Of a stretch of DNA of 40,497 bases, positions 1-40,497 are shown piece after piece; positions within the stretch are counted from its first letter, which is position 1, and each line of letters begins with the position of its first letter. Below the pieces are notes generated by a model. That model searched no databases, was not told where the DNA came from, and saw only the letters and a program-made list of their open reading frames with translations. A program made the position numbers and the translations under genes. The stretch spans positions 104,244 through 144,740 of the forward strand of contig PXUB01000025.1 of NCBI GenBank assembly GCA_003009755.1. Reading direction: 5' to 3'. This DNA comes from Thermoplasmatales archaeon SW_10_69_26. GTDB lineage: Archaea > Thermoplasmatota > SW-10-69-26.

Positions 1-55
1 GAGGAGCGACCTCGGTCGACCGGATCGCGGAGAGCGACACGAGGCGGATTCGAAC
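1..55. repeat. 55-bp direct repeat, copy 1
   Basis: The sequence matches positions 281-335 at 54 of 55 bases; the only difference is at position 40 (c here, a in copy 2). Similarity stops abruptly at position 55. On the minus strand the inner end begins with GTTCGAATCC, which looks like a tRNA T-loop, but no complete tRNA can be folded around it. The copy may extend beyond the window edge. Confidence 0.85.
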
Positions 56-58
56 GAT

Positions 59-97
59 TACGAACGGCCGGATCCACCTCCCCGATGGCCGTTCGTA
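59..97. repeat. 11-bp inverted repeat
   Basis: Arms tacgaacggcc (59-69) and ggccgttcgta (87-97) are perfect reverse complements around a 17-nt spacer. The right arm overlaps a 10-bp palindrome ttcgtacgaa (92-101). It could be an operator or a hairpin; no adjacent gene shows which. Confidence 0.6.
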
Positions 98-280
98 CGA
101 AGTTCGAGACCGCCGGACACATCGCGCCATGGCGGTCTCCAAGAATCCGCCTGGGCCCACTTCTCGACGGCCTTCGGCGATCGGGCCACGGCCGTCGAGA
201 AGCGCCACGGCTGCGAGCGACATGCAGAGATGAGTCAAGCGAGCAGCCGTGATGCGTCCGGCGACCGAGGGAGCAACCCC

Positions 281-335
281 GAGGAGCGACCTCGGTCGAC
301 CGGATCGCGGAGAGCGACAAGAGGCGGATTCGAAC
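281..335. repeat. 55-bp direct repeat, copy 2
   Basis: This is the second copy of the repeat at 1-55, spaced 280 bp start to start. Right after it on the plus strand comes another T-loop-like stretch (cggttcgacc, about 341-350), but the flanks do not form a tRNA acceptor stem. It could be a duplication scar, an attachment-site relic or an unknown regulatory repeat. Confidence 0.85.
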
Positions 336-696
336 CCTCGCGGTTCGACCCCCGCGACGCATCGCCCCGACCCTCGGACCCGCACCGAGCGAGCCTCCCC
401 TCGATGGACCCGGGGAGACCCTACGAGGTGGGAGTAAGCGAGACCTGGTCCTCCGGGCTCGGCGAGGTTCACGTCCAGCGGACACCGGTGACCAGCGAAG
501 AGATGGCCGATGTCGACCTCGTGACCGTGGCCGCCCCCGCCGATGGAGACCGCCTGCGCGTCCTCGACCGGGCGTTCCGCGAGGGATCCACCGCTCGAGC
601 CCGGGCCTGTTCGCCCTCGTTCGGTCCATTGCGGGGTTCGAGGTCCAGCCCGGTACGGCAAACACGGCAGGGACGGTGCGTGACAATGGAGGGTTG

Positions 697-2466
697 ATGC
701 AGGGATGGTTCGATTGCACCTCGATGACGGAGGCTGGGCTGCTGGGTTCGCACTCAGCGTACGCGATGCTGGGCCTCGCGGTCTTCCTGTTCCTCGCTCC
801 GGGGGCCACCGCCACGGCAAGCGATGCCGAAGCATCACCAGGCTTGCTACCAGGCCCGCCAACGGACACCGACCACGATGAGGTTCGCAGCCTGTTGGCA
901 TCGACCGACGATGCCGAAGATGCCTCGCTGGCGACCGTGCTCGGGGTGGCGGAGGACGTGTCCGATCAGCAGGCCCGAAGCGTCGGGGTGGAGGCTGCCA
1001 AGGCACAGCCATCCTCGTCGTCGGCCTCGACCGTGTCCTCTGTGGAGGCTGCCTCGTTGTCCAAGGCGGTCGCCGAGCTGGCGCACCGACACGACGCACG
1101 CCTAAGCGGCGACGGTCGAGCCTCGCTGGCCGTGCTGGAGACCTCCTCGCCAGAGATGGCCTCCGCGATGGCCGACCTCGTCTCTGGATTCATCCAGCTG
1201 GAAGCGGCCAGCATGCAAGCCTTCGAGGACATCGCGATCGACGAACGAGCTCCGACGATCGCCGCTGGACCGGACCAGCAGGGATCAGCGCTCGAGAGCG
1301 TCCACGAGGAGGCGTTGACGGAGGTGTTCGCGGCTCGGTCGAGCTTCCTCGACGCCGTGAACGCCTTCGCCACCGCCTCGCAATCCTCTCCTGACCTCAC
1401 GGTGGACGCCTGCCCGGCCCTCGTCATCGACTCGACCGCCACGGACCGGCCCTACGAGGGGGACTGCGCGTTCGTCCTCGATGACGCGGGCAACGACACT
1501 TACCGCAACAACGCCGGTGGGACGGCCGAGGGCTTCCCCGCTGCGGGGCTCGTCGACCTCGCGGGCGACGACACCTACGGCGACGTCGAGGCTCCCCGCT
1601 GCTGCGGCGCCAACGGTGGCGGTCTCTTCGGCGCCGGGCTCCTCGTCGACGGGAGCGGCGACGACGTCTACCATGCGGCCTCGCGCGCAGTTAACGGTGG
1701 CGGCCAAGCCGGGCTCGGTCTCCTGGTCGACGCCGACGGACGCGACCGCTACCAGGCCGGCCACGAGCAGACCGTCACGTGCGAGACAGACGCCTGCTAT
1801 GCCCGCGCCGGCAGCTGGGCCGTCAACGGAGGCGCCTACATGGGCGCCGGCACCCTCGTGGACGGCGGTGGATCGGACGCCTTCCGGGCCGGCGTGAACG
1901 CGTCGGCGAGCTGCGAGGCGCCGCGTTGCTGGGCCGCGGTGGGCAGCCAGGGCGTCAACGGCGGCGGCTACGGCGGTCCGGCCACGCTCGTGTCCCTCGG
2001 CGGCGACGATCGCTACGAGGCGGCGACAAACGCGACGGCGGATTGTACCGGGTACGATTGCCATGCGAAGGCCGGTGGACAGGGTGTCAACGGAGGCTCC
2101 TTCGCCGGTGCCGGCCGCCTCCTCGACGCTGCCGGCGGCGATCGCTACGATGCGGGCGTCAACGCTCGCGGCGTCTGCGACGACTTCTGCGAGGTCTACG
2201 TCGGCTCGCGCGGCACCAACGGCGGCGGATCCTACGGACCCGGCGCGCTCGTGGACGCTCAGGGGACGGACGTCTACCGGGCCAGCGTGGGCCCCCAGCG
2301 AGCATGCGAGGACGTTTGCTACGACGACGACTGGAACGGCGAGGGCGGGATCCTATTCGACGCTGGCGGGATCGGTGACGAGTACCACGATCCCGAGGTG
2401 GACTGCACCGACTGCACGAGGGCGCCCCGCGAGGGGTTGGGCGCCCTGGTGGACGTGAACCCTTGA
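697..2466 (+). CDS. Secreted RTX-like glycine/aspartate repeat protein with cysteine pairs
   Basis: A 589-residue protein of unknown function, probably exported. The ATG at 697 is chosen for the GGAGG just before it; a GTG at 676 and ATGs at 724 and 766 are also in frame, and the hydrophobic signal segment (MLGLAVFLFLAPGATATAS) begins at 766. Residues about 50-250 are alanine-rich and helical. From about residue 258 to the C-terminus, nine units of the form D-x-x-G-x-D-x-Y alternate with NGGGxxGxGxLVD turns, like a calcium-binding beta-roll (RTX-type) fold. Most units also carry a close cysteine pair (for example CETDAC, CEAPRC, CTGYDC), suggesting disulfides outside the cell. The beta-roll and calcium binding are inferred from the spacing of G, D and Y; it could instead be another beta-solenoid. 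It stands alone on the plus strand. Confidence 0.75.
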   Translation: MQGWFDCTSMTEAGLLGSHSAYAMLGLAVFLFLAPGATATASDAEASPGLLPGPPTDTDHDEVRSLLASTDDAEDASLATVLGVAEDVSDQQARSVGVEAAKAQPSSSSASTVSSVEAASLSKAVAELAHRHDARLSGDGRASLAVLETSSPEMASAMADLVSGFIQLEAASMQAFEDIAIDERAPTIAAGPDQQGSALESVHEEALTEVFAARSSFLDAVNAFATASQSSPDLTVDACPALVIDSTATDRPYEGDCAFVLDDAGNDTYRNNAGGTAEGFPAAGLVDLAGDDTYGDVEAPRCCGANGGGLFGAGLLVDGSGDDVYHAASRAVNGGGQAGLGLLVDADGRDRYQAGHEQTVTCETDACYARAGSWAVNGGAYMGAGTLVDGGGSDAFRAGVNASASCEAPRCWAAVGSQGVNGGGYGGPATLVSLGGDDRYEAATNATADCTGYDCHAKAGGQGVNGGSFAGAGRLLDAAGGDRYDAGVNARGVCDDFCEVYVGSRGTNGGGSYGPGALVDAQGTDVYRASVGPQRACEDVCYDDDWNGEGGILFDAGGIGDEYHDPEVDCTDCTRAPREGLGALVDVNP

Positions 2467-2752
2467 TGGTTCGGCCTGATCGGCATGGTTCACATCTGTT
2501 TGGACAACGGTTAATTCCGCATCCCCAGCTCCCCGATCGTGCGTTGGCGGGCTTTGCTGTTCGCGAGGACCTGGGTGAACGATGATGACGGCAGCCGGGA
2601 GAGGAGGGTGATCGAAGAGCGCATCGACCCAGCTGTCGAAGGGGGAACGGTCGATGGAGCATCGGTCTCCTCCGTCCGCGTGGGCCAGACCCCCAACTGT
2701 CCGCAGGCTCGCGATCGTCACGTCGGCGGTGCGTGAAGGGAGCGATCCAGAG
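2467..2752. other. Intergenic region with possible decayed minus-strand ORF
   Basis: No intact gene is supported. On the minus strand, one frame reads SPFDSWVDALFDHP (about 2600-2650) and another continues as QVLANSKARQRTIGELG to a stop near 2517. The two protein-like pieces lie in different frames, which could be a frameshifted remnant of a small gene, but neither piece is recognisable. Confidence 0.3.
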
Positions 2753-2938
2753 CTAGGGCAGTCCAGCTTGGCTTCGGCGGGGGCTGGAGCCGGTGTGCTC
2801 GGAGGGGTCCTGGACGAAGCGGTCCCGGCACTCTTCCGAGCAGAAGTGGTAGATGACGCCGCCCTGGAGCTTCTTCGGCGTGTTCCGCTGAACTTGGACG
2901 TGATCGTCGCAGACGGCGCAGTTGGTTTCCTTGTTCAT
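2753..2938 (-). CDS. Small YHS/TRASH-type metal-binding protein
   Basis: A 61-residue cytosolic protein built from one YHS-like domain. Residues 7-45 hold the hallmark layout CxxC (CAVC), a central GGVIYHFCSEEC block and a final RFVQDP, which match the metal-binding YHS/TRASH group found alone or fused to copper and heavy-metal proteins. Cysteines 7, 10, 33 and 37 are the likely ligands. The ATG is supported by a strong AGGAGG Shine-Dalgarno about 8 nt upstream (minus strand, near 2945-2951). No metal transporter or regulator sits next to it, so its role (metal sensing, delivery or storage) is not shown by context. Confidence 0.8.
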   Translation of the reverse strand: MNKETNCAVCDDHVQVQRNTPKKLQGGVIYHFCSEECRDRFVQDPSEHTGSSPRRSQAGLP

Positions 2939-3093
2939 GGTGTCCCTCCTGGGGGAACGGGCAGGTGCATCCCGTCCTTCGAGTACGGTCGCGCCCTCGT
3001 AAACCTGTCGGGTTCGATACGTCAGCCCAGGGGGACAGCACCTCTCGCGGGGGGCGTTGGCGGGAGGTCCAAGCCGGGACGAAGGAGAATCCT

Positions 3094-3101
3094 CTTAAGT
3101 T
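3094..3101 (+). promoter_or_regulatory. TATA box for the acidic helical protein gene
   Basis: The motif cttaagtt is centred about 25 nt before the GTG at 3122, the spacing expected for a leaderless archaeal transcript. Confidence 0.55.
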
Positions 3102-3121
3102 CGTTCGGACTCTGTGGACGC

Positions 3122-3703
3122 GTGCCGGACCTCGAGAACCCGCAGCAGGCCGTCTTCGAAGGTGAAAAGTACATCGACAACGCGCGGGATGCGCTCGACC
3201 AGGATGTAGAGGACGAGGACGACCTGTACATCTGGGAGAACCAGCTGGCCGCCATCGACGAGTTCCTCGCCGACACCGAGGACATGGACCCCGAAGGCCA
3301 GGACCTGGACGAGGTCCGAGCGGAGGCCCGCGAGTGCAAGGAGAAGCTCGAGGCCGAGATCGCCGGCTTCTTCGACCAGCCCGTCGAGGCCGAGGATACC
3401 GAGGCCAACATCGCCGCCCTCCTCGACGTCGCCCGACAGCTCATCGAGGAGGCCGAGGAGGTGCTCGAGGCTCGCCCCGACCCCGAGGAGCTCGACGAGC
3501 ACGCCAACGAGATCGAGACGACCGTCATCGGGATCAAGCAGTGGTTGGCGGACAGCGAACCCTACCACGACGAGACCGACATGATGACCCAGGCGCGTCG
3601 GGACATGAAGATGATCACCGAGGCGCTCGAGGAGAAGCTCGACGAGACCGTGTCGGCGTGGAAGCGCAAGGTCGAGGAAGAAGAAGACGACGACGAGGAG
3701 TAA
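3122..3703 (+). CDS. Acidic helical (coiled-coil) protein of unknown function
   Basis: A 193-residue, very acidic, almost wholly helical protein that I do not recognise. It has no signal peptide or membrane segment and ends in an acidic EEEEDDDEE tail. The GTG at 3122 is chosen because a TATA-like box lies 25 nt upstream and the sequence before it reads as non-coding; an open frame continues to 2654 but has a different composition. Heptad-like leucine/isoleucine spacing at residues about 20-180 suggests a helical bundle or coiled coil. It is convergent with the membrane protein gene on the other strand (stops 45 nt apart). No partner is evident. Confidence 0.75.
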   Translation: MPDLENPQQAVFEGEKYIDNARDALDQDVEDEDDLYIWENQLAAIDEFLADTEDMDPEGQDLDEVRAEARECKEKLEAEIAGFFDQPVEAEDTEANIAALLDVARQLIEEAEEVLEARPDPEELDEHANEIETTVIGIKQWLADSEPYHDETDMMTQARRDMKMITEALEEKLDETVSAWKRKVEEEEDDDEE

Positions 3704-3748
3704 CCGGCCGGCGGCCCCGAGCCATCCGTCACCTCAGCCTCGCTGCTC

Positions 3749-4453
3749 TCAGAACAATCCCTCCTCTCTCAGCTTGCGGCGTTGATCGCGGGGCAGCCCT
3801 CGCTCCATGAACACCGGGGTCTTCCAGACGAACACGACGATCCCGTAGAGGGCGAGGATCGCGGCCGTGACCCAGCTCCCCTCCAGGGGAACGACCGCCA
3901 GTCCCCGCTGGACGGGAACCAGCCCCAAAAAGCCCAGGATCGCGTGGGCGGGGATCAGCCACAGGAGGCTGGCCAGGAACCCAGATGTGATCGAGCCGCG
4001 GGCCGGGCCCAGACCCAAGCGGAGCCCGGAGACGAAGTGGGCGCCGGTCAGCCCGATGGCGGCGGCCAGGACCTTGACGAGCAGTTGCCAGGTGGTCGGC
4101 TCGCCGGCGACGTACTGGACGTAGAAGACCACGAGCATCGCGGCCATCATCGCGCCGGCGGCACCGCCGAGCAGCACGGTCTCCTCGCGGTCGCGGAATC
4201 GGGGCAAGCCGACGAGCATCGTCTTCGCCATCGTCTCGACGAGCGGGAACGCCAGGACGACGAAGAGCACGCTGGCATCCTGCAGGATGAAGCGCTCGGC
4301 GATCGCGACCAGCAGGCCGAGCACGAGGCCGCCGATCATGGCCACGAACATCGCTTGGTCGCGGAAGAACTCCTCCTGGGCGCCCAACACGAAGTAGACG
4401 ATGCTCAACGCGGGCAGGAACGCCAGGATGCCCAGGAACAGCTGCGAGGCCAC
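3749..4453 (-). CDS. Polytopic membrane protein, possibly PrsW/CPBP-like
   Basis: A 234-residue membrane protein with about seven hydrophobic segments and a basic C-terminal tail (RDQRRKLREEG) probably facing the cytoplasm. The ETMAK motif near residue 73 and the later conserved-looking histidines (AHFVSG, PAHAILGF) resemble in order the EExxK and histidine motifs of PrsW-type intramembrane proteases. The second glutamate motif expected of active PrsW is not visible, so this may be an inactive relative or a different family. The GTG start at 4453 sits 27 nt from the TATA-like ggtttaacc. It is transcribed divergently from trm1, with both promoters in the same 100 bp. Confidence 0.6.
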   Translation of the reverse strand: MASQLFLGILAFLPALSIVYFVLGAQEEFFRDQAMFVAMIGGLVLGLLVAIAERFILQDASVLFVVLAFPLVETMAKTMLVGLPRFRDREETVLLGGAAGAMMAAMLVVFYVQYVAGEPTTWQLLVKVLAAAIGLTGAHFVSGLRLGLGPARGSITSGFLASLLWLIPAHAILGFLGLVPVQRGLAVVPLEGSWVTAAILALYGIVVFVWKTPVFMERGLPRDQRRKLREEGLF

Positions 4454-4475
4454 GGCGACCTCACAGGGGACCGTC

Positions 4476-4484
4476 GGTTAAACC
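4476..4484 (-). promoter_or_regulatory. TATA box for the PrsW-like gene
   Basis: Minus-strand ggtttaacc, centred about 27 nt upstream of the GTG at 4453, consistent with a leaderless transcript. Confidence 0.5.
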
Positions 4485-4525
4485 CTGCTCGGTCGACGCG
4501 GGCGATGTCGGTCCCCGCCGGGTAG

Positions 4526-4534
4526 CGTTAAAGG
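4526..4534 (+). promoter_or_regulatory. TATA box for trm1
   Basis: The motif cgttaaagg is centred about 25 nt before the GTG start at 4555. It lies back to back with the promoter of the divergent membrane protein gene. Confidence 0.5.
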
Positions 4535-4554
4535 CAAGGCTCCGTTGGCCGCAC

Positions 4555-5685
4555 GTGGACACGGCCAAGGTGACCGAGGGGCCGACCTCGCTGCAGGTCG
4601 GCAGCGATGCGATCGGCGAGGAGGGCCCAGCCGAGGTCGGCCAGGGCTTCTACAACCCGGCGATGGCGATCACTCGCGATCTGACCGTGTTGGCGGCCAA
4701 GGCTTTCCAGCCGCCGCAGCGGCCGGAGTTCCTCGACGGGCTCGCCGCGGCCGGCGCCCGGGGGTTGCGTGTGGCCAACGAGACCGAGGACTGGTGGGTG
4801 ACGCTCAACGATCGGGCTCGACGCACGGCCAAGCTGGCGCAGGCCAACGTCGAGGGCTTGGGCTTGACCGATCGCGTCGTGACGCGCTCGCGGGAGCTGA
4901 CCGCGTTGCTGGCGGAGGGCTCGTGGGCGTTCGTCGAGGTCGATCCCTACGGCTCGCCCGTCGCGTTCCTGGGTCCGGCGTTGCGCGGCGTGGACGATGG
5001 CGGCCTGGTCGCGTTCACGGCCACCGACGCCACCGCTTTGCACGGTGTGGACGCCAAGCCGGCCCGCCGCCGCTACCTGGCCGAGCCGCCGCCGCGGCAC
5101 GCGCCCGGGTGGAAGGAGGCGGCGGCTCGCTTGCTCGTCGGCGCCATCGTGCGCGAGGCGGCCCGCCACGATCGGGCGGCCGAGCCTGTGCTCGTCCACA
5201 CCCACCAGCACGCGTTCCGCGTCTACGTGCGCGTCGAGGACGGTGCACGCGCCGCCGACCGGGCCCTGGGGCAGGTCGACGAGGTCGTGCTCTGCCCCGA
5301 GTGCTACACGTGGGGGCGCCAGGCGTGCGCCTGCGGGCAGGGATCGCCGACGGGCCCATACAAGCTGGGGCCCTTGCACGACGAGGACCTGCTGGCGGGG
5401 ATGCGCCAGGCCGCCGAGAGGGCCAGGCTCGCCGAACCGCAGGCGACGGCGACCCTGCTCGAGCGGCTGGCGGGCGAGGCCCGGATGGGGCCGTTCTTCC
5501 TCGACGTCGACCGGGCGCTCGAGGCCCGGGGGCTGGGCAGTCCACCGCCACGCGAGGACCTGCGGGCGGCCCTGGCGGAGGCAGGGATCGCGACCGAGCG
5601 TTCGCACTACGGCCCGACGCGGTTGGCCTACGAGGGCGACCCGGACGAAGCCCTCGCCGTGCTCGACGAGCTGGCCACCCGGTGA
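4555..5685 (+). CDS. trm1: tRNA (guanine26-N2)-dimethyltransferase Trm1
   Basis: This 376-residue enzyme uses S-adenosylmethionine to mono- and dimethylate G26 at the hinge between the D and anticodon arms of many tRNAs. Family signatures visible in order are FYNPAMAITRDL (residues 32-43), the SAM-binding DGLAAAGARGLR, the catalytic-region DPYGSP near residue 131 and TATDATALHG. A zinc-binding knuckle with Cys 247, 250, 258 and 260 follows, and then the archaeal/eukaryal C-terminal domain. The length is normal for archaeal Trm1. The GTG start fits the TATA-to-start spacing of 25 nt. The gene is monocistronic and its stop is 3 nt from the stop of the convergent ferritin gene. Confidence 0.95.
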   Translation: MDTAKVTEGPTSLQVGSDAIGEEGPAEVGQGFYNPAMAITRDLTVLAAKAFQPPQRPEFLDGLAAAGARGLRVANETEDWWVTLNDRARRTAKLAQANVEGLGLTDRVVTRSRELTALLAEGSWAFVEVDPYGSPVAFLGPALRGVDDGGLVAFTATDATALHGVDAKPARRRYLAEPPPRHAPGWKEAAARLLVGAIVREAARHDRAAEPVLVHTHQHAFRVYVRVEDGARAADRALGQVDEVVLCPECYTWGRQACACGQGSPTGPYKLGPLHDEDLLAGMRQAAERARLAEPQATATLLERLAGEARMGPFFLDVDRALEARGLGSPPPREDLRAALAEAGIATERSHYGPTRLAYEGDPDEALAVLDELATR

Positions 5686-5688
5686 GGG

Positions 5689-6189
5689 TTAGGCCTCGCC
5701 GCGCTCGGCGAGGCGCTCGTCGATCTCGAGCAGGCCGGCGGGATCGTCGTCGATGAACTTGAAGAGCCCGAGGATGCGGCGGAACGTGCGCTCCTCCTCG
5801 ACCTGCTCGTCGACGAACCAGTCGAGCATGTTCGCGAGCGGGCGGTCGCCCTCCTCCTCGGCCTGGTCGTAGATGCGCTCGATCTGGTCAGTAACCGTCT
5901 GCTCGTGCTGGTAGGCCTCGCGGAAGACGCCCTGCACGCTGTCCCATTCGCTGGGCGTGTCCGCGAGAGCCCCGATGTCCACGCGAGCGTCGCGGTCGAC
6001 CAGGTGGTCGTAGAACTTCATCGCGTGCTCGCGCTCCTCCTCGGATTGCTCGCGCATGAACTCGGCGCAGCCGTAGAGGCCGCGCTCGTTCAGGTAGGCG
6101 GCCATCGAGAGGTACAGGTGGCTGGCGTGGAGCTCGTGGACGATCTGCTCGTTGCAGAGGTCGAGAAGCGGTGCAGGGATCTCGGTCAT
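5689..6189 (-). CDS. Ferritin (non-haem, FtnA-type)
   Basis: A 166-residue four-helix protein expected to form a 24-mer cage that oxidises and stores iron. The ferroxidase ligands of the family can be seen: Glu19, Glu52 and His55 (in EEEREH), Glu96 (HEQ) and Gln129 (DEQVEEE), matching the bacterial FtnA set and not a haem-binding bacterioferritin. The minus-strand ATG at 6189 is preceded by a GGGAGG Shine-Dalgarno about 8 nt upstream, so it probably has a short leader. A T-rich stretch at 6222-6231 could serve as its TATA region. It is convergent with trm1 and has no other partner in an operon. Confidence 0.93.
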   Translation of the reverse strand: MTEIPAPLLDLCNEQIVHELHASHLYLSMAAYLNERGLYGCAEFMREQSEEEREHAMKFYDHLVDRDARVDIGALADTPSEWDSVQGVFREAYQHEQTVTDQIERIYDQAEEEGDRPLANMLDWFVDEQVEEERTFRRILGLFKFIDDDPAGLLEIDERLAERGEA

Positions 6190-6269
6190 CGTGGACGCCT
6201 CCCCGCGTATTCACCGTCTTCACTACAAAACCCCGCCGGTGCTTAGGTTACCCGAAACGGGCCGGAGGG

Positions 6270-6818
6270 TCAATGCCGGGCCTTCGAGTCCTCGCGTTCC
6301 TCGCCGGTCGGGATCCCGGACTCGGGCATCCCGATGGCGCGCGCCAGCGTGGCGATCTCGGTGTCCTCGATCCAGGGGACCGAGAGGTAGCGCCAGAACC
6401 ACTCGTCGGAGAGGCCCAGGCGTTTGGCCTCCTCGTACGTGATACGATAGGCTTCCTGCTCGGTCGGCCAGTCGACGTAGGCCTCCGGGAAGTGGTAGAC
6501 CTGCTGGCCGTCGTGCACTTGACGCACGTGCACGAGCTCGTGCGCTAGATCCAGGTAGACGACGATCGGAGGCTGCTCGCGGGTGTAGGAGGTCGGGCAC
6601 AGGATGTGCCCGGTGTGGTCGTCGACGCGCGGGAAGCCCTCGCCTCGGAAGCACACCACGCGGGCGGCCTCGAGCAGGTCGTCGACGTCGGTGTCGCCGG
6701 CGATGGCTTGGGCGACCTCGCGCTTGGCGAGGCCGGGCACGACCTCGTTGAAGGAGTGGATGCCCTCGCCAGGCACGTTCGGCTGGACCGGAGGCTGGAT
6801 CGCTTCGTCCTCAGCCAC
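6270..6818 (-). CDS. Predicted HExxH zinc metallopeptidase-like protein
   Basis: A 182-residue cytosolic protein with a clear zinc-peptidase motif HELVH at residues 93-97 and a candidate third ligand, a glutamate in PTEQEAYR (about residue 122), the gluzincin-like order HExxH...E. No signal peptide or membrane segment is visible. Its start overlaps the end of rlmE by 8 nt, so the two are co-transcribed and probably translationally coupled. The family is not one I can name with certainty; substrates are unknown. The short spacing between HExxH and the putative third ligand (25 residues) fits small minigluzincin-type proteins. Confidence 0.8.
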   Translation of the reverse strand: MAEDEAIQPPVQPNVPGEGIHSFNEVVPGLAKREVAQAIAGDTDVDDLLEAARVVCFRGEGFPRVDDHTGHILCPTSYTREQPPIVVYLDLAHELVHVRQVHDGQQVYHFPEAYVDWPTEQEAYRITYEEAKRLGLSDEWFWRYLSVPWIEDTEIATLARAIGMPESGIPTGEEREDSKARH

Positions 6819-7404
6819 GGAACCGATCCCCGATGAGGTAGGTCTCGCTCGATTCGTCGCGCGATGCCTCGGGCTTGCGGCCCTTGTGGAAGGCGAAGGC
6901 CTCGCCCACCTCGTCGTAGACGTCCTTGAACAGGTCGCCCTGGAAGACCTTGACCACCGTCGCGCCCCCGGGTCGGAGGACCTGGCTGGCCACGTCCAGG
7001 GCGGTCTGGGCCAGGTGGACGCTGCGGGCGTGATCCATCGAGTAGTTGCCCGACAGGTTGGGCGCCATGTCGGACACGACGACGTCGACCGGTCCGCCGG
7101 CCGCCCGGCGGATGGCCTCGACCGTGGACTCCTCGGTGATGTCGCCGCGGACCTCGGTCACGCGATCGTCCTCGACCTCGATCGGTTGCTGGTCGACGGC
7201 GATCACGCGGCCGTCCTCGCCGACGCGCTCGAGGGCGATCTGGGTCCAACCACCTGGCGAGGCGCCCAGATCCACGACGGTCTCACCCTCGTCGATCAGG
7301 GTGAACTCCTCGCAGATGTCCGCCAGCTTGTACACGGCGCGCGAGAGGTAGCCCTCCCGGCGGGCGCGTTGGGCGAAGCGGTCGTCGGAGCGGGGACCGG
7401 CCAC
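6811..7404 (-). CDS. rlmE: 23S rRNA 2'-O-ribose methyltransferase RlmE (FtsJ/RrmJ)
   Basis: This 197-residue SAM-dependent enzyme methylates the ribose of a conserved uridine in the A-loop of large-subunit rRNA. The SAM-binding motif VVDLGASPGGW lies at residues 43-53, and the catalytic K-D-K-E tetrad is visible as Lys26, Asp112 (SDMAPN), Lys152 (VVKVFQG) and Glu187 (SSETYL). The GTG at 7404 is chosen because it gives the normal family length; the open frame upstream has shadow-like composition and a TATA-like box lies about 30 nt before the GTG. It heads a two-gene operon with the HExxH protein. Confidence 0.95.
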   Translation of the reverse strand: MAGPRSDDRFAQRARREGYLSRAVYKLADICEEFTLIDEGETVVDLGASPGGWTQIALERVGEDGRVIAVDQQPIEVEDDRVTEVRGDITEESTVEAIRRAAGGPVDVVVSDMAPNLSGNYSMDHARSVHLAQTALDVASQVLRPGGATVVKVFQGDLFKDVYDEVGEAFAFHKGRKPEASRDESSETYLIGDRFRG

Positions 7405-7427
7405 GGCGAGGGCTAACCGGGGACACA

Positions 7428-7440
7428 GGAAAACGTTTCC
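7428..7440 (-). promoter_or_regulatory. Possible promoter of the rlmE operon
   Basis: The minus-strand sequence ggaaacgttttcc is a perfect inverted repeat around its central base and lies about 30 nt before the rlmE GTG, where a TATA box is expected. It could be a variant TATA element, an operator, or both. A related acgttttcc occurs at 9113-9121. Confidence 0.35.
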
Positions 7441-7542
7441 GCCGGGCACCGCCGGGCCGGGGGGACGGCCGGCCGCTCGTGGCCTCCCTCGGCCGTCCGG
7501 CGCTCCGACGCTTACATCAACGTCCTCCGCATTCGGCCGACG

Positions 7543-8634
7543 GTGCTCGACCCCGTCTCGGCGTTCTCCCACGCGAGCGTTCTCCGGTGGCGGCTCGTCG
7601 CCGGCGCGGCGCTCGTCGCCTTGATCTACGCTGGCTTCCGAGCGCGCGCCGACGTGGCCGAGCGCATGGGGTTCACCGACGCCGACGTGGCCCTCGTCAC
7701 CGTGGGGGCGCTGGCGGCGCCGGTGCTGAGCGTCCCGGTGGCCGTCGTCGACGGGGCCGTGTTCGCCGTCAACCTCGGCGGCGCGCTCGTCCCGTTGATC
7801 ATCGCCTGGCGGTTGCACCAACGTGGCCACCTGCCGCTGGGCCGGACCGCGGTGGGGGCCGTTCCCGTGGCCCTGGCGACGTGGTACGTCGTCGACGTGC
7901 AGCCGGGCGTGGGCGTGGTCGCCGGGTGGCCGGAGTTCATGTTGCCAGCGCTGGTGGCGCTCGTCGTCGGCCTGGTCGCCGGCGGCATCGAGCCCGACCG
8001 GGCCGGTCCGATCGCGCTGGCGGCCGGCTCCTTCGGGGCCCTCGTCGGAGCCGACCTGGTCACCTTGCCCGAGGTGCTGGCGGTGGCGCGGGAGGCACCG
8101 CGGGGGGCCGCGCTCGTGGTCGGCGGGGGTGGCAGCTTCGATCTGGTGTTCCTTGCGGGCGCGCTGGGGCTCGCGTTGAGCCTCGCGTTGACCCTGCTCG
8201 TCACCGAGGCGACCCCGGCCAAGCTGGGCGCTCGCCGCGGCCGAGCCCTGCGGGTCGCCGAGGCCGACCAAGTATTGGCCCAGCTCGATCCCTTGCCGGG
8301 CTGGACGCCGCGCGAGCAGGCCTTGGCTCACTTGGCCCGAGCCAATCTGGCCCTGGCCAGCGACCGACGCGCCCGGGCGGCCCGCGAGGCTCACGAGGCG
8401 ATCGACGTGTTGTTGCGCGCGGGGTCCCCCACGCTGCTGGAGCGAGTGCGCCGAGGGGAGGCCGCGGACGAGATCGTCGCCGAGCTGGAGGGCCTGCAGG
8501 ATCGGGCGCAGGCGTCCGCCGACGAGGTGGGATGGGCGCAGGCGGCCGAGACGGTGGAGGCGGCCAAGCACGTCGCCGGCCGGCTGTGGCATTACGCGCC
8601 GGGGCGCGTGCGTCCGGAGGGGTGGCGAGCGTGA
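7543..8634 (+). CDS. DUF1614-like multi-pass membrane protein with helical C-terminal domain
   Basis: A 363-residue protein with two parts. Residues about 15-235 are membrane-embedded and carry the landmarks of the DUF1614 family: VDGAVFAVNLGGALVPL near residue 70, a glycine-rich GALVGADLVTL segment and GGGGSFDLVFLAG before the last helix. Residues about 240-363 form a soluble, arginine- and alanine-rich helical domain that the usual DUF1614 protein lacks. The molecular function of DUF1614 proteins is unknown. The GTG at 7543 has a TATA-like cttacatc about 29 nt upstream. Its last bases overlap the next gene as GTGA, making it the first of a four-gene coupled operon. Confidence 0.75.
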   Translation: MLDPVSAFSHASVLRWRLVAGAALVALIYAGFRARADVAERMGFTDADVALVTVGALAAPVLSVPVAVVDGAVFAVNLGGALVPLIIAWRLHQRGHLPLGRTAVGAVPVALATWYVVDVQPGVGVVAGWPEFMLPALVALVVGLVAGGIEPDRAGPIALAAGSFGALVGADLVTLPEVLAVAREAPRGAALVVGGGGSFDLVFLAGALGLALSLALTLLVTEATPAKLGARRGRALRVAEADQVLAQLDPLPGWTPREQALAHLARANLALASDRRARAAREAHEAIDVLLRAGSPTLLERVRRGEAADEIVAELEGLQDRAQASADEVGWAQAAETVEAAKHVAGRLWHYAPGRVRPEGWRA

Positions 8635-9104
8635 GGGCCCAAGCGATGGAGGGGCCGGCGGCGGCGCCGTTGCTCGACCGGGCGGCGGCCTACCTGGTGG
8701 ACAGCCTCGTGACGGCGCTCGTGTGGGGGCTGCTCGTCGTCGCGTTCACCGGGGATCCGCTGGCGCCGGCGACGTGGGATCCGACGCGGGCCCAGGTGCT
8801 CTCGATGCTGTTCCTCGTCATCCCGTTCGGCTACTTCCTCGCCTTCGAGGGCGCGTGGGCCACCACGCCCGGCAAGCGCCTGTTCGGGCTGCAGGTCACC
8901 GACGGGCAGGGGCGACGAGCCGGCGGCTACGAGGCCACGGTCCGCAACGTGTTGCGCTTGGCCTGGTCGCTGGGCCCGCTGGGGCCCCTCTTCCTGACGT
9001 TGGACGCGGCGTTGGTCCAGTGGACCGAGCGCGACGTGCGGATCGGCGATCACGCGGCCGGCACGCGCGTGCGCCGGAGCCTCGAGCCCGTCATCCCGCT
9101 GTGA
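8631..9104 (+). CDS. RDD-family membrane protein
   Basis: A 157-residue protein with the RDD layout: an N-terminal Arg/Asp helix (LLDRAAAYLVDSLV), a second hydrophobic segment (residues about 60-80), the TTPGKRLFGLQV block near residue 82, and a final RIGDHAAGTRV. RDD proteins are small polytopic membrane proteins, some linked to Na+ or Li+ transport, but most have no assigned role. The GTG start is chosen because it forms a GTGA overlap with the upstream stop, which recurs through this operon; an ATG at 8646 is the alternative. Confidence 0.88.
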   Translation: MRAQAMEGPAAAPLLDRAAAYLVDSLVTALVWGLLVVAFTGDPLAPATWDPTRAQVLSMLFLVIPFGYFLAFEGAWATTPGKRLFGLQVTDGQGRRAGGYEATVRNVLRLAWSLGPLGPLFLTLDAALVQWTERDVRIGDHAAGTRVRRSLEPVIPL

Positions 9105-9454
9105 GCCACCCAACGTTTTCCAAGACGGGCACGCTGGCCCCGCGCGTGGAGACGATCGCGGTCTACCCGGTGCACGCCGCTCCCGACGCCCCGCTGGCCC
9201 GCCTCCGTGAACGGCTCGAGGCGGCCGGGTTCTCGGTCGACGACGCCGAGGAGCTGGATCTGGCCGCCCGGCGCGGCGTCGACCGCCTGTTCGTGGGACT
9301 GGGCGCCCACGAGGACGGCCTGGCGGCGCGCTGGAAGACCAAGAGCCTCGTGCCCGGCCGAGCCCGCAGCACCCACCAGATCGCCGAACAGGTGTTGACC
9401 GAGGTGTTGGGCTCGCCCGAGCGGCGGTTCACGCCCGGGGAGGGCTCCCCGTGA
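9101..9454 (+). CDS. Small soluble protein of unknown function in membrane operon
   Basis: A 117-residue protein with no recognised family and no membrane segment. Its core (from about residue 16) starts ETIAVYPVH and alternates strands and helices, with a conserved-looking FVGLGAHEDGLAARWK in the middle and a C-terminal helix. It looks like a small alpha/beta domain. The GTG at 9101 overlaps the RDD gene stop as GTGA; a second GTG at 9146 lies 25-30 nt after acgttttcc (9113-9121) and could be an alternative start from an internal promoter. Context ties it to the DUF1614/RDD/zinc-ribbon membrane set. Confidence 0.72.
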   Translation: MSHPTFSKTGTLAPRVETIAVYPVHAAPDAPLARLRERLEAAGFSVDDAEELDLAARRGVDRLFVGLGAHEDGLAARWKTKSLVPGRARSTHQIAEQVLTEVLGSPERRFTPGEGSP

Positions 9455-10350
9455 CGCGGGAACCGTGTCCCCGTTGCGGCAGCCAGCGGCCGACGTTGGG
9501 TCCCTGCCCGGAGTGCGAGTACGAAGACCCCCATCCAGGCGTGCTGGGCTCCTACCGGCAGGCCTGGGGCGAGATCGTGGACCGGCCGAGCCTGCTCGTG
9601 CCGTTCGTGTTGCCGACGATCCTGTTGTTCGCGCTGCGGGGCCTGCTGTACCTGGGCGGGCATCTGTCGGCCGCCGGGCGCGTCGTGGAGGGGTTGGCTG
9701 GGGTGCTCGTGCTCTACCTGGGCATGAGCTGGTACTTCGCCGCGATCGGCAGCGTCACCGACCGGGACAGCGCCGGCCCCGAGGTGCCCGGTGGCCCGGT
9801 CTACGTGGCCTCGGCGGTCGGGGCGGCGATCGTGGCGGCGCCGCTGGCCGGCTTCGTCTTGCTCGTCGGTCTGCAGGGACCCCAGAGCCTGGGGGCGATC
9901 GGGCTGCTGGCCTCCGTGTTGTTGCTGTTGGTGTCGCTGGTCGCTGCCGGTCGCAGCCTGGGGCTGCCCGTCGAGGCGGCCCTGTCGGGCACCTGGTCGA
10001 CCCAGACGCTGGTCCGCGCCAACGATCGAGGCCGCGAGAACGGGGGCCTGGGCCTGGTGTTCCTGGCGTTCTTGCTGTTGATCCCGTTGCTCGTCCTGCC
10101 GCCGGTCACCCAACGCGTGATCCCGGCGCCCTGGGCCGGTTACACCCAGCTTGTGGTCAGCTTCCTCGGCTTGACGTTCGTCGGGGCCTTGTCCGGGTCG
10201 GCGGCCGCGATCGCGCTCTGGGAGGGTCGAGCTGGGGTCGAGGAGACGTTCACGTGCCCGCTGTGCGGCGAGGGGGCCCGCGCCCAAGCCGGCAGAGCCA
10301 GCTGCGAGTGCGGGCTCGAGGGGCCCTATTACGCCGGTGAGCGGGCCTAG
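9451..10350 (+). CDS. Membrane protein with zinc ribbons at both ends
   Basis: A 299-residue protein. Residues 6-23 form a rubredoxin-like zinc knuckle (CPRCG...CPEC), residues about 45-265 contain around six membrane helices, and the C-terminus (about 271-290) has a second cysteine cluster (CPLCG...CECG). The fold resembles Yip1-like or DUF4013-like membrane proteins with added ribbons, but I cannot assign it to a family. Both ribbons would be on the cytoplasmic side if the number of helices is even. The GTG start overlaps the upstream stop (GTGA), making it the last gene of the operon. Its stop overlaps the end of convergent scpB by 4 nt. Confidence 0.75.
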   Translation: MTREPCPRCGSQRPTLGPCPECEYEDPHPGVLGSYRQAWGEIVDRPSLLVPFVLPTILLFALRGLLYLGGHLSAAGRVVEGLAGVLVLYLGMSWYFAAIGSVTDRDSAGPEVPGGPVYVASAVGAAIVAAPLAGFVLLVGLQGPQSLGAIGLLASVLLLLVSLVAAGRSLGLPVEAALSGTWSTQTLVRANDRGRENGGLGLVFLAFLLLIPLLVLPPVTQRVIPAPWAGYTQLVVSFLGLTFVGALSGSAAAIALWEGRAGVEETFTCPLCGEGARAQAGRASCECGLEGPYYAGERA

Positions 10351-10970
10351 TCCGGATCCGTCCCGGGCACCGGCGGCGCATCGCGCGCGTCGCCGTCCTG
10401 GGTCTGGGGGGCGCCCCCGTCGGAGAGGAGGCCGACCTTCTCGGCGAGGTAGTTGCGGATGCGTTCGTTCTCGTCGGAGGGGATCCCGAAGTACTCGGGG
10501 AAGGCCGAGGTCGTCGTGAGCTCGTAGGTGATGCCCTCCCGCTCCTTGCTGACCAGGCCGAGGTCGACGAGCGTGCCGACGTGGCTGTAGACCTTGGAGC
10601 CGACCATGTCCTGCAGGTCGGATTGCAACAGCGGCTGGTGGTAGGCGATGAGGGCCAGCGTCCGGAGGACGTGGAAGGGGATCTCGGGCGGCACCAGGTC
10701 GCGGGACTCGTCGGCGAAGGCCTCCCGGAGCACCATGCCCCACTTGTTGCCCGATCGGACGACGTGGAAGCTGGTGCGCATCTCGGCGTAGCGAGCCTCG
10801 ATCTCTTCCAGGCACTCCTCGACGGTCTCTTCGCCGACCTGCGTCTTGGAGACGATCTCGTCCACGCTGAGGGGTTCGCCGGCGCTGAAGAGCGCGGCTT
10901 CGATCAGCAGGTCGGGGGCCTGGCGGGGATCGTCGGGGACGTCAGTTCGTTGCTTCAGCTTCGAGCTCAT
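10347..10970 (-). CDS. scpB: Segregation and condensation protein ScpB
   Basis: A 207-residue kleisin-interacting subunit (kite protein) of the SMC-ScpAB condensin-like complex, which organises and segregates the chromosome. It consists of two winged-helix domains: the first at residues about 18-95 (LLIEAALFSAGEPLSVDEI) and the second at about 100-170, with the typical LALIAYHQPLLQSDL and a GLVSKEREG wing. The C-terminal 30 residues are acidic and disordered. Its start lies 29 nt inside the end of scpA, so the two are translated from one message. Confidence 0.93.
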   Translation of the reverse strand: MSSKLKQRTDVPDDPRQAPDLLIEAALFSAGEPLSVDEIVSKTQVGEETVEECLEEIEARYAEMRTSFHVVRSGNKWGMVLREAFADESRDLVPPEIPFHVLRTLALIAYHQPLLQSDLQDMVGSKVYSHVGTLVDLGLVSKEREGITYELTTTSAFPEYFGIPSDENERIRNYLAEKVGLLSDGGAPQTQDGDARDAPPVPGTDPD

Positions 10971-12030
10971 CGTCGTCCACCTCCTCGGGGTCGGCGGGGT
11001 CTTGGTCGGGGACCTCGGCGATAGCGGCGTCCGGGTCGAGCAGGCGTTCGCGCGGCTCGAGGTAGATCGGGCCCTCCGGGAACGATTCCTGGCGGACGTC
11101 GACCATCTCGGCCTTCGAGAGGAACAGCGTCGAGACGAACACGGTGAGGTAGTCCTCGCGGGTGCCGTCGAAGACCTCGCGGATGTCGACCTCCTCCTCG
11201 TAGCCCTTGAGCCGTTCGCGGACGTGGTCGATCTCGGCCTCGAGGTCCTCCTCGTGGACCTCCTCCTCGACGGTCTCCTCCTCGTCGTCGGCCTGGGCTT
11301 GTGCCTCCTCGCGGGCCTTGCGGCGTTCTTCCTGCAGGCGTTTGCGCCGTTCGGCGCTGCGGCGGCCCTCCTCGAGGGCTTCGACGAGTTCGAACAGCGT
11401 CACCTTCCGGTCGCCTTGACGGAACACGGACTCGCTGAGCGGGGGGTCGTTGTCCTCGTCGAGAACCTCTTCAGTGTAGGTCTCGTCGGGGTCGGGCTCG
11501 GCGCCCCAGTCCTCGGGCATCTCGTCCCAGCCCACGTCCCAGGGCTCTTCCTCGGGTTCCTCGGGTTCCTCGTCCTCCTGGGCTCGGTCGAGCAGGCCTT
11601 CGGTCTGTTGGAGGAGCACGTTCCAGGCCATCGCCAACAGGCGACCGCCCGTGATGAGGTCGACCTCGGGGGTATCCTTGATGCGGTCGAGGTACAGCGT
11701 GGAGAAGTTGGCCAGGTCGATCGACCAGGGGTCCATGTGCTGGTCGGCGGCCAGGTGGAAGGTGAGGGCGATCGCGCGGTCGAAGGGGTTGCGGAAGCTG
11801 GCGACGTCCGAGCGCGCCATCTCGACGTACTCGGCCAACCGGTCGGGGTCGTGGTCGGCCAGCGAGCGGTGAAGCAACAGGTGTTCGACGACGTGGTTGG
11901 GCTCCTCGTCGTCGTCGAAGGAGGCTCCGTCGGCGGCCGGGCCGTGGTGGGCCCGCGAGACCTCGTCGATGCCCTGTTGGGCGGCGTCGACGAGCAGCGT
12001 CTGCAGTGTGCCGGAGCTGTCGGTGCCCAC
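10942..12030 (-). CDS. scpA: Kleisin subunit ScpA with long acidic insert
   Basis: This 362-residue kleisin bridges the two SMC heads and binds ScpB. The N-terminal helical domain that contacts the SMC neck lies at about residues 75-145 (FDRAIALTFHLA, DLANFSTLYLDRI) and the C-terminal winged helix that contacts the SMC cap at about 265-335 (TVFVSTLFLSKAEMV). At over 100 residues longer than most ScpA proteins, it carries an acidic linker and coiled-coil stretch (about 150-260) rich in E, D and R, plus an acidic tail. The GTG start is separated by a single base from the smc stop. It sits between smc and scpB. Confidence 0.9.
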   Translation of the reverse strand: MGTDSSGTLQTLLVDAAQQGIDEVSRAHHGPAADGASFDDDEEPNHVVEHLLLHRSLADHDPDRLAEYVEMARSDVASFRNPFDRAIALTFHLAADQHMDPWSIDLANFSTLYLDRIKDTPEVDLITGGRLLAMAWNVLLQQTEGLLDRAQEDEEPEEPEEEPWDVGWDEMPEDWGAEPDPDETYTEEVLDEDNDPPLSESVFRQGDRKVTLFELVEALEEGRRSAERRKRLQEERRKAREEAQAQADDEEETVEEEVHEEDLEAEIDHVRERLKGYEEEVDIREVFDGTREDYLTVFVSTLFLSKAEMVDVRQESFPEGPIYLEPRERLLDPDAAIAEVPDQDPADPEEVDDDELEAEATN

Positions 12031-12031
12031 G

Positions 12032-15000
12032 TCAGGCCTCCTTGAGTTCCTCGTGGGCGATCTCGTCGACGTCGACCGTGCCCAGCACCTGCGTGATGCC
12101 GTCCCGCATCGTGACGCCGTAGACGTGGTCGGCCAGCTTGAGCGTCACCTTGCGGAGCGAGACCATGATGAACTGGGCCCGGTCGGCCTGTTCGCGGACC
12201 ATGTTGGCCACGAGCTCGCTGTTGACACCGTCGAGGAACATGTCCACCTCGTCGAGGACGTAGAAGGGCGAGGGAGCGTACTGCTGGATCGCGAAGATGA
12301 AGGACAGGGCGGTGAGCGACTTCTCGCCGCCGGAGAGCGCCTCGAGCCGGTGGACGCTCTTCCCGCGGGGTTGGCTTTCGAGGATGAGACCGCCCTCGAA
12401 GGGGTCGACCTCGTTCTCGAGCTTGAGGCGGGCGCTGCCGCCGCCGGACAGCTTCTCGAAGATCGCCTGGAAGTTCTCGTTGACCTCGTCGAAGACCTTC
12501 ATCAGGGCCTGCTTCTTGCGCCCCAGCAACTCGTCGGCGAGCTCGATCAGGCTCTCGCGCTCCTTCTCGAGGCGTTCGAGCTCGGCTTCGAGCTCGTCGC
12601 GGCGCTGCTCTTGCTCCTCGTACTCCTCGAGAGCCCGCATGTTGACCGGTTCCAGGTCCTCCATGCGTGATTCGATGTGGCGGGCCTGCTCCTTGATCGC
12701 CTCCCGCGTGGCGTTCACCGTCTCCGGCGGCTCGGCCTCCATCGCCTCCAGCTCCTCGCGGGCCTCCTCGAGGTTGGATTCGATGACGGGGATCCGGCCT
12801 CGGAACTGAACGATGAGGTCGCTGTTGGCGTCGATGTTGTCCTGCACGCGGTCGCGCTCGTTCTCGAGCTGGTACTTGCGTTCCACCAGCTCGTCGCGCT
12901 CCTCGCGCAGCTCCTCCATCTGCTCGTCGTGCTTGCCGACGAGCTCCTCGAGGACGTCGATCTCCTCTTGAAGGTTCTCCTGCTTCTCCTCGTAACCGGT
13001 GATCTCGGCCTTGTGCTCGTCGCGTTCGGCCTTGAGCTCCTCGACGCGTTGGGCGAGCTCGTCGCGGCGCTCGCGCGCCATGCGCTGTTTCTCCTCGAGC
13101 GCCTCGCGGCGGGCCTCGAGGTCGCGGATCGAGTCCTTGACGTCGTCGAGCTCCTCGCGGAGGTCCTCGAGCTTGTCAGCAAGCTTCTCCTGGGTGGTCT
13201 CCATGAACTGCTGGCCCTTCTCCTCGCGCTTCTCGTCGAGGGCTTGCATACGCTCGTGGGTGGCCTCGGACTGCTCGCGGGCTTGCTCGAGCTCGCCGCG
13301 TGCTTCCTCGAGGTCCTCCTCGAGCTCCTCGCGCTTGGCTTCGAGGCTCTCGATCCGCTCGTTGGCCTCCTCGGCCTTGCGTTGTGCTTCCTCGCGCTCG
13401 GATTCCTGCTTGACGATGTCCCGCTCGACCTCGCGGAGCTGTTCGCGGATCTGGCGGACCTCGTCCTCGACCTGCTCGAGCTGGCTCTCGAGGGTCTCCT
13501 TCTGGGTGACCTTGTTGCGGAGCTCGTCGCCCAGCTCCTCGAGGTTGTCCTTGCGTTGAACGTTGAACCCGGAACCGGTGCGTTTCTTCGTCGAGCCGCC
13601 GGTCATCGCGCCGCCGGCGTCGATCTTCTCGCCTTCCTTGGTAACCATGCGGACGCCACCCATCAGGCGACGGGCAGCGTCGATGTCCTCGACGATGAGC
13701 GTGGAGCGGAAGACGTAGCTGAACGCAGCCTTGTACTTCTCGTCGAAGTCCAGCAGGTCGATGGCGAACCCGATCGCCTCGTCGTCGCGGGAGGCCATCA
13801 GGGCCTGGCCCTGGGGACGGCGGTAACTGAGCTTGTTGAGCGGTAGGAACTTGACGCGGCCGAAGTCGTTGCGTTTGAGGTAGTCGATGGCCTCGCTGGC
13901 CACCTCGTCGTCGTCGACGACGACGGCCTGCATGGCGCCGCCGGCGGCGATCTCGAGCGCGGTCTCGAGCTCGTTCTCCGGTTCGCCGAGCTCGGCGATC
14001 GTGCCGCACACGCCGTCCAGCTGACCGGTGTCGCGGGCTTCGAGCACGGCTTCGACGGCGCGCGAGAACCCGCCCACTCGGCCCTGGGCGTCGAACTCTG
14101 CTTTGAGCTGGTTGTACTTGTTCCGCAGCTCGCGGATCTCGGGGTCCAGCTCGTCGATGTCCTCTTGGAGCGCGGCTTGGCGCTTCTGTTTCTCGAAGAG
14201 GTCGTCGTTGAGCTCTTCCTTCCTATCCTCGAGCTTCTCGTGCTCCTTCTTCGCCTCGCGGGCGGCGTACGTGAGGTCCTTGGCCTCGTACTCGGCGGTC
14301 TCGACCTTCTCCGCGGCGTCGGAGAGCTCGGCTTCGAGGCGGGTGACCGTCTCCTCGAGGCTTTCGACCTCCATGCGGGCCTCGTGGTGGTCGGCCTGCA
14401 CGTCCTCGTACTCCTGCTTGAGCTTGGCGAGCTCGCGCTGGAGCTCGTGGGAGCGGTCGGAGCCTTCGCTGATGCGGTCCTTGGTCTGCTCGAGCTCGGT
14501 CTGGAGCTCGTCGGCTTCCTCCCGCCAGCGTTCGAGGGCCTCGTCCACGTCCTCGCGCTCGTCGAGCACCTCGTCGAGAGCTTCCTGGGCTCGGCTGTGG
14601 TCGGCTTCGGCCTCCTGGAGCTCGATCTTGACCTCCTGGAGCTCGTTGCGGAAGTGGTTGGCCATCTGGCGGGCGGTCGCCATCTCCTCGCGGAGATCCT
14701 GGAGCTTCTCCTGGCGGCGTTGGGCTTCCTCGCCGCCGAGGTCGGCCATCTCCTCGTCGAGCTCTTCGAGCTCGGTCTCGACCTCCTCGAGCTCCTCTTG
14801 GATGTCTTGCTTCTCGGCCTCGAGCTCCTGGCCTTCCTCCTCGTAGGACTCGATGGATTCGCGGACGTTGGCGAGCTCTTGATTGAGGCCTTCGATCCGT
14901 TTCTTGGCGAGCTTGGCCTGCACCTGTTTCATCTCGTCCTGCAGGTCGCGGTACTCCTGGGCTCGCTCCTTCTCGTCGGCGAGCTGCTTGAGCTTGCTTT

Positions 15001-15610
15001 GGACCTCGTGGAGGATGAGCCGCGTGCGCTCGAGGTTGTCCTCGACCTCCTCGCGCTGGCTTTCGGCGTCTTCCAGCTCCTCGTCGAAGCGCGTGATGCC
15101 AGCGATCTCGTCCAGGATGCCTCGACGCTCGGTCGTCGACATCGACACGATCCGGGTCACGTCGCCCTGCTGGACGATGTTGTACCCGTCGGCGCTGATG
15201 CGTGCGTGGGAGAGCAGGTCCTGGAACTCGGTGAGGCTGGAGGTGTCGCCGTTGACGTAGTAGTAGGAGTTGACGCGCTCGGGGTCGGAGGGGCTGCGCT
15301 TGATCCGGCGGGTGAGCACGATCTCGTCCTCGTCGACGGGGATCGTGCGGTCCTCGTTGGCGAGCACGAGGGAAACCTTGCACTCGTCGCGGGGTTCGCC
15401 GTTGGCGCCGCCGTTGTGGATGAGGTCGGCCAGGCGGCCGGCGCGGATCTGCTTGCTCGACGTGGTGCCGAGCACGAACAAGATCGCGTCTGAGATGTTC
15501 GATTTCCCGGAGCCGTTGGGGCCCGTGATCCCGGTGAAGCCCGGTTCGAAGGGCACCTCTTGCTGCCGGAACGATTTGAAGTTCTTCATCTCGACGCGTT
15601 TGAGGTACAT
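12032..15610 (-). CDS. smc: Chromosome segregation ATPase SMC
   Basis: This 1192-residue ATPase folds back at its hinge and works as a dimer with ScpA and ScpB to compact and segregate DNA. Visible parts in order: Walker A GPNGSGKSN at residues 30-38, coiled coil to about 505, hinge about 505-675 (GGVRMVTKEGEKIDAGGAMTG at its end), returning coiled coil, ABC signature LSGGEKSL near residue 1090 and Walker B with FYVLDEVDMFLD about 25 residues later. The ATG at 15610 is used because the family start MYLKRVEMKNFKSF begins there; upstream residues match nothing. It is the first gene of the smc-scpA-scpB operon. Confidence 0.97.
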   Translation of the reverse strand: MYLKRVEMKNFKSFRQQEVPFEPGFTGITGPNGSGKSNISDAILFVLGTTSSKQIRAGRLADLIHNGGANGEPRDECKVSLVLANEDRTIPVDEDEIVLTRRIKRSPSDPERVNSYYYVNGDTSSLTEFQDLLSHARISADGYNIVQQGDVTRIVSMSTTERRGILDEIAGITRFDEELEDAESQREEVEDNLERTRLILHEVQSKLKQLADEKERAQEYRDLQDEMKQVQAKLAKKRIEGLNQELANVRESIESYEEEGQELEAEKQDIQEELEEVETELEELDEEMADLGGEEAQRRQEKLQDLREEMATARQMANHFRNELQEVKIELQEAEADHSRAQEALDEVLDEREDVDEALERWREEADELQTELEQTKDRISEGSDRSHELQRELAKLKQEYEDVQADHHEARMEVESLEETVTRLEAELSDAAEKVETAEYEAKDLTYAAREAKKEHEKLEDRKEELNDDLFEKQKRQAALQEDIDELDPEIRELRNKYNQLKAEFDAQGRVGGFSRAVEAVLEARDTGQLDGVCGTIAELGEPENELETALEIAAGGAMQAVVVDDDEVASEAIDYLKRNDFGRVKFLPLNKLSYRRPQGQALMASRDDEAIGFAIDLLDFDEKYKAAFSYVFRSTLIVEDIDAARRLMGGVRMVTKEGEKIDAGGAMTGGSTKKRTGSGFNVQRKDNLEELGDELRNKVTQKETLESQLEQVEDEVRQIREQLREVERDIVKQESEREEAQRKAEEANERIESLEAKREELEEDLEEARGELEQAREQSEATHERMQALDEKREEKGQQFMETTQEKLADKLEDLREELDDVKDSIRDLEARREALEEKQRMARERRDELAQRVEELKAERDEHKAEITGYEEKQENLQEEIDVLEELVGKHDEQMEELREERDELVERKYQLENERDRVQDNIDANSDLIVQFRGRIPVIESNLEEAREELEAMEAEPPETVNATREAIKEQARHIESRMEDLEPVNMRALEEYEEQEQRRDELEAELERLEKERESLIELADELLGRKKQALMKVFDEVNENFQAIFEKLSGGGSARLKLENEVDPFEGGLILESQPRGKSVHRLEALSGGEKSLTALSFIFAIQQYAPSPFYVLDEVDMFLDGVNSELVANMVREQADRAQFIMVSLRKVTLKLADHVYGVTMRDGITQVLGTVDVDEIAHEELKEA

Positions 15611-15725
15611 CGCGTCACTCCGCGGTGGCGTCAGGCTGAGGCCACCGGGGCCAGCATACACTGGGGTCCCCGACTGGCTGCCTGCATCCCATCCGCTGTC
15701 CCAATGACCAGCGTACGTATTTAAG
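15611..15725 (-). promoter_or_regulatory. smc operon promoter and leader with hairpin
   Basis: The minus-strand cttaaata at 15718-15725 is a good TATA box. Transcription would start near 15693, leaving a leader of about 83 nt, which contrasts with the leaderless genes around. The leader contains a perfect 7-bp stem (cggtggc at 15623-15629 with gccaccg at 15641-15647, 11-nt loop) ending about 12 nt before the ATG, which could mask the start region. The rest of the gap up to 15897 shows nothing clear. Confidence 0.5.
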
Positions 15726-15897
15726 GGTTTTCAGATGCGGTCGCCGATATCGGGTCGCAGACAGGGAACAAGACCGGGAGAACGGCCATCTCGGCGCTGG
15801 AGACGCTCCACTGGAAGCAGTCGAGAGCACGGAAGAAGAGTGAAGGGGGGAACGAAAGCGGCGGGGCGCCGGGCGAGCCGACGCTCCCGGTCGGCGT

Positions 15898-16383
15898 TCA
15901 GTTGACCTTGCGGACGGCGCCGAGGACCTCGTCGACGTCCGGCTTCTGGCCAGGGTCGTCGGTGCTCCAGACCCACTCGACGTTCCCGTCGGACCCGATG
16001 ATGACGGTGGCGCGCTGGGCGGGGCGCTCGAGGCCCATCATCTCGTCGTACTCGAGGCCGAAGGCCTCGGTGGCTTCGCGGTTCCAGTCGGCGATCAGGT
16101 CGAATCCGAACCCGTTCTCGTCGGCCCACGTCTGCAGGGCGAACGGGCTGGCGACGCTGGCCCCGTACACGGAGGCGCCGGCGTCCTCGAAGTCCTCGAG
16201 GTTGTCGCGGAGGTCCGCCATCTGGTTCTCGCAGACCCCGGTGAACGCGAACGGAAAGAAGCCGATCACGACCGGGCCGTCCCCGATCTCCTCGGCCAGC
16301 TCGAAGTCGTCGACGTCCTGTCCGTCCGTGACCTTGGCCGTGAAGTTGGGGGCTTCCTCGCCCGGAGCGATGGTCGTCGTCAT
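15898..16383 (-). CDS. 1-Cys peroxiredoxin (AhpE/Bcp-like)
   Basis: A 161-residue thiol peroxidase that reduces hydrogen peroxide and organic hydroperoxides in the cytosol. The peroxidatic motif P-x3-T-x2-C is visible as PFAFTGVC with Cys51, and the active-site arginine is in PAQRATVII. There is no second cysteine in the protein, so it must be a 1-Cys enzyme recycled by an outside thiol. Length and the FALQTWADENGF region fit the AhpE group. The ATG at 16383 lies about 28 nt from a TATA-like ctttcatag. It forms a single-gene unit downstream of which the smc promoter begins. Confidence 0.93.
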   Translation of the reverse strand: MTTTIAPGEEAPNFTAKVTDGQDVDDFELAEEIGDGPVVIGFFPFAFTGVCENQMADLRDNLEDFEDAGASVYGASVASPFALQTWADENGFGFDLIADWNREATEAFGLEYDEMMGLERPAQRATVIIGSDGNVEWVWSTDDPGQKPDVDEVLGAVRKVN

Positions 16384-16405
16384 TGCATCCGAGGGATGTT
16401 AGCCC

Positions 16406-16416
16406 TTCTATGAAAG
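16406..16416 (-). promoter_or_regulatory. TATA box for the peroxiredoxin gene
   Basis: Minus-strand ctttcatagaa, centred about 28 nt before the ATG at 16383. It fits a leaderless transcript. Confidence 0.45.
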
Positions 16417-16491
16417 CCTTCGCCCTGCGAGGGAGGGCTTGACGCCCCCCGGGCCGGTCCGCGCCTGCGCCGGCCGTCACCTGAGGGAAGA

Positions 16492-16500
16492 CTGATAACC
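16492..16500 (+). promoter_or_regulatory. TATA box for the SRPBCC gene
   Basis: The motif ctgataacc is centred about 27 nt before the ATG at 16523. Confidence 0.4.
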
Positions 16501-16522
16501 CCCGTGCGAGGGAGGGCTCCCC

Positions 16523-16930
16523 ATGGACCGGATCGAGACCCAGCTGGCCATCCACGCCGACCCCGATCGCGTCTTCGATGAGATCACGCACCCGGAGAAC
16601 ATCCCGCTGTACGCGCCGGGCATCGAGGAGGCCCACCAGCGGCCACCGCAGGCCCCGCAGGCAGCGGGCAACTTGTTGGATCTGGTCACCCGGTCCGGCG
16701 ATCGGATGGAAGGCGAGATCGTGGACCGGCAGGCCAACCGGTCGTGGGCGGTGGAGGACGAGAACGGCACCGTCGCCCGATGGTCGCTGGAGGAGGGCGA
16801 GGACGGGACGCTTGCTACCTTCGTGCTGGAGGGTGACTTCGACCCCGAGACCGAGCGCGAGTTACGCTCGGAGATGCGGGCCAAGATCGCGCGGCTCGTG
16901 TTGGATCTCGAGCAAGCGGGCCGATCCTAG
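16523..16930 (+). CDS. SRPBCC/START-like ligand-binding protein
   Basis: A 135-residue protein with the polyketide cyclase/START-like fold: an opening strand (ETQLAIHADPDRVFDEI), a helix and turn around PENIPLYAPGIEE, then a run of beta strands and a long C-terminal helix (residues about 110-132) that closes the cavity. Such proteins bind lipids or other hydrophobic molecules, or act in stress pathways; the ligand cannot be told from sequence. The start follows a TATA-like box by 27 nt. It is alone on the plus strand, diverging from the peroxiredoxin gene and convergent with cmk. Confidence 0.8.
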   Translation: MDRIETQLAIHADPDRVFDEITHPENIPLYAPGIEEAHQRPPQAPQAAGNLLDLVTRSGDRMEGEIVDRQANRSWAVEDENGTVARWSLEEGEDGTLATFVLEGDFDPETERELRSEMRAKIARLVLDLEQAGRS

Positions 16931-17035
16931 GGGTCCAGGCGCGGCCGGCTGACGGCCAGGCGCAGTGCCGGGTAGCCGAGAAGAGCGCCGGAGTCGAAGC
17001 CGGCGATGCCCGCGGGCGCATCGCGAGCCCGGCCC
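16931..17035. other. Convergent intergenic gap after the ribosomal cluster
   Basis: 105 nt between the ends of the SRPBCC gene and cmk, GC-rich, with no gene. No T-tract typical of archaeal termination is visible for either strand. Genes often found next in archaea (truB, eL34, eL14) are absent here. Confidence 0.6.
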
Positions 17036-17614
17036 CTACTCCTCGTCCTCGTCTCCACCGTCGGCGAGGACGTCGTCGGGGATGTCGAAGACCTCGTCGG
17101 CGGTCTCGACGATCTGGTCCGACACCTCGTCGGGATCGTGCTTGTGGGTGTCGATCTGGAGGTTGTAGACGCTGAGGTCGGTCAGATCGATCTCGTAGAT
17201 GTCCTCGTAGCGTTTGCGCTCGGACTCCTCGCGGGTCCGGTTGGCCTCCAGCGCCTGGTCCTTGGTGAGGCCTTCGCGCTGGGCTACGCGCTCGGCGCGC
17301 ACCTCCTCGGGAGCCGTCAACCAGACCTTGAGGGCGTCGATGCCCTCGCGTTCCATCATCCACGCCGTCAAACGGCCCTCGAGAACGACCTCGCCGTCCT
17401 TGGCGCGGTTCGCCATCCGCCGGTCGAGCTCCCAGTCCACCTCGGGATGCTCCTCGGCGTACTTGCTGAACTCCTCGAGCGTCATGTTCCGCTCGACCGC
17501 GAGGTTGCGGAAGATCATCCCCGCGGTGACGTGGTCGAGGTCCAGATCGTGGCAGACGAGACGGGCTGCCGTGGTCGTTCCCGACCCCGGTAGCCCCGAG
17601 AGCGTGATGAGCAT
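17036..17614 (-). CDS. cmk: Cytidylate kinase, archaeal type
   Basis: A 192-residue P-loop kinase that phosphorylates CMP and dCMP with ATP. The P-loop reads GLPGSGTTT (residues 7-15); threonine in place of the usual lysine is typical of the archaeal Cmk group. Other landmarks are the TAGMIFRN motif near residue 30, and a lid region with basic residues (RTREESERKRYEDIY). It ends in an acidic tail. Its ATG follows the stop of the DUF106 gene directly (TGAATG). It is the last gene of the ribosomal cluster and probably of the secY sub-operon. Confidence 0.95.
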   Translation of the reverse strand: MLITLSGLPGSGTTTAARLVCHDLDLDHVTAGMIFRNLAVERNMTLEEFSKYAEEHPEVDWELDRRMANRAKDGEVVLEGRLTAWMMEREGIDALKVWLTAPEEVRAERVAQREGLTKDQALEANRTREESERKRYEDIYEIDLTDLSVYNLQIDTHKHDPDEVSDQIVETADEVFDIPDDVLADGGDEDEE

Positions 17615-18358
17615 TCAAACTGCCTCCGGTCGGTCTTGGAGCGTGCGAGAGAACTCGACGGCCTTGAGGCCCTTCTGGACCAGCTGGCCGATCGGGATGC
17701 TGAACAGGGAGTAGATGAGGATCCACGTCGGCAGGAAGCTGACGATGGGGGCCGAGCTCATCAGCTCGGTGGCACCCAGACCCCACGGGGCGTTGATCGT
17801 GAGCGGCCCGGCGACCTGGGCGTTGAGGCTCTCCAGGAAGGTCCAAAGCCACCCGAACATCGGGATCACGACGACCATCGTGAAGCCCATCGGCTTGAAC
17901 TGCTGGCCGCTCATGGAGGCCTGCTTCTTCATCACCTTGGGCTGGAGCTCGGTGAGCTTCTTGACGCGGTAGCTGTTGTCGTTCTTCCGGGCTTCCTTGA
18001 GCTCGTTCTGGAAGGCCTTCATCTCCGACTGGACCTCGGCCATCTCGAGCCAGTCGACCATGACGTGCCGGATGACGCCGGTGAAGACGCCGGTGATGAT
18101 GCTAGCAAAGAAGATCGTCAACGCCGGGTCCTCGCCGCCGAACCCGATCAGGGGTTCGAGCACGACGCCGACGTAGCGGCCGAGCGTGAACCGGAGTCCG
18201 GGGTTGATCATGATGAGCAGGACCGCCCCGAACATCAGGATCATCCACGGGCTGAACCCGGAGTCGTCGCCGTCGTCGGCACCCTCGGCGCGGGCCTTGA
18301 GCCCGTCGAGGAGGCCGGGTCGGTGCTCCGTCGATCCGCCCTTGGTTCCCTCGCCCAT
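17615..18358 (-). CDS. DUF106/EMC3-like membrane insertase of the Oxa1 superfamily
   Basis: A 247-residue membrane protein. After a charged N-terminus (residues 1-35) come membrane segments near 38-55, 80-105, 158-178 and 215-235, with a cytoplasmic coiled coil (SEMKAFQNELKEARKN) between the second and third. This layout is that of archaeal DUF106 proteins, the relatives of eukaryotic EMC3 and TMCO1 and of YidC, thought to help insert membrane proteins with the ribosome and SecY. Its position between adk and cmk, in the secY operon, is conserved in Euryarchaeota. Start and stop are within 3 nt of the neighbours. Confidence 0.93.
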   Translation of the reverse strand: MGEGTKGGSTEHRPGLLDGLKARAEGADDGDDSGFSPWMILMFGAVLLIMINPGLRFTLGRYVGVVLEPLIGFGGEDPALTIFFASIITGVFTGVIRHVMVDWLEMAEVQSEMKAFQNELKEARKNDNSYRVKKLTELQPKVMKKQASMSGQQFKPMGFTMVVVIPMFGWLWTFLESLNAQVAGPLTINAPWGLGATELMSSAPIVSFLPTWILIYSLFSIPIGQLVQKGLKAVEFSRTLQDRPEAV

Positions 18359-18361
18359 CGT

Positions 18362-18910
18362 CTACTCCACGGTGTTCACGAAGTCGGCTACGGCTTCGTC
18401 GACCTGGCCGTCGGCGTTCTCGACGACAGCGACGGTGGCGCCGGTCAGGGTCGCGACCGCGGAAGCCGCGTGCCGGTTGAACCCCTGGTGCTCGTCGATC
18501 TCGTCGGCGGCTTCCTCGTCGCGCTCGCGAGTCTCGTCGTCGGCCCGGCGGGCCGCGATCGCTTCGGGGTCGGCTTCGACGAGGACCACGGTCTCGGGTT
18601 CGATGCGTTCCGCGACCCACTTCGGGATGCCGGGCAGGTAGCCCTCGGGCGTCTGGATGAAGCCGTGCGTGTCGACGATGACCCGGCCCTTGGCGGCGAT
18701 CGACTCGGCGGCCGCCGTCTGGATCTCGCGCTGGGTCTCGGTGTCGAGGTGCCGCATCTCGTCACGGTGATCCACGAGACCGCGCTTCTTGGCGACCTCG
18801 AGCATCTCGGTCCCGTAGACGACGACCTCGAGACCGAGCTCTTCGGCGGCTCGCTCGACGACGGTCGTCTTGCCGACCCCGGGGACGCCGGTGACGATGA
18901 TCGTTCCCAT
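18362..18910 (-). CDS. adkA: Adenylate kinase, archaeal AdkA type
   Basis: This 182-residue P-loop kinase interconverts ATP and AMP with two ADP. It is the archaeal trimeric type, recognised by the P-loop GVPGVGKTT (residues 8-16), VVYGTEMLEVAKK near residue 30, DTHGFIQTPEGYLPG near 98 and the short lid. The gene lies 7 nt after secY with GGGGTGA as a Shine-Dalgarno, and 3 nt before the DUF106 gene. Co-localisation with secY is standard across Euryarchaeota. Confidence 0.95.
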   Translation of the reverse strand: MGTIIVTGVPGVGKTTVVERAAEELGLEVVVYGTEMLEVAKKRGLVDHRDEMRHLDTETQREIQTAAAESIAAKGRVIVDTHGFIQTPEGYLPGIPKWVAERIEPETVVLVEADPEAIAARRADDETRERDEEAADEIDEHQGFNRHAASAVATLTGATVAVVENADGQVDEAVADFVNTVE

Positions 18911-18917
18911 CGCGTGG

Positions 18918-20504
18918 TCACCCCTGACCGAACAGGGAGCGCATCATCGGGTGCATCTCCATCATCTGTTCCTTGGCGATCTCCTCGTAGGTCCTCGATA
19001 GGATACCGATGGCGAGCAGCAGCCCGGTCCCCTGCGCGGCCCCGATCGTTCCGAACAGGGCCGCGAACGCTGCTAACACACCCAAGAGGAACCCGCTGAT
19101 GATGATCACCGACGGGATGTAGCGCTCGAGCACGCGCTCGAGGATCCGCTCGTCGCGGCGGAACCCGGGCAGCTGCATGCCCGAGTTGCGGATCTTGCCG
19201 GCGACGTCGGAGGGACCCATCGACGCGGTCTCGGCCCAGAAGATAGCGAAGATGATGCAGCCCACGATGACGGCGATCGTGTACACGATGACGTGCGCGG
19301 CGATCTGCCAGCTGGTGCGGTAGGCGGCCACGTTGGTGACCGTTTGCGCGAGCTCGGGGGCGAACAGCGGGGTGAACCAGCTGGACAGGCCCTGGATCGG
19401 GCTCACGTAGTACGCGATCCCGCTCATCGCCTGCGTGGCTGACCCTCCTGCGGCGCTTCCCGATGCTAGGAACGGGTACGATCCGACCCATTCCGCGTTC
19501 CCGACCAGTGGCAAGTTCGACAACGGACCGCTCCAGAGCAGGATGCCGATGAGGTTCACGTTCGCCAGCAGTGCCTGCACGAAGATGAGCGGGAGCACGT
19601 TCGTGTACATCAGCCGGATCGGGTACCGGCCGCGTGCCCCGCGGACGCGAGCGTGCGACAGCGGCAGCTCGACCCGCGTGCTCTCTGCGAACACGACGCC
19701 GATGAAGATGACGAACGTCGCGATGAACGACACCAAGCTGTTGGTGCCGACGAAGGCGATCTGCTCGAAACCACCCCCGGAGACGAACTGCTGTAGGGGC
19801 AGCTCCGTGGTGACGTAGAAGATCTTCGGGATCAGCCCACCGGGCGGGTTCTGGATCGGATCCAGTGCCGCGCCCGCTTGGCTGGGCAGCCACGAGAACA
19901 TCCCGGTGAACAGACCCTGAGCCACGCCAGCAACGATGAACAGCGAGACCCCGGATCCGACACCCCATTTGGAGATGATCTCGTCCATCAGGAAGATGAA
20001 GTAGCCACCCAACCCGATCTGGAGGGCGATGATCGTGCGCGCCCAGCCGGTACCGGTCCAGCCGATGAGGGCATCGCTGGGCGTCAGGAACCCGAACACT
20101 TGCGGGATCCCGGTGATCCAGATCGAGGCGAACACCAGCAGTTTCTGGGTGCCCTGGTAAATCGCCTTGTCTTCGGGGTCCTGGAGATCCAGGTCGAAGA
20201 TGTTGGCCCCCTGGAACAACTGCAAGATGATCCCACCGGTCACGATGGGACCGATCCCGAGGTGGATGATCGACCCGCTGGCACCCGCCAACACCGCGCG
20301 GAACTGCGCGAAGATGTCGACCGTGTCAGGGGCCAATCCCCAGATGATGACGTTCGAGAGGATGAAGTACGTGAGGATCACACCGGTCGTCCACAGCATC
20401 TTCGTGCGGAAGTGGACGTGACCCTCGGGCCGACTAACGGTCGGCCAGCGTTCGATGATCGGCTCGAGGTTGTAGAGCCAGGATTTGTCTTCGTCCTTGG
20501 GCAT
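18918..20504 (-). CDS. secY: Preprotein translocase subunit SecY
   Basis: The 528-residue pore-forming subunit of the Sec61/SecY channel, with about ten membrane helices. The plug and first helices are at residues 30-100, the large periplasmic loop between helices 7 and 8 is long (about residues 310-390, low-complexity GSAAGGSATQ), and the cytoplasmic loop RIRNSGMQLPGFRRDERI-like region sits before helix 9 (about 440-455). It is somewhat longer than usual (about 480) because of that loop. A TATA-like box overlapping the uL15 stop probably gives it a promoter of its own with a leader of about 20 nt. Confidence 0.96.
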   Translation of the reverse strand: MPKDEDKSWLYNLEPIIERWPTVSRPEGHVHFRTKMLWTTGVILTYFILSNVIIWGLAPDTVDIFAQFRAVLAGASGSIIHLGIGPIVTGGIILQLFQGANIFDLDLQDPEDKAIYQGTQKLLVFASIWITGIPQVFGFLTPSDALIGWTGTGWARTIIALQIGLGGYFIFLMDEIISKWGVGSGVSLFIVAGVAQGLFTGMFSWLPSQAGAALDPIQNPPGGLIPKIFYVTTELPLQQFVSGGGFEQIAFVGTNSLVSFIATFVIFIGVVFAESTRVELPLSHARVRGARGRYPIRLMYTNVLPLIFVQALLANVNLIGILLWSGPLSNLPLVGNAEWVGSYPFLASGSAAGGSATQAMSGIAYYVSPIQGLSSWFTPLFAPELAQTVTNVAAYRTSWQIAAHVIVYTIAVIVGCIIFAIFWAETASMGPSDVAGKIRNSGMQLPGFRRDERILERVLERYIPSVIIISGFLLGVLAAFAALFGTIGAAQGTGLLLAIGILSRTYEEIAKEQMMEMHPMMRSLFGQG

Positions 20505-20548
20505 CGGTGCACCGGACCTTGGGGGCCTTCGGGGGCAGACGGACGCTG

Positions 20549-20557
20549 TTATTTAAT
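20549..20557 (-). promoter_or_regulatory. Internal promoter for secY-adk-DUF106-cmk
   Basis: Minus-strand attaaataa is the best AT-rich box inside the whole ribosomal cluster and includes the uL15 stop codon TAA. Transcription would start near 20525, about 20 nt before the secY ATG. It sits in the longest gap of the cluster (48 nt). Confidence 0.5.
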
Positions 20558-21029
20558 CGTTCGAGGATTCCTCGCCGTCCGAGGCGTCCTCGTCGGGCTC
20601 GGTGACCTCGATCGAGCCACCGTTGGCTTCGATCTTGTCGTGGGCCTTGTCGGTCGTCTGCGGCACGCGGACCTCGTAGGTCTTGTGCACGCGCCCGGCG
20701 CCGAGCAGCTTGTCGATGCCGGCGGCTTCCAGGTCGACGACCATCGTGTCACCCTCTTCGTCGACGAAGCCCTCCTCGGCGAGGTCGTCGACCTCGTCGA
20801 GCAGATCGCCGACGTTCATCGTCACCGTCTCTTCGACGACCTCGGGCGGTCGGTTGAACCCGTGACCGCCGAAGTAGTCGGTGCCCTTCTCCTCGAACGT
20901 GGTGAGCTTGCGTGAACCGTTGGGGTTCGCGTTGCCGCGACCGCCGCGGAGGCCCGCACCTCGGCCGGCCTTCTTCCCACGGCCGTGCTCTCGGCTTCCC
21001 CGCTTCTTCTGTTTCTTCTTCTTCGCCAT
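20553..21029 (-). CDS. rpl15: Ribosomal protein uL15
   Basis: A 158-residue large-subunit protein. The N-terminal basic glycine-rich arm (KKKKQKKRGSREHGRGKK) inserts into 23S rRNA; the globular part with the VRVPQTTDKAHDKIEANGG region follows. The last 20 residues are acidic (EPDEDASDGEESSND). I start at the ATG at 21029, which gives MAKKKKQ and has GGTGA upstream; a GTG at 21038 is the alternative. The TAA stop overlaps the secY promoter. Confidence 0.95.
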   Translation of the reverse strand: MAKKKKQKKRGSREHGRGKKAGRGAGLRGGRGNANPNGSRKLTTFEEKGTDYFGGHGFNRPPEVVEETVTMNVGDLLDEVDDLAEEGFVDEEGDTMVVDLEAAGIDKLLGAGRVHKTYEVRVPQTTDKAHDKIEANGGSIEVTEPDEDASDGEESSND

Positions 21030-21038
21030 GATCGTCAC

Positions 21039-21503
21039 CTACAACATCCGCTCGATCAGGTCGCCGATCTCCTGGCCTCGGTACCCGAGGGAACCGCCCT
21101 CGTTCACGTGGCGCTTCGTGTTCGTCAGGCCACCCCGGGCGGGGGCGAGTCGGAACACGGGCTTGATGCTGTCGAGGTGGGCCACGTCGGCCTCGCCCTC
21201 GGCGAGCGCCTCGGCGAGATCGCTGAGGTTGCCGTGTTCGGTCTCTTCGTCCACGTGATCGTCGGTGAGGGGGTCGCCGCCGCGGATGCGCCCGCGCTCG
21301 GCGAGCAGCTCCTCGGCGGTCTCGGGGGTGAGCTCTCCGTAGGTCACGAAGTGCTCGACCCTGTTGAGCATGCCCTCGTACTCGTCGGTCTCCGGCACGA
21401 TCGTGGCGTGGTTCACCTTCAGCAGGCGAAGGCTCTCCAGCGTCTTCTTCTGGTCGTGGCGGAGCTTGGTCTGGCCGCGAAGACGGATGACGGCGTAGCT
21501 CAT
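21039..21503 (-). CDS. rpl30: Ribosomal protein uL30
   Basis: A 154-residue archaeal/eukaryal-type uL30, longer than the bacterial form. The ferredoxin-like core occupies residues 1-60 ([31 protein letters not shown]) and the archaeal extension continues to [23 protein letters not shown]. The start overlaps the uS5 stop by 4 nt (ATGA). Within the helical insert, residues 80-110 are acidic. Confidence 0.95.
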
Positions 21504-22252
21504 CCGCCCTCACCTCCACCGGCTCCTGCACCGGTGGCTTCGGCCTCGACCTGCTGGCCGCTGTCGCCCTGGCCGCGCGGTTGCACGGCCGGGCCCTCGA
21601 TGATGCTGAGCCGCTGCTGGACGTGGTCCTGCACGCGGAGCTTCGAGGTCTCGCGGAGGGCTTGGAACGTCGCCTTCGCGAAGTTCACGGTCGTGCGAGT
21701 CTGGCCTTCCGAGAACGTCCAGATGTCCTCGATGCCAGCCAGCTCGAGCACCTGTTGGCAGACCTGGCCGGCGGCGAGCCCGGTCCCTTGCGGGGCGGGC
21801 TTGAGCGTGACGTTGACGCTGCCGGCGCGCCCGATGACCTCGAACGGGACCGAGGTGGGCGGCGCGTCGGGGCCGGACTCCCAGGAACCGGAGCCGCGGC
21901 GGACCATGAGCATGTTCAGCTTGGCCTGGTCGATGGCTCGGCGGATGGTCGGACCGACCTCGCGGCCCTTCTCCTGGCCGAGGCCGACGATGCCGTCACG
22001 GTTGCCGACGACGGCGACGACGAGGAAGCGCACGCGGCGACCGGAGTCGGTCATCCGCTGCACCATGTTGACGTCGATCACGTCGTCCTCGATGCCGGGC
22101 ATCAGGGAGTCGACGATCTCGGGCTCGCGCAGGGGGAGACCCGACGTCAGAACCTCCGGCATCGTGGACAGCTCGCCCTCGTTGACGAGGCGGCCCAGCT
22201 TGGTCCGAGGCTCCCAATCAGCGATGTCGCGGTCTCGGGGATCCTTCCTCAT
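21500..22252 (-). CDS. rps5: Ribosomal protein uS5
   Basis: A 250-residue small-subunit protein near the mRNA entry channel, contributing to decoding accuracy. The double-stranded RNA-binding domain is at residues about 60-125 ([27 protein letters not shown]) and the second domain with [29 protein letters not shown]-type features follows at 140-200 (described in two pieces: [23 protein letters not shown]). The C-terminal tail is rich in G, Q and A. Start and stop both form ATGA overlaps with uL18 and uL30. Confidence 0.95.
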
Positions 22253-22755
22253 GCGGAACCCTCCTCGATCGTCTCACGGGCGTCTTCGGTCATCGATACG
22301 GTCTCCTCGTCGATGTGGGCGCCCAGGTGGCGGTCTCCCTCGGGGAGGATGTCCTCTCCGTGGGGGACCTCGACGTCAGCGTCGAGGATGCCTTTGAGCG
22401 CCGTGAACACCGCGCTCCCGGCCTCGGGCTTGTGCCGGCCGATGTCGAGCACGGCCTCCTCGATCCCGGCTTCGCGGGCGCGGACGCCCGCCAGGTAGCC
22501 GGTGAGGTAGGCGGCGGGGAGGTTGCCGGTGTGGCCCTCCCAGCCGTGTTGCTCGAGCTCGTGTGCGGTCGCCTGCGTGCGGACGACGTCGCCTTCCGGG
22601 TCGTAGTCCACGAACTGAACGATCGCGTTGTTGGACTGCTTGCGGACGACGGCGCGCGTCTCCCCGGATTTCAGCAGGGAAAGGCGTTTCTCGTAGTCTG
22701 TGCGGCCCTCCCGCCGTCGGCGGTGGGGGACGCGATACGTGGGTCCATCGGCCAT
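22249..22755 (-). CDS. rpl18: Ribosomal protein uL18
   Basis: A 168-residue large-subunit protein that binds 5S rRNA. Visible features are the basic N-terminus ([18 protein letters not shown]), the ARG-rich strand [16 protein letters not shown] and the helix with [23 protein letters not shown]. The acidic C-terminal third (residues 125-168) matches the archaeal form. Its start overlaps the eL19 stop by one base and its end overlaps uS5 by 4 nt. Confidence 0.95.
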
Positions 22756-23240
22756 CAGGCCTCGACCTCCTTGAGCTGCTCGACCTCGTCTTCGCTCAGC
22801 ACGTCGTCGATGACGAGGTGGTTGAGCAGGTGGCGGCGTGAATCGTACAGGCCTCCGTTGGCACGCTTGTAGTACGTGCGGTAGGTGGACGAGTCGATGT
22901 AATCCTCGTCACGGAGGGTCTTGAGCTGGTCGCGGATCGCTCGGATCCGCTTCTTCCAGTCGTCCTTCTCGGGGTTGCGGGCACCCTTGGAGCCTTGCCG
23001 GCTCCCGGGACCGCGTTGGCGGCCCTTCTCGCGCTGTTCGTCGCGATCGCGGGCGCGACCACGCGAGGTGCCGTCGGCTTCCTTCTTCTGGATGACGTCC
23101 TGGTCGATCAGCCGGCGGATGTCCTCACGGGTGATCGCGGTGGCGACCTCCTCCTGTTCCAGCGGGTCGATCCAGACGCGGTTCTCACCGCAGTCCAACA
23201 GCTCGGCAGCCATGCGTTTCTGGACGCGGAGATCGCTCAC
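22755..23240 (-). CDS. rpl19e: Ribosomal protein eL19
   Basis: A 161-residue large-subunit protein absent from bacteria, made of long extended helices. The N-terminal domain (LRVQKRMAAELLDCGENRVW) and basic central helix (RGRARDRDEQREKGRQRGPG) are typical. The start is the GTG at 23240, overlapping the eL32 stop as GTGA; an open frame upstream lies in eL32 and is a shadow. The C-terminal helix (LSEDEVEQLKEVEA) is acidic. Confidence 0.94.
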   Translation of the reverse strand: MSDLRVQKRMAAELLDCGENRVWIDPLEQEEVATAITREDIRRLIDQDVIQKKEADGTSRGRARDRDEQREKGRQRGPGSRQGSKGARNPEKDDWKKRIRAIRDQLKTLRDEDYIDSSTYRTYYKRANGGLYDSRRHLLNHLVIDDVLSEDEVEQLKEVEA

Positions 23241-23959
23241 TTGGATACCTCCCCGGGGTTGAGGACGTGGATGCCCTTCTCCTGGGCTTGTTCGATGATC
23301 TTGATCTTCTTCCGCTTGCCGACACCGGACGCGATCCGGGCGGCCTCCGTGTCGGGATCGAGCTCGTCGAGGTCGTCCGTGTTGTGCACGAGCACGTCCT
23401 CGAACCCGCTCGGGTGCAGGCCGCGGGCTTTCTTGGGCCCGCGGTAGCCGACCTTCACGCGCTTGGGGGCGTGCTTCTTGTCCTCGCGCATCTTCGAATG
23501 GGTGCCGCGAGGCTTGCGGTAGGAGTGGTCCTTGTCGAAGCGGGGGAACTGCCACCAGTTGCGTCGGACGAAGCGCGGCTGGGCGTCCTTGATCCTCTTG
23601 CGGATCTCGAGCGCCCGCTCGGTCGCCTCGTCCAGGTCCGGCTTCGGCTTGGGGATGTGCTCGTCTTCCTCGACGATCTCGGCGGCCTCTTCGGGTTCGG
23701 CCTCCTCCTCGTCGGTCTCCTCGACGATCTCGACCTCGGGTTCGGGCTCCTCGGTCTCGAGGTCAGCGATCCCTTGGAGGATCGCATCGGCGAGCTTGGG
23801 GCCGACACCGTCGACGTCGTCGGCGAGCTCCTCGGCGGAGGACTCGCGGACCTCGTCGATGGAACGGTAACCGGCGTCCCAGAGGGCCTCGGCCTTGGCG
23901 TCGCCGACGCCCGGGAGTTGGGAGATCGTCTCGATGAACTCGTCTTGATCGTCGGTCAT
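23237..23959 (-). CDS. rpl32e: Ribosomal protein eL32 with N-terminal helix-hairpin-helix domain
   Basis: A 240-residue large-subunit protein in three parts. Residues about 8-68 form a tandem helix-hairpin-helix domain (QLPGVGDAKAEALWDAGY, then DGVGPKLADAILQG). Residues about 70-115 are an acidic linker. The eL32 core follows from about residue 118 (FVRRNWWQFPRFDKDHSYRK) to the end. N-terminal extensions of this kind on eL32 are known from haloarchaea and some relatives. The HhH domain closely resembles the one at the C-terminus of uS3 in this same cluster. The start is 5 nt after uL6. Confidence 0.94.
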   Translation of the reverse strand: MTDDQDEFIETISQLPGVGDAKAEALWDAGYRSIDEVRESSAEELADDVDGVGPKLADAILQGIADLETEEPEPEVEIVEETDEEEAEPEEAAEIVEEDEHIPKPKPDLDEATERALEIRKRIKDAQPRFVRRNWWQFPRFDKDHSYRKPRGTHSKMREDKKHAPKRVKVGYRGPKKARGLHPSGFEDVLVHNTDDLDELDPDTEAARIASGVGKRKKIKIIEQAQEKGIHVLNPGEVSK

Positions 23960-23964
23960 GGTGA

Positions 23965-24513
23965 TCAGCTCGGCTTCCTGATGAGGTAGATGCCGTCTTG
24001 GAAGACGCGCGGGTCGTATCCGGAGGTGTCGGTGGCGCGCTCGATGTTGACGGCCGTTTGGCCGACGTGTTCCTTGTTCGCGCCTCGAACGAGCACGTCC
24101 TCGCCGGAGACCTCGACGTCGGTGTCGCCGAGGATGTCGGCGCGGCGGGCCGCTTTCTCGCCGAGGAAGTTGTCGATCACGACCTGGTCACCTTCGACCC
24201 GGGCCTTGATCGGGAAGTGGCTGGAGACGACGCGGAGCTCGGCCTCGAAGCCTTCGCCGGCGCCTTTCACCATGTTGCGGACGTGGCCGGCGAAGGTGCC
24301 GACCAGCGCGGCGACGGGTCGCGTCGGTTGCTCGGCCAGGACGACGACCTCGTCGTCCTCGACCGTGATCTCGATCTCGGGATGGGGGAGCGTGCGCTCG
24401 GTCCGACCTTCGGGTCCGTCGACAGTCACCTCGTCGTCGTCGACAGTGACGGTGACGCCGTCGGGCAGATCGACCGTTCGTCGCTCGACCGGGATGGAAC
24501 TCACCTTCATCAC
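23965..24513 (-). CDS. rpl6: Ribosomal protein uL6
   Basis: A 182-residue large-subunit protein with two repeated alpha/beta domains, located near the sarcin-ricin loop. The first domain opens with RRTVDLPDGVTVTVDDDEVTVDGPEG, seen here as beta strands around DGVTVTV and EVTVDGP, and the second (residues about 85-182) includes FPIKARVEGDQVVIDNFLGEK-type features (FPIKARVE, DNFLGEK). The start could be the GTG at 24513, just after the uS8 stop, or the ATG at 24510; I keep the GTG because of the coupling. Acidic residues are frequent. Confidence 0.94.
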   Translation of the reverse strand: MMKVSSIPVERRTVDLPDGVTVTVDDDEVTVDGPEGRTERTLPHPEIEITVEDDEVVVLAEQPTRPVAALVGTFAGHVRNMVKGAGEGFEAELRVVSSHFPIKARVEGDQVVIDNFLGEKAARRADILGDTDVEVSGEDVLVRGANKEHVGQTAVNIERATDTSGYDPRVFQDGIYLIRKPS

Positions 24514-24514
24514 C

Positions 24515-24904
24515 TCAGTACACGAACGCGAGGAGCTTGCCGCCGACCCCGAGGTCCTTGGCCTCGTTGTGGTCGACGACGCCCTCGGTCGTCGTTAGGA
24601 TCAGTTTGCCGAAGTCTCGACCGGGGAGATATCGGGACTCCCACTGCTCGAGATCGTCGGTTGGTACGCTGAAGCGGGGTCGGATGACACCGCACTCGTT
24701 GACGTTGCCGTTGAGTTCGACGCGATAACTGCCGGAGCGGTGGTCCTCGACCGTCTCGTAGGAGCCGATGTAACCGGCCTCCCGCATGACGTCGAGGATG
24801 TTGCCCAGCAGGTTGCTGGCGGGTTGGATCTCGCACTCACCGAGCCCGGATTGCTCGGCGTTGCGGATGCTGCTCAGCGCGTCGGCGATCGGGTCCTGCG
24901 TCAT
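24515..24904 (-). CDS. rps8: Ribosomal protein uS8
   Basis: A 129-residue small-subunit protein that binds the central domain of 16S rRNA. The N-terminal domain starts TQDPIADALSSIRNAEQSG, and the C-terminal domain carries TTTEGVVDHNEAKDLGVGGK near the end, with the short final LLAFVY of archaeal uS8. The start lies 9 nt after the uS14 stop with GAGGTG as Shine-Dalgarno. Confidence 0.95.
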   Translation of the reverse strand: MTQDPIADALSSIRNAEQSGLGECEIQPASNLLGNILDVMREAGYIGSYETVEDHRSGSYRVELNGNVNECGVIRPRFSVPTDDLEQWESRYLPGRDFGKLILTTTEGVVDHNEAKDLGVGGKLLAFVY

Positions 24905-24913
24905 CCTGGCACC

Positions 24914-25069
24914 TCAACTGTACTTCTCGAAGCCGAGTTCGCGCGCCGTCTCCCGGAAGCACTGACGGCACAGGTAGAGGCCGTATCGGCGGATCAGGCC
25001 TCGGTGTCGTCCGCAGCGCTTGCATCGGTTGAAGCCGCGTCCGAACGGCTTGGTCGGTCCATCCGTCAT
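24914..25069 (-). CDS. rps14: Ribosomal protein uS14, zinc-binding short form
   Basis: A 51-residue protein, complete but short enough to be missed by length cut-offs. It reads [14 protein letters not shown] then a zinc knuckle with Cys16/Cys19 (CKRCG) and Cys35/Cys38 (CRQC), ending GFEKYS. This is the usual archaeal uS14 type, located in the head of the small subunit near the tRNA sites. Its ATG is one base after the uL5 stop, and its stop is 9 nt before uS8. The gene order uL5-uS14-uS8 is conserved. Confidence 0.97.
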
Positions 25070-25070
25070 C

Positions 25071-25589
25071 TCAGATCACCTCAACGTCGAACTCGTCTTC
25101 CATCAGATCCATCGCGTCCTCCCAGTGGACACGCTGCTTGTCACCGACCCGGTTGGACCGGATGCGGCGCTTCTCGACGCGCTTTCCGGGACGCTCCAGC
25201 ACGACGGTCACGTCGAGACCGAAGATCCCCACGTCGGGGTCGTAGCTCATCTTCTCGAAGTCGGTGTGGTCGTCCACACCGAACGAGACGTTCCCGTTGT
25301 CGTCGAACGCCCAACCGGGCAGCCGGTGGGCGCGCGTGAACAGCGCTTCGTCGAGGAACTCCTCGGCCTTGTCGCGGCGCAGCGTCACCTTGACGCCGAC
25401 CTCTTGGCCTCGGCGGATGCCGAAGCCAGCGGCCTTCTTGCCGGCCGTCGTGCGGACGGGTTGGCGACCGGTGAGCTCCTGGAGCAGCTCCTCGGCCTGG
25501 ATGAGCCGCTCGCCGGCCTCGCCGACGCCGATGTTGACGACGACCTTCTCGATGCGGACCTGCCGCATCGGGTTCTCCGTTTCAGCCAT
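25071..25589 (-). CDS. rpl5: Ribosomal protein uL5
   Basis: A 172-residue large-subunit protein that binds 5S rRNA and touches the P-site tRNA. Landmarks are [19 protein letters not shown] near residues 8-26, the [14 protein letters not shown] strand, [15 protein letters not shown] and the [19 protein letters not shown] region. The ATG at 25589 is used because it begins MAETENP just before the family core and overlaps the eS4 stop by 8 nt; an open frame upstream lies inside eS4. Confidence 0.96.
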
Positions 25590-26298
25590 GGAACTCGGCC
25601 TCCGGGATCTCGATCTCGGGTTCGTCAGCGCCGACCACGAAGACGTACTCCTCGATCGTTTGGAACGACTCCTCGTTCTCGAGGGAGACGAGGTTCGGCG
25701 CACTGGAGCGTACGACCCTGTGGCCGGTCACTTCGGCCGCTTGGCCGATGTGCGTGCCTCCGGTGACGTACACGGGAGCGCCATCGTCGAGGGGGAAGTG
25801 GTCAGCGATGTCTTGATCGGGAAGCGTGATACGGATGACGTCGCCCGTGGAGTAGGTGTCCTCCTTGACGACCACGTTGCGGCCGTCGTGAAGGTTGAGC
25901 TGCGTGTTCCCACCGGGAACCTGCGTCTTGTCCTCGATGCGGGCCAGCTTGCTTTTGGCCTCGTCCTCGTCGATCGCGAGGAGAGCGATCCGGCCGTGCT
26001 GGTCGTAGAGGACGCGGTAGTGGTCCTCGGCATCGGGGATGGAGACGACGTCCATGAAGCCCAGACCGCGGCGGTGGTCGCTGCAGGGGCGCCCGTCGAC
26101 GAGGACGCGCCCGTCGGCGACGGCCTGCTTGGCCTCGCGAGCCTCGTCGGCGACCTCCAGCAGGTTGCGGACGGCGGCGACGAGCGGGAGCGCCTCGGAC
26201 GTGGCGTGGGGGCCACGCGGGTGCGGGGCCCAGGTCTGGTCCTTCTTCGGGATGTTCCAACGGTTGGGCTGGGCGAGTCGCTTGACGTGTTTGCTCAG
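25582..26298 (-). CDS. rps4e: Ribosomal protein eS4, apparently starting at CTG
   Basis: A 238-residue small-subunit protein (archaeal/eukaryal eS4) with an S4-like RNA-binding domain (residues about 40-90), a central KOW-containing domain (KTQVPGGNTQLNLHDGRNVVV) and a final beta domain (GGTHIGQAAEVTGHRVV). The sequence from residue 2, SKHVKRLAQPNRWNIPKK, matches the normal eS4 N-terminus (haloarchaeal eS4 begins MTKHQKRLAVPNSW). The codon in the Met position is CTG at 26298-26296, which forms a CTGA overlap with the uL24 stop. An AAGGAGG Shine-Dalgarno lies 7 nt upstream. No ATG, GTG or TTG occurs in frame from there until ATG at 26055, which would remove the N-terminal domain, and none in the 14 codons before. 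Confidence 0.9.
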   Translation of the reverse strand: MSKHVKRLAQPNRWNIPKKDQTWAPHPRGPHATSEALPLVAAVRNLLEVADEAREAKQAVADGRVLVDGRPCSDHRRGLGFMDVVSIPDAEDHYRVLYDQHGRIALLAIDEDEAKSKLARIEDKTQVPGGNTQLNLHDGRNVVVKEDTYSTGDVIRITLPDQDIADHFPLDDGAPVYVTGGTHIGQAAEVTGHRVVRSSAPNLVSLENEESFQTIEEYVFVVGADEPEIEIPEAEFHG

Positions 26299-26894
26299 GA
26301 CGATCCCTCCTTCGTGGGTTCGTCGGTCGTGTCCTCGGCCTCGTCGGCCTCGGGATCAGGGGATCCCTCGTCGGCGTCGGGCTCGGTGGCGGACGCGGTG
26401 TCCTCGTCGGCCGCGACGTCCTCGGGGTGTCCGGTCGAGGGCTCGGGCTCCTCGTCCTCGCCGGCGTCCTCGGAGGGTTCGGCCTCCTCGGGCTCCGGCT
26501 CGGGTTCGGGCTCCTCGACGCTGACGCCCTTGCGCTCGATCTTCGCCCGTCGGCGGGGATCGGTGAGGTCGAGCTCGGTGATGCGGACGTTGGATGGGTG
26601 GATGGGGCGAGCGACCTGGCTGCCGTCGGCGCTCCGGTTGACTGCGCCGTCCACCTCTACGTATTGATCGTCGTAGTCGATCTCGAGCACCTCGCCCTCG
26701 TGCCCGGCGAAGTCGCCGCGCATGATCTCGACCTGGTCGCCCGTGCGGATCGCCATCGAGCGGCGATCGTACTCGAGCATCAGGTCCTCGTCGAGGTGGG
26801 CGCTCATCATCTCACGGCGCCGGTGCTGAGGTGCGTGAGCCTGGGCCTTGCGTTGCTTGGCGGGTTGCCGGGAACGGTCGTTGTCGTCAGGCAT
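26295..26894 (-). CDS. rpl24: Ribosomal protein uL24 with long acidic tail
   Basis: A 199-residue large-subunit protein. The archaeal uL24 core takes up residues about 1-120: a basic start (RQPAKQRKAQAHAPQHRR), a KOW motif with RTGDQVEIMRGDFAGHEGEV near residue 50, and NVRITELDLTDPRRRAKIERKG. After that comes an acidic, low-complexity tail of about 75 residues made mainly of E, D, P, A and S. Typical archaeal uL24 is near 120 residues. The start is 9 nt after the uL14 stop with GAGGTGA; the stop overlaps the eS4 start codon. Confidence 0.94.
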   Translation of the reverse strand: MPDDNDRSRQPAKQRKAQAHAPQHRRREMMSAHLDEDLMLEYDRRSMAIRTGDQVEIMRGDFAGHEGEVLEIDYDDQYVEVDGAVNRSADGSQVARPIHPSNVRITELDLTDPRRRAKIERKGVSVEEPEPEPEPEEAEPSEDAGEDEEPEPSTGHPEDVAADEDTASATEPDADEGSPDPEADEAEDTTDEPTKEGSS

Positions 26895-26903
26895 CGACTC
26901 ACC

Positions 26904-27302
26904 TCACACGATGTTGCTAGCGAGCGCGCCCACGCGCGGCCACCGTTCGGCGGCCTCGCGGGCCACGGGGCCCTTGATGTCGGACCCGCGCGTCTCGCCG
27001 GTCTCGGTCACGATCACAGCGGCGTTGTCCTCGAAGCGGACCATCGTTCCGTCCGGCCGGCGGAACGGTCGGCGGGCGCGGACGACGACGGCCTTGTGAA
27101 GCTGACGGCGCATCTCGGGGGTTCCCTTCTTGACGGCGACGATGACCTGATCGCTGACGGCCGCGGAGGGGTTGCGTCGGTGGACGTCGCCCTTCCGCGG
27201 GACCGTCACGATCTCGACGACCTTCGCGCCGGTGTTGTCGACGCAATCGAGGTTGGCGCCGACGGGGAGCCCGCGCGTTTGCGTGCCGGGGATGCCTTCC
27301 AT
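26904..27302 (-). CDS. rpl14: Ribosomal protein uL14
   Basis: A 132-residue beta-barrel protein at the subunit interface that binds 23S rRNA and bridges to the small subunit. Landmarks are GANLDCVDNTGAKVVEIVTV near residues 17-36, GDVHRRNPSAAVSDQVIVAVKKG and the C-terminal KGPVAREAAERWPRV. The ATG overlaps the uS17 stop (ATGA). Confidence 0.96.
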   Translation of the reverse strand: MEGIPGTQTRGLPVGANLDCVDNTGAKVVEIVTVPRKGDVHRRNPSAAVSDQVIVAVKKGTPEMRRQLHKAVVVRARRPFRRPDGTMVRFEDNAAVIVTETGETRGSDIKGPVAREAAERWPRVGALASNIV

Positions 27303-27739
27303 CAGGCCTCACCTCCGGCGGTGGGGGCTTCGGCTTCCTCTTCGTCCTCGTCTTCCTCGTCCTCCTCGTCATCGAACGTGGGGGCCTGGGCCTCCTCGCC
27401 GGTGATGCGCGCCTCGGCCTCGCGGGTCTCGACGACGACGAAGCTCTTCGTCTTCGAGAGGGGTCGGCATTCGGCGATCGTCACTTGATCGCCGGCCGTG
27501 ACCTCCATGCAGGGAGGAAGATGGACGTTCGTGCGGCTGGTGCGCTTCTCGAAACGCTCGAAGCGAGGGAGCTTCCACAACCGCTCGCGCTCCACGATGA
27601 TGGTCTTCTCTGCGTCGACCTTGGCCACGCGGCCATCCAGAACCTGGCCGCGGACCGGAAGGGTACCGTGGAAGGGGCAGTTGTCGTCCTCGCACGTCTG
27701 TTCGGGCGCCTCAACGTCGAGTCCGATGTCGCGGGTCAT
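27302..27739 (-). CDS. rps17: Ribosomal protein uS17 with acidic C-terminal tail
   Basis: A 145-residue small-subunit protein. The N-terminus has the archaeal zinc-like CxxxxCPFHG motif (CEDDNCPFHG at about residues 16-25), then the OB-fold core (VLDGRVAKVDAEKTIIVERE, RTNVHLPPCMEV, GDQVTIAECRPLSKTKSFVVV). The last 30 residues are a D/E-rich tail not needed for the fold. Start and stop both form ATGA overlaps with rnp1 and uL14. The open frame upstream of 27739 is a shadow inside rnp1. Confidence 0.95.
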   Translation of the reverse strand: MTRDIGLDVEAPEQTCEDDNCPFHGTLPVRGQVLDGRVAKVDAEKTIIVERERLWKLPRFERFEKRTSRTNVHLPPCMEVTAGDQVTIAECRPLSKTKSFVVVETREAEARITGEEAQAPTFDDEEDEEDEDEEEAEAPTAGGEA

Positions 27740-28026
27740 CGATCCACCTTCGCCTTCTTGACCCGGTCCTCGGGTCGGTGGGCGATCTCGTTGCCGTCCA
27801 GGAGGACCTCGCGGTCCTCGAGGGGGAAAGCGAACTGTTGACCGGGCTTGCCGACGATGCGTCGGCTGGAGCCCGACTGAAGGGTAAGCGTGTTCTTCGT
27901 CTCGTCGACGATCTCGCCTGTCGTACCGGTCAGCGAGGGGTCGTCCGAGGATGTGATACGGACCTCGCGGCCGATCAGGCGGCCGCGAGCCAGGCATCGA
28001 GCGAGCGCGTCACCGGATCTCTGCAT
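27736..28026 (-). CDS. rnp1: RNase P protein component 1 (Rpp29/Pop4)
   Basis: This 96-residue protein is one of the subunits that help the RNase P RNA to remove 5' leaders of pre-tRNAs. The Sm-like barrel is visible: GRLIGREVRITSSDDPSLTG, GEIVDETKNTLTLQSG and a later FAFPLEDREVLLDGNEI. The ATG at 28026 lies 17 nt inside the end of the aIF1 gene, which is a longer overlap than others in the cluster; the next in-frame start would cut into the barrel. The position between aIF1 and uS17 is conserved in many euryarchaea. Confidence 0.93.
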   Translation of the reverse strand: MQRSGDALARCLARGRLIGREVRITSSDDPSLTGTTGEIVDETKNTLTLQSGSSRRIVGKPGQQFAFPLEDREVLLDGNEIAHRPEDRVKKAKVDR

Positions 28027-28306
28027 GGAATCCCATCTCCTCGAGTTCGTCTTGCACTTTCTCGGTGTGCTCGCCCTGAAGCTCGATGTTACCGTCTTTG
28101 TAGGAGCCACCGCAGGCGCAGGCGCTTTTCAGGTCCACCGTGAGGGACTTGACGTCGATGTCGTCGGGGTTGAGTCCCTTCACGATCGTGACCGTCTTGC
28201 CGTAGCGCCGGGTGGTCGTGGTGATCGTGATCTCTTGCTGTTCGCGGGCGATCTCCTCGCAGACGCAGATCTCCTTCGGGAGACCGCAGGTGTCGCAAAC
28301 GCTCAT
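28010..28306 (-). CDS. sui1: Translation initiation factor aIF1 (SUI1)
   Basis: A 98-residue factor that binds the 30S subunit and controls start codon choice, pairing with aIF1A and aIF2. It begins with a zinc-binding knuckle (CDTCGLPKEICVC, residues 4-16) and continues with the SUI1 core: RRYGKTVTIVKGLN near residue 33, the LKSACACGGSYKDGNIELQG loop and the closing helix TEKVQDELEEMGF. The ATG overlaps the uL29 stop (ATGA). Its presence here is of interest given the CTG start of eS4 further down the same transcript. Confidence 0.96.
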   Translation of the reverse strand: MSVCDTCGLPKEICVCEEIAREQQEITITTTTRRYGKTVTIVKGLNPDDIDVKSLTVDLKSACACGGSYKDGNIELQGEHTEKVQDELEEMGFHAEIR

Positions 28307-28512
28307 GACGTACCTCGCTCGTCGGAGCGTTTCTCGTTCGCGATCGTCTTGATCCGGGCGACCGTCTTGCGGAGCTCTTTGATGCGGCCGGGGTCGGGCG
28401 GTTGACCGCCCATCGCAGCCACGCCGCGTTCGTGCATGAGCTCCTGCTGCATGTCGCGGAGCTCCTCTTCGAGCTCGTCCAAGGTGAGGTCACGGAGCTC
28501 GTCGGCGTTCAC
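28303..28512 (-). CDS. rpl29: Ribosomal protein uL29
   Basis: A 69-residue helical hairpin protein at the nascent chain exit of the large subunit. Landmarks are MNADELRDLTLDELEEELRD and the basic RIKELRKTVARIKTIANEK. The start is GTG, overlapping the uS3 stop as GTGA; the end overlaps aIF1 as ATGA. Confidence 0.95.
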   Translation of the reverse strand: MNADELRDLTLDELEEELRDMQQELMHERGVAAMGGQPPDPGRIKELRKTVARIKTIANEKRSDERGTS

Positions 28513-29543
28513 GGCTCCCCCTCCACGAGCTCGTCGGTGGCTTCCTTGATGCTCTCGGCGGTCTTCTCGCCGATGCCGGAGACCTCGGTGAGGTCCTCGG
28601 CGGAGGCATCAGCGATCTGGGCGACGTCGTAGCCCTCGTCCGCGAGGGTCTCGGCCGTGGCGGGTCCGACGCCGGAGATGTCGGTGAGCTCGTGCTCGCC
28701 GACGGCGGGCGTCGGTTCCTCGGCCTCCTCGGGCTCGGGCTCGGGCTCCTCGGCTGCCTCTTCGGCCTCTTCCTCGGCCTCGTCGGCCTCTTCGTCTGCC
28801 TCTTCGAGGCCGGGGCCCGCGGAGTCGGGGACGTCTTCGTCGGCACCGATGGGGGCCTCTTCCTCGATCTCCTCGAGGGCTTTGTCGGCTTCGGCCTGCG
28901 ATTCCACGTACTCCTCGTGGATGTCGACGGCGCTGGCGGGGCGCTCGTCGGCGTCGACGATGGTGACGTCGTCCGGGAGCTTGGCGTCGGGGGCCATGAT
29001 CTTGACCTGGACGCCGATCGTCCCGAGCTTCTTCTTGGCCATCGCGTAGCCTTCGCGCATGAACTCCTCGGCGGGTTCACCGCAGTGCTTGATGTGGCCG
29101 GCCGTGAACTTCTCCATGCGGCCACGGGAGCCGGTGAGCTTGCCGGTGAGGATGATCTGGCAGCCCTTGGCGCCGCTGTTCATGATGCGGCGCACGGTCG
29201 AGTGCCCGGCGCGGCGGAAGTGCCAACCGCGCTCGAGAGCCTCGGCCATCTTCTGGGCGGCGATCTGAGCGTTGAGGTCGGGATCCTCGGCCTCTTCGAC
29301 CTCGATCTGCGGATCGTCGAGGTCGAACTTCTCGGCCAGCTCGTTCGTGATGCGCTGGATGGTGCTGCCGCGTCGACCGATGACGAAACCGGGGCGCTCG
29401 GCGACGAGGCGGATGCGCAGACCCAGCGGCGTGCGCTTGATCTCGCAGCCGCCGAACCCGGCACGGGCGGATTCGCGGGCAAGGAACTCACGCATGAGCA
29501 GGCGGCGCTTGCTTTCCTGGACGAGTTTTCGTTCGACGGCCAT
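28509..29543 (-). CDS. rps3: Ribosomal protein uS3 with C-terminal helix-hairpin-helix domain
   Basis: A 344-residue protein of the small-subunit head at the mRNA entry. The KH domain lies at residues about 20-100 (ERPGFVIGRRGSTIQRIT), the C-terminal S3 domain at about 100-205 (GHSTVRRIMNSGAKGCQIILTG split as GHSTVRRIMNSGAKG and CQIILTG). An acidic linker of about 75 residues follows, then a tandem helix-hairpin-helix domain (about 288-340) with ISGVGPATAETLADEGYDV and VSGIGEKTAESIKEA. Ordinary archaeal uS3 is 210-300 residues and ends without HhH. The ATG shares one base with the uL22 stop. The open frame upstream is a shadow. Confidence 0.95.
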   Translation of the reverse strand: MAVERKLVQESKRRLLMREFLARESARAGFGGCEIKRTPLGLRIRLVAERPGFVIGRRGSTIQRITNELAEKFDLDDPQIEVEEAEDPDLNAQIAAQKMAEALERGWHFRRAGHSTVRRIMNSGAKGCQIILTGKLTGSRGRMEKFTAGHIKHCGEPAEEFMREGYAMAKKKLGTIGVQVKIMAPDAKLPDDVTIVDADERPASAVDIHEEYVESQAEADKALEEIEEEAPIGADEDVPDSAGPGLEEADEEADEAEEEAEEAAEEPEPEPEEAEEPTPAVGEHELTDISGVGPATAETLADEGYDVAQIADASAEDLTEVSGIGEKTAESIKEATDELVEGEP

Positions 29544-30010
29544 CAGGAACCCTCCTCCCGCTCTTCTTCGAGCACGATCTCGACGTGGGTGAGCGAGGTG
29601 TTCCACGAGGTCGCCCGTCCGCGGGCGCGAGGACGAGTGCCCTCGATCTCGCCCGCCTTCTGAGCGGCCGCGTGCATGACGAACAGGTCGTCGGGTTCGA
29701 GGCCTTTGTACTCGGCGTTGGCCTCGGCCTGTTCGATGATGTCGAGGATGTTCTCGGAAACCTTGACGGGGTATCGGCCGGGCCCGGTGTCCTGCTGGTG
29801 ACTGTAGCTGCCGGGGCCGGAGTCCTTGCGGTAGGGGACGGCCTCGTCCTTCTCGATGACGGCCTGCAGGAACTCCTTGGCGTCGTCGAGGGAACGGCCG
29901 CGGACCTCGCGACAGACCTCGATGGCATCGCGGGGCTTGATCTGGAGCTCCTTGCCGAGCGCTTTCGAGGTGACGTCCGGGTCCGGGTCGACGCTGTATC
30001 CGATGCCCAT
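29543..30010 (-). CDS. rpl22: Ribosomal protein uL22
   Basis: A 155-residue protein lining the nascent peptide exit tunnel. It begins with the archaeal YSVDPDPDVTSKALGKELQI and ends with the tunnel hairpin and last strand (TRPRARGRATSWNTSLTHVE, VLEEEREEG). The ATG at 30010 is 5 nt after the uS19 stop; sequence upstream in the same frame is in uS19 and is a shadow. Confidence 0.95.
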   Translation of the reverse strand: MGIGYSVDPDPDVTSKALGKELQIKPRDAIEVCREVRGRSLDDAKEFLQAVIEKDEAVPYRKDSGPGSYSHQQDTGPGRYPVKVSENILDIIEQAEANAEYKGLEPDDLFVMHAAAQKAGEIEGTRPRARGRATSWNTSLTHVEIVLEEEREEGS

Positions 30011-30015
30011 AGCGA

Positions 30016-30456
30016 TCACTTGAGCGGCATGTACTTCGAGGACCGGGTGGCTCCGACACCGGGTCCGGTGTGTTCGACGTCCTCGCGCGTCATGGCGAAC
30101 TCGCCGAGCAGGTGACCGATCATCTCGGGCTCGACGTCCACACGCTCGAACTCGCGACCGTTGTGGACGTGGATCTCCTCCCCCACGAAGCTGGGGAGGA
30201 CGACCTGTTGGCGGAGGTGGGTGCGGAAGGGCCCCTCCTCGTTCTCGACCTTCTCGACGAACTTCCGCTCCTCGGTGGTGAAGCCGCGGGCGATCTTCCG
30301 GCGAGCGCGTGCGGGCAGGACCTCGGCCAGCTCCTCGAGGGACATCTCCTGCAGGTCCTCGAGCTCGTAGCCTCGGTACTCGAACTTCTCGCGACGTCCC
30401 ATCTGGACGTCGGTGTCCCGGTCGCGCGATCGGCTTCGTCGTCGTTCGTCCGCCAC
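30016..30456 (-). CDS. rps19: Ribosomal protein uS19
   Basis: A 146-residue protein of the small-subunit head that contacts uS13 and tRNA. The core from about residue 18 reads GRREKFEYRGYELEDLQEMS, and the conserved HLLGEFAMTREDVEHTGPGVGATRSS lies at the end (quoted as HLLGEFAMTR and GPGVGATRSSK). I use the GTG at 30456 because its G is also the last base of the uL2 stop (TAGTG) and GGAGG precedes it; this adds a basic/acidic arm of 18 residues. The ATG at 30402 is the alternative start. Confidence 0.93.
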   Translation of the reverse strand: MADERRRSRSRDRDTDVQMGRREKFEYRGYELEDLQEMSLEELAEVLPARARRKIARGFTTEERKFVEKVENEEGPFRTHLRQQVVLPSFVGEEIHVHNGREFERVDVEPEMIGHLLGEFAMTREDVEHTGPGVGATRSSKYMPLK

Positions 30457-31160
30457 TATTCTTCCCCTCCGGTTCGCTTGGCCGCGATGGAGCCGACCTT
30501 GGCTCCCGGCGGCGCGCTCCGGCCGACCGTTTTGGGTCGACCGGTGTGTTGCTTGTTCCCGCCACCGAACGGGTGGTCGACGGGGTTCTTCGCCACGCCG
30601 CGGACGACAGGCCAGTAGCGGCCCGACGAACGGAGCGCGTGTACCTTCTTGCCGGCCTTGTAGATCGGCTTGTCCTTCCTGCCGCCGCCAGCGATCGTGC
30701 CGACGGCTGCGCGGCAGTTGGGGTCGAGCTCCTTGAAGGCGCCCGAGGGTAGCTGGATGATGACCTGGTCGGGCGTCTTCGCGACGATGAAGGATTGAGC
30801 GCCCGCGGAACGGACGAACTTGCCGCCGTCCCCGGGCTGGTTCTCGATGTTGTAAACGTACGTGCCCTGCGGGATGTCGCCGAGGGAGAGCACGCTGCCG
30901 AGCGTGGCCTCGCCCCCGCCGATCGTGATCTCGTCGCCGACGGCCAGACCCGCGGCGGCGGGGATCGAATCGGTGGTGTCGTCGTCGAAGCGGAGCAGCG
31001 CCAGCGGCGCCGTGTGGCCGGGGTTGTGCTCGATGTCCTCGACCACGGCGGTGCCCTCGTGGACCTTGGGCAGCTCGTTCGATGCCTTGTGTCGATGGGA
31101 CGGGCTCTGATAGGTCGGCGAGCCGCGTCCGCGTCGTTGTACCGGTAGCCGTTTGCCCAT
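30456..31160 (-). CDS. rpl2: Ribosomal protein uL2
   Basis: A 234-residue large-subunit protein required for subunit joining and peptidyl transfer. The N-terminal basic arm (GKRLPVQRRGRGSPTYQSPS), the OB domain (HNPGHTAPLALLRFDDDT) and SH3 domain are in order, and the C-terminus carries GVAKNPVDHPFGGGNKQH, in which the first histidine (in VDHP) corresponds to the invariant active-site-proximal histidine; DHPF is the archaeal form. The start is 11 nt after uL23 with GAGGTGA. Confidence 0.97.
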   Translation of the reverse strand: MGKRLPVQRRGRGSPTYQSPSHRHKASNELPKVHEGTAVVEDIEHNPGHTAPLALLRFDDDTTDSIPAAAGLAVGDEITIGGGEATLGSVLSLGDIPQGTYVYNIENQPGDGGKFVRSAGAQSFIVAKTPDQVIIQLPSGAFKELDPNCRAAVGTIAGGGRKDKPIYKAGKKVHALRSSGRYWPVVRGVAKNPVDHPFGGGNKQHTGRPKTVGRSAPPGAKVGSIAAKRTGGEE

Positions 31161-31171
31161 GTCCGTTCACC

Positions 31172-31438
31172 TCAGAAGATACCGACCCGCATGGCGATGT
31201 CCTCGGCCTCGATGTCCTCGGGGAACTTGATGATCGCCCGCTTGTTCCCGCGGGGGTCGACGAGCGTGCGGACGTCGGCGACCTCCGTGTCGAACATCTC
31301 CTCGACGGCCCACGCGATCTGGGGCTTCGTGGCGTCGATGTCGACGACGAAGTCGATCGCGTTCTCGTTGTCGAGGCGATCCATCGTCTTCTCGGTCACG
31401 TGGGGATGGTCCAGGATGTCGTAGGGGTCCATCGTCAC
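31172..31438 (-). CDS. rpl23: Ribosomal protein uL23
   Basis: An 88-residue protein at the tunnel exit that docks SRP and the Sec channel. Landmarks are PHVTEKTMDRLDNENAIDFVV and the VEEMFDTEVADVRTLVDPRGNKRAII strand pair (quoted as VEEMFDTEVADVRT and PRGNKRAII). The GTG at 31438 overlaps the uL4 stop as GTGA; ATG at 31432 is the alternative. Confidence 0.95.
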   Translation of the reverse strand: MTMDPYDILDHPHVTEKTMDRLDNENAIDFVVDIDATKPQIAWAVEEMFDTEVADVRTLVDPRGNKRAIIKFPEDIEAEDIAMRVGIF

Positions 31439-32196
31439 GCTACCACCTCCTCGAGCTGGTCGAGGGCGGTCTCGGTGAAGACGGTGAGGCGCCCGGCATC
31501 GCCGCCGGGAGCCAGGCGGGGGACGTTGATCTCCTCGGGGACGGCGAACTCGACGCCCGGCAGGTTGCTCGTGGCACGAGTGATCGGTCCCTTCTCGTGG
31601 ACGACGACGAGGACGCTGACCGGGGTCCGGTAGCGGCGGCCTCGCATCGTGCCCTTGCCGGCGCGCACGTTGCGGCCCTCCTTGGCTCGGTCGACGTCGG
31701 CTTCGAGGCCGAGGTCGCCGAGCGTCTGGCGGAGCTGTTGGGTTTTGGCGACGTCGACGAGGTCGTCCTCGACGACGACGGGGAGCCGATCGGTGTCGAA
31801 CTCGTGGCCGCGGTCCTCGACCCGGTCGGGGTCGGCGGTGGCAGCCAGCGCGCTGGAGCGAGCCAGGCGTCGCTCCTTGTCGTTGATCTTCTCCGACCGG
31901 TCGGCTTCGGCCTTGGGCGGGTGTGCCCGTCGGCCACCGACGGTCCCGGGCGCGAACGCGGCCTCGTCGCCTTGCGTGAGGCGCGGGACGCGCGAGGCGC
32001 CGCGGCCAGGGCCCCAGGATTCGGTCGCGTGCTGGCGACCGGCCTCGGGGTCGGCCCCGTAGGGTTGCTTGGCGTTGGTCTCGGCGACCGAGAACGCCTT
32101 GCGGATGAGCTCGGGGCGGTAGTGGGTCTCGAAGGCGTCGGGCAGCTCTCGCGTGCCTGCTTCCGTGCCGTCGACGCTTCGGATCTGAGCTTCCAT
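31435..32196 (-). CDS. rpl4: Ribosomal protein uL4
   Basis: A 253-residue protein with a globular domain and a long loop that reaches the exit tunnel. The archaeal/eukaryal form is recognisable from AFSVAETNAKQPYGADPEAG near residue 34, the tunnel loop with WGPGRGASRVPRL and RRAHPPKAE, and NVRAGKGTMRGRRYRTPVSV near residue 180. It follows uL3 by 3 nt. In other archaea and bacteria uL4 or uL1 can act as an operon regulator; nothing here shows that directly. Confidence 0.96.
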   Translation of the reverse strand: MEAQIRSVDGTEAGTRELPDAFETHYRPELIRKAFSVAETNAKQPYGADPEAGRQHATESWGPGRGASRVPRLTQGDEAAFAPGTVGGRRAHPPKAEADRSEKINDKERRLARSSALAATADPDRVEDRGHEFDTDRLPVVVEDDLVDVAKTQQLRQTLGDLGLEADVDRAKEGRNVRAGKGTMRGRRYRTPVSVLVVVHEKGPITRATSNLPGVEFAVPEEINVPRLAPGGDAGRLTVFTETALDQLEEVVA

Positions 32197-32199
32197 CGG

Positions 32200-33195
32200 T
32201 TATCTCCCCTGCTTGCTGGCGGTGCTGATGTAGGTCACGTTCGGTTTCTCGACCTCGACGCCCTCCTCGTAGCGGAGCGCGTGCCGGAGCGAGACCGGAC
32301 GCGTGGAGGGGCCAGGGGTCGTACCGTGGAGGAGGGCGAAGGGGTTGGAGACCTCGCCGTAGCGGACGAAGCCGCCGTCGGGGTTGATCTCCTCGGGGTC
32401 CTCGCCGACCATCAGCAGGCGTTTGTTCAGCTCGGTGCGTTGGTGGAAGCCCATCTGACCCGGCAGGGGGACCTGGGGTCGGATGAACCTCGGTTGGAAG
32501 GGGCCCAGCGGGCTGGCGTCGCGCCGGTTCTTCGAGTTCTTGTGCGATTGGAGCTTGACGCCCCAGCGCTTGACGCTGCCTTGCAGGCCCTTGCCTTTCG
32601 TGACGGCGGCGACGTCGAGCATACGCCCGGCGTCGGCGACGTCGGTGATGTCGAGATCGGTGCCCAGCAGGTCACTGGCGAGCTCGAGGCGCTCGTCGAC
32701 CTCGCCGCCGCCGACGCGCATCTCGGTGACGTCGGGGACCTTGCGGTCGAGGGCGGTGACCTCGTAGGGCTTGTTGTACGTGATGAGGCGAACCTCGTCC
32801 ACGCGATCGCGATCGAAGTCGTCGATCGTGCCTACGCGCTTGTCGGACAGGTGGACGCGCTCGTCGAGCTCGTCGTCGACGTCCTCTGCCCAGACCTCGT
32901 TCTCGGCCTTCAGGCCGTAGGGGGTCTCTCGGTAGGCGCGTACGCCCGCAACGCCCATCGGCGGGACTTCGAGCACGGTGACTGCCTCGCGGACCTCCTG
33001 TCCGCTGGTCGTGCTCGTGGGCCGGTAGTCGACCAGCATGACGTGCGTCATGCCGGCCTTGAACCCGGTGAAGCCCTGCACGGTGGCCTGGGGGCCGTCG
33101 TCCGGCCACGATCGGAAGCGGGCCAACGGCTCGGAGGCCCGCTTGCGCGGGGAGAAGGCTTGTGAACCTCGCTTCGGGTGATGCGTGTCGACCAT
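32200..33195 (-). CDS. rpl3: Ribosomal protein uL3
   Basis: A 331-residue large-subunit protein near the peptidyl transferase centre and the first gene of the ribosomal cluster. It starts VDTHHPKRGSQAFSPRKR after the ATG at 33195, and contains GFTGFKAGMTHVMLVDY (about residue 50), VTKGKGLQGSVKRWGVKLQ (about 205) and PGQMGFHQRTELNKRLL (about 250), which are the conserved archaeal uL3 blocks. The frame stays open upstream, but the family start is here and the upstream region has promoter-like features. Confidence 0.96.
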   Translation of the reverse strand: MVDTHHPKRGSQAFSPRKRASEPLARFRSWPDDGPQATVQGFTGFKAGMTHVMLVDYRPTSTTSGQEVREAVTVLEVPPMGVAGVRAYRETPYGLKAENEVWAEDVDDELDERVHLSDKRVGTIDDFDRDRVDEVRLITYNKPYEVTALDRKVPDVTEMRVGGGEVDERLELASDLLGTDLDITDVADAGRMLDVAAVTKGKGLQGSVKRWGVKLQSHKNSKNRRDASPLGPFQPRFIRPQVPLPGQMGFHQRTELNKRLLMVGEDPEEINPDGGFVRYGEVSNPFALLHGTTPGPSTRPVSLRHALRYEEGVEVEKPNVTYISTASKQGR

Positions 33196-33580
33196 TGCTG
33201 GATGCTCCCAGCTACCCCATGCTGTGTGCGTGGGGGAACGTCGGATGCTCCCTGCCACGACGATCGTCCGACCGTGACGCCCGGTAGGCCGCGAGAACCG
33301 TCGCGCCCCTACCCGGGGATGCTCGAGGCAGTGCCCCAGGGCGTCTGGTGCGGACCGTCGGGAAGGGTAGCCGAGCCAAAGGAGGGGTGGTATATATGCG
33401 TTGCCCCGCGCACCGTCCCTCGCAACAAGGCGCCGGGCAGGAACGGTTCGCGCACGTTCGGGCGGGCCCACGGTCGCGCGCAGGGACCGGAACCCGAGCG
33501 TCCGCCGGGACCAGCGCACCCGCTACAGCACGAGGGGACCGTCTCCGTCGGCTCCGAGGACTCGGCCGACAGCCCGGCTC
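33196..33580 (-). promoter_or_regulatory. Leader and promoter region of the ribosomal cluster
   Basis: A 385-nt gap without a gene. The minus-strand TATA box is at 33391-33397 (atatata within gcatatatacc), the strongest in the window. Transcription would begin near 33367 and leave a leader of about 170 nt before uL3. The decamer ggatgctccc (plus strand) occurs at 33200-33209 and 33243-33252, and a close variant ggatgctcga at 33317-33326. A short stem (cccca/tgggg) lies between the first two. This is a plausible place for operon-level control. Positions 33400-33580 show nothing further. Confidence 0.55.
33391..33397 (-). promoter_or_regulatory. TATA box of the ribosomal protein cluster
   Basis: The seven-base AT run tatatat sits in very GC-rich sequence, about 200 nt before the uL3 ATG. 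No other suitable box lies closer. It is nearly symmetric and so could also start transcription to the right, but no plus-strand gene follows. Confidence 0.6.
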
Positions 33581-34210
33581 TCAGCGTCGTTGCCAATCGC
33601 TGTCGGGCTCGCGGGCGGCCTCGTGGTCCGCCGTCGTCGACCGGGAGACGTCGGTCACCGTCGTCGCCAAGTGCCGCAAGGCCGTCGCCTCGCGCTCGTC
33701 GTGCATCCCGGGGATGACGCGAGCGACGGCCACGACCCCCATGCGAGGCGCCATCGACGCGATCGATTGCCCGAACCGGTAGGCCTCGTTGAGGCCGTTG
33801 GTCACCAGCAGGCTGGAGAAGCTGTCGACGACGACGGCGTGCTTGGGGGCCTTCTCGACGACGCCGGCCTGTGCCTCCGAGAGCGCGAGCAAGATCGCGT
33901 CCACGTCGGGGGTCTCGGCGAACACCGTCTGGGGCGCGGTGTGGGCCCAGCCGACGGTGGGGGCGTGGGCGTCCACGTAGGCCAGCCGGCCCTGGCCCTC
34001 GTGGTCGTCTGTGGGGACGTCCAGGCGGGCAAGCTCGGCCCGGTACTGCGGGGTCGCCTGATCGACGAGCACGTTGACGACCGGCTGACCTCGGTCCAGC
34101 AGCTCGCCCGCCAAGCGGGGCCCCAAGGGTAGGGCCCGGGTCTCGGGGTCGTCGAAGAGCAGGTGCAGGCCGGGCTGGGAGGGTACGACGAGATCGGTGT
34201 CCCCGGACAC
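33581..34210 (-). CDS. RecA-fold (RAD55/KaiC-like) protein without a P-loop
   Basis: A 209-residue protein that resembles the archaeal RAD55/KaiC-like ATPases along its length: a first strand and helix (LAGELLDRGQPVVNVLVDQ), VDAHAP, a Walker-B-like strand HAVVVDSFSSLL near residue 130, and the family-typical VIPGMHDEREATALRHLATTVTDV near the end (quoted as VIPGMHDEREATALRHL and TTVTDV). The Walker A GxxxxGKT expected near residue 15-25 is replaced by PGLHLLFDDPETR, so ATP binding of the usual type is unlikely. I choose GTG at 34210 because a TATA-like tcaagtacc lies 26 nt upstream; ATG at 34246 would place the TATA inside the gene. Role unknown, perhaps regulatory. Confidence 0.75.
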   Translation of the reverse strand: MSGDTDLVVPSQPGLHLLFDDPETRALPLGPRLAGELLDRGQPVVNVLVDQATPQYRAELARLDVPTDDHEGQGRLAYVDAHAPTVGWAHTAPQTVFAETPDVDAILLALSEAQAGVVEKAPKHAVVVDSFSSLLVTNGLNEAYRFGQSIASMAPRMGVVAVARVIPGMHDEREATALRHLATTVTDVSRSTTADHEAAREPDSDWQRR

Positions 34211-34231
34211 GGGACGGGCTCGCCCGATCGG

Positions 34232-34240
34232 GGTACTTGA
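34232..34240 (-). promoter_or_regulatory. TATA box for the RecA-fold gene
   Basis: Minus-strand tcaagtacc, centred 26 nt before the GTG at 34210; this spacing decides the start of that gene. Confidence 0.45.
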
Positions 34241-34356
34241 GCCCATGGGCCTTGGACCTTCTCCCCGGGCATCGTGCTCGCTTGGTCCCCTCCGTCGCGT
34301 CGGTCCTTGGGGGCCCGATCACACCGGCGAGGGGCCCGTCGCCGGCGACCTGGGAA

Positions 34357-34364
34357 GGTTATAC
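34357..34364 (+). promoter_or_regulatory. TATA box for pepA
   Basis: The motif ggttatac is centred about 28 nt before the ATG at 34389, giving a leaderless message. Confidence 0.55.
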
Positions 34365-34388
34365 GGCCGGGCGGGGTTGGCGGACACG

Positions 34389-35894
34389 ATGTTGCAGGTC
34401 GAGGCCGAGCACGGCGACATCACGGAGGTCGACGTGGACGCGATCGTCGTCAACCTCTTCGAGGGCGTCAGGGACCCCGGCGGTGCGACCGGCGCCGTGG
34501 ACGGGGCCCTCGACGGCGCGATCGCCGACGTCATCGGATCGGGCGACTTCACCGGCGAGCTCGGCAGCTCCACGCTGCTGTACGCCGGCGACGACCTGGC
34601 GGCGACCCGCGTGCTCGTCGTCGGGCTCGGCGACCGGGATGACGTCGATCTCGACGCCGTGCGGCGCGCCGCCGGCACCACGGTGGACGCGTTGGGTGGG
34701 ACCGAGGTCGACGAGGCCGCCACGATCGTTCACGGTGGCGGCATCGGCGGGCTGTCCCCGCGAGCCTCGGCCCGGGCCATCGCGATGGGCGCGATCTCGA
34801 AGGCCTACCGGTTCCACCGCAAGACCAACGGCGACGAGGGGCCCGACCTGCAGCGGCTGGCCGTCGTCGAACGCAGCGAGGACAAGCTCGCCGCGGTCCG
34901 CCAGGGGCTGGCCGCGGGACGCACGGTCGCCAACGCCCAAGCCGTGACGCGCGACATCGCCAGCTTCAGCGGCGAGGAGGCGGCGCCGGCCGCGATCGCG
35001 GGCACGATCGAGGCGGCAGCCGAGGACACCGGTCTCGACTGCACGGTGTGGGGCCCGGAGGAGATCGCCGAGCAGCGCATGGGCGGCGTGCAAGCCGTCT
35101 CGCGCGGCAGCGAGCGCGAACCGCGGTTCGTGCAGCTCGAGTGGGCCCCCGGCGAGGCCGATCGGACGGTGTGCCTGGTCGGGAAAGGCGTCACGTTCGA
35201 CACCGGCGGGATCTCGTTGAAGCGGTCCAGCGGCATGGACGAGATGCGCTACGACAAGCACGGCGCGGCCAGCGTCGTCGGCACGCTGCTGGCGGCGGCC
35301 GAGCTCGAGCTCGATACGCGTGTCATCGGCTTGACGCCGTTCGTCGAGAACATGCCCAGCGGGTCGGCGATCAAGCCCGGCGACGTGATCAAGATGCGCA
35401 ACGGCTCGACCGTCGACGTGATCAACACCGACGCCGAGGGCCGGCTGATCCTGGCCGACGCGCTCGACCTGGCGCGTGAGAGGGATCCGGACGCGACCGT
35501 CGACCTCGCCACGCTGACCGGATCGGTGAGCGTGGCCCTCGGGACGCAGGCGGCCGGGCTCTTCGGCAACGACGACGAGCTCGTCGCCGAGCTCGAGACG
35601 GCCGCCCAGGCCACGAGCGAGCGCGTGTGGCGGCTGCCGCTGTTCGACGAGTACGAGCAGCAGCTCGATGAGGGCGCCGTCGGCGACCTGCAGAACGTCG
35701 GCGGCCGCAACGCCGGCGCCAGCGTGGCCGGCAAGTTCCTCGAGCACTTCGCCCCCGAGGACGGTTGGGCCCACCTCGACATCGCCGGGGTGGCCTGGAA
35801 CGACGACAAGCCCTACCTCAACCCCGACTACACGCCGAAGGGCGCGACCGGGGTCGGGGTGCGGTTGCTCGTCGACTGGCTCGAGGATCCGTGA
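34389..35894 (+). CDS. pepA: Leucyl aminopeptidase, M17 family
   Basis: This 501-residue cytosolic exopeptidase removes N-terminal amino acids using two metal ions in a hexamer. The N-terminal macro-like domain spans about 1-165. The catalytic domain has VGKGVTFDTGGISLK near residue 265 (catalytic Lys and metal-binding Asp), FVENMPSGSAIKPGD near 318, the family signature NTDAEGRL at about 346-353 (metal Asp/Glu and catalytic Arg) and GAVGDLQNVGGRNAGAS later. The ATG is chosen over an earlier open frame because of the TATA spacing and the family length. It diverges from the RecA-fold gene. Confidence 0.95.
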   Translation: MLQVEAEHGDITEVDVDAIVVNLFEGVRDPGGATGAVDGALDGAIADVIGSGDFTGELGSSTLLYAGDDLAATRVLVVGLGDRDDVDLDAVRRAAGTTVDALGGTEVDEAATIVHGGGIGGLSPRASARAIAMGAISKAYRFHRKTNGDEGPDLQRLAVVERSEDKLAAVRQGLAAGRTVANAQAVTRDIASFSGEEAAPAAIAGTIEAAAEDTGLDCTVWGPEEIAEQRMGGVQAVSRGSEREPRFVQLEWAPGEADRTVCLVGKGVTFDTGGISLKRSSGMDEMRYDKHGAASVVGTLLAAAELELDTRVIGLTPFVENMPSGSAIKPGDVIKMRNGSTVDVINTDAEGRLILADALDLARERDPDATVDLATLTGSVSVALGTQAAGLFGNDDELVAELETAAQATSERVWRLPLFDEYEQQLDEGAVGDLQNVGGRNAGASVAGKFLEHFAPEDGWAHLDIAGVAWNDDKPYLNPDYTPKGATGVGVRLLVDWLEDP

Positions 35895-35897
35895 GGG

Positions 35898-36101
35898 TCA
35901 GCGCAGCATCGCTCGCTGGATCAGCGGCAGGTTCTTGGTGGGCTCGATCTCGATCTCCAGGACGTCCTCGTCGCTGAGCTGCCGGTGGGTTCGGACCGCG
36001 GCCTGCAAGGCGGTGACGTAGTCGGCCACGTCGTCGTAGCGGTCGGCTCCCAAGCGCAAGCCGGAGCTGGTTTCGTCGTCGGTCAGGGGGTACGCCTCCA
36101 C
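35898..36101 (-). CDS. Microprotein A, paralog of the next small gene
   Basis: A 67-residue acidic protein of unknown function. It starts at the GTG at 36101, placed 24 nt after the TATA box ctatataag; the frame remains open upstream but would run through the promoter. Its second half reads DDVADYVTALQAA, then DEDVLEIEIE, and ends AMLR. The same pattern (V-x-D-Y-x5-LQA, D-E-x-x-E-I-E, MLR at the very end) is present in the small gene at 36208-36369, so the two are probable tandem paralogs. No signal peptide, cysteine or membrane segment. Its end is 3 nt from the convergent pepA stop. Confidence 0.65.
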   Translation of the reverse strand: MEAYPLTDDETSSGLRLGADRYDDVADYVTALQAAVRTHRQLSDEDVLEIEIEPTKNLPLIQRAMLR

Positions 36102-36120
36102 GGTTTGGGTCGCGCGAGCC

Positions 36121-36129
36121 CTATATAAG
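36121..36129 (-). promoter_or_regulatory. TATA box for microprotein A
   Basis: Minus-strand cttatatag, one of the clearest TATA boxes in the window, centred 24 nt before the GTG at 36101. Confidence 0.65.
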
Positions 36130-36207
36130 CGTTGTCGGGAAGCTCCCTTCGTTCCCCGCCGACGGCTGAGCGGTCGCGAAGCGGGCTTCACCGCGAGTGA
36201 CGGGCCC

Positions 36208-36369
36208 TCAGCGCAGCATCTGGGTCTCGGCTCTCGTCAACCCGGCATCGCGGGACTCGATCTCGAACGTCTCGTCCCCCCGGCCAGCAGACTCTTGGTT
36301 CAACGCTTGCAGGAAGGTGCGCAGATAGTCGCCCACGTTCGTGAAGTCTTGGACGTTCAGGGTCACCAC
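36208..36369 (-). CDS. Microprotein B, paralog of microprotein A
   Basis: A 53-residue protein that reads VVTLNVQDFTNVGDYLRTFL, continues LQALNQ, DETFEIES and ends TQMLR. It matches microprotein A at V-x-D-Y, LQA, DE-x-x-EIE and the terminal MLR; both genes end in the same bases atgctgcgctga. It starts at the GTG at 36369 (a second GTG follows directly) and has its own TATA-like cttaatacc about 31 nt upstream. Coding potential is supported mainly by this paralogy and promoter placement. The predicted fold would be a helix followed by a strand, with V-x-D-Y on the helix. No function can be assigned. Confidence 0.6.
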   Translation of the reverse strand: MVTLNVQDFTNVGDYLRTFLQALNQESAGRGDETFEIESRDAGLTRAETQMLR

Positions 36370-36395
36370 CGCCACCCCTTCGTCGCCGGCAGACC

Positions 36396-36404
36396 GGTAT
36401 TAAG
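36396..36404 (-). promoter_or_regulatory. TATA box for microprotein B
   Basis: Minus-strand cttaatacc, centred about 31 nt before the GTG at 36369. Confidence 0.45.
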
Positions 36405-36521
36405 CCTTACCCAACCGCCGGAACGGACACCCGGCCACCGGGGGAGGGAGCACAGGTCCGAAGGAAGGGGTCTGAGGGGCCCCTGGCGTCGGCTGCAGGG
36501 CGGCTGGGTAAGGGGGACGGG

Positions 36522-36531
36522 ACTTTTATCT
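36522..36531 (+). promoter_or_regulatory. TATA box for the arginine decarboxylase operon
   Basis: The motif acttttatct is centred about 27 nt before the GTG at 36554. Confidence 0.55.
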
Positions 36532-36553
36532 CCGAAGGTGTTCAGCCGGCACC

Positions 36554-37030
36554 GTGACATCCCTCGTTGAGGTTCCCTCCCAGTACTTCGTCACGTCCGG
36601 GTCGGCGACCTCGCCGGTGTCGAACCTGAACGCCTTCGACCAGGCGTTGCTCGAGGCGGAGATCGGGGAGCAGAACATCGTGCCCGTCTCCTCGGTGCTG
36701 CCGGTCGGGATTGAGGAGACCGATCCGGTCCAGATCCCTCGGGGAGCGATCACCCACTGCGTGCTGTCCCAGGAACGAGGCACGGAAGGGGAGACGATCA
36801 GCGCCGGTATCGCCTACGCCTTCCGCGAGGACGGCGACGGCGGTTACGTGGCCGAGGGCCACGGCAAGATGGGCGACAAGGCGTTGCGCGAGATCCTCGA
36901 GTGGAAGATCAACGAGATCGCCAAGCACCGCGATGTGGCGCTCGGCGACATCAGCTACCGGATCGAAGCCCAGGAGGTCCCGATGGACGAGTACGGAGCC
37001 TGCCTGGCAGCGCTCGTCCTGCTCCCCTGA
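36554..37030 (+). CDS. pdaD: Pyruvoyl-dependent arginine decarboxylase
   Basis: A 158-residue enzyme that makes agmatine from arginine, the first step of archaeal polyamine synthesis and the source of agmatine for the tRNA-Ile2 agmatidine modification. The proenzyme cleaves itself between Ser46 and Ser47 in VPVSSVLP, turning the second serine into the pyruvoyl cofactor of the alpha chain. Other family blocks are YFVTSGSATSPVSNLNAFDQA near residue 11 (quoted as YFVTSGSATS and LNAFDQA), the IPRGAITHCV strand and YGACLAALVLLP at the end. The GTG lies 27 nt after a TATA box. The next gene follows after 5 nt. Confidence 0.95.
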   Translation: MTSLVEVPSQYFVTSGSATSPVSNLNAFDQALLEAEIGEQNIVPVSSVLPVGIEETDPVQIPRGAITHCVLSQERGTEGETISAGIAYAFREDGDGGYVAEGHGKMGDKALREILEWKINEIAKHRDVALGDISYRIEAQEVPMDEYGACLAALVLLP

Positions 37031-37035
37031 CCGCC

Positions 37036-37563
37036 ATGGGCTACCTCGTCGTCGGGTGCTCGGGCTGTGGGACGCCGCGCGTGGCCGAGGCCGACAAGTC
37101 CACCGCCCAGTGCCCGCGCTGTGGGACGACGATCCAGCTCGACAAGGCTCGGATCCACGCCCGCACCGACGAGCTGGCCAAGGCCCAAGACGCCGTCGGA
37201 CAGGTGAACGCTCAGCGCGCCGGCGGCGAGCTCGTGCGCCCGGATCGGTCGACCCCCGCCGAGGCCGCCGGCGAAGAGACCGACGAGGCCGACGAGGGCG
37301 GCGTGGAGCCCTCACCGAGCGCTCGCGACGACATCGACCGGGCGCTCGCGCAAGCGCGCGAGGTCTCCAGCGAACGGATGCGGGTCCGGCTGACCGCCGA
37401 GGGGTTGACCCAGCAGCTGGGCACGTTCACCGAGGAGGACTGGTTGGCGGCGATGGATCGTCTGGACGTCTCCGAGCCCCGGGCTCGCGAGCACCTGCAA
37501 CGGCTGTCGCTTCGGTCGATCGTGGCCGAGCCCGAGCACGGCACCTACCGCTACATCGAGTGA
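37036..37563 (+). CDS. Zinc-ribbon protein with C-terminal winged-helix-like domain
   Basis: A 175-residue protein. The N-terminal zinc ribbon (residues 1-40) reads GYLVVGCSGCGTPRVAEADK then CPRCGTTI, with Cys8/Cys11 and Cys26/Cys29 as ligands; it resembles DUF1922-type and related archaeal ribbons. A low-complexity acidic linker follows (about 65-100), and residues about 105-175 look like a winged helix (EEDWLAAMDRLDVSEPRA, HLQRLSLRSIVAEPEHGTY). It may be a DNA- or RNA-binding protein. The ATG lies 5 nt after the arginine decarboxylase stop, so they share a transcript. The link to polyamine synthesis is by position only. Confidence 0.8.
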   Translation: MGYLVVGCSGCGTPRVAEADKSTAQCPRCGTTIQLDKARIHARTDELAKAQDAVGQVNAQRAGGELVRPDRSTPAEAAGEETDEADEGGVEPSPSARDDIDRALAQAREVSSERMRVRLTAEGLTQQLGTFTEEDWLAAMDRLDVSEPRAREHLQRLSLRSIVAEPEHGTYRYIE

Positions 37564-37564
37564 C

Positions 37565-37942
37565 TCACTCGTCCCCGGCGACCACGTCGGCGACGGCCGA
37601 ACGCAGGGTCTCGAAGGGGATCACGCCCTGGAACCGCTTCTTCTCCCGCCAGCGTTTGCCCCACAGCAGGGCGTCCTCGTAGCGTGCGATGATCGTCGTC
37701 GGGACCGATCTGACGGTGAACTGCTCCGGCAGGGTCTCGTTCTCGTCGACGTCGACCGTCACGAACACGACGGACGCCTCCGGCTGCTCGCGGTCGAACC
37801 ATCCCGCCACGCGCTCGAAGATCGGTCGCTGACGCTCGCAGGGGCTGCACCACGTCGCGCCGAAGTCGATCGCCACGACGTCGGTCTCGCCCTCGAAGGA
37901 CGACAGCGAGCTCTCCTCGAAGGCCTGCCGTAGGGCCGGCAT
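37565..37942 (-). CDS. Thioredoxin-fold protein
   Basis: A 125-residue cytosolic redox protein with the active site ATWCSPC (Cys32 and Cys35) on the first helix, a VVFVTVDVDENETLPEQF strand-turn and the cis-proline in SVPTTIIARY. The dipeptide SP between the cysteines differs from the usual GP and will tune the redox potential. It could reduce the 1-Cys peroxiredoxin or other targets; this is inference. The ATG lies 29 nt from a TATA-like cgtttaagccg. The gene is single, convergent with the zinc-ribbon gene. Confidence 0.9.
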   Translation of the reverse strand: MPALRQAFEESSLSSFEGETDVVAIDFGATWCSPCERQRPIFERVAGWFDREQPEASVVFVTVDVDENETLPEQFTVRSVPTTIIARYEDALLWGKRWREKKRFQGVIPFETLRSAVADVVAGDE

Positions 37943-37965
37943 CCACGCCTGTTTGGCACGGCCAG

Positions 37966-37976
37966 CGGCTTAAACG
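37966..37976 (-). promoter_or_regulatory. TATA box for the thioredoxin gene
   Basis: Minus-strand cgtttaagccg, centred about 29 nt before the ATG at 37942. It lies just past the end of the hydrolase pseudogene. Confidence 0.5.
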
Positions 37977-38009
37977 TTGGCGGGACGTCGGCGGTGCGTC
38001 GGGAACCGC

Positions 38010-38790
38010 TCACCCGACGGGGGCCTCGGGCAACGTGACCTTGAGGTCCTCAAGCACCACGGCGCCCGGCTGCCGGTTGCCGTTGTCCCCGTCCATCGGG
38101 TGGGTCGTGCCCAGCTGCAGGCGCAGCTCCTCGCCCGGGCCGACGTCGACGGCGACGCCGGCGAGAGCGAGCTGGAAGCTGTTGGCCTGCACGGGACCGT
38201 CCCGCGCAGCGGGACGACCTGGGCGTGGACGACGCGCTCGCTGTCGCCGTCGTCGTGGACGAGCGAGGCGTCGACGATCGCCTGCGAACCGGCGACCGTG
38301 ATCTCGCCATCCAGGGTCGGGATCCCGGCCACCGTGACCGGGCGGTCCGGGGCCAGCACGCTGCGTTGCACCGGCGAGGGCGCGCGGGCCGCCCGCTCGG
38401 CCTTGGCCTAGCCGGAGGCAACGGGCGGGCCCTGCGGCAGCACGACGTCGTCGATCGACGCCCTCCGGTTGGGACCCTCGCCGATCAGCGAGGTGTAGAC
38501 GTCGAGGCCATCGCGACGACGTTGTAGCCGCGCTCGGCGAAGAAACGGCCATCGCCGGTGCTGTCGGCGTAGCTGGGGCCCCAGCCGTGCCCCCACAGCA
38601 GGGTCCGTCTCCCCGCTGCCGGCGGCCTCGTACACGCGGCTCGGGATCTCGTGCCCGTCGAAGCTGGTGACCGTCGTCTCGTAGGCTCCGGCGCGTCGCG
38701 GCTGTCGGCAGCGCCCGCCGGGCTGACGACGGCCGGCACCGTGGCAAGCGTGGTCGTGATCGCGATCAAGACGGCGGCGAGCCTCCGCAT
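38010..38790 (-). pseudogene. Decayed secreted alpha/beta hydrolase (S15/CocE-like)
   Basis: Pieces of one secreted protein occur in order but in different frames. It begins at the ATG at 38790 with a signal peptide (MRRLAAVLIAITTTLATVPA...GAA). The frame then shifts near 38690 to ETTVTSFDGHEIPSRVYEAA, again near 38605 to LLWGHGWGPSYADSTG and FFAERGYNVVAM (hydrolase strand and oxyanion region), again near 38510 to LDVYTSLIGEGPN ending at a TAG at 38410. A C-terminal jelly-roll-like part (TVAGIPTLDGEITVAG) shifts once more near 38200 to GVAVDVGPGEELRLQLG and ends at 38010. The catalytic core is missing: total length is about 780 bp against 1.5 kb or more for the family. Family assignment (X-Pro dipeptidyl-peptidase/CocE group) is tentative. 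Confidence 0.75.
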
Positions 38791-38851
38791 CGTGGGCCTC
38801 CTCGGCACGGTAGGGCCCGGGCGCGTCGAAGGCGTTTCGCTGCCGCCGGGG

Positions 38852-40168
38852 TCACGAGCCCACGGTCACCGTGGAGAGGTTGATCTGGCCGCCCACGGTT
38901 GGGGGCAGCCCCCACACGGCGATCGTTTCGCCCCCCGGAAGGGTTCCCAGATGGGCGAAGTCGGTGAAGCCCGTCTCGTCCGTGGAGGGGGGCTGGGCCA
39001 CCTGGACGGTCGTCGATCGGTTCGCCGACGGCGGCTCGTCTGCAGGGAAAGCCGTGAGATCGAGCAGGACGCGACCGTCCTGGGGATCCCCGAAACCGGC
39101 GACCCGGGCGGTCCCGTCGGTCACCTCGACCCAGGGCGCCTCCCGCTCGTTCTGGTTCTCGAGGCCAGGAACGGGAGTGGGGGTCCTCCACGTGGTCCCC
39201 CGGTCCGCCGACATCGCGTGGAGGACCCGCCCGTCGGGACCGTTCCAGGCAACGTGGACGCGGGCGCCGTCGCCGCTGGCCGAGATCGGGACGTTCGTGC
39301 CGGCGTCTCCGTTCTGTGGGTTCCAGATCACCGAGGTGGTGAAGCCCGAACCCTCGTCCGTCGATCGGGCCACGCGCATCGTCCCGTCCCTCCCGGAGGA
39401 ACCCGAGTAGTCGACGGTGAGGTAGGGGACCACGAGGGACCCGTCGGCGGTCGTGGCGGGCCGACCCCCGATGAGGCTCGTCGAACCGGGGAACGTGGGC
39501 GTTAGGTTCACCGGGGACCCGATGTCGCTGCCATCCTCGCTCAGCGTCACGGCGACGAGGTGGGCATCCTGCTGTTCCCGGGTCGTCCCCTGGTAGGCCT
39601 TCCATACGACGTGGGCTGCCCCGCCTGGACCGAACGTGGTCCACTGCCGGTCCGCGTTCCACGGGAACTCCGGCGGCCCGACGAAATGGTTGGCCGACCA
39701 GGTCTGCCCCCCGTCCTCGGAGACGGCGATCTGCACGCCCCCTCGCGTGGGATCGTCCACTTGCCACACCTGGCTGGGGAGCAGCGCGGTGTACCACAAC
39801 CGTCCCTCGTCGTCCACGCTGACGAGCGCGTCACCGATGACCGTGGTCCGGCTCTCGGGCGGTGGCGCGGGCCTGGAGCGGGTCTCCCATTCCCCCGACT
39901 CCGGGGATCGGACGTGGATGAGGTCGTTCCTCGCTCCCGTCACGTACACGGTTCCGTCCGGTCCGGCAGCCACCGTGGGCTCGAAGGCCCTCTCGGTCGA
40001 AACGGACGCGTAGTCGGTCGCGTTCACGATGGGGGCAGACGCGTTCGAGGGCGTTTGGTTCTGGGGGACGGAGGTGTCCTGCCCCGGATCCTGGCCCCCG
40101 AGGCTGAGGCACCCCGCGATCGCTAGGCAGGCAAGGATGACGAGAACCGCTGGCCGCTCGGCGTCCAT
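38852..40168 (-). CDS. Lipoprotein with BNR/sialidase-like beta-propeller
   Basis: A 438-residue exported protein. The signal peptide ends in a lipobox-like LAIAGC (Cys20), followed by a T/S/N/Q-rich linker (to about residue 48), as in archaeal lipoproteins anchored outside the membrane. The rest is a beta-propeller with Asp-box repeats S-x-D-x-G-x-x-W/F (SEDGGQTWS, STDEGSGFT, SADRGTTWR) and many VYVTG/VHVAWNG-type strands, like exo-alpha-sialidases and other BNR proteins. The catalytic Arg triad and Tyr of true sialidases cannot be confirmed, so it may bind or cleave glycans or neither. The ATG lies 26 nt from cagatacgt (TATA). Confidence 0.82.
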   Translation of the reverse strand: MDAERPAVLVILACLAIAGCLSLGGQDPGQDTSVPQNQTPSNASAPIVNATDYASVSTERAFEPTVAAGPDGTVYVTGARNDLIHVRSPESGEWETRSRPAPPPESRTTVIGDALVSVDDEGRLWYTALLPSQVWQVDDPTRGGVQIAVSEDGGQTWSANHFVGPPEFPWNADRQWTTFGPGGAAHVVWKAYQGTTREQQDAHLVAVTLSEDGSDIGSPVNLTPTFPGSTSLIGGRPATTADGSLVVPYLTVDYSGSSGRDGTMRVARSTDEGSGFTTSVIWNPQNGDAGTNVPISASGDGARVHVAWNGPDGRVLHAMSADRGTTWRTPTPVPGLENQNEREAPWVEVTDGTARVAGFGDPQDGRVLLDLTAFPADEPPSANRSTTVQVAQPPSTDETGFTDFAHLGTLPGGETIAVWGLPPTVGGQINLSTVTVGS

Positions 40169-40189
40169 CCGCGCACACAGTCGCCCGCC

Positions 40190-40198
40190 ACGTATCTG
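40190..40198 (-). promoter_or_regulatory. TATA box for the BNR lipoprotein gene
   Basis: Minus-strand cagatacgt, centred about 26 nt before the ATG at 40168. Confidence 0.45.
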
Positions 40199-40406
40199 AA
40201 CCTTTCTGTGGTCTTCCTGGTCAGGCTCGGAGGGACAGAGACCGTGGCGAACCGTTGGCTTCGGGCGAGGAGTTCGGCGAGAGGGAGAGCTTGCGGGGGG
40301 TCTTGCATGGCCTCAAAGCCGGCCGAACTCGGGACGAGGGGGAGCTCTCCGCAGGAGGAAGCCGGTGCGGGACGGGCCCGACGGCCCCGTGAGAAAGGGA
40401 ATGCGA

Positions 40407-40452
40407 TGCGAGCATCGGGCCGCGCGGTCCGTGTCGGCCAGCGATGCTCGCA
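40407..40452. repeat. 11-bp inverted repeat
   Basis: Arms tgcgagcatcg (40407-40417) and cgatgctcgca (40442-40452) are perfect reverse complements with a 24-nt GC-rich spacer. Confidence 0.75.
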
Positions 40453-40456
40453 CGTC

Positions 40457-40490
40457 GCACGAACGCGCGTGAATCGTGTCGCGTTCGTGC
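40457..40490. repeat. 11-bp inverted repeat
   Basis: Arms gcacgaacgcg (40457-40467) and cgcgttcgtgc (40480-40490) are perfect reverse complements with a 12-nt spacer (cgtgaatcgtgt). It follows the previous inverted repeat by 4 nt. It could be an operator pair, a hairpin or the start of a structured RNA. Confidence 0.75.
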
Positions 40491-40497
40491 TTCCGCG

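Follow-up and report, generated by a model that had tools for sequence, protein, structure and literature searches.

A probable DUF1614-HEPN-RDD membrane protein split into two chains in one class of Thermoplasmatota, with a candidate KA1-like subunit and a possible role in membrane lipids

Four adjacent genes were analysed in the window, which is the whole stretch of 40,497 nucleotides from Thermoplasmatales archaeon SW_10_69_26 (contig PXUB01000025.1; archaeal, with a G+C content of 68%). In our reading they encode a split DUF1614-HEPN-RDD membrane protein with a KA1-like peripheral subunit and a role connected with membrane lipids, and we would give this whole reading an even chance (roughly 0.5). 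Its firmest part concerns genes 1 and 2, which are very probably the split form of one membrane protein that is fused in related archaea.

All four frames were observed to be open (Table 1), and successive stop and start codons overlap by GTGA at the three junctions, as the earlier note had described. That note took the repeated overlap as the sign of an equimolar four-part complex. We dropped this line of evidence because such 4-nt overlaps are common in this genome and hence weigh nothing for a complex. In the window and loci L029 and L041 of the same genome, an NTGA overlap is possible in 17 of 46 close codirectional pairs and a GTGA overlap in nine, the three junctions of the window among them; these are rough figures because they come from a home-made gene caller. 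It is uncertain where genes 2 and 3 start. The gene caller favours the internal GTG as the start of gene 3 and the homologues begin at the same point, so the second junction may be a 41-nt gap with no overlap. The GTG at 9451 would be a plausible start for gene 4, since look-alikes in G003 and G006 likewise begin just ahead of the first ribbon. Converging with gene 4 on the minus strand is a row of genes that we take to be ScpB-, ScpA- and SMC-like (10347-15661), and what is presumably a ribosomal-protein and SecY cluster lies downstream of the four genes. A protein of about 520 aa, repetitive and rich in Cys and NGG, is encoded at 895-2466.

Table 1. Features of the four-gene locus, in positions of the window.
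Feature	Position	Strand	Description
Gene 1	7543-8634	+	363 aa; DUF1614 membrane domain (about residues 1-220) and C-terminal HEPN-like soluble domain (predicted)
HEPN-like helical domain of gene 1	8287-8589	+	Corresponds to the linker of fused DUF1614-RDD proteins
Gene 2	8631-9104	+	157 aa; RDD membrane protein; shares GTGA with gene 1 at 8631-8634
Gene 3	9101-9454	+	117 aa; small soluble alpha/beta protein, predicted KA1-like, class-specific; possible true start GTG 9146
Gene 4	9451-10350	+	299 aa; membrane protein bearing zinc-ribbon-like CxxC pairs at both termini; uncertain member of the unit

Gene 1 matched DUF1614 (PF07758) over residues 69-209 with an E-value of 5.9e-18 (65.8 bits against a Pfam cut-off of 23.9), and gene 2 matched RDD (PF06271) with an E-value of 6.2e-19 (69.1 bits, cut-off 24.1). 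Across the 389 genomes of the phylum that were searched, DUF1614 was detected in 112 and RDD in 241, and in at least 55 of them an RDD match lies within 3 kb downstream of DUF1614 on the same strand. Single-frame DUF1614-RDD fusions were found in at least 50 of the 389 genomes and in 11 families, and it is on account of these fusions that genes 1 and 2 are read as one unit, which bears out the pairing made in the earlier note. The number is a lower bound taken from 150 listed DUF1614 matches and 58 RDD matches that share a genome with one of them; G353 and G076:C54, which look fused by reading, are outside it. As an example, L052, L053, L054, L057 and L058 are single open reading frames with DUF1614 followed by RDD (from 12 loci in a scan of named genomes, with the families confirmed on the aligned set), and the DUF1614-RDD frames of L055, L056 and L059 are truncated by contig ends. 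Separate frames form five pairs among the matches listed, where four belong to the window's class and the fifth, in G215, is interrupted by an assembly gap. As far as seen among these matches, the split form is confined to the window's class. In the same set, 95 DUF1614 matches had no matched RDD, 87 of them being short frames of 79-284 aa. The window's genome also has a second, short DUF1614 gene (L029, 8146-8793) that has neither the HEPN tail nor an RDD neighbour.

All seven genomes of the class carry DUF1614, and the family was also detected in Sulfolobus acidocaldarius and Methanosarcina acetivorans, which served as controls. In G003 (L032), G005 (L033) and G006 (L030), DUF1614 with its soluble tail is followed by RDD at a 4-nt overlap, while the overlap in G002 (L031) is 17 nt as called; a 4-nt overlap was thus observed in four of the five unfused class loci, and it is the only one of the three overlaps that recurs. 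G004 (L034) has both domains in one frame of 515 residues. The contig of G001 (L038) stops inside DUF1614, and an FtsJ-like gene adjoins DUF1614 there as it does in the window. In both f3 genomes the RDD gene is followed by what we take to be a relative of translation-factor-like GTPases (L030 8162-9115 and L032 1108-2064). In a tree of 44 DUF1614 domains, from which G215 was left out, the linked genes fell to one side of a weakly supported branch (69/80), and the window's class formed one clade (89/99). One change was counted on this tree, with L090 (RDD-like sequence) relabelled and L088 (contig end) unlabelled. The fused G004 is nested among split relatives, and for this reason its fusion is possibly a refusion or an assembly frameshift.

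The hydropathy profile of gene 1 has six hydrophobic segments followed by a charged tail of about 140 aa. This tail, which the earlier note had recognised as an extra soluble helical domain, corresponds to the linker of the DUF1614-RDD fusions. Profile-profile comparison of the class linkers with the fused linkers gave a probability of 79 and an E-value of 1.6e-5 (reversed controls below 0.2), and single-sequence HMM tests of the same pairing were mixed. The fused protein of L058 was modelled with a pLDDT of 80.1 and a pTM of 0.78 from 15 rows that include window genes 1 and 2. HEPN structures take the first six places among the structural matches of its linker (residues 307-413), with Z-scores from 14.9 for 2hsb (rmsd 2.6 over 105) to 11.8, and below these entries come the toxin-antitoxin chain 7bxo and Csm6. 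Foldseek returned the same HEPN chains with poor E-values and probabilities of up to 1.00. The linker domain is therefore predicted to adopt a HEPN fold in the fused relative L058, and the soluble domain of the window would be HEPN-like as well, being tied by profile to the fused linkers and taking its HEPN identity from that one predicted relative. The window linker itself scored 9.9 bits (E 1.1) against PF05168, under the cut-off of 22. Nothing significant was found for the linker or for gene 3 in Pfam, PDB-sequence and defence-library searches, and in one search the best hits were designed helical proteins. No family of the PADLOC anti-phage defence profiles matched any of the four proteins at an E-value of 0.1. 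For the membrane parts of DUF1614 and RDD, the structural matches to a pyrophosphatase (Z 7.2) and to the peroxisomal translocon 7t92 (Z 9.8, rmsd 5.2) were set aside as too weak.

The RNase motif of HEPN proteins is Rx4-6H. By eye, a conserved motif of this type is absent from the linker alignment; the window linker has one Rx5H in helix 2, which is absent from its relatives. Since no conserved RNase motif was seen, the HEPN-like domain is apparently non-catalytic and would be a docking or ligand-binding platform. The DUF1614 and RDD matches are just 67 nt apart in G007 and G039, and about 200-250 nt apart in the other f5 genomes. The HEPN domain thus appears to be reduced or lost in all of these, and the 67-nt spacing suggests that it is not required everywhere and is dispensable in some carriers. 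A HEPN-like domain on membrane segments is known from membrane-associated HEPN proteins, one group of which also ends in a Zn ribbon; in the part of that account available, such groups are described with other domains or with one or two TM helices, whereas the domain here has no conserved RNase motif and sits on the DUF1614 segments (PMC3710099). The term RDD does not occur in the text of PMC3710099.

Neither gene 3 nor gene 4 matches any Pfam or NCBIfam family at an E-value of 1. A six-row profile of the gene 3 family, searched against the 389 genomes, found it in six of the seven class genomes and in none of the 382 others; the seventh is G001, where the locus is broken by the contig end. 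Gene 3 adjoins DUF1614-RDD in all six class genomes with an intact locus. The neighbourhood search therefore upheld the proposed co-occurrence for DUF1614, RDD and the 117-residue protein (6/7 class genomes) and failed to do so for gene 4. The homologues of gene 3 are divergent from DUF1614 in G002-G006 and are codirectional with it in the window only, so that the co-directional order of four genes was observed in the window alone when compared with the five class relatives; this opposite strand argues against an equimolar four-part complex. With a leave-one-out HMM of gene 3 the window protein reached 31.5 bits, and none of 2000 shuffles exceeded 9.4. We lean towards gene 3 being a partner of DUF1614-RDD.

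The G006 homologue of gene 3 (L048, 9581-9904) was modelled with three rows at a pLDDT of 86.9. Its predicted fold runs strand, helix, four strands, helix, which agrees with the earlier description of the third frame as an alpha/beta protein. The best structural matches were the KA1 domains of the kinases SAD (4yom; Z 10.3, rmsd 2.5 over 87), Chk1 (9.9) and MARK (9.8), with METTL16 (10.2), COR domains, BamC and Bet v 1 types close behind; the best Foldseek match was a SAD kinase chain (E 8.7e-4). Gene 3 is thus predicted to be KA1-like, by which we mean likeness of fold and not membership by descent. The homologue shares this predicted fold with the KA1 domains of MARK, SAD and Chk1 at a Z-score of about 10, but gene 3 is a free-standing archaeal protein of about 100 residues with no kinase. 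A [KR]-x-K motif after the last strand is kept in the six-row alignment of the family. Surface Lys and Arg residues of the KA1 domain of PAR-1 bind anionic phospholipid, according to the available portion of that study (PMC7198698), and the conserved motif of gene 3 is compatible with binding of this kind.

Gene 4 was correctly said to carry zinc ribbons at both ends, where hydropathy places six segments between two CxxC ribbons. Double-ribbon membrane proteins also come right after gene 3 in G003 and G006, and a profile of gene-4-type proteins found unlinked look-alikes in G002 and G004. With leave-one-out profiles of the other gene-4-type proteins, the window's gene 4 scored negatively and fell short of most shuffles. 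After these tests the idea of a conserved homologous subunit was dropped for gene 4, which is kept as an architecture only. Its linkage, or that of a protein of like architecture, at just three of six loci and its undetectable homology to the linked gene-4 proteins also count against the equimolar complex, and we regard its place in any complex as doubtful. In G003, another zinc-ribbon membrane protein is encoded between DUF1614 and gene 3 (L032, 4756-5469).

The function of the module is one that we infer, and it leans on a neighbour of the fused form. A tblastn search placed CarS, the CDP-archaeol synthase, immediately after the fusion and in the same orientation in all 19 genomes of families f5 and f29, and five of the proteins were scanned and matched PF01864 with E-values of 1.4e-39 to 5.7e-51. 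CarS is followed in 17 of these 19 loci by a small zf-HIT/B-box-like protein (for example L070 3149-3980 and L073 1372-2221, CarS included), which may be a further partner; in the other two the stretch stops at a contig end close to CarS. CarS was not found nearby in any of the 12 other fused loci examined or the six class loci; genomes of the window's class have it on other contigs. Families f5 and f29 branch as sisters (99/92) in the DUF1614 tree, so the 19 linkages may be one event that is conserved across 19 species. Because CarS follows the fusion throughout f5 and f29, we tentatively propose that the module takes part in the synthesis, sorting or sensing of membrane lipid, in preference to ion transport. 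The transport or envelope-quality role that the earlier note had offered as a guess is not favoured, as CarS, the sole recurrent neighbour, points rather to membrane lipids.

Transport is the main rival to the lipid role. The module would then be a cation/proton antiporter or small-solute transporter with a pore formed by RDD and DUF1614 and with HEPN and gene 3 as sensors of a cytosolic signal, and we rate this as rather unlikely. An RDD protein of Halobacillus andaensis was reported as a Na+(Li+,K+)/H+ antiporter, and in the part of that report available R35 and D42 are dispensable and R124, R129, D154 and D158 are essential (PMC5996927). Residues R17, D24 and D140 of gene 2 are invariant in six class sequences and match R35, D42 and D154 by motif, so the RDD domain and its conserved R, D and D positions are common to both proteins. 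The DUF1614 domain adds two invariant acidic residues near hydrophobic segments (D171 and D200). However, two of the three shared RDD positions are the dispensable ones, and the essential D158 is Gly in gene 2 when placed by spacing from D140. The RDD domain here is also coupled or fused to DUF1614, unlike that of H. andaensis, and any exchange activity is putative. Furthermore, the gene lists of the loci contain no recurring transport neighbour. That the two conserved Asp residues might belong to an aspartyl intramembrane protease is only a thought; no such chain is among the structural matches listed, which excludes nothing.

Membrane remodelling or a surface complex is a less likely explanation. 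DUF1614 (arCOG02159/COG4089) is described as ancestral in archaea, with six TM segments and an unresolved function, and remodelling was suggested for it from bacterial SpoIIP neighbours (PMC5898192), a suggestion that we also count in favour of our main reading. Reading of the gene lists alone revealed neither a SpoIIP-like nor a SpoIIM-like gene next to our loci. The remaining alternative, that membrane-protein genes came together by chance in one transcription unit and only genes 1 and 2 belong together, draws on the lack of detectable homology between gene 4 and the linked proteins and on the change of strand among relatives, but is improbable in view of gene 3 adjoining DUF1614-RDD at every intact class locus.

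We return to the split DUF1614-HEPN-RDD protein with its KA1-like subunit. Genes 1 and 2 would be its two halves, which form a single chain in most carriers among the sampled relatives. The membrane parts of DUF1614 and RDD would most likely be packed against each other in the cytoplasmic membrane, like those of the single chain, and the HEPN-like domain would be attached to the last DUF1614 helix and face the cytosol. Gene 3 would act as a peripheral subunit that most likely binds the cytosolic HEPN face or anionic lipid head groups, with gene 4 as an optional membrane partner. A bolder version, which we hold to be quite improbable in its entirety, makes DUF1614-HEPN-RDD an ancestral archaeal membrane machine working on CDP-archaeol-derived phospholipid, for instance by moving or metering new ether lipid; HEPN would be its cytosolic sensor, the KA1-like subunit of the class would read the lipid surface, and splitting of the chain would have accompanied recruitment of the subunit.

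No described system with this set of genes was found in the literature searched for DUF1614/arCOG02159, as the earlier note had supposed. That note was right that something undescribed is present and that three of the four genes co-occur, for reasons other than the overlaps. The six-segment membrane domain of gene 1 is that of arCOG02159/COG4089/DUF1614 (Saci_0392 type), with a family match over the cut-off, while the available part of the published account names no RDD or HEPN part, and gene 1 has a HEPN-like tail and is coupled to RDD (PMC5898192). The terms RDD and CarS are absent from the text of PMC5898192. As far as searches on DUF1614, COG4089 and arCOG02159 go, the DUF1614-HEPN-RDD architecture is new to the literature. 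An ancient membrane protein, DUF1614, thus gains its first concrete and testable partners. The RDD fusion, the HEPN-like linker, the lineage-specific KA1-like partner and the operon-like CarS arrangement of one branch would together provide named partners and a measurable output, which is lipid composition.

Follow-up and report, generated by a model that had tools for sequence, protein, structure and literature searches.

What are the two small open reading frames that lie side by side between a leucyl aminopeptidase gene and a pyruvoyl-dependent arginine decarboxylase gene in Thermoplasmatales archaeon SW_10_69_26, and how are they related? The window, that is, the whole stretch of 40,497 nucleotides analysed here, has a GC content of 68% and comes from a 2.8-Mb genome. 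A first-pass annotation had described the frames as a tandem pair of same-strand microprotein paralogs of 67 and 53 codons, linked by shared motifs, each with its own TATA box. Both frames are indeed present, on the minus strand. The length of the first, gene A, stands at 67 codons; the second, gene B, is better taken as 55 codons, starting at 36375 rather than as 53 from 36369. The two genes, 106 bp apart, sit between the convergent aminopeptidase gene and the divergent decarboxylase gene, as follows.

33581-34246, minus strand: DUF7504/KaiC-like protein, 221 residues
34197..35894, plus strand: leucyl aminopeptidase (Peptidase_M17), convergent; Pfam E 1.5e-110; exact start uncertain
35898..36101, minus strand: gene A, 67 residues (VEAYPLTDD...IQRAMLR), GTG start of leaderless type
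36122..36129, minus strand: TATA-like box of A, CTTATATA, matrix score 10.5; 28 nt upstream of the GTG start at 36101
36208..36375, minus strand: gene B, 55 residues (MAVVTLNVQDF...AETQMLR), GTG start at 36375
36397..36404, minus strand: TATA-like box of B, CTTAATAC, matrix score 9.6; 29 nt upstream of the GTG start at 36375
36523-36530, plus strand: TATA-like box of the decarboxylase gene, before the gene start at 36554
36554..37030, plus strand: pyruvoyl-dependent arginine decarboxylase (PvlArgDC), divergent; Pfam PF01862 E 6.5e-36
37036-37563, plus strand: DUF5817 zinc-ribbon protein, directly behind PvlArgDC

Do A and B encode proteins at all? Long spurious frames are abundant in DNA of 68% GC, and the similarity between A and B is weak when taken alone, as would be expected if the frames were open by chance. 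However, the GC contents at the three codon positions are gene-like (0.70/0.39/0.94 in A and 0.64/0.40/0.85 in B) and resemble those of such proven genes nearby as PvlArgDC (0.66/0.42/0.90). The TATA-like boxes of A and B are among the window's top five, the profile statistics point to a family, and both frames are conserved in a second genus, a comparison on which the first-pass annotation had staked its proposal and which the proposal survives. Second-genus conservation together with the leave-one-group-out profile result described below refutes the chance reading, the probability of which is practically nil. Judged by open frame, codon GC, profile and ortholog at the matching place, A and B are genuine protein genes.

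The nearest relative compared is the metagenome-assembled genome PWVY01 (G001), "Thermoplasmata archaeon isolate CSSed11_322R1", from a study of hypersaline soda-lake sediment (PMC6146748), which belongs to the same family as the window's genome and to a different genus. Used as queries, A and B each find one ortholog there, in the order and place seen in the window. The identity is about 35% for each, versus 70% for PvlArgDC. A third member, C, was first found with B as the query, and profiles then located C and a fourth, D, in both genomes. The further members are the following.

L067/L032 126-308, minus strand, PWVY01: ortholog of A; the end of the M17 aminopeptidase ortholog adjoins it, in L032
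L067 389-538, minus strand, PWVY01: ortholog of B, with the PvlArgDC ortholog beside it
L033 4366-4518, plus strand, and L063 2024-2182, plus strand, in the two genomes: C, next to an Mrp/NBP35 gene
L066 2571-2750, plus strand, window's genome: D, directly behind a 2-oxoacid-dehydrogenase E2 gene
L065 2843-3022, minus strand, PWVY01: D1, again directly behind a 2-oxoacid-dehydrogenase E2 gene; it has a TATA-like box of its own
L065 2642-2827, minus strand, PWVY01 only: D2, a second D copy, with a TTG start shortly behind a Shine-Dalgarno-like GGAGG

The A-B pair, C and D each stand beside a corresponding gene in the two genomes. There are four copies in the window's genome (A, B, C and D) and five in PWVY01, nine members in total, of 49-67 residues. 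A and B are adjacent paralogs on one strand, but not an isolated pair, being two of the four members in this genome. D1 and D2 (L065 2642-3022, C36 of PWVY01) resemble a true tandem operon behind E2; the window's genome has a single D. D2 may be an older copy lost from the window's genome, or a later duplicate.

The paralogy of A and B is borne out through these other members, and not by the motifs or the direct similarity from which it had been proposed. The last four codons of the two genes are identical, ATG CTG CGC TGA. The motif V-x-D-Y-x(5)-LQA matches neither protein, since the spacing is 3 in A and 4 in B, and DE-x-x-EIE matches B but not A, which has three intervening residues. In a direct Smith-Waterman comparison, A against B gives a z of 2.6, with 10 of 500 shuffles scoring equally well. 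The decisive evidence is a leave-one-group-out test, in which each group was sought by hmmsearch with a profile made solely from the remaining groups, against 3621 decoys (shuffled sequences and window sequences). The A group was recovered at E-values of 1.3e-7 (A of the window) and 2.4e-4, the B group at 2.7e-8 (B of the window) and 6.3e-6, the C group at 3.6e-5 and 3.9e-5, and D0 and D1 at 3.5e-6 and 1e-7; the best shuffled decoy reached 0.017. D2 is absent from the top rows of this test and joins the family via D0 (z 10.5). Each group being recovered above the decoys by the profiles of the others, A, B, C and D are, by these profile scores, a single paralogous family.

The order in which its branches arose is less sharply drawn. 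In the best tree, A falls with D and B with C, without significant support (55/82), and a tree in which A and B are held together is not rejected (AU p = 0.16). The pairwise z scores point in the same direction as the best tree: 10.8 for A1-D1 and 14.3 for B0-C1, against 2.6 for A0-B0. This tendency makes a simple tandem duplication of A and B doubtful; the pair is perhaps two old types standing side by side. The duplications behind A, B, C and D predate the split of the genera, since each has an ortholog in both.

The proposal of an own TATA box for each gene at a leaderless-type distance agrees with the sequence: the boxes lie 28 nt (A) and 29 nt (B) before the GTG, a spacing that fits the one expected for leaderless archaeal transcripts. 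The scoring matrix was built from six boxes, that of PvlArgDC among them, with those of A and B left out. When both strands of the whole 40-kb window were scanned, the boxes of A and B were both within the five best 8-mers, the top-scoring 8-mer being the PvlArgDC box, itself part of the matrix. Of the window's five strongest TATA-like boxes, three fall inside a 410-bp interval (36122-36530), ahead of A, B and PvlArgDC. No Rfam element was found in the intergenic region. For most of the family, a TATA-like box stands 28-41 nt upstream of the start, and the genes are apparently monocistronic; the sister-genus copy of B is without a box at the equivalent position. Of the suggested separate control of a regulated pair, the separate predicted promoters remain. 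They are not special evidence for such a pair, since most members and the neighbouring PvlArgDC also have a box of their own.

Separate promoters, together with convergent or divergent neighbours for A, B and C, argue against operon-style subunits and also against a toxin-antitoxin or other two-gene addiction pair, which two small, adjacent, same-strand genes might bring to mind. Here the genes are 106 bp apart, both proteins belong to one family instead of being toxin plus antitoxin, the chromosomal site is fixed in two genera, PADLOC gives no match, and the phage, viral and plasmid collections hold no relative. An addiction pair is therefore very improbable.

What, then, could the proteins do? 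Only M1, Y17 and, near the end, L54 are invariant across the nine-member alignment. None of the nine contains a cysteine, no polar residue besides the helix tyrosine is conserved, and the conserved set includes nothing catalytic, metal-binding or basic. The AlphaFold2 models, two monomers (one for A, one for B) computed from four-sequence alignments, show the same order of elements in both, namely strand, long helix, strand and short helix, at low confidence (pLDDT 63 for A and 66 for B). The predicted layout, likewise of low confidence, would be beta-alpha-beta-alpha, in which the first helix, long and amphipathic, carries the invariant Tyr and the second, at the C-terminus, is short. Two Foldseek searches against the PDB with these models returned no matching fold. 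The proteins are probably soluble and single-domain.

Since conservation is confined to structural positions, cysteine is absent and none of the kept residues is catalytic, metal-binding or basic, an interaction module is likelier than an enzyme, a zinc-binding protein or a DNA-binding protein of basic character. We tentatively suggest, as a reading somewhat short of an even chance, that A and B belong to a clade-restricted microprotein family of separately transcribed adaptor or regulatory modules. The members would form homo- or hetero-oligomers that mediate protein-protein contacts, perhaps of two types, A/D and B/C, each transcribed separately and acting on a partner of its own. Alternatively, the scarcity of conserved polar residues could reflect fast divergence, as seen over nine sequences. 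A bolder version, in which the family is a clade-specific oligomerisation domain that originated among halophilic Thermoplasmata and whose two interacting types, A/D and B/C, build combinatorial hetero-oligomers on housekeeping machines (arginine decarboxylase, 2-oxoacid dehydrogenase and the Mrp Fe-S carrier), is improbable.

Could the members instead bind DNA or RNA as small regulators of a neighbouring gene or a scattered regulon, folded as Arc/ribbon-helix-helix-like dimers or in some other mini fold? Their size suits micro-regulators, B and PvlArgDC have the upstream region 36376-36553 in common, and one member has a weak Arc-like match in PHROGs (E 0.21). That match does not rise above noise, however, and no other member shows it; none matches any DNA-binding family of Pfam. 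Ribbon-helix-helix proteins (Arc/CopG) are of similar size and combine one strand with helices, but the order predicted here at low confidence, beta-alpha-beta-alpha, appears to differ from their strand-helix-helix, and the basic N-terminal strand of such regulators is not evident. In the window's genome the members are acidic, with a pI of 4.1-4.7, so that nucleic-acid binding through a basic surface is not indicated; those of PWVY01 are less acidic, the orthologs of A and B being basic and neutral, and surface charge is thus not conserved. We consider a nucleic-acid regulator unlikely.

A further alternative is that the members are lineage-specific regulators of the enzymes encoded beside them: A and B would act on arginine decarboxylase or aminopeptidase, D on the E2 complex and C on Mrp/NBP35. 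All three neighbourhoods are conserved between the two genera. Against this, the neighbours of A, B and C are convergent or divergent, without co-transcription; DUF5817 and thioredoxin, which complete the PvlArgDC block, are also kept, so the synteny may be merely inherited; and in other families of the class the same enzymes occur without adjoining microprotein genes, the profile finding no member at their Mrp, E2 and PvlArgDC loci. Regulation of the adjoining enzyme is accordingly doubtful, and the adaptor or regulatory interaction module remains the reading that we prefer.

Known small proteins offer partial likenesses. Proteins of the 4-oxalocrotonate tautomerase type have about 60 residues, a beta-alpha-beta start, an oligomeric state and a catalytic Pro directly after Met. 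The present family has that size and, as predicted, that start. In contrast, residue 2 of the nine members is A, T, N, N, E, R, T, S and T, never Pro, and neither Foldseek nor profiles gave a match to the tautomerases. The haloarchaeal micro-proteins of the HVO_0758 class are, like the present family, shorter than 70 residues, found in salt-loving archaea and encoded by many genes per genome; HVO_0758 of Haloferax volcanii is a zinc-finger micro-protein with a leaderless transcript (PMC10716476). The best studied of these carry C(P)XCG zinc motifs (PMC10716476), which are absent from the cysteine-free proteins described here.

The view that A and B match no known family is supported by the database searches. 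Single-sequence scans of Pfam, NCBIfam, PHROGs and PADLOC gave nothing above the curated cut-off or at E <= 0.001, and Pfam scans with consensus sequences and a PDB profile search gave noise only. The nine-row profile recovers the four members in the window's genome and the five in PWVY01, and no credible member among the five other genomes of the class or some 390 of the phylum. Two genomes are too few for co-occurrence or covariation analysis. Two candidate relatives, apparently secreted proteins from genomes of family f16 and a Gly-rich protein of genome G006, were rejected because of partial matches, a different context and E-values at noise level after 390 genomes. The proteins from the f16 genomes (L141, L140, L142 and L144) form a multi-copy family of about 290-320 residues that share a QYQNLEQYLVEF-like helix following the signal peptide; the one tested had no Pfam match, and there were five matches in a single genome, G072.

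By these searches, the A-D family appears undescribed in the libraries covered and clade-restricted to halophilic Thermoplasmata. Lineage-restricted archaeal microproteins are an ordinary kind of finding. This one adds a well-supported family, with four to five proteins of fewer than 70 residues per genome, to a lineage known from metagenomes alone, and includes members of 49-52 residues, a size that annotation often skips. A comparison of two genera suffices here to tell real microgenes from spurious frames in DNA of 68% GC. If the proteins are interaction modules, the family would be a small, testable example of how microproteins diversify within one lineage.

As to the flanking genes, the 221-residue DUF7504 protein had no close relative in a peptide-pattern search of the species-representative collection, and no match when used as a query in the genome-contig search. 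Behind PvlArgDC, a zinc-ribbon protein similar to the DUF5817 one is also found in PWVY01, G002 and G004, and in the latter two PvlArgDC adjoins an asparaginyl-tRNA synthetase-like gene instead of family members. The pairing of PvlArgDC with the zinc-ribbon gene therefore probably predates the A-B pair on its other side.
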